Origin: Thermoplasmata archaeon
GTDB taxonomy: Archaea > Thermoplasmatota > Thermoplasmata > Lutacidiplasmatales > UBA184
DNA length: 35,630 nt
Assembly: GCA_022750375.1 (NCBI GenBank)
Contig: JAKIVU010000010.1
Span: forward strand, 1-35,630
Reading direction: 5' to 3'
Shown here: positions 1 to 35,630 of the stretch, in pieces
Numbering within the stretch: the stretch's first letter is position 1
Layout: each line of letters begins with the position of its first letter
Made by a program: the position numbers and the translations under genes
The notes under the pieces: generated by a model
Seen by the model: only the letters and a program-made list of their open reading frames with translations
Told to the model about the DNA's origin: nothing
The model's database searches: none

Positions 1-87
1 CGGGGTCGCTCGCGTCGGAACGATTAAGCATCGGGTCGCCGCTCCCCGACCCGCCGCGCCCGGTCCGGGTCGCGGGGCGGAGACCGG

Positions 88-2880
88 GTGTCCGTCACAG
101 CGAGCTACCATCACATCGTCCCCCTCGTGGTCGCGGTCGCGGTCCTGCTGCTCAGCCTGTCGTCACCGATCGCGCCGTCGACCCTGTCGGCCCACGGAGG
201 CAGCCTCCACGAGCTCTCCGCGGCGAATCCCTGCAACGCCACGCTGCTCCCGCACAATTACACCGGGACTGTCGTGGTCGTCGGTGCGTCCGCTCTCCCG
301 ACGGTTTCCCTCAACTACAGCTACGACGCAGTGGTCATCACCAATCTCACGAACGGGATCATCCTCTCCTCGGTCTGTTCGGTGGAGAACGGGACCACCG
401 TCGCGGGGGCATCGGGAGAGTTTGCCTTCTCGGTCGACCCGACTCCACCCATGACCTGCAATGCCCCGATAGGTCAGATCATACAGTGCGTCACGATCAG
501 CGGACCGTATGAGCAGGTCCGGGTCGCCCCCAGCATCCCGCTTCCGCCCGGCGATTTTTCCTCCGTGGCGCAGCATGGCAACTCGTTCCAGGTCCACCTG
601 TACCCGTACCTCGCGAGCGTGCGGATCGCCCCGTACGTCGCGTCCGCCACGTTCAGCACGGGGGCGGCCGACCCGTTCGGGGCGGAGGGGTTCACCGGCG
701 CGGGGAACGCCACTCCGATGCCCCCGCGGTTCGACTGGAGCCTGTCGGGAGTCGGGTGGACCTTCGTCGACCCCACGAGCGGTCCCGCGGTCAACGTGAC
801 GGCGGCGACCGGCGCCGGGATCGGGAACCTCTCGGTGATCGCCACGCTCAACGTCACCGGAGGGATCCTCACCACGCCACCGGCGAGCGTGGAACTTCTC
901 GCGGTCTCTACGGAGATCTCGTCCGCCAGCCTGGACCGCACGGTGCTCGACGTCGGTCAGATGACCACCGCTCGCGTGAACGGGACGGCGGCGGCCGGAT
1001 ACACGTATCACGCAACCATCGACCCCGGGCTGGGAGAGGCCGTCGTCTCCGCCCCGTGCGCCGCGGGCCCGGGGGTGGGCGGCGCGCTCGACGTGGCCTG
1101 CGCCGCGAACGTGACCTACGTTGCGACGGGGGTGGCCCAGCCGTCGGTGACGCTCTCGAACGGGCTTTCCTCCGCGGTCTGGGGTTTCCCGGACGTCACG
1201 GTGAACCCGGCACCTTCGGTCGAGTTGCTGCCGCTCCTTCCTGTCGGCTACGCGGGAGCCGTTACCTCGGTCGTGGTCGAGGCCCGCCCGGGCACCGGGA
1301 CGCTTCCGTACTCGGAGGCGTGCTGGTCGAGCGGCGTCGGCGCCCCGCAATGCGACCACTCCCCGGGACCCACCTGGACGTTCGCCTCGGTATATTCCGC
1401 CCCGGGGAACTATTCTGCGTCCTCGTGGACGATCGACGCCGCCGGACTGACCCGGTCGGCGACGACCACGGTGCACATCGTGTCGCCGCTCACGGTCGCG
1501 ATCCGGACGAGCTCGACCACCGGGACGGCGGGCGTCCCTCTCGCCGTGACGGCGTTCGTGTCGGGAGGAGACCTGCCGGCGGAGGTGTGGTGGAACGCGA
1601 CGGGCGCCTCGAACCCCTTCGCCTCCAGTTCGATCACGAGCGACGGACCGCTTGAGACGACCTTCGTTCCGTCGAGCGCCGAATTCGTGACCGTATCGGT
1701 CGTCGTTCGGGACGGTCTCGGCACGACCGCGACCGCCGTGGGGACCTGGACGATCGGCGTCGGAGCCGCGACCGCGGCGGTACCGATCGTCCTTCCTTCG
1801 ACGTCACCGGTCCGCGCCGGATCGCCGTTCTCGGTCGAATGGCAGGCCCTCGATTCCGGTGGGGACGTCGTGCACGATTTCGCGTCGGACGCGGAAGTGG
1901 AACTCGTGGTCGTGGGCTCGCACGAAGCGGCGCCCGGCTGGGTCAACGCCTCCGGCGTCGGCACCCTCACCAGCCGTCTTCCCGGCTGGTTCGACGTTCC
2001 GTCGACGGCGTGGATCGGGGGCGACCTCAACGTAAGCGTCACCTCCCGGGTGGCGGGTTCGATCCAAGTCGACCTCATCGTCGCCGCCGGTCTGAGTTCC
2101 GGCTCGAGCACCGTGGGCGTGAGCGTCCTTCCGGACATTCAACAGCTACGACTGTTCGACCCTCGCACGGCAGTGGATACGAGTCGGGAGAACGATACGC
2201 TCTGGCAGGTGACCGACCGATTCGGCAACGCCGCGGTCGGCGCTTCGGTGGTGGTCACGACCTCGTTCGACGGGGACCAGGTACGCGCGGTGGCGTCGGC
2301 GCTCCCCGAGCCCGGGGACGCCACGGCGGTCTGGGTCAACTTCAGCGCGCCGGGCGCGTGGGCCGGGACGGTGACCGTGACCGACCTTGCCGGGGACGTC
2401 CTCGTTCCTACTACCTCGGTGCCGGGACTCTCGGGGCCCTGGACGATCCTCGTCGCGATCCCTTTGACCGCGGGCGTGGGCATCGGAGCGGTCAGCGGGA
2501 TCGCCGCCTTCACGCGCGATCGACGCCGCCGCCGGCTCGTCGAGGCAACCCCGGTCGATGACGAGACCGCCCTCCAGCGTCTCGCCGAAGGGCGGGCCAC
2601 GGTCGTGGACGTCGTTCGGCGGTCGGGACCGATCGACCTCGCGGGGATCGCGACGACCTGGGAACCGCCGCCCGCTCCCCCCGACCTCGCGGACTGGGTC
2701 GCGTCCCTCCTGACCGACGGGACGCTCGACGCCCGGTTCGCGGCCGACGGAGTGGCACGATTCTTCCTCGCGGTGAGCGACCATGCGACGACGCAGGTCA
2801 CGTTCGACCTCGAGACGTTCGACCGGGCCCAGCAACGTCGGGACGCCGTAGCGGCGGATTGGGAGAGCGAGGACCCCTAG
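88..2880 (+). CDS. Large secreted Ig-like surface protein with C-terminal membrane anchor and cytoplasmic tail
   Basis: GTG start followed by a hydrophobic signal peptide (about residues 9-30). The ectodomain (about 35-780) is rich in Val/Thr/Ser/Gly with many NxS/T sequons and repeating beta-sandwich-like segments, suggesting tandem Ig/PKD-like domains on the cell surface. A single membrane helix lies near residues 785-808, followed by a basic stop-transfer motif (RDRRRRR). About 120 residues of predominantly helical, charged cytoplasmic tail remain and could be a small winged-helix-like domain; that fold is inferred. The topology suggests an adhesin, S-layer-associated protein or surface sensor. 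No enzymatic motif is recognised. Its TAG stop shares a CTAG palindrome with the stop of convergent glyA. Reading frame certain; function unknown. Confidence 0.8.
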   Translation: MSVTASYHHIVPLVVAVAVLLLSLSSPIAPSTLSAHGGSLHELSAANPCNATLLPHNYTGTVVVVGASALPTVSLNYSYDAVVITNLTNGIILSSVCSVENGTTVAGASGEFAFSVDPTPPMTCNAPIGQIIQCVTISGPYEQVRVAPSIPLPPGDFSSVAQHGNSFQVHLYPYLASVRIAPYVASATFSTGAADPFGAEGFTGAGNATPMPPRFDWSLSGVGWTFVDPTSGPAVNVTAATGAGIGNLSVIATLNVTGGILTTPPASVELLAVSTEISSASLDRTVLDVGQMTTARVNGTAAAGYTYHATIDPGLGEAVVSAPCAAGPGVGGALDVACAANVTYVATGVAQPSVTLSNGLSSAVWGFPDVTVNPAPSVELLPLLPVGYAGAVTSVVVEARPGTGTLPYSEACWSSGVGAPQCDHSPGPTWTFASVYSAPGNYSASSWTIDAAGLTRSATTTVHIVSPLTVAIRTSSTTGTAGVPLAVTAFVSGGDLPAEVWWNATGASNPFASSSITSDGPLETTFVPSSAEFVTVSVVVRDGLGTTATAVGTWTIGVGAATAAVPIVLPSTSPVRAGSPFSVEWQALDSGGDVVHDFASDAEVELVVVGSHEAAPGWVNASGVGTLTSRLPGWFDVPSTAWIGGDLNVSVTSRVAGSIQVDLIVAAGLSSGSSTVGVSVLPDIQQLRLFDPRTAVDTSRENDTLWQVTDRFGNAAVGASVVVTTSFDGDQVRAVASALPEPGDATAVWVNFSAPGAWAGTVTVTDLAGDVLVPTTSVPGLSGPWTILVAIPLTAGVGIGAVSGIAAFTRDRRRRRLVEATPVDDETALQRLAEGRATVVDVVRRSGPIDLAGIATTWEPPPAPPDLADWVASLLTDGTLDARFAADGVARFFLAVSDHATTQVTFDLETFDRAQQRRDAVAADWESEDP

Positions 2881-4169
2881 CCCGGCTCGCGCCCGACGAG
2901 GTCGTAGTACCGATACGCCGCCTCGCCGGCACCGAAGCAGTAGCGCAGGGTCGTGAACCCGGACTTGAGCTGGGCGGCGTGGGCCGCCACCTCTCCGGGC
3001 GCCGTTCCGCGGTGGAGCAGGTCGTCGAACAGCTCGGCGATCTCGGCCATCTCCTTCTCCTTCATCCCGACCCGGGTCACCTCGGGGGTGCCGAGGCGGA
3101 CGCCCCCCGGGTGCTTCGGGCTCTTGTCACCGGGGAGGAGGTTCTTGTTCGAGATGATACCGGAGTCGGCGAGCCGTTTCGCGACCGACTCCCCGCCGCC
3201 CTCCTTCTCCACGCGCACCGCGATCGTGTGCGAACGGGTGAACCCGAGGTCCGGCGCGAGCACGTCGAATCCCTTGTCATGCAACGCCTGGGCGAGCGCC
3301 CGCGCGTTCGCGACCGTCTGGTGCGCGTACTCCCGGCCGAACTCGAGGTGCTCGGCGAGGCTGACCGCGAGCGCGGCCATCGCGTTCAGGTGGTGGTTGC
3401 TCGTCACGCCCGGGAAGGCGCCGGACTGGAGACGCTTCGCGACCTCGGGCTCCAGGCCATCACCGAGCAAGATGCCGTGCTGCGGCCCCGGGAGGGTCTT
3501 GTGCGTCGACGCGCTCATCACGACGCACCCCTCGCGCAACGGGTCCTGGAACTCGCCCCCCGCGATGAGGCCGAGGACGTGGGCCGCGTCGTACCAGGCC
3601 CGCGCGCCGATCTCCTCGAGGGTGCCGCGCAGTTCGTCCACCGGGAGGGGGAACAGGAACAGGGAGAGGCCGAAGAGGCAGAGCTTCGGTCGGACCGCGC
3701 GCAGGATCTCCCGGGTCCGGGGGACGTCGATCGTCATCCGCTCGGGGTCCCAGGCGTAGTAGACGGGCTTCACCCCGCGGAGCCCGAACGCGCCGAACGC
3801 CGCGCTCGAGATGTGCGCACCGTCCGCGAGCCGGCTCGTGCCGACGAGCTCTCCGGGTTCGGTGAGGGCCTTCAGCACCGCCAGATTCGCGACGGTCCCC
3901 GAGGTCGGCCGCACGTCCGCGAACGTGCAACGGAACAGTCGGCGGGCGAGGTCGAGGCAGAGGTTCTCGACCTGGTCGACCTGCTCGTTCCCTTCGTAGT
4001 ACCGGTCTCCGGGCAGACCCTCGGCGTACCGGGAGTGGAAGTCACTGATCAGGAGCTCCTTCGCGTACGGCGAGAGCAGGTTCTCGCTCGCGATCAGGGG
4101 GATCGCGTGCTCGAAGCGGGTCGAGTGGATACGGACGGTCCGCCGTATTTGGGCGACGACCCCCGCCAT
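2877..4169 (-). CDS. glyA: Serine hydroxymethyltransferase, archaeal type
   Basis: PLP enzyme that interconverts serine and glycine, passing a one-carbon unit to a pterin carrier in the cytosol. The sequence matches the archaeal SHMT layout: IPLIASEN near the N-terminus, RYAEGLPGDRYYEG, the PTSGTVANLA cofactor loop, the Asp-x-Ala-His motif (YDAAHVLGLIAGG), and the Schiff-base lysine in STHKTLPGPQ. It ends with NKNLLPGD and RLGTPEVTR. The ORF track begins at 4340, but that extension has no family similarity and overlaps the divergent gene. The ATG at 4169 gives 430 residues, a normal family length, and is preceded by GGGGGA. It is convergent with the surface-protein gene, sharing a CTAG stop. 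It fits with purH, purC and metE elsewhere in the window. Confidence 0.95.
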   Translation of the reverse strand: MAGVVAQIRRTVRIHSTRFEHAIPLIASENLLSPYAKELLISDFHSRYAEGLPGDRYYEGNEQVDQVENLCLDLARRLFRCTFADVRPTSGTVANLAVLKALTEPGELVGTSRLADGAHISSAAFGAFGLRGVKPVYYAWDPERMTIDVPRTREILRAVRPKLCLFGLSLFLFPLPVDELRGTLEEIGARAWYDAAHVLGLIAGGEFQDPLREGCVVMSASTHKTLPGPQHGILLGDGLEPEVAKRLQSGAFPGVTSNHHLNAMAALAVSLAEHLEFGREYAHQTVANARALAQALHDKGFDVLAPDLGFTRSHTIAVRVEKEGGGESVAKRLADSGIISNKNLLPGDKSPKHPGGVRLGTPEVTRVGMKEKEMAEIAELFDDLLHRGTAPGEVAAHAAQLKSGFTTLRYCFGAGEAAYRYYDLVGREPG

Positions 4170-4296
4170 CTCCCCCGGCGCCGGCGCGGCGGGCGGCGAG
4201 CCCCCCACCCCCCGGTTACCACTGGAACCTTCCGGCACCACCGCACCGCTCACCGGCAGGGAACGACCCCGTCGTTCGTCGCTACTCCACCGACCC

Positions 4297-4303
4297 CATA
4301 TAG
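4297..4303 (+). promoter_or_regulatory. TATA box (CATATAG) upstream of thioesterase gene
   Basis: CATATAG is centred 28 nt before the ATG at 4328, which fits a leaderless transcript. The core is nearly palindromic, so it might also drive glyA on the minus strand, which would then have a leader of about 100 nt. Confidence 0.55.
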
Positions 4304-4327
4304 GGAACGTGGCGGTGAGCGACCCGC

Positions 4328-4789
4328 ATGTCGACCACACCGACGCTCCCGACTCCGACGGTACCTTGGCGCGTTCGACGCGACTTCTACGTACCGTACC
4401 ACGACCTCGACGTCCTCAACCACCTCAACCACGCCGCCTACTTTCCCTACATGGAGACCCTGCGATGCGACTACTACCTCCCACTCCTCGGTCCGCTCGA
4501 CCCGTCACGCCTCGACATCATCATCGCCGAAGTCTCCTGTCGGTACCTTGCTCCGGTCGGGTACGGTGCGACGCTGATCGGTGAGGTCGCTCCGGCGCGT
4601 CCGCTCGGTACGACGAGCTTCGCTCTTCTCTATCGCTTCACGATCGCCGGTACGTCGACGGTCGCGGCGCGGGGTCGAACGGTGGTCGTCTGTTACGACT
4701 ACGCGAAAGGGACGAAGAAGCCGATACCGACCGAGCGGCGCGCGGTGATGGATCGAGACGCGGTCGACCCCGCGACCGAGGGTTGGTAG
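4328..4789 (+). CDS. Acyl-CoA thioesterase, hotdog fold (YbgC/4-hydroxybenzoyl-CoA thioesterase family)
   Basis: A 153-residue single hotdog-domain protein. The N-terminal motif YHDLDVLNHLNHAAYF matches the family's catalytic-Asp loop (D-x-D/N-x-x-x-H-x-N) and is followed by the long central helix. A beta-strand region (EVSCRYLAPVGYG, RFTIAGTSTVAARGRTVVV) matches the remaining sheet. Members hydrolyse acyl- or aryl-CoA thioesters in the cytosol; the substrate cannot be told from sequence. The ATG at 4328 lies 28 nt after a TATA box. It is transcribed divergently from glyA. Confidence 0.87.
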   Translation: MSTTPTLPTPTVPWRVRRDFYVPYHDLDVLNHLNHAAYFPYMETLRCDYYLPLLGPLDPSRLDIIIAEVSCRYLAPVGYGATLIGEVAPARPLGTTSFALLYRFTIAGTSTVAARGRTVVVCYDYAKGTKKPIPTERRAVMDRDAVDPATEGW

Positions 4790-4824
4790 GGAACCGTTCC
4801 ACTCGCAGTGGGGGGGTGGGGGGC

Positions 4825-5118
4825 TCAGTACCCCGGGTGGACCGTGTTGCTCTGGAGCGCCGCGGGCGGCCAGGTCACCGGCTCGACGAACCCCGGCTCG
4901 TCGGTCACGGTCTCGATCCGATAGAACACACCCGTGCCATGGAGCGCCGCGTGGACCTTCCCGAGCTTCTCCCGGAACTCGTCGACGGTGTGCCACTCGA
5001 ACGCCACGTCGTGCGGACCGATGATGAAGGAGAGGCCCGCCAACGACCGGATCCGGTCGGAGACCTCGAGCGGGGAGACCCCGTCCGACGTGAAAAAAAG
5101 GTCGATGTAACTGTGCAT
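4825..5118 (-). CDS. Small conserved-looking protein of unknown function
   Basis: 97 residues with an alternating beta/alpha pattern: a hydrophobic strand (MHSYIDLFFTS), helix (PLEVSDRIRSL), strand (LSFIIGPHDVAFEW), helix (VDEFREKLGKVHAALH), strand (VFYRIETVT). This resembles a small ferredoxin-like alpha/beta fold, but I do not recognise the family. The ATG at 5118 is about 37 nt downstream of a TATA-like TTTAAGTAG, which overlaps the TAG stop of the upstream GNAT gene. It therefore probably has its own promoter as well as lying in line with that gene. No Cys pairs, membrane segment or catalytic motif are seen. Confidence 0.72.
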   Translation of the reverse strand: MHSYIDLFFTSDGVSPLEVSDRIRSLAGLSFIIGPHDVAFEWHTVDEFREKLGKVHAALHGTGVFYRIETVTDEPGFVEPVTWPPAALQSNTVHPGY

Positions 5119-5150
5119 GGCGGAGCAGCAAGAAGAAACGCTCGGGTCGG

Positions 5151-5654
5151 CTACTTAAACCCCCCGCCGAGGCCGAACCCGTCGGGGCGCGTCGCCTGCG
5201 CTCCGCCGAGCGGGGCGGCCGATTTGCTCAGGAACACCCGCGCGTAGCCGTCCTCGACCGCGCGTCCGGTCTCCCGATATCCGCGGGCGGAGTAGTACCG
5301 GAGGTTCTCGGTCATCCGATCGTTCGTGTAGAGCCGAACCTCCGCTCGTCCGAGTTCCGTGGCCCGCGCCTCCGCGAACGCGAGCAGCCGGCTCCCGATC
5401 CCGTGCCGCTGGAAGACGGGGCGCACGGCGAGATTCTCGACGAGGACGTGGTCCGGGAACGGGACGAGCACCAGGACGCCCCGGACCGATTCCGCGCATT
5501 CGACGTACACCTGACCGGCACCGACCCGAACGGCGGGGTCGTCCTGCATCGGGGCGGGGGGCCGGTCCATCCGCTCGAGGTAGACCTGGTACGCCTCGCG
5601 CACGCAGGACCGGATCTCCGGAACGTCGGCCTCGGTCGCGAGTCGGATCGACAT
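5151..5654 (-). CDS. GNAT-family N-acetyltransferase
   Basis: 167 residues with the GNAT layout: an N-terminal strand and helix (MSIRLATEADVPEIRSCVREAY), central strands ending in VENLAVRPVFQ, then the acetyl-CoA pyrophosphate-binding loop RHGIGSRLL and its helix. It ends with LYTNDRMTENLRYYSARGYRETGR, where the Tyr of RYYSARGY is the usual general-acid position. It should transfer acetyl from acetyl-CoA to an amine; the substrate is unknown. It lies just downstream of the SRP RNA on the same strand. A TTATCT element about 15 nt before the ATG is rather close for a standard TATA box, so the start is moderately certain. Confidence 0.88.
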   Translation of the reverse strand: MSIRLATEADVPEIRSCVREAYQVYLERMDRPPAPMQDDPAVRVGAGQVYVECAESVRGVLVLVPFPDHVLVENLAVRPVFQRHGIGSRLLAFAEARATELGRAEVRLYTNDRMTENLRYYSARGYRETGRAVEDGYARVFLSKSAAPLGGAQATRPDGFGLGGGFK

Positions 5655-5721
5655 CTTCGGCGAATCAGATAAGGCGGTCGGGATCCCCGCCTCCGCGCAC
5701 GGAGCCGGGCGCCGACCGCAG

Positions 5722-6036
5722 TGCTAGGCCAGCAGGATTGCCATTCGGACGAACTACGCGGAGACCCCGCGGACTCCTCAGCCCCGTCGCCCCGCCAGCG
5801 TCGACGGTCCACGGTAAGGCTGCTCCCGTCAGGACCTGACCCGGTGCCCGTGATGGATAACCGCTAGGGCGCTCCTCCGAGTGCCCATCGCGGTGCCCAC
5901 GGCCCAGCGGAACGGGGCGTCTACGAGGCAATGCAGGACGTGAAACCCGCCCGAACGTCGCTCCTACCTGTCACCCCCGCTAAGGACGGTTTCGGTGTGT
6001 AAGGGGACGCCCAACCCCCCGGTCCAGCCTAGCGGA
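5722..6036 (-). ncRNA. ffs: Archaeal signal recognition particle (7S) RNA
   Basis: Read on the minus strand, the 5' end (GCTAGGC) pairs with the 3' end (GCCTAGC at 5723-5729) as archaeal helix 1. The Alu-domain loops follow (GGGGGGTTGGGCGTCCCC, then ACCGAAACCG). Helix 6 is a near-perfect stem at 5867-5886 with a GGAG tetraloop, the expected SRP19 site. Helix 8 at 5818-5841 carries the SRP54 signature: GTCAGG on one side and AGCAGCC on the other, capped by UGAC rather than the commoner GGAA. Length of about 315 nt is typical of archaea. It scaffolds SRP19/SRP54 for co-translational targeting of membrane and secreted proteins. Exact ends are uncertain by a few nucleotides. The 5665-5931 and 5995-6306 ORFs here are spurious. 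Confidence 0.94.
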
Positions 6037-6052
6037 CGGACGACGCCCTGCC

Positions 6053-6062
6053 CTCTACATAG
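6053..6062 (-). promoter_or_regulatory. TATA-like element for SRP RNA
   Basis: The minus strand reads GCTATGTAGAG, centred about 26 nt upstream of the predicted SRP RNA 5' end near 6033-6036, the spacing expected for an archaeal TATA box. Confidence 0.55.
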
Positions 6063-6122
6063 CCCTTGGGTCCGCGGGAGGGGGGAGGACGGACGGGACT
6101 GGGTCTCCCTGGGGCAGCCCGC

Positions 6123-6227
6123 TCAGGTGCCCGTGGTCGAGAAGAACACGAAGAAGACGATGAGCACGATCGTCGCCCCGCCCGCAAGCAAGAACACCAG
6201 CTCCTCCCGCCACTCGCCCCGGTCCAT
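6123..6227 (-). CDS. Putative 34-residue single-span membrane protein (absent from ORF track)
   Basis: ATG at 6227 to TGA at 6123 encodes 34 residues. The short charged N-terminus (MDRGEWREE) is followed by an uninterrupted hydrophobic stretch (LVFLLAGGATIVLIVFFVFF) and a polar tail (STTGT), the pattern of a tail-anchored or single-span miniprotein. It lies 75 nt downstream of the RecA-like ATPase gene on the same strand and upstream of the SRP RNA. No family is recognised; it is too short to be a typical SecE or Sec61-beta. The Phe/Val/Leu-rich run is unlike random translation of this GC-rich DNA, which usually gives Arg/Ala/Pro-rich peptides. Confidence 0.5.
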   Translation of the reverse strand: MDRGEWREELVFLLAGGATIVLIVFFVFFSTTGT

Positions 6228-6302
6228 CCCCGCCCCTGCGACCCGGAGGAGCGGGATGGGGTTCTTGCGGCTTTCGTTCGGGCCGGACGAACCGCGACCG
6301 GG

Positions 6303-8564
6303 CTAGCGGATGTGGTCGAGGCTGAACGAGCCGAGGTTGAGCGACCGCTTCGAGAACGTGTAGCCGATGAACGCCCGCGACTGGGTCTCGCCGATCCCCT
6401 TCACCGACAGGAACGTCTTCAGTTGCTCGATCTTGAGGTTGATCGACCCGTCGACCATGTGCTCGAGCGTCTCGAGGTCGGCGTCCGAGTGCATGCCGCG
6501 GTCGAGCACGTAGTACGAGACCGCTTGGTCGATCTTGCGGCGCCCGATGAACGGTTGCAGGAACCGGAACGTCGCGGTCGTCTCGAGGTACGCGGTCACG
6601 GTCGACACCGACTCGAAGACGAGCCGGTACGTCGGGAACTTCTCCTTCAGCTCCTCGGAGATGGCGTTCACGGTCTGGGCGAGCTGGTCGAGCATCCCCT
6701 TATCGGTCGACGACAAGAGGCGGACCCCGGTCGTCGACTGGCTCGACCCGACGCTGCGCGAATACAGGTCGACGAACCGGATCATCCCGGCCCGTTCGGC
6801 CTCGTCGTACTTCGGGTAGAGTCCCGCGAGGTCCTCGCGGACCTGGCCCCACGTCTTGTCGGTGACGACCCAGATCGAGGGGATGCCGAGCTTCAGGCCC
6901 TCGACGGAGAACAGGCGCGCGAGCACGTCCTTCCCTGTGTGCGCCGGCCCGTTGAGCAGGAGTTGGGCGCCCGCGGGGAACCCGCCGTAGAGCAGGTCGT
7001 CGAGCCGTCGGATGCCGCTCTTGACCTTGACCTCCGCGACCGCGCGGACCGCGTCCTCGTGCATCTGGTCGGCGTCGGATTCGGCCGCCCGACCGGCGAG
7101 CTTCTCCAGGTCGACCATCCGCTCGCGGAGGGCCCCCTCCCGGGCGCGGAGCTCCTCCTCCTTCACGGAGAGCATGTGCTGGAGGTCCTCGACGCGTCGC
7201 GCCTCGTCGGAGGCGCTCGTCGCGCCGGCGCTCCCGACCGCGCGACGCAGCTCCTCCAGCCGGCGGGCCTCGATATCGAGCGCCTGCTTGCGGGTCTGGA
7301 GCTGCTGGTCGTAGGCGGAGAGTTCGCGTTCCTTGAACTCGAGCGGGGAGCGGCGTCGTTCGATCTCGTCGGAGTTGATCCGGATCTCCTCGAACCGCTG
7401 CCGCAGCTCGTTCTCGCGCGCGACGAGGTCCTTCTCGCGCTGGTCGACCAGGGTGAGCCGTTCGTCGACGTCGACGGAGATCGAGCCGCCGCCCGAGAGC
7501 AGCTGGCCCCGTTCCCGCATCCGGTCGGCCTCGCCCTGGAGGTTCCGGACCTCGCTCTCGAGCTGGACGGTCCTCCGCCGCAGCTCCGTCTCGCGTTCGA
7601 TGTAGGCGTGCTCTCGTTCGGAGAACTCCTCGCGGAGCCGCTGGTCGATCTCGCGCGTCGCCTTCTCGACCGCGTTTGCGGTGTACTGGGGAGGGACCAT
7701 GCCGGTCGTCGGGTCGGCGGCGGGGGTGGGTGCCGCCCGCGCCTCCTCTCCTTCGAGGGCGAGCAGGCGGAGCCGGAGCTCCGCGATCTCGTCTTCTTTC
7801 CCCCGGACCGCGAGCTCCTTCTCCTTCGCTTCGTGCGACCGGACGTACTTGATCACGGCGATCGAGCCGCGCTTCACGTGCTCGATCTCCTCTTCGAGTT
7901 GCTTGCGCTTCGTGCGCTCGTCGAACAGTTGGCGGTGCAGGTCCTGGGTCTCCTGGATCATCGTCGCCGGGTCGAACTGGTCGCTCTTCACCCGGTCCAA
8001 GAGGCCCATCAGCCAGCGAACGACCGTCTCCTCTCGCTCGAACACCGGGGCGGCGACCGAGTCGGCGGAGCGGGACCGTCCCGCCTCCTCGGCATCGTGC
8101 ATACCGGTCGGGATCGCGGCGGGGGCGACGGCGCCGTGCGGGGGCTCCGAAGATTGGATCCACTCCTCCATCGCGCCGTCGTCGCCCTCGACCCATTTCC
8201 GCAGCGTGTCCGTGGAGTCTTTCGTCGGGGTCGCCACGCGCGGCCGTCGCGGGCGCTCGGGTCGCCGGACCGTGCCGACCCAGCGCTGGACGATCCGGTC
8301 GTTCTCGACCGTGCGGTCGGCGCTGACGAGCGTAGCGGAGTCGGGACGGCGACGGATCCGTTCCACGTCGTTGGTCGAAACGCCGAGGAGCTCGAGCGCC
8401 GTCTGGGACAGTTCGCGGACCGACTCGACGGACGTGTACCCGGCTTGAATGAGGGTATCGACCGTATCGGCGCCGACCCCGAGGGCTCGCGCGAGCTCTC
8501 CGGGGTCCGGGGACCGCGACGTCGGGCCCGGGGCCACCACTCCTTCCGCCGTGCCGTCCGCCAT
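6303..8564 (-). CDS. Helix-hairpin-helix, coiled-coil and RecA/KaiC-like ATPase-domain protein
   Basis: 753 residues. Residues about 10-65 form a helix-hairpin-helix region (ELARALGVGADTVDTLIQAGY) like the RadA N-terminus. A charged linker precedes a long coiled coil (about 205-490) rich in Glu/Arg heptads. The last 240 residues are a RecA/KaiC-superfamily core: GGFPAGAQLLLNGPAHTGKD (P-loop at 539-546), a Walker-B-like strand (YRLVFESVS near 648-656) and a C-terminal beta segment (INLKIEQLKTFLSVKGI). The P-loop has Asp after Lys where Thr/Ser is usual, and the Walker B acidic residue is Glu. ATP binding is plausible; hydrolysis is uncertain. The SMC-like layout suggests a DNA-binding or signalling scaffold. 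It diverges from tyrS. Confidence 0.85.
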   Translation of the reverse strand: MADGTAEGVVAPGPTSRSPDPGELARALGVGADTVDTLIQAGYTSVESVRELSQTALELLGVSTNDVERIRRRPDSATLVSADRTVENDRIVQRWVGTVRRPERPRRPRVATPTKDSTDTLRKWVEGDDGAMEEWIQSSEPPHGAVAPAAIPTGMHDAEEAGRSRSADSVAAPVFEREETVVRWLMGLLDRVKSDQFDPATMIQETQDLHRQLFDERTKRKQLEEEIEHVKRGSIAVIKYVRSHEAKEKELAVRGKEDEIAELRLRLLALEGEEARAAPTPAADPTTGMVPPQYTANAVEKATREIDQRLREEFSEREHAYIERETELRRRTVQLESEVRNLQGEADRMRERGQLLSGGGSISVDVDERLTLVDQREKDLVARENELRQRFEEIRINSDEIERRRSPLEFKERELSAYDQQLQTRKQALDIEARRLEELRRAVGSAGATSASDEARRVEDLQHMLSVKEEELRAREGALRERMVDLEKLAGRAAESDADQMHEDAVRAVAEVKVKSGIRRLDDLLYGGFPAGAQLLLNGPAHTGKDVLARLFSVEGLKLGIPSIWVVTDKTWGQVREDLAGLYPKYDEAERAGMIRFVDLYSRSVGSSQSTTGVRLLSSTDKGMLDQLAQTVNAISEELKEKFPTYRLVFESVSTVTAYLETTATFRFLQPFIGRRKIDQAVSYYVLDRGMHSDADLETLEHMVDGSINLKIEQLKTFLSVKGIGETQSRAFIGYTFSKRSLNLGSFSLDHIR

Positions 8565-8687
8565 ATCGAGTAGGGTAGCGTACTAGCGCGCCTGAGGGTC
8601 TTAATATGTGGGTGCGCGCGGCGGCGCTCGCCGGCGGAGAACGGGGCGGGGAACCACCCCCTAAATACGGCGCCGCCTCCCGGAGGT

Positions 8688-9758
8688 ATGGACCTCGAGG
8701 CGCGGGTCGAGCGCGTCGTGCGCCAGACGGTCGAGGTGCTGACCGTCGAGGAGGTCCGGGAGCTCTTCCGGACCCACGACCGCCCTCGGGCGTACATCGG
8801 CTTCGAGCCGTCGGGCACGCTCACGGTCGCGCACCTGATCACGGCGCGCAAGATCATGGACCTCGCCGAGGCCGGCTGCGACGTCACGGTCTTCCTCGCC
8901 GACTGGCACGCATGGATCAACGACAAGCTCGGAGGGGACCGGGAGCGGATCTCGGCGTCGGGGCGGTACATGGAGGCGGCGTTCACGGCGCTCGGGGTCG
9001 ACCCGTCCCGGGTCCGCTTCCGGTGGGCGCACGAGCTCACGGGGAACGCCGACTACTGGGCCCGAGTCGTGCGGGTCGCCCGGGCGACGACGATCGCGCG
9101 GACCCGGCGGGCGATGTCGGTCCTCGGCCGCGGGGAGGAGGAGGCGAACCTCGACACCGCGAAACTGTTCTATCCGTCCATGCAGGCGGCCGACATCTTC
9201 GAGCTCCCGGTCGACCTCGCGTACGGCGGGATGGATCAACGACGGGCCCACGTGCTCGCGCGCGAGGTCGCCCACCACTACGGATGGCCGGTCCCGACCG
9301 CGATCCACACTCCGCTCCTCTCGTCCCTGAAGGGGGGCGGCCGGATGGACCCGACCGAAGGAACGACCGAACGGAAGATGTCGAAGTCGGACCCGTCCTC
9401 CGGGATCCCCATCCCTTCCTCGACCGAGGAGATCGCCGCCCGGCTTGGCGCGGCGTTCTGCCCCGCGAAGGAGGTCGAGGGAAATCCGGTCGTCGAGGCG
9501 GTGCGATTCATCGTGTTCCCGTGGGAAGGGCGGTTCGTCGTCGAACGGGCGGCGAAGCACGGCGGCCCGGTCACCTTCGAGGACGAACGCGCGTTCCTCA
9601 CGGCGTGGACGGACGGTCAGCTCCACCCGCAGGACGTCAAGGGAGCGGTCGCGACCGCGCTCGACCGCCGGCTCGCCCCGGCGCGGAGCTATTTCGCCGC
9701 CCACCCCGAGGTCGCCCCGGCGACGCTCCTCGGTGCGGGGCCGCCGCAGACGATTTGA
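8688..9758 (+). CDS. tyrS: Tyrosyl-tRNA synthetase, archaeal type
   Basis: Class I synthetase that charges tRNA-Tyr. It follows archaeal TyrRS closely: YIGFEPSGTLTVAHL (HIGH-equivalent region near residues 36-50), FLADWHAWIND, YPSMQAADIFELPVDLAYGGMDQRRAHVLARE (tyrosine and ATP pocket), KMSKSD at 230-235, and AAFCPAKEVEGNPVVE. Length of 356 residues is within the family range. The anticodon-binding region is short, as in archaeal enzymes. The ATG follows a strong GGAGGT, and a TATA-like CCTAAATAC lies about 23 nt upstream. A dienelactone hydrolase follows 32 nt downstream on the same strand. Confidence 0.95.
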   Translation: MDLEARVERVVRQTVEVLTVEEVRELFRTHDRPRAYIGFEPSGTLTVAHLITARKIMDLAEAGCDVTVFLADWHAWINDKLGGDRERISASGRYMEAAFTALGVDPSRVRFRWAHELTGNADYWARVVRVARATTIARTRRAMSVLGRGEEEANLDTAKLFYPSMQAADIFELPVDLAYGGMDQRRAHVLAREVAHHYGWPVPTAIHTPLLSSLKGGGRMDPTEGTTERKMSKSDPSSGIPIPSSTEEIAARLGAAFCPAKEVEGNPVVEAVRFIVFPWEGRFVVERAAKHGGPVTFEDERAFLTAWTDGQLHPQDVKGAVATALDRRLAPARSYFAAHPEVAPATLLGAGPPQTI

Positions 9759-9790
9759 GGGCCGCGCGCCCTTCGATCGAGTGGTCGCGT

Positions 9791-10435
9791 ATGGCCGGTG
9801 AGCCCGAGGTCTTCGGCACGAAAGGCTCGGTCGGCGTCGTCGTCATCCACGAGGTGTTCGGCCGCGACGACTACGTCCGCTCGGTCGGTCAGCAGCTCGC
9901 CGCCGCCGGATTCCCCACGGCGGTCGTGGACCTCTACAACGGCGCGTCGGCGAAGACCCTGGACGAGGCGTTCGCCCTCCGGGGCCAGCTGACCGAGTCC
10001 GCCGTTCTCGAGACACTCGAGGAGGGGCGCGAGGCGGTGGCTCGCCGACTGGTCCCCCGGGCCCGGGTCGGAACGCTCGGGTTCTGCATGGGGGGCGGGT
10101 ACGCGCTGCTTGGAGCGTGCCGCCGACGGTTCGATTTCGCGGTCGACTTCTACGGACGGATCGACCAGGCCAACGACGTCGACGGTCTCACCGGTCCGGT
10201 CCTCTGCCTCCTCGCGTCGGAGGACGCGCGTATCACCCCCTGGGCGTTCGCGGAGCTCCTTCCCGCCGCGATGCGGACGAAGAAGCGCGTGACGCTCGAG
10301 CTGTACCCCGGAGTGCAGCACGCGTTCCACCACCCCGGACAGGAGCGGTACAACGCGGCCGCCGCCGCCGATGCGTGGCGACGCACCCTCACGTTCCTGG
10401 AAGAGCAGCGGGCGCCCGTCCGCAGCGTTAAATAG
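9791..10435 (+). CDS. Dienelactone hydrolase family protein (alpha/beta hydrolase)
   Basis: 214 residues counted from the ATG at 9791; the longer ORF-track version reads through tyrS in another frame. The alpha/beta-hydrolase pattern is clear: GVVVIHEVFGRDDYVR with the oxyanion Glu/Val region, nucleophile elbow GFCMGGGYA (Cys in place of Ser, as in dienelactone hydrolases), acid residue in LASEDARI, and catalytic His in GVQHAFHHP. It would hydrolyse lactone or ester substrates in the cytosol; the physiological substrate is unknown. It probably shares a transcript with tyrS. Its stop overlaps the putative TATA box of the ribosomal cluster. Confidence 0.9.
   Translation: MAGEPEVFGTKGSVGVVVIHEVFGRDDYVRSVGQQLAAAGFPTAVVDLYNGASAKTLDEAFALRGQLTESAVLETLEEGREAVARRLVPRARVGTLGFCMGGGYALLGACRRRFDFAVDFYGRIDQANDVDGLTGPVLCLLASEDARITPWAFAELLPAAMRTKKRVTLELYPGVQHAFHHPGQERYNAAAAADAWRRTLTFLEEQRAPVRSVK
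10427..10435 (+). promoter_or_regulatory. TATA box of the L7Ae-S28e-L24e cluster
   Basis: GTTAAATAG overlaps the stop codon of the upstream hydrolase gene. It predicts a transcript start near 10457 and a leader of about 52 nt before the L7Ae ATG, unlike the leaderless genes around it. Confidence 0.5.
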
Positions 10436-10473
10436 CGGGCCCCGTACCGAGGGCCTACCCGTGAGCCGAGGGC

Positions 10474-10488
10474 CCCCCGTACCGGGGG
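10474..10488 (+). promoter_or_regulatory. GC-rich hairpin in L7Ae leader
   Basis: CCCCC (10474-10478) pairs with GGGGG (10484-10488) around a GTACC loop. Its last two G residues are also the first two of the adjacent k-loop-like hairpin, so the two structures compete. The loop region repeats CCCCGTACCG, also present at about 10439-10448 just upstream of the predicted transcript start. Confidence 0.45.
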
Positions 10489-10508
10489 TTCCGCTGACGC
10501 GAGGAACC
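10487..10508 (+). promoter_or_regulatory. Candidate k-loop/k-turn (L7Ae binding site) abutting the L7Ae start codon
   Basis: GGTTCC (10487-10492) and GGAACC (10503-10508) form a perfect 6-bp stem ending exactly at the ATG. The enclosed bases are GCT, GA, CGC, GA. This is the k-turn order: canonical stem, three-nucleotide bulge whose third base is U, GA, apical part, GA, stem return. Here the non-canonical stem is reduced to a three-base loop (a k-loop). L7Ae binds such motifs in rRNA and box C/D RNAs, so the protein could bind its own leader and mask the GAGGA ribosome site, which lies inside the hairpin. An alternative fold pairs the inner GC/GC with a TGAC loop. Confidence 0.6.
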
Positions 10509-10880
10509 ATGGCGCGACCGATCTACGTGCGATTTGAGACGCCGAGCGACATCGCCGACAAAGTCCTCCAGCTCGTGCAGGTCGCGAGCGAGACCGGGAA
10601 GGTCCGCGTCGGAACGAACGAGGTGACGAAATCGAGCGAGCGCGCCGAGGCGAAGCTCGTGGTCATGGCCGAGGACGTCGACCCGGTCGAGATCCTCATC
10701 CACATCCCGATGCTCTGCGAGGAGAAGCGGATCCCGTACCTGTACGTCCCGAAGAAGCAGCGACTCGGCCAGTCGGCCGGGCTCTCGAAGTCCGCGGCGA
10801 GCGTCGCGGTCGTCGAAGCCGGTGAGGCGAAGGCGCTGCTCGAGGAACTCGCCTCGACGTTCCCGACGCTGAAGAAGTAA
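10509..10880 (+). CDS. rpl7ae: Ribosomal protein L7Ae
   Basis: RNA-binding protein of the 50S subunit, also a shared core of archaeal box C/D and H/ACA RNPs and RNase P through k-turn recognition. The 123-residue product from the ATG at 10509 has the family pattern: [59 protein letters not shown], with the k-turn contact motif GTNEVTK. The ORF track's longer start (10371) lies in the preceding gene in another frame. First gene of the ribosomal cluster; S28e starts 25 nt downstream. A k-loop-like hairpin ends at its start codon, suggesting autoregulation. Confidence 0.97.
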
Positions 10881-10905
10881 GGGACGGGGCGGGGAGGCTC
10901 CCGAG

Positions 10906-11118
10906 ATGGCGGAAGAGAAAGGGTCGCCGGCCGAGGTCGTCGAGCTCGTGGGCCGCACGGGTATGGCCGGGGAAGCGACGCAGGTGAAGGTCCGCGTCCT
11001 CGCCGGTCGTGACCGCGGCAAGATCATCACCCGCAACGTCGCCGGGCCGATCCGCCTCGGGGACGTCCTGATCCTCCGCGAGACCGCGCGCGAGGCCCGG
11101 AAACTGTCGGTGCGGTAG
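10906..11118 (+). CDS. rps28e: Ribosomal protein S28e
   Basis: 70 residues, the usual length. The OB-fold core is recognisable: [59 protein letters not shown]. It is a 30S subunit protein near the mRNA exit region. It sits between L7Ae and L24e in the standard archaeal order, with 8 nt separating it from L24e. Confidence 0.97.
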
Positions 11119-11126
11119 GGAAGCGC

Positions 11127-11537
11127 ATGGTCGTCAAGCGTCAGTGCTCGTTCTGCGCCCAGGAGATCGAACCCGGCACCGGGGCGATGTTCGTGAAGCG
11201 CGACGGCACGGTCTTCCACTTCTGTTCGGGCTCGTGCCGGAAGCAACAGCTGCATCTCGGACGCGTCGGCCACCGATTCAAATGGACGCGAGCCCACGCG
11301 TTGAAGAAGGCGGCCGACCGGTCGAGCGCCGCTGCTCGCGCGCAGGCACCCACCGCTTCCCCGCACCGGACCCGCGGGAGAACTCGGGGACCGGTCGCGG
11401 TCCAACCGGCGGCAGCGGCCGCCCCCGCCTCCGTTCCGGAAACTCCGACGACGGCGGCGGGGTCGGCCCCCGTGACGCCGGTGAAGGCCCGTACGAAGCC
11501 CCGGAAGAAAGCCAGTGCGACTCCCCCCGAAGCGTAG
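11127..11537 (+). CDS. rpl24e: Ribosomal protein L24e with long basic low-complexity C-terminal extension
   Basis: Residues 1-60 are a complete L24e zinc-binding domain: KRQCSFCAQEIEPGTGAMFV, then HFCSGSCRKQQLHLGR, giving CxxC and CxxxC zinc ligands, followed by FKWTRAHA. Archaeal L24e normally ends near here. This product continues for about 75 residues of Ala/Pro/Thr/Arg/Lys-rich sequence ending in PRKKASATPPEA. The extension keeps an open frame in line with the domain, so I read it as a real disordered basic tail, probably touching rRNA. It is the third gene of the cluster; in many archaea ndk comes next, but here other genes intervene. Confidence 0.93.
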   Translation: MVVKRQCSFCAQEIEPGTGAMFVKRDGTVFHFCSGSCRKQQLHLGRVGHRFKWTRAHALKKAADRSSAAARAQAPTASPHRTRGRTRGPVAVQPAAAAAPASVPETPTTAAGSAPVTPVKARTKPRKKASATPPEA

Positions 11538-11601
11538 GGCGGCCCGCACGTTGCGCGTGGAAGGAAATCGGTAAGTCCCGCGCGGTTCCATTCCGGGCCC
11601 G

Positions 11602-11865
11602 ATGAGTGGATCGGACTCCTGGGCGTCGGCGAGCGAACTCGCGGACTACGCCTACTGTCCGCGGTCTCACTGGTATCATGACCACCCGCCCCACGGAGCT
11701 CCGAATCGATCGGCGCGGGACCGGGAGGAGGCCGGCCGGCGCTACCACGCCCACGCGCTCTCCGGCGAGCGCCGCCGGGCCGACCACGGAGGGGCGTACT
11801 GGGCGGGACTCGCGCTCGGGCTGCTGTTGGCGGTCGGCTCGCTCGCATGGATCTTCCGTCCCTGA
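11602..11865 (+). CDS. N-terminal part of a split membrane-embedded Cas4-like protein
   Basis: 87 residues. The segment SASELADYAYCPRSHWYH matches the N-terminal Cas4 motif with the first iron-sulfur cysteine (YCPR). EEAGRRYHAHAL matches the following G-x3-H motif. It then runs into a membrane helix (YWAGLALGLLLAVGSLAWIF) and stops, so the nuclease core is missing. The next ORF starts 19 bp before this stop, in the -1 frame, with a second helix and the rest of the domain. The pair may be two coupled polypeptides, one product of programmed frameshifting, or an assembly error. A TATA-like GGTAAG lies about 30 nt upstream of the ATG. Confidence 0.75.
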   Translation: MSGSDSWASASELADYAYCPRSHWYHDHPPHGAPNRSARDREEAGRRYHAHALSGERRRADHGGAYWAGLALGLLLAVGSLAWIFRP

Positions 11866-12374
11866 CCCTCCTCGTCGCGGTGGGGTTCGCGATCCTCGGC
11901 ATGGGGGTCGCCGTCGCCGCGGCGCGGGGCCTCGTCACCGCGCATCGGGAGCGGTCGCTCGGCGAACTGGTCGCGATCGACGCGGGAGCTCCGATGACCC
12001 TCCGCTCCGATCGATACCGGTTGTCGGGACGTCCGGATGTGCTGCGTCGACTTCCCGACGGTCGCCTCGTTCCGGTCGAGTTGAAGAGTCGAACCGCTCC
12101 GCCGCGGGGACCGCCCGCGTCGCATCGGGTCCAGGTCGAAGCGTACTGCCTCCTGGTCGAAGAGACGACCGGCGCCGCGCCCCCGTTCGGCATCGTGCGG
12201 TACGGCGACGGTCAGGAGTTCCGGATCCCGTGGACCGCGGACGCGAGGACCGAGGTGCTTTCGGTGCGCGCCTCCGTGGGCCGGCGGTACGATGGGCGGG
12301 CCACGCCGTCCCCCGCGAAGTGTGCCCGTTGCGCCTGGCGGCCGGTCTGCGACGCGCGGGCTCCGTCGAGCTGA
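11847..12374 (+). CDS. C-terminal part of a split Cas4-like PD-(D/E)XK nuclease with membrane helix
   Basis: 175 residues. Residues 5-30 form a membrane helix (SLTLLVAVGFAILGMGVAVAAA). The core then shows PD-(D/E)XK/Cas4 motifs: GRPDVLR (metal-binding Asp), LVPVELKSRT (E-x-K), HRVQVEAYCLLVEE (RecB motif III Gln/Tyr) and a C-terminal KCARCAWRPVC cluster with three cysteines. Together with the Cys in the upstream ORF these would make four [4Fe-4S] ligands, divided over two chains. Cas4-type enzymes are iron-sulfur 5'-3' DNA exonucleases; no CRISPR locus is visible here, so a solo-Cas4 role in DNA processing at the membrane is an inference. Confidence 0.82.
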   Translation: MDLPSLTLLVAVGFAILGMGVAVAAARGLVTAHRERSLGELVAIDAGAPMTLRSDRYRLSGRPDVLRRLPDGRLVPVELKSRTAPPRGPPASHRVQVEAYCLLVEETTGAAPPFGIVRYGDGQEFRIPWTADARTEVLSVRASVGRRYDGRATPSPAKCARCAWRPVCDARAPSS

Positions 12375-12381
12375 CGCCGCT

Positions 12382-13161
12382 CTACCGGCGATAGCTCCAG
12401 AAGACCTGCGTTTCGTACGGCAACGTGAGGCTCGTACGACCTCGGGACGTCGGGTCGTTCCGAAGGACGGCTCGGACCTCGGCAGCCACCGCCCGCCGCT
12501 GCGCCGGCGGCAGGTTTGCGACCACGCTGACCGAGAGCGTCCGGTCGACGAACAGTTCGGGCGGGCCCCGTTGCACGTGCCGGAACCGGGCCTCGTGGAG
12601 CGGCCCGAACGGAGACCGTGGCTCCGCGAACGCGGGTCGCCAGCGTCGCGTGCGCGCTCTCGGGCTCATCCACCGGTATCGTGCGACGATTCGCGAGAGC
12701 TGTCTCGACCACGAGACGTCCTCGTCCCGCGTGTTCCAGACCAGCCCGACCCCTCCCCCCGGTCGCAGCACGCGGGCGATCTCCCGGAGCGCTCGCCGGG
12801 GCCGGAACCAGTGGAACGCCTGAGCGCAGACGACCGCGTCCGCGAACGCGTCGGGGAGCGGGATCGCCTCGGCGGTGCCGTCGAGCGCCGGCACGTCCGG
12901 CACCGCGCGCACGAACACGCGACGCATCCCGTGCGTCGGTTCCACGGCGATCCGCGTCGCGCCGAGCGGGGCGATCGCTCGCGTGAACTTTCCGGTCCCG
13001 CTCCCCAGGTCGACCACGGTCCGTCCGGGGCCGAGGTGGAGCACGCGTCCGAGATGGCGCACGGCGGCCGCGGGATAGTCCGGGCGGGCGCGTTCGTACG
13101 TCTCCGCGGAGCGGTCGAAGCCGCGCACCGCCGGATGCGTGCGCGAGGAACGGGCGGCCAT
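12382..13161 (-). CDS. Class I SAM-dependent methyltransferase
   Basis: 259 residues with the Rossmann-type SAM-binding motifs: [16 protein letters not shown] (motif I), [14 protein letters not shown] (motif II acidic residue), [25 protein letters not shown] (motifs III-IV), and [23 protein letters not shown]. This matches the UbiE/Methyltransf_11 type acting on small molecules. The substrate is unknown. The ATG at 13161 is about 35 nt from a TATA-like ACGTATAG. It is inverted relative to the genes around it and separates the Cas4-like pair from ndk. Confidence 0.9.
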
Positions 13162-13247
13162 GGGAACTCCGCCCCGCGGAGGCGTCCGGGACTATACGTT
13201 CTCGTGGGCCGCGAAACCCTTACCTTCCCGGGGCGTTCGACCGACCG

Positions 13248-13706
13248 ATGGCAGAAGGCAGTCTCGAGCGGACCCTGGTCCTCGTCAAGCCGGACGGCGT
13301 GAAGCGGGGGCTCGTCGGAGAGATCCTCGGGCGGCTCGAGCGCAAGGGGCTGAAGATCCTCGCCGTGAAGACCTGCCACGTCACCCCGGAGCACGCGCAG
13401 CGACACTACGCGGAGCACCAGGGAAAGCCGTTCTATCCGTCGCTGATCCAGCACATCACCTCGGGCCCGGTGATCGCCGTCGCGCTCGAGGGCCGCTCGG
13501 CGATCGCGGTCGTCCGGCTGCTGACGGGGGCGACGAACCCCCAGACGGCGGCCCCCGGCACCGTGCGGGGCGACCTCGCGCTCGGGATCACCGCGAACCT
13601 GATCCACGCCTCCGACTCCCCGGAGTCGGCCGCGCGCGAGCTCGCGCTCTACTTCACCCCCGAGGAGTTCGGGGCCTACTCCCGCACCGGCGAGGAGTTC
13701 TCGTAG
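13248..13706 (+). CDS. ndk: Nucleoside diphosphate kinase
   Basis: Transfers gamma-phosphate between nucleoside triphosphates and diphosphates through a phosphohistidine. 152 residues, normal length. Family motifs: [53 protein letters not shown], and the catalytic His120 in ANLIHASDS. The ATG lies about 26 nt after a TATA-like CCCTTACC, so the transcript is probably leaderless. Four nucleotides separate its stop from the Sua5 gene, so they are likely one operon with map. Confidence 0.97.
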
Positions 13707-13710
13707 AGCG

Positions 13711-14277
13711 ATGGGCCGGGCGCTCGCCGACGCGGTCCGCGCCCTCGCCGCGGGCCGGCTCGTGGTCTACCCGACCGATACCCTCTTCGGGATGGGGGCC
13801 CGGGCCGGCGACCCCGACGCGGTGGCGGCGCTCGCCGCGGCGAAGGGCCGACCGTCCGGTCTGCCGGTGTCGGTGACGGTCAGTTCGACGGAGGAGCTGG
13901 ACGCCCTCGCCGAACTCACCCCCGCCGGGCGCCGGTTCGTCCGCACCCACCTTCCGGGGCCGTACACCGTGCTGGCCCGGGGCTCGGCCCTCGGCCGACG
14001 GACCTTGGCCCCTCCCGCGATCGGCCCGTCGGGTACGGTCGGGCTACGCGTGCCCGCCCATCCGTTGGCGAGGGAGCTCGCTCGCCGGGCCGGACCGATC
14101 ACCGCGACGTCCGCGAACCGGCACGGGCATCCGCCCTGCCGCACCCTCGCCGAGGCGCGCGCCACGTTCGGCGCGTTGGTCGCGGCGTACGTCGACGGAC
14201 TCCCTCGTCCTTCCGGACACGCCTCCGACCTCGTCGACCTCGAGCACGGTGCGCCGCGCTCGGTCGCGCGGAGGTGA
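13711..14277 (+). CDS. Sua5/YciO/YrdC-family threonylcarbamoyl-AMP synthase
   Basis: 188 residues. Matches the YrdC domain: RLVVYPTDTLFGMGARAGDPDAVAALAAAKGRPSGLPVSVTV, including the K-x-R loop that binds bicarbonate/ATP, then HLPGPYTVLARG and GTVGLRVPAHPLARELARRAGPITATSANRHG. It makes L-threonylcarbamoyl-AMP for t6A37 modification of ANN-decoding tRNAs. It has the short TsaC-like form without the C-terminal Sua5 domain. The stop TGA overlaps the GTG start of map (GTGA). Confidence 0.9.
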   Translation: MGRALADAVRALAAGRLVVYPTDTLFGMGARAGDPDAVAALAAAKGRPSGLPVSVTVSSTEELDALAELTPAGRRFVRTHLPGPYTVLARGSALGRRTLAPPAIGPSGTVGLRVPAHPLARELARRAGPITATSANRHGHPPCRTLAEARATFGALVAAYVDGLPRPSGHASDLVDLEHGAPRSVARR

Positions 14278-15170
14278 CCTCGGTGGCGCCGTATCCCGAG
14301 GACCTGCCTCGGTGGCGGGAGGCGGCCCGGATCGCGTCGAAGGCGCGCGAGCTCGGAATGCGACGGACCGTTACCGGCGCGCGCCGCCGGGACGTCGCGG
14401 AGGCGATCGAGTCGTTCATCCGCGATGCGGGGGCCGAGCCGGCGTTTCCGGCGAACCTTTCCCGGAACGACGAGGCGGCCCACTACACCCCGAGCTCGGA
14501 CGACGAGGCCGTGTTCGAGGTCGGCGACCTCGTCAAGGTCGACGTCGGCGCGCACCTCGACGGAGCGATCGCCGACACCGCGGACACGGTGGAGGTCGGA
14601 GGGACGCACCGGCACGAGAACCTCGTGCGGGCCGCGCGCGACGCCGTGCGCGCCGGCATCGCGCAGGTTCGACCCGGGGTCTCCGTGGACGAGATCGGTC
14701 GGGCGATCGCGGAGGCGATCCGCGCCCGCGGTCTGAAGCCGGTCGTCGACCTTTCGGGCCACTCGATCGAGCGGTACCTCCTGCACGCCGGCAAGACGAT
14801 CCCGAACGTACCGGGCCATGGGGACGCCACGCTCGTCGAGGGGGAGGTCATCGCGATCGAGCCGTTCGCGACCAACGGCATGGGGTCGATCGGGAACGGA
14901 CCGTTCGGCAACATCGTGCGCTTCCGCCGCGACCCCGGGCCGAGCGACCCGGTGCTCGCGCGCCTCTACGGGCGGTTCCGAACGCTGCCGTTCACTTCCC
15001 GATGGGCGGACGCGCCCGAGGAGCGGGAGGCGCTCCGGCGAGCGCGCCGTACGCTCCAGGCGTACCCGGTGTTCGTCGAGCGAGCGCACGGACTGGTCGC
15101 CCAGGCCGAGCACACCGTGCTGGTGGCGGCCACCGGCGCGGAGGTCCTCTCGGCCCCGACGGACGAGTAG
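14274..15170 (+). CDS. map: Methionine aminopeptidase, type II
   Basis: Removes the initiator Met from nascent proteins; dinuclear metal enzyme. 298 residues. Metal ligands visible in order: Asp in LVKVDVGAHLDG, Asp in AIADTADT, His in NVPGHGDA, Glu in VIAIEPFAT, and Glu in QAEHTVLV. The catalytic His is in LSGHSIERYLLHAGK, where the sequence resembles the archaeal/eukaryotic type II enzyme. The first GTG (14274) overlaps the previous stop; a second GTG at 14283 is an alternative start. It is convergent with metE, with only 6 nt between the stops. Confidence 0.95.
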   Translation: MTSVAPYPEDLPRWREAARIASKARELGMRRTVTGARRRDVAEAIESFIRDAGAEPAFPANLSRNDEAAHYTPSSDDEAVFEVGDLVKVDVGAHLDGAIADTADTVEVGGTHRHENLVRAARDAVRAGIAQVRPGVSVDEIGRAIAEAIRARGLKPVVDLSGHSIERYLLHAGKTIPNVPGHGDATLVEGEVIAIEPFATNGMGSIGNGPFGNIVRFRRDPGPSDPVLARLYGRFRTLPFTSRWADAPEEREALRRARRTLQAYPVFVERAHGLVAQAEHTVLVAATGAEVLSAPTDE

Positions 15171-15176
15171 CGCCGG

Positions 15177-16319
15177 TCAGGCGCGCGGATTCTCGAACGT
15201 CGCGCGCGCGATCGCCGCACCGCGGACCACGGCGTCGAGCTTTTGGGCCGCGATGTCGAGCCGCCGGGTGCGCAGCCCGCAGTCCGGATTGACCCAGAGA
15301 CGCGCGGGGTCCCCCAGGTATTTCGTCGCGCGTTGGATTCGGTCGGCGACGAGCTCCGGCGACTCGACCTCGTCCCGATGGACGTCCACGACCCCGAGAC
15401 CGACCTCGCGGGTGTCGCCGTACTCGCGGAGCGCGTTCAGTACCTCGTAGCCGTCGCGTCCGTCCCGGTCCCGGTTGGCAAACTCCCACGCCCACTGGCG
15501 GCACCGCTTCGCCTCGAGGAGCTCGGGGAGGAGGTCGCGGTAGTCGGAGTAGCAGATGTGCATCGAGAACTCCGCGTCGAGCCCCTCGGTCGCGGCGTTG
15601 AACCCCTCGACCACGAGGTCGGCCTCGTCGGGATGCGTGCCCGCGGCCGGTTCGTCGATCTGGATCACCCGGCACCCGTGCTCGATCAGGGCCGCGAGCG
15701 TCGGCCGGACCGCCCGCTTCGCGAGGTCGACCACGAACTCGCGCTGGGCGGCCCGCCGGACCGCGGGACCTTTCCACCCCGACTGGCGCGCGAGGTAATG
15801 CTCGTTGTACGACCAGTCGGCGAGGGTGTACGGTCCCGTGATCGGCAGCTTCGGTTCGCCGCGCGCATGCGCGCGCACGAAGTCGAACTCCTCGACGTGG
15901 TACGGGTGTTCGAGCCGGACCTCGTCGGTGACGGCCGCCTTGAGGTAGTACTTGTTGTCGAAGGAGCGGACGTGCCCCTGGAATTGGAAACCGCGCATCT
16001 GGCGGATCGGGTACTCGTACATCTCGATCCGTCGCGCCTCGCCATCATAGACCCGCTCGAGGCCGGCGCTTTCGAAGAGACGGAGCGCGAAGAGCGCCCC
16101 GAGGTCCCGCACCGCGTCCGCGCCGGCGTCGCGCGACCGCCCGCCGAGGAGCGCCTCGGTCGCCGCCGGCAGGGCGTCCGCGAAGTGCGTCCGTTCGTTC
16201 GCCGCGCGGAACTCGCCGCGGGAGCGCTCGTCGAGCGCCTCCCCGTGCTGCCCGAGGATCTGCCAACGGGGTTTCATCAGGCTGCCGATCTCCTGGGCCG
16301 GGAACAGGGAGCGCGTCAC
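15177..16319 (-). CDS. metE: Cobalamin-independent methionine synthase, catalytic (MetE C-terminal) protein
   Basis: 380 residues from the GTG at 16319; the ORF track's 631-residue version reads into the upstream gene in the wrong frame. The MetE catalytic barrel is evident: LPITGPYTLADWSYNEHY, CRVIQIDEPAAGTHPDE, zinc ligands in SMHICYSDYRD (His and Cys), Glu in WAWEFANRD, and Cys in VNPDCGLRTR. It transfers a methyl group to homocysteine. Its GTG overlaps the TGA of the upstream MetE-N-like gene (GTGA), so the two are translationally coupled. Archaeal MetE is often in this split form; the methyl donor may not be polyglutamyl-methyl-THF. Confidence 0.93.
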   Translation of the reverse strand: MTRSLFPAQEIGSLMKPRWQILGQHGEALDERSRGEFRAANERTHFADALPAATEALLGGRSRDAGADAVRDLGALFALRLFESAGLERVYDGEARRIEMYEYPIRQMRGFQFQGHVRSFDNKYYLKAAVTDEVRLEHPYHVEEFDFVRAHARGEPKLPITGPYTLADWSYNEHYLARQSGWKGPAVRRAAQREFVVDLAKRAVRPTLAALIEHGCRVIQIDEPAAGTHPDEADLVVEGFNAATEGLDAEFSMHICYSDYRDLLPELLEAKRCRQWAWEFANRDRDGRDGYEVLNALREYGDTREVGLGVVDVHRDEVESPELVADRIQRATKYLGDPARLWVNPDCGLRTRRLDIAAQKLDAVVRGAAIARATFENPRA

Positions 16320-17293
16320 GGTCGCCCCCCGTTCTCCCGGTTCAGGGCCTGGCGCACGGCCGGCAAGAGGTGGAGCTTCCGGGTCGCGGGTTCCCACGGT
16401 ACGAGGTCGAGCGGTCCCCCCGGTCCGAGCCAGAGGGCCGACGGACGCCGTCGGTCCTTGAGCGCGTGCACGATGCGGACGACGTCCGAGGCCTCTTCGA
16501 CCAGGGTCGTTCGAGGGTCGACGACGCCCAGCCCCAGGCCGCGCCGCTCCGACGAGGCGGGGATCGTCTCCCAGTCGGTCTCGGCGAGGTCGACGCCGAC
16601 CGCCGAGACCGGCAGTCGGTCGAGGAGCGGGAACACCGGGTTCGCGTCGGCGCCGTACGTCCAGACGAGCGTGGACGCCGCGCCCGCGCTCCCATGGACC
16701 GAGGTGTAGGCGCTCACGACCGCTTCCGCGAGCGCGCGCTCGGGGGGTCGGTCGACGAGGAGCGGTTCCGAGAACTGGAACGTCGCATATCCGAGACCGG
16801 CGAGCTCGCGAACCTCCTCGGCGAGCAGGCGGCCCAGGCGGTGGACGAGTGCCACTTCCGCCTCCCCCGACCGGTTCTCGAGCAAGCCCGCGAACGTGTA
16901 GGGGCCCGGGAGGATCACGCCCGCATGGGCGGGGTCGGCCCGGGTCGCCGGCGGAAGTCGAGCGGCGATCGCGCCGGGCACCCGGCCCGGCGGGGCGTGC
17001 AGGATCGGTTGGCGGTAGAATGTGTTCGTCTCGAACCACCGGGTGAGCGGACCGACGCTGAACCCTTCCCACGTCTCCGCGAACGGTCGGAAGAGGTCGG
17101 CCCAGCGGAGGTAGCCGCCCGTCACGGTGTCGAAGCCGAGGCGCCGCTCGAGCGCGACCACCTCGCCCTCCGTGCGGCCGAACAGCTCCTCGACGACCTC
17201 GGCGGTCACGCGTCCGCGGTCGAGGTCCCGCGTCGCGGCGACGAGCGCCTCCGAACGGGGGAAGGGGCCGGTGAGCCCGGTGCGAACGATCAC
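16316..17293 (-). CDS. MetE N-terminal-domain-like protein (methionine synthase partner)
   Basis: 325 residues resembling the substrate/folate-binding half of bacterial MetE: GLTGPFPRSEALVAATRDL near the N-terminus, FDTVTGGYLRWADLFRPFAE, VILPGPYTFAGLLENR, FQFSEPLLVDRPPE, LPVSAVGVDLAETDW, and LWLGPGGPLDLVPWEPATRKLHLLPAVRQAL. The zinc-binding His/Cys set of the catalytic half is absent. Together with the next gene it reconstitutes a two-polypeptide methionine synthase. The GTG at 17293 lies 27 nt downstream of a TATA-like CGTTAAGG, consistent with a leaderless two-gene operon. Confidence 0.88.
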   Translation of the reverse strand: MIVRTGLTGPFPRSEALVAATRDLDRGRVTAEVVEELFGRTEGEVVALERRLGFDTVTGGYLRWADLFRPFAETWEGFSVGPLTRWFETNTFYRQPILHAPPGRVPGAIAARLPPATRADPAHAGVILPGPYTFAGLLENRSGEAEVALVHRLGRLLAEEVRELAGLGYATFQFSEPLLVDRPPERALAEAVVSAYTSVHGSAGAASTLVWTYGADANPVFPLLDRLPVSAVGVDLAETDWETIPASSERRGLGLGVVDPRTTLVEEASDVVRIVHALKDRRRPSALWLGPGGPLDLVPWEPATRKLHLLPAVRQALNRENGGRP

Positions 17294-17376
17294 GACCGGG
17301 GCGACCCGTCGCCCGCCTTAACGGTAGCGCGGTGCGAGGGGAGAAACGCGGTTGCGTCGGGGGTAAACGGTCGCGA

Positions 17377-18462
17377 TCATCCCTCGAGATTGGCCGCCAC
17401 GATCCGTTCGAAGTCCCCCGGCTTCGGCGGCCAACCTTCGGTCATGTACCGGGCGAACGCTTCCCGCGACGGTTGGAGCAGCGCCTCGTTCGTCGCCTTC
17501 TCGAACCCGAGCGAGGAGACGTACCGGTCCGCGAGCGCGTGGTGCGGTCCGTAGTGCGCGGGATACACCTCGGTCGCATCGGGCAATCGGAGGAGGCGCT
17601 CGGTCAGGCTTTCCCATAGGAGGTCTGGCGAGCCCCCCGGGAGGTCGGTCCGGCCGCAGGAGCCGAGGAGGAGCGTGTCCCCGGTGAAGATCTTGTCGCG
17701 CACGCGGAGGGTGAGGTGGTCTTGGGTATGTCCCGGGGTCTCGATCACTCGCACCTCCTCGCGACCGAAGGAGAGCGCCTCGCCGCTGGTGAGGCGACGG
17801 TGCGGATACTGCGCCGGCGAACGGTGGCTGAGGAAGATCGGCGCGTCGGTCGCGGCGTGGAGCGCGGCGTGGCCGGCGAGGTGGTCCGCGTGGGTGTGGG
17901 TCTCCACGATCGCGGAGAGGCGCCAGTCGTCCGCACGCAGGAATCGAAGGTACGGTTCGACCTCGTGCCCCGGGTCGATGAAGACGCCGACCTTCGCGTT
18001 CGGGTCGCCGACGAAGTAGGCGAGGCAACCGGACTCGACCCGAGGGAGCTGTCGGACCACGAGGTCCACGCCGCGTGCGTCGAGGTCGTACCGGGGGACG
18101 CGGGGGTCCGCGACCCGCGCGAACTCGTCCAATCCGCCCTCGAGTGCCGCGGAGAACGGGAACCCGCGCTGTTGGAGGTATCCGACGGCTTCCCGTGCCT
18201 GGAATCCGACGTGGTCGTAGACGACGATCGGTCGGTCGCGCGGCAGCCCGGAACTCGCGCCGGCCAGAGCGTGGAGCGGCACGTGGTGATCTCCGGGAAG
18301 CGCGGCCAGCTTCCGTTCCTCCGCGGTACGTACGTCGAGAAGGTACGGTGGGGAGGCGCCCTCGAGGAGGGCACGCAGCTGCTGGGGACCGACCAGCGGC
18401 ACGGCGCCTTGGCGTGGCGGCCGGAAGTACGGGTGCGGGAAGGCTACGGGATCTTCGGCCAC
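17377..18462 (-). CDS. Rhodanese-like domain fused to persulfide-dioxygenase-type MBL hydrolase
   Basis: 361 residues. Residues about 18-120 are a rhodanese-like domain (LLDVRTAEERKLAALPGDHHVPLHAL), but the active-site loop reads VVYDHVGFQA, so Asp83 replaces the catalytic Cys and sulfur transfer is unlikely. Residues about 125-340 are a metallo-beta-lactamase fold: ETHTHADH at 187-194, TPGHTQDH, TGDTLL with GSCGRTDLPGG, and PAHYG. The GRTD region resembles ETHE1/persulfide dioxygenases, which oxidise glutathione- or other low-molecular-weight persulfides at a mononuclear iron. GTG start; a TATA-like GATAAATACT lies about 32 nt upstream. It diverges from the malic enzyme gene. Confidence 0.88.
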   Translation of the reverse strand: MAEDPVAFPHPYFRPPRQGAVPLVGPQQLRALLEGASPPYLLDVRTAEERKLAALPGDHHVPLHALAGASSGLPRDRPIVVYDHVGFQAREAVGYLQQRGFPFSAALEGGLDEFARVADPRVPRYDLDARGVDLVVRQLPRVESGCLAYFVGDPNAKVGVFIDPGHEVEPYLRFLRADDWRLSAIVETHTHADHLAGHAALHAATDAPIFLSHRSPAQYPHRRLTSGEALSFGREEVRVIETPGHTQDHLTLRVRDKIFTGDTLLLGSCGRTDLPGGSPDLLWESLTERLLRLPDATEVYPAHYGPHHALADRYVSSLGFEKATNEALLQPSREAFARYMTEGWPPKPGDFERIVAANLEG

Positions 18463-18589
18463 GTTCGCTTCGCGGCTCGACGGTCGGGCGAGTATTTATC
18501 GCGCGGTCCCGGCGCCGATTTCGGTCACGCCGGCAGAGAGCGACCGAATGCGTCAATCGCCGAACTACTCGAACGTCTCCGCCAAAGTG

Positions 18590-18597
18590 TTAATAAA
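18590..18597 (+). promoter_or_regulatory. TATA box (TTAATAAA) of malic enzyme gene
   Basis: TTAATAAA is centred about 29 nt before the ATG at 18623. It selects that start over the ORF-track ATG at 18548, which lies upstream of the box. Confidence 0.65.
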
Positions 18598-18622
18598 CGG
18601 CACTCCGGTGAACGCGCTGCCC

Positions 18623-20062
18623 ATGGCGGAGAGCACGACCGCTCCGGTCGCAGAGGGGCGGGACGCTCGGCGGCGCACCCGGTCGAACCGCTCGGCGGCG
18701 GCCCGAAGCGAAGGCAAGACCGCCGCGCTCGGACGTCGGGCGGTCGCGCTCTCGGAGTTCTACCAGGGGAAGGTCGAAACGGTACCGAAGGTGCCCGTCC
18801 GGTCGCTCGCCGACTTCGCCCTCTGGTACACGCCGGGCGTCGCCGAGGTCTCCCGGACGATCCAGGCCGACCCCGACCGTTCGTTCGACCTGACCGGCCG
18901 ATGGAACACTATCGCGATCGTCACGGACGGCTCGCGAGTGCTCGGGCTCGGGGACATCGGTCCCCGCGCGGCGCTCCCCGTGATGGAAGGGAAGGCGCTC
19001 CTGTTCAAGTGGCTCGGCGGCGTCGACGCCGTCCCGCTCCCGATCGTGGCGAAGACGCCGGAGGCGTTCATCGCGACGGTCGAGGCGATCGCTCCCGCGT
19101 TCGGCGGGATCAACCTCGAGGACATCGCCTCCCCGAAGTGCTTCGGGATCCTCGAGGAGCTGCAGAAACGCCTGCCGATCCCGGTCTGGCACGACGATCA
19201 GCTCGGGACGGCGGCGTCGACGATCGCGGGGCTCCTCAACGCCCTCGAGCTGACCCACCGTTCGGTCCGGGAGATCCGGACCGTGCTGCTGGGCGCGGGG
19301 GCCGCGAACCTCGTCACGGCCCGACTCCTGCTCACCCTCGGCCACGACCCGCACCGACTCTCGGTCGTCGACCACCGTGGCGTGCTCGACGCCGAACGGG
19401 ACGACGTCGACGAGCTGATGCTCCGCAACCCGTGGAAGTATCGCGTCGCGCTCCAGACGGACGGCGGAGGGCGCTCGGGAGACCTCGCGCACGCGCTCGA
19501 AGGAGCGGACGTCCTGCTCGCGGCGTCCACGCCCGACCCGAACACGATCCGCCCAGAGCACATCCGGTCGATGGGGAAGGACCCGATCGTCTTCGCCCTC
19601 GCGAACCCGGTGCCCGAGATCTGGCCCCAGGTCGCCTCCGAGGCCGGGGCGGCAATCGTCGCGACGGGCCGCAGCGACTTTCCCAATCAGGTGAACAACT
19701 CATTGATCTTCCCCGCCGTGTTCCGCGGGGTGCTGGACGCGCGGGCCCGCTCGATCCCCGACGAGATCGTCCTCGCCGCGGCTCGCGAACTCGCCCTCCA
19801 CGCCCGGGACCGGGGTCTCTCGACGACCCACATCCTGCCGACGATGGAGGAGACCGAAGTGTTCCCGCACGTCGCCGCCGCGGTGGGCGACGCGACGGTG
19901 CGCCTCGGGATCGCCCGTCGCGCGCTCTCGCACGACGAGTTCCTCGAACGTGCGCGCACGTTGATGGAACGGTCGACCCGTCTCGTGCGGGCGCTTTCTC
20001 TTGCCCGCCTCACGCCGAAGATGCCGAGCGCGAAGTCGCTCAGTCAAAGGAAACAAGGATGA
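18623..20062 (+). CDS. Malic enzyme (malate dehydrogenase, oxaloacetate-decarboxylating)
   Basis: Oxidatively decarboxylates malate to pyruvate with NAD(P)+. 479 residues from the TATA-supported ATG at 18623. Motifs: FALWYTPGVAEVSRTI (catalytic Tyr), RVLGLGDIGPRAALPVMEGKALLFKWLGGVDAVPLP, GGINLEDIASPKCFGILEEL (metal-binding Glu-Asp), PVWHDDQLGTA, and the dinucleotide fold VLLGAGAANLVTARLLL. The order matches the short bacterial/archaeal form. Residues 1-35 form a basic, low-complexity leader not typical of the family. NAD versus NADP preference cannot be read safely. Its stop overlaps the start of the GNAT gene (ATGA). Confidence 0.92.
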   Translation: MAESTTAPVAEGRDARRRTRSNRSAAARSEGKTAALGRRAVALSEFYQGKVETVPKVPVRSLADFALWYTPGVAEVSRTIQADPDRSFDLTGRWNTIAIVTDGSRVLGLGDIGPRAALPVMEGKALLFKWLGGVDAVPLPIVAKTPEAFIATVEAIAPAFGGINLEDIASPKCFGILEELQKRLPIPVWHDDQLGTAASTIAGLLNALELTHRSVREIRTVLLGAGAANLVTARLLLTLGHDPHRLSVVDHRGVLDAERDDVDELMLRNPWKYRVALQTDGGGRSGDLAHALEGADVLLAASTPDPNTIRPEHIRSMGKDPIVFALANPVPEIWPQVASEAGAAIVATGRSDFPNQVNNSLIFPAVFRGVLDARARSIPDEIVLAAARELALHARDRGLSTTHILPTMEETEVFPHVAAAVGDATVRLGIARRALSHDEFLERARTLMERSTRLVRALSLARLTPKMPSAKSLSQRKQG

Positions 20063-20589
20063 ACGCAAGCAACGAGACCTCCGCGAGCGGACCGAACGAG
20101 AGCCCGACCGTCCCGATCCACCTGCGCCCGGCCCGGGCCGCCGACGTGCCCGCCCTCGTGCCGCTCCTGCTCCGGTTGAAGCGTCTCAACGAGGAGTTCG
20201 ACCCGCTGCTCAAAGTGCGGGATGACGCGGAGCGGCAGGCGAACGAGGTCCTGCGCGCGCAACTCTCCGACCCGAAGGCGGTGATCCTCGCCGCCGAGGG
20301 CGTGGGTCCCGACAAGGACAAGGTCGTCGGGTTCGTGCGCGCGCTGGTCCGCGAGCGGCCGTTCTACACCCCCGAGTGGGAGGGCGTGATCGTCGACATC
20401 TACCTGCTCCCGCTCTACCGGCGTCACGGGGTCGGCGAGTACCTGCTGCGGGAGATCTCCTCCGCCCTGAAGGCGAAGGGCGCCGGGGTCGTCACCGCCG
20501 AGTTCCCGGCGCAGAACGAGATCGCGAGCCGGTTCTACGCGAAGCGGGGCTTCCGAGCGATCCAGTCGCTCCACGCCCGCTCGCTCTAG
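20059..20589 (+). CDS. GNAT-family N-acetyltransferase
   Basis: 176 residues: a disordered Ser/Pro-rich N-terminus (about 1-18), then IHLRPARAADVPALVPLLLRLKRLNEEFDP, strands around VVGFVRALVRERPFYTPEWEGVIVDIYLLPLYRRHGVGEYLL (acetyl-CoA loop R-x-x-G-x-G-like) and AEFPAQNEIASRFYAKRGFRAIQSLH (acceptor-side Asn/Tyr). The pattern resembles GNATs acting on small molecules or proteins; the substrate is unknown. The ATG overlaps the malic enzyme stop (ATGA), indicating coupling. A GC-rich hairpin follows its stop codon. Confidence 0.88.
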   Translation: MNASNETSASGPNESPTVPIHLRPARAADVPALVPLLLRLKRLNEEFDPLLKVRDDAERQANEVLRAQLSDPKAVILAAEGVGPDKDKVVGFVRALVRERPFYTPEWEGVIVDIYLLPLYRRHGVGEYLLREISSALKAKGAGVVTAEFPAQNEIASRFYAKRGFRAIQSLHARSL

Positions 20590-20590
20590 G

Positions 20591-20620
20591 CTCGGGGAGC
20601 CGGCGGGACTCCGGCCCGAG
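20591..20620 (+). terminator. GC-rich hairpin after GNAT gene
   Basis: CTCGGG pairs with CCCGAG, and an inner CCGG pairs with CCGG after a 3-nt bulge, immediately downstream of the TAG stop. No T-run follows, so it may be an mRNA 3' end structure rather than a true terminator. Confidence 0.35.
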
Positions 20621-20652
20621 AACGTTAAGCGACCCGGGACTCCTCGGCCATC

Positions 20653-21612
20653 ATGCCGAAAGCCTCGACGGCCCCGACGCCCGCGACCCCGAAATTCCTG
20701 CGACGCGGGAAGGTCAAGGAGGTCTACGAGGTGTCGCCGACCGAGCTCGAGTTCCGCTTCACGAACGACATCTCCGTCTTCGACAAGCACATCCCGAGCG
20801 AGATCCCCAACAAGGGCGAGACCCTCGCCCGCACCGCTGCGCACTGGTTCGAGCTCTGTCGCCGCCTCAAAGTGCCGCATCACTTCCTTTCGCTCTCCGG
20901 CCCGACCTCGATGCGCGTCCGACGCGTTCGGGTCGTTCCCCAGCCGAAAACGCTCGGACCCCACCCGAAGGGGTACCTCGTACCGCTCGAGCTGATCGTG
21001 CGGTACTATCTCGCGGGTTCGATGTGGGACCGCGTGAAGGCCGGGAAGGTGACCTCGGAAGAGCTCGGCTTCCCGGCGGGGAAGAACCTCGAGTACGGCG
21101 TCCGTCTCCCGGAGCCCCACTTCGAGGTGACCACGAAGCTCGAGCCCGTCGACCGGCTCCTCACGATCCCCGAGGCGCTCGCGCTCTCGACCCTCGACCG
21201 CAAGCAGCTCGACCAGATCCGGGAGACGATCCTGAAGGTCGATGAGGCGATGCAGGCGGAGATCGGGCCCCGCGGGCTGATCCACGTCGACGGCAAGAAG
21301 GAGTTCGGGGTCGACGACGAGGGGGTCCTGATGGTCGTCGATACGTTCGGTACCGCCGACGAGGACCGGTTCTGGGACAAGGACGCCTACGAACGGGGCC
21401 GGCAGGTCGATTTCTCGAAGGAGTTCGTCCGCCAGCATTACCGGACGACCGGCTACTACGCGGCCCTCCAGAAGGCGAGGGACGCCGCCACGCCCGAACC
21501 CCCGATCCCGCCGCTGCCGCCGCTGCTCGTGGACGAGGTCAGTCGCCTCTACACGACGGTCTACCAGCGACTGACCGGCGAACCATTCGGCGCGACCGAG
21601 GGTCCCGGCTAG
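20653..21612 (+). CDS. purC: Phosphoribosylaminoimidazole-succinocarboxamide synthase
   Basis: Purine biosynthesis: ATP-dependent ligation of aspartate to CAIR to form SAICAR. 319 residues. Motifs: LRRGKVKEVYEVSPTELEFRFTNDISVFDKHIPSEIPNKGETLA (nucleotide loop and substrate site), KTLGPHPKGYLVPLELIVRYYLAGSMWDR, IGPRGLIHVDGKKEFGVDDEG, and DTFGTADEDRFWDK. The C-terminal helices complete the longer archaeal/bacterial form. The ATG at 20653 is about 28 nt downstream of a TATA-like ACGTTAAGC, so the message is probably leaderless. purH lies at the far end of the window. Confidence 0.95.
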   Translation: MPKASTAPTPATPKFLRRGKVKEVYEVSPTELEFRFTNDISVFDKHIPSEIPNKGETLARTAAHWFELCRRLKVPHHFLSLSGPTSMRVRRVRVVPQPKTLGPHPKGYLVPLELIVRYYLAGSMWDRVKAGKVTSEELGFPAGKNLEYGVRLPEPHFEVTTKLEPVDRLLTIPEALALSTLDRKQLDQIRETILKVDEAMQAEIGPRGLIHVDGKKEFGVDDEGVLMVVDTFGTADEDRFWDKDAYERGRQVDFSKEFVRQHYRTTGYYAALQKARDAATPEPPIPPLPPLLVDEVSRLYTTVYQRLTGEPFGATEGPG

Positions 21613-21709
21613 AGGTCGTCGACCGTTGCCGGCCCCGCGTGCCCACCGAGCGCCCCGGGGCGGGGCGTCGCACCACCACGGGCCGTCCGGCCCGGCCGAC
21701 CACCGGAAG

Positions 21710-22327
21710 ATGCACGAGGCGGTCTGGACCCGCGAGCAGGCGGTCGCCCTGCTCGACGACCCGAGCCGGCGCGCGCGCGAAGACCCGAGGAAATTGTGGA
21801 GCCGCGCGGGGCTCCGGCGCGGAATGTGCGTCGTCGATGTGGGCGCCGGCTCGGGGTTCTACGCCTTCCCGGCGAGCTCCGTGGTCGGACCGAGCGGCCG
21901 GGTCTATGCGGTCGATGTCTCGCCCGAGCTCGTCGAGCTGCTGAAGGAGCGCGCGCGCAAACGGCGGCGGAGGAACCTCGAGCCCCTCGCTTCCCGGCCG
22001 CACCGTATCCCGTTGCCCACCGGCATCGCGGACCGCGTGCTCCTCGCCAACGTCCTCCACGGGATCCCGCCGTCCACCGTACGGGAGGCGGTGCGTCTCC
22101 TCCGGCCGGGAGGCCGCCTGGTGAACCTCGACTGGAAGAAGGACGCGGAGCGGGGACCTCCCGTATCGCGTCGACTCTCGGCTCGGGCCGCCCGCCGAAC
22201 CCTCGAGGGATACGGTCTGCGCACCGTTCGCGAGTGGAAGTTCGGACCGAACCACTACGTCGTGATGCTCGAGAAGGAACTCCCCGACGCGCCTTCGGGG
22301 CCCGCGCGACGAACTCCCGCTCGCTGA
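21710..22327 (+). CDS. Class I SAM-dependent methyltransferase
   Basis: 205 residues from the ATG at 21710. The track's TTG at 21626 adds 28 residues of low-complexity sequence ([12 protein letters not shown]) and is less likely. SAM motifs: [39 protein letters not shown], then [22 protein letters not shown] and [18 protein letters not shown]. The helix between is unusually basic ([10 protein letters not shown]), suggesting a nucleic-acid or acidic substrate, but that is inference. It lies between purC and radA on the same strand. Confidence 0.87.
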
Positions 22328-22419
22328 ACGGTCGCCGCGCCACGTCGCTCGGCTCCCATCGTTCACCGTTTCAGGACCCCTCCCGCACGCTTATCTCTCC
22401 CGCGCCCGGTCGTCCGTTC

Positions 22420-23418
22420 GTGCCGACGAAGACCCCGAACCGCGCCGCCCCCGGAGGCGAGGAACCTCCCGAGCCGAAGCCTGAGATCGCCCTCGAAGAC
22501 CTGCCCGGAGTCGGCTCGACGACCGCCGACAAGCTCCGCGAGGCCGGGTACACCGACCTGATGGAGCTCGCGGTCGCCTCGCCGGGGGACGTCGCCGAAG
22601 CCGCCGAGATCGGGACCGCCAGTGCGCAGAAGATCATCGGGGAGGCCCGGCGTCGTGCCGACGTGGGCCAGTTCGAGAGCGGCACGACCCTGCTCGAGCG
22701 ACGCAAGAAGCTCGGGCGCATCACGACGAACGCGAAATCGTTGGACGAACTCCTCGGGGGCGGCGTCGAGACCCAGGCGATCACGGAGTTCGCCGGAGAG
22801 TTCGGCTCCGGCAAGACGCAGCTCGGCCACCAGATCGCGGTCGACGTCCAGCTACCGGTCGACCAGGGCGGGCTGTCCGGAGAAGTCGTCTACATCGATA
22901 CCGAGAGCACGTTCCGTCCCGAGCGGATCGTCGACATGGCGAAGGGGGTCGGACTCGACCCCGAGACGGCGCTCGCGCGGATCCACGTCGCGCGCGCCTA
23001 CAACTCCAACCACCAGATGCTCCTCGTCCAGAAGGCCCAGGAGCTCGCCCGCGAGAAGCCGATCCGCCTCCTCGTGGTCGACTCGTTGACGGCCCACTTC
23101 CGCGCCGAGTACCTCGGCCGTGGGGAGCTCGCTCCGCGCCAGCAGCTCCTGAACAAACACCTCCACGAGCTCCTGCGGTTCGGCGACGCGTACAACGCGG
23201 CCATCATCGTCACGAACCAGGTGTCGTCCCGTCCGGACGTCCTCTTCGGCGACCCGACGCGGCCGATCGGCGGCAACATCGTCGCCCACGCGTCGACGTA
23301 CCGCGTCTACCTGCGGAAGTCGAAGCCCCCGCGCCGGATCGCCCGGTTGATCGATTCGCCGAACCTTCCGGAAGGCGAGGCGGTCTTCTCGCTCACGACC
23401 GAGGGGATCCGCGAGTAG
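22420..23418 (+). CDS. radA: DNA repair and recombination protein RadA
   Basis: Archaeal RecA/Rad51 recombinase that forms filaments on single-stranded DNA and catalyses strand exchange. 332 residues from the GTG at 22420. The N-terminal helix-hairpin-helix domain ([22 protein letters not shown]) is followed by the Walker A GEFGSGKT (126-133), [14 protein letters not shown], and Walker [17 protein letters not shown]. Loop 2 is around [23 protein letters not shown], and the product ends [18 protein letters not shown]-like CTTATCTC lies about 27 nt upstream of the GTG, indicating a leaderless message. The 3' end overlaps the convergent ModE-like gene by 26 bp. Confidence 0.97.
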
Positions 23419-24082
23419 GCCCGCGGCTCCGCGGTCCGACCCGTCGGAGCGCGGTCGCCTTGACGTAGAGCACGACCTTCGCGCCCGGCCGGAGGCCGAG
23501 CTGGCGGACTGGTTCCGGCGTCACCGAGGCCCGCAGCCGGACCGAGCCGACCCTCACGACGACCGTGCGCCCGTCGGGTCCCGCCGGACGCACCGAAACG
23601 ACGCTCCCCGCGAGCACGTTCCGGGCGCTCGAGGCGAACCGCTCCCGGGCGACGAGCACCGCCTCCGGGTCGAGAAGGAGGGAGACCGGTTCGCCGTCCT
23701 CGGCCGCGAACGCGACCCGGAGATGGAGCGCGCGACCGACGACGACCTCGGGGAACGGCGCGCGGCGGTAGATGCCGCGCAGCCGGTTCGATGCCGAGAC
23801 CGGGGCGAGCGGGTGGGCGTCCAGGAGCTCGACCGAGTCGAAACCGCCACGGACGATCCGGTCGCCGAGCTCGGTGAGCTGGGTGCCGCCGTGCGCGCGG
23901 CCGCCCCGCGCGCTCGCCACGATCGGTCCTCCGAACGCGCGTGCGAGCCGATGGAGCCGATAGACCGCCCGGTCCCGAGAGATCCCGACCCGGCGGCTCG
24001 CGGCGACCACCGAACGCTCGCGCCCGACGGAGCGGAGCAGCGCGACGTCCTGGTCGGTGACGACGCTCGTCGGTCTCCTCAC
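23393..24082 (-). CDS. ModE-like molybdate/tungstate-responsive regulator (winged HTH plus Mop/TOBE)
   Basis: 229 residues from the GTG at 24082; the longer track ORF runs through wtpC in another frame. Residues about 8-70 are a LysR/ModE-type winged helix ([48 protein letters not shown]). The C-terminal third is a Mop/TOBE oxyanion-binding domain: [12 protein letters not shown], with [17 protein letters not shown]. It is the last gene of the wtpA-wtpB-wtpC operon, its start overlapping the wtpC stop (GTGA), and probably represses it when molybdate or tungstate is bound. A 23-bp inverted repeat at the wtpA promoter is a candidate operator. Confidence 0.87.
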
Positions 24083-25122
24083 GTGCCCCTCCCGACCCGG
24101 GAGAGATTTCCGCCGAGCGGATGAAGTGTCGTCTCGTCGATCCGGAACCGGAGCCGACCGCCGACCGTGGGGAGCGGCCCCGTCCACGGACGCTCGAGCT
24201 GCACCGCGACGAGGAGGCCCCCGGCGTGGAGTCGGACCGCCACGCCTTCGGGGGTGGGCCGGACCGTCTGCACCGTGCCTTCCCACGGCGGCGGGTCGTG
24301 CGGCGTGGCAGCGACGACCGGTCGGGCGAACGCCACGCCGCGGTCGCCCGCGCGGTCGGAAAGCCAGAGGGCCAGCGGGTCGGTCCGATCTACTTCGAGG
24401 TCGGTCCGGACGTAGACGTTCTCGTAGCCCGCGAACCGCGCCGCGAACGGGTCGGTCGGATGGTCGATCAGGGCCGCGGCGTCCCCCTGCCAGCGCACCG
24501 TACCCTGGTCGAGCACCAGGAACGTGTCGGCGATGGAGAACGCGAGGGACGGGTCGTGGGTGACGACCACGACCGGCACGCGGTCGGTCTCCCGCAACTC
24601 TTGGAGGACGAGCCCGAGCTCGTGGCGGGCCTGGACGTCGAGCGCCTGCCACGGCTCGTCCCATACGATGAGCTCGGGGTCGGCGGCGAGCGCTCGCGCG
24701 AGCGCGACGCGCTGCAGCTCTCCGCCGCTCAGTCGCGCGGGGTACCGGTGGCGCAGCGGCGTGAGGTGGAACCGTTCGAGCAGTGCGGCCGTCCGGGCGT
24801 TCGCGTCGGGGGTGTACCCTAGCTCCATCGGGAACCGCACGTTTCGCTCGACGGTGCGGTGGGCGAAGAGGCCGAGTCCTTGCGGAACGTATCCCAGCCC
24901 CCGCTCCTCGGGTTGCCAATCAGTGATGTCCACGCCGTCCCGTACGATGCGGCCCCGGCGCACCGGAAGGAAACCGGCGAGCGTGCGTAGGAGGGTCGTC
25001 TTTCCGGCGCCGGAACTCCCGAGAATTGCGACGGCCCGACCCGGCCGCAGCTCGAGGTCGATCGGGCCGAGGCGGAAGTGGTCGAGCCGCGACTCGACGC
25101 CCTCCACATGCCACTCCGTCAT
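24079..25122 (-). CDS. wtpC: Tungstate/molybdate ABC transporter ATP-binding protein
   Basis: 347 residues from the ATG at 25122. ABC motifs in order: Walker A LGSSGAGKTTLL (35-42), Q-loop YVPQGLGLF, signature RLSGGELQRVALARALA, Walker B ELIVWDEPW, and the switch His in VVVVTHDPSLA. Residues 250-347 are a C-terminal oxyanion-binding TOBE-like region (TVRPTPEGVAVRLHAGG, VGGRLRFRIDETTLHPLG). It energises oxyanion import by hydrolysing ATP at the cytoplasmic face. The ATG overlaps the wtpB stop (ATGA) and the stop overlaps the regulator's start (GTGA), so expression is coupled. Tungstate versus molybdate preference is not readable here. Confidence 0.93.
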   Translation of the reverse strand: MTEWHVEGVESRLDHFRLGPIDLELRPGRAVAILGSSGAGKTTLLRTLAGFLPVRRGRIVRDGVDITDWQPEERGLGYVPQGLGLFAHRTVERNVRFPMELGYTPDANARTAALLERFHLTPLRHRYPARLSGGELQRVALARALAADPELIVWDEPWQALDVQARHELGLVLQELRETDRVPVVVVTHDPSLAFSIADTFLVLDQGTVRWQGDAAALIDHPTDPFAARFAGYENVYVRTDLEVDRTDPLALWLSDRAGDRGVAFARPVVAATPHDPPPWEGTVQTVRPTPEGVAVRLHAGGLLVAVQLERPWTGPLPTVGGRLRFRIDETTLHPLGGNLSRVGRGT

Positions 25123-25985
25123 GGTCCGAGCTCCCCGCGACGCCAGGGCAGCCAACCGGACCGCTCCCCGAGGCGGACGAGGAGGAACAACGCGAAGGCG
25201 ATGAGCAGGAAGATCGAGCTCACGGCGGCTGCGTCGGCGAGGTCGCCGAGCTGGAACAGGTCGTAGACGTAGACCGAGATCGTCGAGGTGACGGGGCCGT
25301 TGTAGGGACCCCCGGGATAAACCGCGTACGCGAGGATCAGGATCCCGCCGATCTCGCTCACCGCCCGGGCCCACGTGAGGAGGAGTCCCGCGACGATCCC
25401 TCGGAGCGCGAGCGGCATCGTCACCATCACGAAGACCGTCGCCGGCCCCGCCCCGAGCGACCGGGCGGCCTCGAGCACGCGCGAGTCCACGGCCCGGAAC
25501 GAGAGGGTGCTCGCCAGCACCGTGTAGGGGGCGCTGACGAAGACCATGACGAGCACTACGCCCCAGATCGTGTCGTAGATCGGGATCCCGAGGGAGGTCG
25601 TCCATCGGTAGAGCGGCGTCCCGGGAATGACGAGCAGGAACAGGCCGAGGCCGACCATGAGGTGTGGGATGACGACCGGCAACGCCACGACGGCCTCGAC
25701 CACGCTCCGCCCGGGGAAGGAGCGTCGCGCGAGCAGGTACCCTAGCGGTACCGCGAAGAGTACCGCCGCGAGCACCGCGATGCCCGACGCGTAGAACGTC
25801 AGCCAGAGCGCGTAGTACGTCTGGGGGTTGTTCGCGTCCGCTACGAACCGGGAGAGTGGAGCGTAGGTGAACAGCGCATAGATTGGGAGTAGGAACAGGA
25901 GCAACAACGAGCCCGAGAGGACCAGCTGGAGGGCCAGCCATAGCGGGCCGGCACGCCAGCGTCGCTGGGATGCGGGGGCCGCCAC
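25119..25985 (-). CDS. wtpB: Tungstate/molybdate ABC transporter permease
   Basis: 288 residues from a GTG at 25985. About six membrane helices are seen, beginning with LWLALQLVLSGSLLLLFLLPIYALF. The cytoplasmic EAA loop reads EAARSLGAGPATVFVMVTMPLALRGIVAG, where the family's EAA-x3-G motif docks the ATPase. AVVALPVVIPHLMVGLGLFLL matches the molybdate/tungstate permease (ModB/WtpB) family. The preceding gene wtpA encodes its binding protein and lies 21 nt upstream; wtpC overlaps its 3' end. Confidence 0.92.
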   Translation of the reverse strand: MAAPASQRRWRAGPLWLALQLVLSGSLLLLFLLPIYALFTYAPLSRFVADANNPQTYYALWLTFYASGIAVLAAVLFAVPLGYLLARRSFPGRSVVEAVVALPVVIPHLMVGLGLFLLVIPGTPLYRWTTSLGIPIYDTIWGVVLVMVFVSAPYTVLASTLSFRAVDSRVLEAARSLGAGPATVFVMVTMPLALRGIVAGLLLTWARAVSEIGGILILAYAVYPGGPYNGPVTSTISVYVYDLFQLGDLADAAAVSSIFLLIAFALFLLVRLGERSGWLPWRRGELGP

Positions 25986-26006
25986 GGAGATGGGATGCCC
26001 TCCCGT

Positions 26007-27137
26007 TCACCCGAGGATCGTCGCGGCCCACGCCGGGAGCGGTGCCACGTCCGGGGCGAGGAGCGAGGGGACCGCGCTCGGGGTCGGGCTCCAACCCGGG
26101 AAGATCGGCGTCCAGGCGTTCTCCTCCGAGAGGATCGCGCTCCCCTGGGGGGACAGGAGGAGGTGGATGAATTCGGCCCCGAGCGCCAGGTTCTGCGCGT
26201 TCGACGGGACCGTCACCGAGAACAGGATCGGCGCGGGCACGACCGATTCGAGCGTGAGCGCGGACGAGTAGATCTGGGTCGAGAGCATCTTGTAGTCCGC
26301 GAGCGCGGTCGAGTTGTCCGCCATCAATCCGACGATCGGATCGAGCAGCACGTAGGGGAGGTCGTTCTGGATGGCGACCGCCTTGTAGGTGATCACCGCC
26401 GAGACGACCCCGGACTCGACGTCGAGCGCGGCATGGGACTCGTGCTCGAAGATCGTCGTCTTGGGGTTCGCGACGGCGTACGCGCCCGGGGCACCCGTGT
26501 AAAAGTGGCTGTAGATCGCGGAGGTGTTCCCGCCGTCGTACATCATGCCCTGGAGCATCATGCTGAAGATCTCGTTGTAGCCGTTCGGGTCGGTCGAGGC
26601 GTTCCAGTAGCCGAACGGAGCGTTCCCGGGCGTCGACACGTCCTGGATGAGGTCCTGACCCCAGTTGCTCGCGTTGACCCCGTGGAACGCGGGGAGGCTC
26701 GAGTTGTAGATCAGCACCTCTTGGGTAGTGGCAAAGACGATCTCCCAGCTCGCAAACTGCGGTTCGAGGAGTTGGGGGATCAGGCGGTAGTCCGCGACCG
26801 CCGCCACGTCGGCCGTCGCCGCGAGGGAGGTGATCGCCGACGTGATGTCGAGCGAGCCTTCGTAGTTCTGGGCCGCGATGGGGGAGGTGACCCCGGGCGT
26901 CTCATTGACGAACTCGCTCGCGAGCTGGGGGAACGTGTCGGTCAGGGTCCCGGCCCCGAGGATCGAGAGCGTGTTGTTGGCGGTGACGCCGGTGACGGCC
27001 GGAGAGCCGCGGTACTCGTACCCCGCATAGAACCCGAGTCCCCCCACGGCGGCGGCGACCACGATCACGACCACGATCCAGACCGGCGTCGCGAGGCCCA
27101 TGGCTTTGGTACGAGTGCTGGGAGCGGTAGCGGGCAT
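26007..27137 (-). CDS. wtpA: Tungstate/molybdate-binding lipoprotein-like substrate-binding protein
   Basis: 376 residues from the ATG at 27137. The track start at 27158 overlaps the TATA region and is unlikely. One N-terminal membrane segment (PVWIVVVIVVAAAVGGLGFYAGY) anchors a periplasmic-binding-type domain: LSILGAGTLTDTFPQLASEFVN, then AATADVAAVADYRLIPQLL, WEIVFATTQEVLIYN, and EFIHLLLSPQGSAIL. The pattern ADVAAVADYRLIP matches archaeal WtpA rather than bacterial ModA. It delivers oxyanion to WtpB outside the membrane. A TATA box (27161-27170) lies 28 nt upstream and a 23-bp inverted repeat fills the interval between them. Confidence 0.93.
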   Translation of the reverse strand: MPATAPSTRTKAMGLATPVWIVVVIVVAAAVGGLGFYAGYEYRGSPAVTGVTANNTLSILGAGTLTDTFPQLASEFVNETPGVTSPIAAQNYEGSLDITSAITSLAATADVAAVADYRLIPQLLEPQFASWEIVFATTQEVLIYNSSLPAFHGVNASNWGQDLIQDVSTPGNAPFGYWNASTDPNGYNEIFSMMLQGMMYDGGNTSAIYSHFYTGAPGAYAVANPKTTIFEHESHAALDVESGVVSAVITYKAVAIQNDLPYVLLDPIVGLMADNSTALADYKMLSTQIYSSALTLESVVPAPILFSVTVPSNAQNLALGAEFIHLLLSPQGSAILSEENAWTPIFPGWSPTPSAVPSLLAPDVAPLPAWAATILG

Positions 27138-27160
27138 CGATGTGTGGAATTGCCACATCG
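27138..27160. promoter_or_regulatory. Inverted repeat, candidate operator of wtp operon
   Basis: CGATGTG (27138-27144) and CACATCG (27154-27160) are perfect 7-bp arms separated by 9 bp, with a nested TGTGG/CCACA register. It begins directly beside the wtpA start codon and ends at the TATA box, so a bound dimer would block transcription initiation. The ModE-like regulator encoded at the end of the same operon is the obvious candidate binder; that is inferred. Confidence 0.6.
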
Positions 27161-27170
27161 CTTAAGGATT
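27161..27170 (-). promoter_or_regulatory. TATA box of wtpABC operon
   Basis: The minus strand reads AATCCTTAAG, centred about 28 nt before the ATG at 27137. It directly abuts the inverted repeat. Confidence 0.6.
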
Positions 27171-27203
27171 TCCCGTGAGCGGTCGTGCGGGATCACCGCG
27201 GGC

Positions 27204-27596
27204 TCAGAGTTCGCCGCGGCGCTCGGGCGGATAGTAGCGACGATAGACGCGCCCGACGATCGACCGGGTCGGTACGGGCCCGAAGGTTCGACTGTCTCGG
27301 GCGACGTCGGTCGCGTCGCCCCGGACCTCGAGCGTTCCGCGCGCGGGGTCGACCGCGGAGACCCTTTTCACCAGCCAGCGCGACGGTGCTTCGGGGTCGA
27401 CGAGCACCACGATCTCGCCCGTCCCGGGCGGCCGGTGCCGGTAGGCGCCGGTATCCACGAGCAGGCGGTCCCCCGGCCGCAACGTCGGCTGCATGCTTCC
27501 ATCCTCCACGCGGACCCGACGGCTGCGCCAGCGACGGAATCGGGACGCCGGTTCCCCGACGTCCTCGCCGGGCCCCCCGCCCATCGCTTCCGGCAT
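27204..27596 (-). CDS. sodX: Signal peptidase-like S26 protease, probable Ni-SOD maturation protease
   Basis: 130 residues with no membrane segment. The S26 motif RVEDGSMQPTLRPGDRLLVD gives nucleophile Ser34. The Lys general base is K77 in WLVKRVSAVDP. The C-terminal GDATDVARDSRTFGPVPTRSIVGRV matches the signal peptidase box with D-S-R-x-F-G. Short soluble S26 proteins next to sodN are the recognised Ni-SOD maturation proteases (SodX), which expose the nickel-ligating His. It is divergently transcribed from sodN, with starts 31 nt apart, so co-regulation is likely. Start certain within a few residues (alternative ATG at 27584). Confidence 0.86.
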   Translation of the reverse strand: MPEAMGGGPGEDVGEPASRFRRWRSRRVRVEDGSMQPTLRPGDRLLVDTGAYRHRPPGTGEIVVLVDPEAPSRWLVKRVSAVDPARGTLEVRGDATDVARDSRTFGPVPTRSIVGRVYRRYYPPERRGEL

Positions 27597-27604
27597 CCTT
27601 ATCC
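27597..27604 (+). promoter_or_regulatory. TATA box (CCTTATCC) of sodN
   Basis: Centred about 27 nt upstream of the sodN ATG at 27627, consistent with a leaderless transcript. It lies in the 30-bp interval between the divergent sodX and sodN start codons. Confidence 0.6.
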
Positions 27605-27626
27605 TACCCTCGGGGCTCGCGGGGCC

Positions 27627-28160
27627 ATGCCCGCGACCCCCTCATCTCTCGGATGGTTGGAGCGACTGGTGGACGCCGTAAATCCCCCGCGCACGGTCTA
27701 CGCGCACTGCGACATCCCGTGCGGTATTTACGACCCGTACGAGGCGCAGATCTCTGCGCTCACCGTGATGCGAATGGACCAGTTGATCGGAGAACTCGCC
27801 GCTCCCGCCATGGACGCGAAGCCCGAGGACCGCGCGGCGTACGTCGCGAAGCTCTCGAGGTACACCGCCGTCAAGGAGTCGCACTCGGAACGCGTGAAGA
27901 GCGAAGTGCGTGTCATCTGGGGTGACTACTTCACACCGGATCACGCGAAGCAGTACCCGCAGATCCACGACCTTTCCTGGAAGCTCCTGAAGCAGGCGTC
28001 GAAGACCCGCCAGGGAACGAACCTCGCCGACGCCCAGGAGCTCGTGAAGCAGGTGCAGGAATTCGCCGAGCTGTTCTGGCAGACCAAGGGCGCGAAGACC
28101 CACCGGATCCCGTCGCTCCAGAAGTCCGGCGGCGAACTCGTCGTCCAGGTCCCGGCGTAG
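27627..28160 (+). CDS. sodN: Nickel-containing superoxide dismutase
   Basis: Disproportionates superoxide to oxygen and hydrogen peroxide at a Ni(II/III) site. 177 residues. The nickel hook follows a 26-residue leader: HCDIPCGIYDPYEAQI, with His27, Cys28 and Cys32 as the ligands once cleaved before His27. The mature Tyr9 gatekeeper is present (GIY). The rest is helical (VMRMDQLIGEL, YVAKLSRYTAVKESHSERVKSEVRVIWGDYF, LSWKLLKQASKTRQG), as in the four-helix Ni-SOD fold. The leader contains no clear export signal, so the enzyme is probably cytoplasmic. SodX sits divergently beside it. Ni-SOD is mainly bacterial, so its presence in an archaeal context is noteworthy. Confidence 0.94.
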   Translation: MPATPSSLGWLERLVDAVNPPRTVYAHCDIPCGIYDPYEAQISALTVMRMDQLIGELAAPAMDAKPEDRAAYVAKLSRYTAVKESHSERVKSEVRVIWGDYFTPDHAKQYPQIHDLSWKLLKQASKTRQGTNLADAQELVKQVQEFAELFWQTKGAKTHRIPSLQKSGGELVVQVPA

Positions 28161-28212
28161 GACGGGCTGGGGTGTCGCGCCCGCGAACTCTCCCGGGCAC
28201 GGGGTCACCCTC

Positions 28213-29745
28213 GTGACGGAGCCCCCGCTCTCGCTCGACGGGCGGACGCTGACCGTCGCCCAGTTCCTCGCCGTCGCGCGCGGGAATCACCGCGTCGTGA
28301 TCGCTCCCGACGCGCGGGCCGCCGTCGTCGCCAGCCGCGGGGCCGTGGAGCGGGCAGTGGCAGCGCGTCGCCCCGTCTACGGGGTCACGACCGGTTTCGG
28401 GGGACTCTCCCATCGCGCGATTCCACCCGAGAAAGTGCGCGAGCTGCAGGTCTCCCTCGTGCGCAGCCACGCGAGCGGCACGGGTCCGGCGCTGCCGACC
28501 GACGTCGTCCGCGGCCTGATGCTGCTGCGTCTCAACTCCTTGGTGCAGGGACACTCGGGGGTCCGCCTCGAGCTCGTCGACCAACTCGTCGAACTCCTGA
28601 ACCGCGGCCTCGTGCCCTTGATCCCGGAGCAGGGGTCGGTCGGAGCATCCGGCGACCTCGCCCCCCTCGCCCACCTCGCCATCGCGATGACCGGCGAGGG
28701 GGCGTTCGTCGCCCCCGGGACCGGCGCGATCGAGCCCGCGCGCGAGGTGCTGCGACGGGAAGGGCTCACGCCGCTCGACCTGGTCGAGAAGGAGGGGGTG
28801 GCGCTGGTCAACGGGACCGCGTTGATGGCGTCGTACCTCGCCCTCGCGGTCGTGGACCTGAAGGACCTCTACGACGCCGCGTTGATCGCGATCGCGCTCT
28901 CGTTCGACGCCCTCGAGGGAGACCCCGAATCGCTCGACGACCGTCTCGGGGAGGTGCGCAACTCCCCCGAACAACGCGACGCCGCGAAATCGGTCCGTCA
29001 CCTGCTCGGCGGCAGTGCCCTCGCCGTCCGACGGCAGGCGTGGGCGGGTCAGGACCCGTACACGCTGCGCTGCGTGCCGCAGGTCCTCGCCGCCGTTCGA
29101 CTGGCGCTCGGGTTCGCCGAGGGGATCGTCGCCCGCGAGCTGAACGCCGTCACCGACAACCCCGTGGTCTTCGAAGGCGATGTGTTCATCAGCGGGGGAA
29201 ATTTCCATGGCCAGCCCCTCGCGCTCGCGCTCGACACGCTCGCGCTCGCGACGCAGTACATCGCCGCGTTCTCTGAGCGACGGATCGCGCGCATCCTCCA
29301 CCCGGCACTCAACCGCGGGCTCCCGGCGTTCCTCGCCCCCGAACCCGGGGTCAGCTCTGGATTCATGATCCCCCAGTATCTCGCCGCCGCGCTCGTCAAC
29401 GAGAACTCGACGCTCGTTCACCCCGCGAGCGCCGCGAGCCTCCCGACGTCGGCGGACCAGGAGGACTTCGTGAGCATGGGTCCCTGGGCCGGAGTCAAGC
29501 TTCGTCGTATCCTCGCCAACACGCGCAAGGTCGTCGCCGTGGAGTGGATCGTCGCCGGCGAGGCGCTCGAGCTCCGACGGCCGAAGGCCGGCGGTCGCGG
29601 CAGCGAGGCCGCCCTGCGCTCGCTCCGGTCCCGCGTGGCCCTCTGGACGGTCGACCGGAGCCCGGCACCCGACATCGTGCGGGTCACCGCACTCCTCGAG
29701 GACGGGACCCTCGTGCGCGAGGTACGCGCCGAAGTCCCGTTCTAG
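28213..29745 (+). CDS. hutH: Histidine ammonia-lyase
   Basis: Deaminates histidine to urocanate, the first step of histidine breakdown. 510 residues from a GTG. The self-forming MIO cofactor comes from Ala-Ser-Gly at 145-147 (GSVGASGDLAPLAHL). Other motifs: YGVTTGFGGLSHRAI, LVRSHASGTGP, LNSLVQGHSGVR, KEGVALVNGTALM, NAVTDNPVVF, and SGGNFHGQPLALALD. These are typical of HutH rather than plant PAL. No urocanase or imidazolonepropionase is in the window, so a complete pathway is not shown; another aromatic amino acid lyase role is possible. It shares a CTAG stop palindrome with the convergent zinc-ribbon gene. Confidence 0.94.
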   Translation: MTEPPLSLDGRTLTVAQFLAVARGNHRVVIAPDARAAVVASRGAVERAVAARRPVYGVTTGFGGLSHRAIPPEKVRELQVSLVRSHASGTGPALPTDVVRGLMLLRLNSLVQGHSGVRLELVDQLVELLNRGLVPLIPEQGSVGASGDLAPLAHLAIAMTGEGAFVAPGTGAIEPAREVLRREGLTPLDLVEKEGVALVNGTALMASYLALAVVDLKDLYDAALIAIALSFDALEGDPESLDDRLGEVRNSPEQRDAAKSVRHLLGGSALAVRRQAWAGQDPYTLRCVPQVLAAVRLALGFAEGIVARELNAVTDNPVVFEGDVFISGGNFHGQPLALALDTLALATQYIAAFSERRIARILHPALNRGLPAFLAPEPGVSSGFMIPQYLAAALVNENSTLVHPASAASLPTSADQEDFVSMGPWAGVKLRRILANTRKVVAVEWIVAGEALELRRPKAGGRGSEAALRSLRSRVALWTVDRSPAPDIVRVTALLEDGTLVREVRAEVPF

Positions 29746-30443
29746 CGCGGCGGGCCGACGGGTGCTCCGGCGACAACCGACGCCGTCGTGGGGAACTGGA
29801 CCATGTGGCCGCACGCGGGGCAGGCGTATTCGCTGACGCCCCGGTGACGGAGCGGGGTACGGCATTTCGGACACGGGATCGGCTTCGCGCTGACCCAGGC
29901 CGCGAACAGCTCCTGCGAGCGCCGGTCGCCGAGCGCGGAGGGCGTCGGGGTTGTCGGGGCAGTGCTCGTGGGAGTCGCCGAGGGGGGAGGCCCCGCGGGC
30001 GGGCCTGTTGCCCCGGCCGGCGGGCCGGTCCGAGCCGACGAGAGACGCCCGCACTGAGGACAGACCGCGAGGCTTCCCGTCCCGGTCGATTGGAGCGGTA
30101 CGTGGCAACTGGGACAGAGCGTCCTCAGCCCTGAGGGAGTGAGCACCGGAGCGGGGGCCATACCCGGTCGCCCCAGCTCGATCCGGGTCGACGTGGAAGG
30201 GTCGTTCGCGGACGCGGGCGGCGGGATTGGGAGCGGCCGTGCCCAGCGCACGGTGCGTCGACCGGGGTCGTACGTGATCGGCGTCCCGGGACGCGCGAGC
30301 TCGTGGGCGAGCAGCCGTTCGGCCTTGCGTTCGCGCCAGGAGAGCGCGGCCGCGAGTCCCGGCACGCTCGTCGTGCCGAGGGATTGGACGGTCGATCGGA
30401 GTCGTTCGAGGTCCTGTTCGGAAGGTCCGAAGAAGGCGGCCAT
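29742..30443 (-). CDS. Double zinc-ribbon protein with N-terminal helical domain
   Basis: 233 residues from the ATG at 30443; an upstream in-frame GTG at 30560 is possible. The N-terminal 75 residues look like a helical or winged-helix domain (SEQDLERLRSTVQSLGTTSVPGLAAALSWRERKAERLLAHEL). Two zinc ribbons follow: CPSCHVPLQSTGTGSLAVCPQC and CPKCRTPLRHRGVSEYACPACGH. A Pro/Thr/Ala-rich linker separates them. A TATA-like TTCTTTT lies about 27 nt before the ATG. It resembles archaeal transcription-associated or regulatory zinc-ribbon proteins, but no specific family is recognised. Confidence 0.78.
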   Translation of the reverse strand: MAAFFGPSEQDLERLRSTVQSLGTTSVPGLAAALSWRERKAERLLAHELARPGTPITYDPGRRTVRWARPLPIPPPASANDPSTSTRIELGRPGMAPAPVLTPSGLRTLCPSCHVPLQSTGTGSLAVCPQCGRLSSARTGPPAGATGPPAGPPPSATPTSTAPTTPTPSALGDRRSQELFAAWVSAKPIPCPKCRTPLRHRGVSEYACPACGHMVQFPTTASVVAGAPVGPPR

Positions 30444-30597
30444 CAGGGCGAAGCGCGGGCGCCGCGCAAAAGAACCTATCGCCCGAGAGGAATCCAAAGG
30501 GAAGGCACCGGTGGGCGGACCCCTGGTCTCTTGGACGGTGCCACCAAGAGCCGATCCCACCGATGCCCGAGGCCAATAACCAGAAACCCGCGACCGA
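30444..30597. other. Intergenic region with overlapping inverted repeats
   Basis: The 315-bp interval between the zinc-ribbon and GlcD-like genes holds two mutually exclusive hairpins. GGCACCG (30504-30510) pairs with CGGTGCC (30536-30542). CTCTTGG (30528-30534) pairs with CCAAGAG (30544-30550) and encloses the first pair's right arm. Read on the minus strand they would lie in a leader of the zinc-ribbon mRNA if transcription starts near 30572. No RNA family is recognised. Confidence 0.4.
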
Positions 30598-30605
30598 CTA
30601 TATAG
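30598..30605. promoter_or_regulatory. Palindromic bidirectional TATA box (CTATATAG)
   Basis: CTATATAG is symmetric. On the plus strand it predicts a start near 30626 and a leader of about 130 nt before the GlcD-like GTG; on the minus strand a start near 30572. The plus leader contains two tiny ORFs, ATG 30632 (31 codons) and ATG 30733 (9 codons); the second stop overlaps the GTG start (GTGA). Confidence 0.5.
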
Positions 30606-30758
30606 TTATCCGGAGCCCTGGAACGTGGTCGATGCGTCGATTTTGGACCATTTCAGGGGTCCGGTCACAGAAAGTCCCGGAAGCGGACTCCGGAGCGGCA
30701 CGGCCTCGTCCGCCCTGGGCCGGGTGACCGCTATGCGCTTCTCCGCATCTCGAACGAC

Positions 30759-32123
30759 GTGACGGACCTCCTGAACTCCCTCACGAGGGCGGTCCACGGT
30801 GTGGTCCGGAGCGACGCGGCGGAGATCCTCCGCGTCGACCACGACGCATCGCACCTCACCGGCCACGCCCTCGCGGTCGTCGCTCCGCGCGACCCGGACG
30901 ACGTGGTCGCGCTCGTTCGTTGGGCTCGCGAGCACGGGGTCCCGCTCGTCCCGCGGGGCGCAGGGACATCGCTCGACGGGGAGTCCGTGCCCATGGCGGG
31001 GGGTGTGGTGGTCGACCTGTCGGGGTGGAATCGCGTGATGGAGATACTGGAGGATGAACGGTTGGCCCGCGTCGGTCCCGGGACGGTCAACCGGGATCTC
31101 CAGGCCGCCCTGGCGCCGCACGGCTTGTTCTTCCCCCCGAACCCGGGCTCTTGGACGGTCTCGACCATCGGCGGGCACGTGGGCACGAACGCCTCGGGCC
31201 CCCGGTCGTTTCGGTATGGCCCGACGCGAAGTTGGGTTCGTTCGCTCGAGGCGGTCCTCGGGACGGGCGAACGGGTCGGCTGGGGCGGACGCGCGGCGAA
31301 GCGTGCTGTCGGCCCCGACCTCCTCTCCCTGTTCGTGGGGAGCGAGGGAACACTCGGGATCACGACCGAGGTGACGGTCCGTCTGGCCCCGCTCCCGGCG
31401 ATACGCGAGGCGCTGGTGGTCGACCTCCCGGACGGGGGGCCACTGGCTCCGGTCGCGGCGGCCCTCGCCCGCGCTCGAGGAACGGGGCTCGCCGCGGTGG
31501 AGTACCTGGACCGGGCGTGCGCAGCGGAGCTCGCGGGTCCGCAGGGATTCGACCACCGACGCGACGGCCCGCTGCTCCTCCTCGAGATCGAGGCCGAGGA
31601 TCTCACCGAAGCACGCGCACGGCGCGAACGGGTAGGGGAAGTGTTGCGCCGTGTCGGCGTCGTCACCGAACCCACGGTCTACGACGACGCCGACGTGCTC
31701 TGGACGTTGCGGGGTCGCGCCGGCGTAGCGCTGGACGAACGACTGGGGCACCGGATCCGGGAGGATGTCGCCGTCCCGCTCGCGGCGATCGACCCGCTGG
31801 TCGTCGAACTCGAACGGATCTCCGCCCTCGAGCACGTACCCCTCTACCTGTTCGGCCACCTCGGGGAGGGAAACCTGCATCCGAACTACGCGGTCGACCC
31901 GGAGAGTTCCTCGGGGCTGCGGGTCCGCGCGGCGGTCCTCGCCGCGTCCAGCGCCCTCGGAGGGACGATCAGCGCCGAGCACGGAATCGGCGCGATCAAG
32001 GCCCCGTTCCTCGAACGGGAGATCGGAACTCCGGGGGTCGAGGTCCTCCGCGCGTTGAAGCGTGTCTGCGACCCGGATGGGATCCTCAACCCGGGGAAGT
32101 TGTATCCTTCGCCTCGGGAGTGA
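30759..32123 (+). CDS. FAD-linked oxidase, GlcD/D-lactate dehydrogenase family
   Basis: 454 residues from a GTG at 30759. FAD-binding (PCMH) domain: DDVVALVRWAREHGVPLVPRGAGTSLDGESVPMAGGVVVDLSGWNRVMEI, PPNPGSWTVSTIGGHVGTNASGPRSFRYGPTRSWV, and LFVGSEGTLGITTEVTVRL. The C-terminal substrate domain has LYLFGHLGEGNLHPNY (catalytic/metal His), TISAEHGIGAIKAPFLERE, and ALKRVCDPDGILNPGKLYP. Members oxidise 2-hydroxyacids such as glycolate or D-lactate. Partner GlcE/GlcF genes are absent here, so it may act as a single subunit. The 3' end overlaps convergent mutY by 38 bp. Confidence 0.92.
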   Translation: MTDLLNSLTRAVHGVVRSDAAEILRVDHDASHLTGHALAVVAPRDPDDVVALVRWAREHGVPLVPRGAGTSLDGESVPMAGGVVVDLSGWNRVMEILEDERLARVGPGTVNRDLQAALAPHGLFFPPNPGSWTVSTIGGHVGTNASGPRSFRYGPTRSWVRSLEAVLGTGERVGWGGRAAKRAVGPDLLSLFVGSEGTLGITTEVTVRLAPLPAIREALVVDLPDGGPLAPVAAALARARGTGLAAVEYLDRACAAELAGPQGFDHRRDGPLLLLEIEAEDLTEARARRERVGEVLRRVGVVTEPTVYDDADVLWTLRGRAGVALDERLGHRIREDVAVPLAAIDPLVVELERISALEHVPLYLFGHLGEGNLHPNYAVDPESSSGLRVRAAVLAASSALGGTISAEHGIGAIKAPFLEREIGTPGVEVLRALKRVCDPDGILNPGKLYPSPRE

Positions 32124-33213
32124 GGAGGCGGATGATCTTCTCGGTCGCCTTCGGGATCGGAAGGCGGAGCAGCTGGGAACGCGTGACCCACCGGCGGCCC
32201 GGTGCGACACGGGGTCGCGGGCGGTCCCGGGGCGTTCCTTCGAACACGTGGAGCTCCACGGTGAAATGACTGTAGCCGTGGCGCACGACTCCCCGATGTC
32301 GGAGGGGGCCGGCCACGAACCCGGTCTCTTCGCGCAGTTCCCGGCGGGCGGCCCCCTCGGGTGTCTCGGACAATCCGATCTTGCCGCCGGGAAACTCCCA
32401 GAGTCCGCCGAGCAATCCGGTCGGCGCTCGCCGCTGAACGAACCACCGGTCTCCCTGACGTAGGACGACGACCGCCCCCCGGACGTGCGGCCGGCGCTTG
32501 GGGGCCGCGCGTCGGGGGAGGGATCCGGGGTCTTCCAGCTCCCGATAGGCACGGCAGGACCCACCCAGCGGGCATTCCTCGCACCGCGGGGCGACCGGAC
32601 AACAGACCGTCTCCCCCAGTTCCATGATCGCCTCATTGAACTGGGCCGCCGCACCGGTGGGCATCGTCGCCGCGAGGGCGCGCTCGAGCCGCGCGCGGAC
32701 GGCGGCACGGCGCACGTCGCCGGTGTCTAGAGTATATCGGGCAGCGACCCGGAGCCCGTTCGCCTCCAGGGCGATGTACGGCGCCCCGAAGGCGAAGCTG
32801 GCGATCGCCCGAGCGATGTAGGGGCCCACGCCCGGCAGCTCCTCGAGCTCGTTCACGGAGTGAGGGAGCTCTCCTCCGTGCCGGGCGGCGAGTTCGCGCG
32901 CCGCGGCGTGCAGATGGCGGGCCCGGGCATAGTAGCCGGCGCCCTGCCACACCTTGAGCACCTCCCCGACCGGGGCGACGGCGAGGGCCCGGATCGTGGG
33001 GAAGCGGAGAATGAAGCGCTCGTAGTACGGGACGGCCTGCTCGACGCGGGTCTGCTGCAGGAGCACTTCCGCGACCCAGATGTGGTACGGGTCCCGGTTG
33101 CGTCGCCACGGGAGCGGGCGCCGATGCCCCGTGAACCATCCGAGGAGGGACCGTCCGCTCCCGGGCGGGAGACGGGTTCGACGGCGGGATGCTCGGCGCG
33201 CGGTCTCGACCAC
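32086..33213 (-). CDS. mutY: A/G-specific adenine glycosylase MutY fused to a MutT-type NUDIX domain
   Basis: 375 residues from a GTG. Glycosylase part: PLPWRRNRDPYHIWVAEVLLQQTRV with the conserved Glu of EVLLQQT, ELPGVGPYIARAIASF (helix-hairpin-helix), and four iron-sulfur Cys in CCPVAPRCEECPLGGSC. The position of the catalytic Asp in LDGNV-type motifs reads ALEANGLRV, so Glu replaces Asp. The C-terminal domain carries a full Nudix box, FPGGKIGLSETPEGAARRELREETGF, which most MutY proteins have lost, and a YSHF version of the OG-recognition loop. It removes A from 8-oxoG:A pairs, and may also cleanse 8-oxo-dGTP. A TATA box (TTTAAA) lies 27 nt upstream. Confidence 0.9.
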   Translation of the reverse strand: MVETARRASRRRTRLPPGSGRSLLGWFTGHRRPLPWRRNRDPYHIWVAEVLLQQTRVEQAVPYYERFILRFPTIRALAVAPVGEVLKVWQGAGYYARARHLHAAARELAARHGGELPHSVNELEELPGVGPYIARAIASFAFGAPYIALEANGLRVAARYTLDTGDVRRAAVRARLERALAATMPTGAAAQFNEAIMELGETVCCPVAPRCEECPLGGSCRAYRELEDPGSLPRRAAPKRRPHVRGAVVVLRQGDRWFVQRRAPTGLLGGLWEFPGGKIGLSETPEGAARRELREETGFVAGPLRHRGVVRHGYSHFTVELHVFEGTPRDRPRPRVAPGRRWVTRSQLLRLPIPKATEKIIRLLTPEAKDTTSPG

Positions 33214-33237
33214 CGGGCGCGCGGAAGGAACCGCACG

Positions 33238-33243
33238 TTTAAA
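33238..33243. promoter_or_regulatory. Shared TTTAAA TATA box between mutY and thioredoxin-like gene
   Basis: A palindromic TTTAAA is 27 nt from the mutY GTG (leaderless) and 40 nt from the thioredoxin-like ATG (short leader with GGAGG). It could drive both divergent genes. Confidence 0.55.
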
Positions 33244-33280
33244 GCAGGGGGAGAATTCGAAACCCCTCGGAGGAACTCCG

Positions 33281-33616
33281 ATGTCGGACCGTGCGAACCC
33301 CGTTCGGGTGAACGACGAGACGTTCGAGAGGGAAGTGATCCGCTCTCCGATCCCCGTGGTCGTGGACTTCTACGCGGACTGGAGCGCGCCCTGCCGCGCC
33401 ACCGAGATGGTCTTTCGCGACCTCTCCGAGCGACTGTCCGGCCGCGTGAAGTTCGCGACCGTCAACGTCGACGAGGCCGCTTGGGTGACGCGGTCGTACG
33501 GCATCCATTCGATCCCCACCTTCCTGTTCCTTCGGCAGGGGAACGAGAGGGGCCGGGAGGTCGGGCCGGTCGACCCGGTCGCGTTCCGCTCGAGCCTTCG
33601 ACGCCACTTCGCGTAG
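33281..33616 (+). CDS. Thioredoxin-fold protein with WSAPC active site
   Basis: 111 residues: VNDETFEREVIRSPIPVVVDFYADWSAPCRATEMVF, then KFATVNVDEAAWVTRSYGIHSIPTFLFLRQGNERGREVGPV, a standard thioredoxin fold with the cis-Pro (SIPTF). The usual CGPC motif reads SAPC, so the nucleophilic Cys35 is Ser and only Cys38 remains. Dithiol reduction is therefore unlikely; a monothiol, chaperone or binding role is possible. A strong GGAGG lies 8 nt before the ATG. It diverges from mutY and may share its promoter. Confidence 0.88.
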   Translation: MSDRANPVRVNDETFEREVIRSPIPVVVDFYADWSAPCRATEMVFRDLSERLSGRVKFATVNVDEAAWVTRSYGIHSIPTFLFLRQGNERGREVGPVDPVAFRSSLRRHFA

Positions 33617-33625
33617 CGCCGGACC

Positions 33626-35194
33626 TTAGTGGCGGAAGACCCGCCATCCGGTGAAGTACATCGCGATCCCGAACCGTTCGGCCGCCGCGATCACCTCGGG
33701 GTCCCGCAAGCTACCGCCCGGCTGAATGACCGCCGAAACCCCCGCCCGGCCGGCGACCTCGATCCCGTCCGGGAACGGAAAGAACGCATCCGACGCGAGC
33801 ACGGCACCGCGCGCCCGTTCCCCCGCCACCTCGCAGGCGAGCTCGACCGCCTTGACCCGCGTCGGCTGGCCGGTGCCGATCCCGACGGTGCGGGCGCCCT
33901 GGGCGAGCACGATCGCGTTCGACTTCGCGTGACGCACGACCCGCCAGGCGAAATCGAGGGCGCAGGCGGATTCGGGCGTGGCGGTCTTCGTCGTGACGCA
34001 TCGGAAATCACCGGGGACGAGCTCGCGGCGGTCCTGCTCCTGGAGGAGGAGACGACCGAGCGCGCTCTTCGCCTCCCAGCCGGGGGACGTGAGCGCCGGC
34101 GGGTCGGTTTGCACGACCTTGACCTTCGGTCGGTGCTCGAGCGGCTCGCGCGTCGCGGGGTCGAACTCCGGCGCGACCAAGAGGTCGACGAAGACGCCCT
34201 TCAGCGCGGCGAGGTCGTCCGCTCCGAGCGGTCGATTGACGGCGATGGCGCAACCGTAGCGGGCGATCGGGTCGGTCGCGATCGCTCGCTCGATCGCCTC
34301 GCGCAGCGTGGTGCCCGAAGCGACGCCGCACGGGGTCGCGTGCTTCACGACCGCCGCGCTCGGAACAGGGAACTCCGCCACGATCGCGACCGCCGTATCG
34401 ACGTCGAGGAGATTCGTGTAGGAGAGCGCGTCTCCTTTGAGGACCGTGAACGGTCGGGGTTCCGCCCCCGCGGCGAACGGCGTGATCATCCGGTACGTCG
34501 CCGCCCGTTGGTGTGGGTTCTCGCCGTAGCGCAACTTGAGTGGTTCGCGACGGAACGTCACCTCGTCGGGGAACAGGTCCCCCTCCGCCCGCGGGGGCCC
34601 GAGCGCGTGGGCGATCGCCGCGTCGTAGGCGGTAGTGCGAGCGAATGCCTTCCCCGCGAGGCGCCGGCGGGTTCCGGCGCTCACGGCCCCTCCGTTCGTC
34701 CGCAGCTCCGTGACCAGCGGCGCGTAGTCCACGGGGTCCGTCACGACCGTGACCCATGCGTGGTTCTTCGCGCCGGCCCGAGCGAGGGTGACGCCGCCGA
34801 TGTCGACGAACTCCTCGCGGTCGGTCGCGTCCGGATGCTCGGCGAGGTGACGTTCGAACGGGTAGAAGTTCACGACCACGAGGTCGAACGGTCGAAGCCC
34901 GCGCTCTCGCATCTCACGGAACCCGTCCTCGGTCCGGGGCGCGAGGATCCCTCCCAGCAGGGCCGGGTGGAGCGTCTTGACGCGCCCGCCGAACCAGGCC
35001 GAGACCCCGGTCAGGTCTTCGGCCGCTCCGACCGCCACGCCGGCCTCGGCGATCGATCGGCGCGTACCTCCGGTCGCCCAAAGCTCGACGCGGAGCTCGA
35101 CCAAATCCCGGGCCAGCTCCGCGATACCGGTCTTATCGTCGACCGAGAGGAGCGCCCGCTCGACCCGCACCGGGGCTCCGTCTTCCGATGCCAC
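33626..35194 (-). CDS. purH: Bifunctional AICAR transformylase/IMP cyclohydrolase
   Basis: Last two steps of IMP synthesis: formylation of AICAR with 10-formyl-THF, then ring closure. About 522 residues. N-terminal cyclohydrolase domain: RALLSVDDKTGIAELA, GGRVKTLHPALLGGIL, and VVNFYPFE. Transformylase domain: RYGENPHQRA, LSYTNLLDVDTAVAIV, VVKHATPCGVASG (catalytic Lys-His), SDAFFPFPDGIEVAGRAGVSAVIQPGGSLRDPEVI, and MYFTGWRVFRH. I prefer the GTG at 35194, preceded by GGGGGT, over the track's TTG at 35209; a TATA-like CTTATCTT is centred near 35228. It implies folate-dependent purine synthesis, matching glyA. Confidence 0.94.
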   Translation of the reverse strand: MASEDGAPVRVERALLSVDDKTGIAELARDLVELRVELWATGGTRRSIAEAGVAVGAAEDLTGVSAWFGGRVKTLHPALLGGILAPRTEDGFREMRERGLRPFDLVVVNFYPFERHLAEHPDATDREEFVDIGGVTLARAGAKNHAWVTVVTDPVDYAPLVTELRTNGGAVSAGTRRRLAGKAFARTTAYDAAIAHALGPPRAEGDLFPDEVTFRREPLKLRYGENPHQRAATYRMITPFAAGAEPRPFTVLKGDALSYTNLLDVDTAVAIVAEFPVPSAAVVKHATPCGVASGTTLREAIERAIATDPIARYGCAIAVNRPLGADDLAALKGVFVDLLVAPEFDPATREPLEHRPKVKVVQTDPPALTSPGWEAKSALGRLLLQEQDRRELVPGDFRCVTTKTATPESACALDFAWRVVRHAKSNAIVLAQGARTVGIGTGQPTRVKAVELACEVAGERARGAVLASDAFFPFPDGIEVAGRAGVSAVIQPGGSLRDPEVIAAAERFGIAMYFTGWRVFRH

Positions 35195-35298
35195 TCGCCG
35201 TACCCCCAATGGGGAGGTAGGGCGAAAGATAAGGGTCGCGGCCGGGCAGCTCGCACGAGAGGTCGGGCCGCCGTTCGACGCGCTCCCGCTCCATAAGA

Positions 35299-35306
35299 CT
35301 AAATAC
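35299..35306 (+). promoter_or_regulatory. TATA box (CTAAATAC) of pilin-like gene
   Basis: CTAAATAC predicts a transcript start near 35328, giving a leader of about 19 nt containing a GAGGG ribosome site before the GTG at 35347. Confidence 0.55.
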
Positions 35307-35310
35307 CGTG

Positions 35311-35342
35311 CCCGAGGGTATTTTGTACCCTATCCCCGAGGG
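35311..35342. promoter_or_regulatory. Inverted repeat flanked by direct repeats over the pilin-like promoter start site
   Basis: AGGGTA (35315-35320) and TACCCT (35326-35331) form a perfect 6-bp inverted repeat with a TTTTG spacer. CCCGAGGG occurs on both sides (35311-35318 and 35335-35342). The inverted repeat spans the predicted transcript start, an operator-like placement. Candidate repressor unknown. Confidence 0.45.
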
Positions 35343-35346
35343 CTCA

Positions 35347-35630
35347 GTGTACCCGCGTCGGCATCGCATCCGCAAGTGGAGACTCCGTGGCCGTCGCGGC
35401 CAGGTCTCGGCGGTCGCGACGATCCTCGGTCTCCTGCTCGTCGTCACGTACATCGCGAACTACCTCACGACGACGCTCCCGCAACAGATGAGCATCAACG
35501 ACCTGAACCACGACGTCCAGGTCGAGGACCAACTCGGTGGGCTCCAGGCGCTCATCGGCGCCGCAGTCGCTTCCAATGCGATCGGTGCCCAGTTCAGCCA
35601 GCCGGTCACGCTGGGCGGGGTCGGGCAACC
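35347..35630 (+). CDS. Pilin-like secreted protein with class III signal peptide (3' truncated by window end)
   Basis: GTG at 35347, open to the window end, 94 full codons. The basic N-terminus ends in a class III signal peptide site: RRG followed by QVSAVATILGLLLVVTYIANYL, matching the archaeal PibD pattern (basic, Gly, then Gln-Val at +1/+2) and a hydrophobic assembly helix of about 20 residues. Downstream is hydrophilic and helical (INDLNHDVQVEDQLGGLQALI), then a Val/Gly/Gln-rich start of an extracellular domain. Probably a type IV pilin-like surface protein. A GAGGG site lies 4 nt before the GTG. Absent from the ORF track on this strand. Confidence 0.75.
   Translation, partial: MYPRRHRIRKWRLRGRRGQVSAVATILGLLLVVTYIANYLTTTLPQQMSINDLNHDVQVEDQLGGLQALIGAAVASNAIGAQFSQPVTLGGVGQ

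Follow-up and report, generated by a model that had tools for sequence, protein, structure and literature searches.

Positions 11,602 to 12,374 of a 35,630-nt stretch of archaeal DNA (the window) hold two overlapping reading frames, ORF1 and ORF2, which carry between them the sequence motifs of a Cas4-like nuclease and each of which encodes a predicted membrane helix. Are they two chains of one membrane-tethered enzyme, the products of a programmed frameshift, or the pieces of a single gene broken by an assembly error? All three options had been raised in a preliminary description of the locus. We followed them through the homologs of both frames, their junction, topology, predicted fold, and genomic context.

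Nuclease motifs divided between two reading frames

The window comes from a 931-kb genome of a high-GC archaeon (G000; 69% complete). Its best relatives among named genomes are MAGs of Thermoplasmata, Candidatus Lutacidiplasma silvani among them, of the order Ca. Lutacidiplasmatales. The features of the locus are the following.

11127-11537, +: ribosomal protein L24e gene, conserved upstream neighbor, outside the enzyme
11602-11865, +: ORF1 (87 aa), N-terminal part of a Cas4/RecB-type nuclease with a C-terminal membrane helix
11656-11658, +: Cys19 codon (YCPR), predicted first Fe-S ligand, invariant in 22 species
11734-11748, +: G45-x3-H49 motif (N-terminal His of Cas4/RecB-type nucleases), G45 and H49 invariant
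11800-11856, +: predicted membrane helix 1 (ORF1 residues ~67-85), N-in/C-out by the positive-inside rule
11847-11865, +: 19-nt overlap from the ORF2 ATG to the ORF1 TGA stop, -1 frame
11847-12374, +: ORF2 (175 aa, ATG start), membrane helix, PD-(D/E)XK core, and three predicted Fe-S cysteines
11868-11924, +: predicted membrane helix 2 (ORF2 residues ~8-26), N-out/C-in by the positive-inside rule
12027-12038, +: GRPD motif (ORF2 residues 61-64, metal-binding Asp), invariant in 22 species
12078-12086, +: E78-x-K80 catalytic motif of ORF2, invariant in 22 species
12132-12146, +: Q96-x3-Y100 motif of ORF2, invariant in 22 species
12321-12350, +: C159-x2-C162-x5-C168 of ORF2, three predicted Fe-S ligands, invariant in 22 species
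13248-13706, +: nucleoside diphosphate kinase (ndk) gene, conserved downstream neighbor

Every element named in the preliminary description was found, from the YCPR and G-x3-H motifs and the terminal helix of ORF1 to the initial helix and the nuclease motifs of ORF2, as were the length of the overlap and the frame that it had given. The four-cysteine Fe-S module, as defined for Cas4 (PMC5704561), is present as one cysteine in ORF1 and three in ORF2, placed around the helical hairpin as had been proposed and all invariant, which predicts a cluster with ligands from both chains. Elsewhere in the window, the L24e protein (136 aa) has its Pfam domain at residues 5-57, followed by a long Ala/Pro/Lys-rich C-terminal extension, and the product of a gene at 6303-8564 (-), 753 aa in length, has a long N-terminal part, apparently a coiled coil, ahead of a KaiC-like ATPase domain (PF06745) at its C-terminus.

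ORF1 and ORF2 match adjoining parts of Cas4

The similarity to Cas4 and other PD-(D/E)XK nucleases claimed earlier is far above chance, since ORF2 exceeds the Pfam cutoffs of both PDDEXK_1 (PF12705; 42.1 versus 22 bits) and Cas_Cas4 (PF01930; 26.0 versus 22.7 bits) and carries the PD-(D/E)XK motif set of Cas4 (GRPD, ExK, QxxxY). An initial filtered scan of the window genome for Cas_Cas4 had given no match, a shortcoming of its filter, as ORF2 itself scores over the cutoff. ORF1, which is short and by itself under the family cutoffs, matches positions 3-45 of PDDEXK_1 weakly. In the cas4 model TIGR00372, ORF1 aligns to positions 3-42 and ORF2 to positions 52-179; because both match adjoining parts of the same model, they correspond to adjoining pieces of one protein. 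The equivalog cutoff of TIGR00372 (65 bits) applies to one polypeptide and lies above the scores of ORF1 (15.9 bits) and ORF2 (54.3 bits), and it is passed by two fused homologs (L024, 82.5 bits; L031, 68.5 bits) and by an ORF2 homolog from Chloroflexota (84.9 bits).

Structure prediction points the same way. A sequence search with ORF2 against solved structures gave a weak match to the Cas4 protein SSO0001 (E = 0.096). AlphaFold2 modeled ORF2 with a mean pLDDT of 88.9, and a natural fused relative (L024) with modest confidence (pLDDT 77.7, pTM 0.72), the C-terminal cysteine region being the least certain. The first Foldseek match of both models was the Cas4 of a type I-C Cas4-Cas1-Cas2 complex (E = 1.1e-6 for ORF2 and 8.8e-5 for fused L024), followed by the SSO0001 Cas4, AdnAB, Dna2, MGME1, and ACE1. 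The nuclease core, as modeled, has a Cas4 fold.

Both chains are conserved. C19, R21, G45, and H49 of ORF1 and GRPD, E78, K80, Q96, Y100, C159, C162, and C168 of ORF2 are invariant in 22 species, and the ORF1 cysteine is kept in all 24 distinct homologs from Chloroflexota and Methanomicrobia. Close pairs indicate purifying selection, with dN/dS of ~0.2-0.5 for ORF1 and 0.2-0.3 for ORF2, values to be read in the light of a dS that saturates quickly. Among the 103 family genomes, ~81 have an ORF2 of the window type (counted at best E < 1e-20), and matches to the ORF2 profile were found in 233 of the 349 genomes of the class sample. A real, membrane-bound pair could still be degenerate, that is, a Cas4-derived Fe-S membrane protein that has a structural or regulatory role and no longer cuts nucleic acids; the insertion is unusual, and the activity of the members is predicted from sequence. 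The invariance of the catalytic residues in the 22 species, their retention in ~30 of 31 distant ORF2 homologs, and the purifying selection make such a loss of activity unlikely.

Two additional kinds of gene were noticed. Most genomes of the family also encode a separate soluble Cas4-like paralog of ~275 aa (L044, L045), which was not found in the 69% complete window genome. One locus (L076; G062:C75) holds a second ORF2-type copy that is apparently broken into two overlapping frames and is possibly a pseudogene.

The split is conserved, with a start codon at most junctions

The split loci were drawn from the GTDB family of the window (103 genomes and 7 genera of Ca. Lutacidiplasmatales), together with two second-copy loci from another family. 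The -1 split was present in all 62 distinct split loci that were read, 60 of them from the family of the window; in the 22 loci of the same genus, ORF1 ends and ORF2 begins with a hydrophobic helix in the -1 frame without exception. Among loci of named GTDB genomes, partly the same genomes as the 62, the -1 frame was found in 71 of 72, the sole exception (L144) being in the +1 frame. These counts bear directly on the idea that one fused gene was broken by an indel from assembly or sequencing. That idea drew on the fact that the window is part of a single MAG and on the existence of fused homologs, but the identical split, with a start codon at the junction, recurs in the 62 loci and in independent MAG projects. 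An error is thus excluded as the origin of a split that scores of independent genomes share, and we give it practically no weight.

The second possibility was programmed -1 ribosomal frameshifting, which would yield one fused Cas4-like protein with two helices, with or without ORF1 alone. Several observations are compatible with it: the archaeal overlapping pairs invariably have ORF2 in the -1 frame, this frame stays open for 79 nt or more before the ORF1 stop, and the fused product would share the topology of the single-gene Methanomicrobia homologs (L204-L206). However, none of the 22 loci checked has a -1 slippery heptamer (X_XXY_YYZ) within the final 90 nt of ORF1. Of the 62 loci, 58 have a start codon in the ORF2 frame at the junction (between -22 and +11 relative to the ORF1 stop), compared with 3 that have one in the third frame (comparison window of -22 to +5), and this position of the second start, over or near the first stop, is the one of translationally coupled overlapping genes. 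Moreover, 4-nt NTGA overlaps (ATGA, GTGA, or TTGA) are present in 23 of the 62 loci, and such an overlap by itself fixes the frame, which explains its constancy. A GGAGG sequence lies 4 nt upstream of the chosen ORF2 start in 6 of 22 loci. Against coupling, five of the 103 family genomes, among those read, have no nearby ATG, GTG, or TTG at the junction (e.g., L015). The missing heptamers and the placement of the start codons, together with the +1 frame of L144 and the separate genes of Chloroflexota described below, make frameshifting very unlikely. Translational coupling is the simplest reading of the archaeal pairs, as judged from their junctions.

The two chains have opposite predicted topologies

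The helix of ORF1 is preceded by three K/R in 15 residues and followed by one, while that of ORF2 is preceded by none and followed by three in 15 residues. The positive-inside rule gives N-in/C-out for ORF1 and N-out/C-in for ORF2, a pattern found in 25 of 25 pairs, including those of Methanomicrobia and Chloroflexota. Each chain of these 25 pairs combines a hydrophobic helix with positive-inside charges, as integral membrane proteins do, the localization being a prediction. The split therefore falls in the outside loop of the hairpin, and both catalytic pieces would be placed on the cytoplasmic side.

The halves are separate genes in Chloroflexota

In a sample of 150 genomes from the class of Thermoflexus (Chloroflexota), ORF2-type genes were found in 108, ORF1-type genes in 104 (a few of these matches have long open frames and may be other Cas4-like proteins), and both in 101. 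The co-occurrence of the two halves is strong (Fisher test; P = 3e-25, a value that ignores shared ancestry). Among the 101 genomes with both halves, 41 have them adjacent, 27 have them on the same strand at 151-2500 nt, 3 have them far apart on one contig, and 30 have them on different contigs of draft assemblies, where they may or may not be linked. One genome (G544) consists of a single 3.32-Mb contig with the halves at 0.24 and 3.05 Mb, i.e., ~0.5 Mb apart if circular, and in another (G385) they are 182 kb apart on opposite strands. The Chloroflexota ORF1s retain the cysteine, the G-x3-H motif, and the C-terminal helix. Since the halves are separate and sometimes unlinked genes, frameshifting does not operate there.

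Fused relatives carry helices at the same position

The preliminary description had asked whether related genomes would show one fused frame or the same split, and both were found. Most other Thermoplasmata families encode a single ORF of ~325-345 aa that has these motifs and, at the position of the hairpin in the split pair, four predicted helices separating the first cysteine from the core. Two fused proteins (L037 and L040) have eight predicted membrane helices, apparently through a tandem duplication of the hairpin within the nuclease. In Methanomicrobia, the class to which the Methanofollis genome belongs, matches were found in 12 of 149 genomes. Eight genomes have the split pair and three a single two-helix ORF (L204-L206), all within one clade; here, sister species differ in being split or fused. 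Two genomes of another Thermoplasmata family (L046, L047) each have a fused four-helix gene and, in addition, a second, split pair.

The tree of the nuclease core, which cannot be rooted, groups the fused Thermoplasmata proteins in one clade (support of 100/97) and those of Methanomicrobia in another (100/99), and it requires at least two changes between the split and fused states. Without a root, it favors neither state as the ancestral one.

Genomic context is unrelated to CRISPR

In the Lutacidiplasmatales, the pair is flanked by rpl24e and ndk, and a methyltransferase gene is often found on the opposite strand; of the 120 loci scanned, 80 have L24e close to the pair and 87 have Ndk. The best structural and profile matches, which are to Cas4, would agree with a Cas4 that serves CRISPR adaptation by working in trans with Cas1-Cas2, and so would the presence of cas1 in some genomes. 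Yet the pair occurs in about four-fifths of the family genomes, most of them without cas1, which was found in only 19 of the 103; its context is ribosomal and ndk, its chains are predicted to be membrane anchored, and a relative has a separate Cas4-Cas1 fusion. With cas1 sparse and such neighbors, the pair is not one encoded with cas1/cas2 or a CRISPR array, and a role in adaptation is highly unlikely. The absence of a CRISPR link noted earlier agrees with our search, as cas1 was not found in the window genome (69% complete). The fusion in question lies in the Lutacidiplasmatales relative L081 (G067:C54, +), close to an ORF2-type gene; this relative therefore has both a true CRISPR Cas4 and the membrane form.

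The neighborhoods compared revealed no partner gene common to all lineages, and several of the neighbors concern nucleic acids. A TPD-motif protein (PF14811; E = 3.6e-42) is encoded immediately upstream in seven fused Thermoplasmata loci (L264-L267, L272-L274), and RNase HI is a neighbor in Methanomicrobia. In Chloroflexota, a translin-like gene, scoring just under the Pfam cutoff, directly precedes ORF1 in 10 of 20 loci (e.g., L242, L248, L235); a YkuD (L,D-transpeptidase) gene often follows and in several loci lies between ORF1 and ORF2. The location in a ribosomal-protein/ndk cluster and the inheritance without CRISPR point to a likely housekeeping role, which we infer to be the processing of DNA or nucleic acids at the membrane; the clearance of incoming DNA and the resection of ends in repair are both possible.

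Discussion

We consider it likely that ORF1 and ORF2 are two single-span subunits of one membrane-tethered Fe-S DNA nuclease of the Cas4/AddB type, with a housekeeping, CRISPR-free function and coupled translation. The conserved split, the topology, the co-occurrence of the halves, and their fused and unlinked homologs favor, at the level of sequence, the two-chain and CRISPR-unlinked interpretation put forward in the preliminary description. Each subunit would span the membrane once, and the two would together form the helical hairpin found inside the fused homologs. The ORF1 piece (Cys19, His49) would meet the ORF2 core (GRPD, ExK, QxxxY, Cx2Cx5C) on the cytoplasmic side, where one cysteine of ORF1 and three of ORF2 may complete the Fe-S cluster of a putative heterodimer. 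Translation of ORF2 would depend on coupled re-initiation, at a start codon that overlaps the stop of ORF1, and not on frameshifting. As a likely housekeeping task, the predicted nuclease would process DNA ends or remove them on the inner side of the membrane.

The pair resembles Cas4 (TIGR00372/PF01930; SSO0001, PDB 4ic1; type I-C Cas4, PDB 8d3l) in its PD-(D/E)XK core with ExK and QxxxY, in its one N-terminal and three C-terminal cysteines, and in its best fold matches, but it differs by the membrane hairpin between the first cysteine/His and the core, by the two genes, and by the absence of a CRISPR context. In this last respect, it is like solo-Cas4, the Cas4 relatives found outside CRISPR loci, which are mostly inherited vertically, are common in archaea, and include many from Chloroflexi (Hudaiberdiev et al. 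2017; PMC5704561). The text of that survey mentions neither transmembrane segments nor split genes, and its Chloroflexi solo-Cas4 may include ORF2-type halves. AddB, AdnAB, Dna2, and RecB also have a PD-(D/E)XK exonuclease domain, with an Fe-S cluster in AddB, AdnA, and Dna2, and AdnA and Dna2 are among the top Foldseek matches of the models; unlike them, the pair is without a helicase domain, and the known nuclease domains are soluble and single chain. ACE1, the Argonaute-associated Cas4 family (PDB 9iab, 9iac), is likewise a CRISPR-free Cas4-family nuclease with a matching fold but is soluble, single chain, and linked to Argonaute. Further counterparts are the fused membrane Cas4-like proteins (L023-L043, L204-L206), identical in motifs and insertion point but each made as a single chain in which 2, 4, or 8 membrane helices are predicted. 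In the open-access literature, we found no published description of a membrane or split Cas4, and the Lutacidiplasmatales paper (PMC9287336) does not mention Cas4, CRISPR, or nucleases.

Both halves recur in more than 100 other microbes, in some joined in one gene and in others encoded far apart, which makes the split a real and widespread one. We think it somewhat probable that they belong to a widespread, hitherto undescribed class in which an Fe-S cluster and the neighborhood of the active site are shared by two independently encoded single-span proteins and completed only where the halves meet in the membrane, a class spanning Thermoplasmata, Methanomicrobia, and Chloroflexota with repeated changes between the split and fused states. 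If the chains assemble, this would be a nuclease that takes its Fe-S ligands from two membrane proteins, in two domains of life, and its natural fused versions would be ready controls. Assembly from two halves could serve as a safeguard or as a switch controlled by redox state or translation. If this is true, a large share of the Thermoplasmata and Chloroflexota proteins now annotated as solo or CRISPR Cas4 would belong to a different, membrane-anchored enzyme, whose other half is a short ORF easily missed or left unnamed by automatic annotation. This raises the question of why a Cas4-type DNA exonuclease would be placed at the membrane, where it may act on incoming DNA, in the repair of DNA ends, or in nucleic acid turnover.
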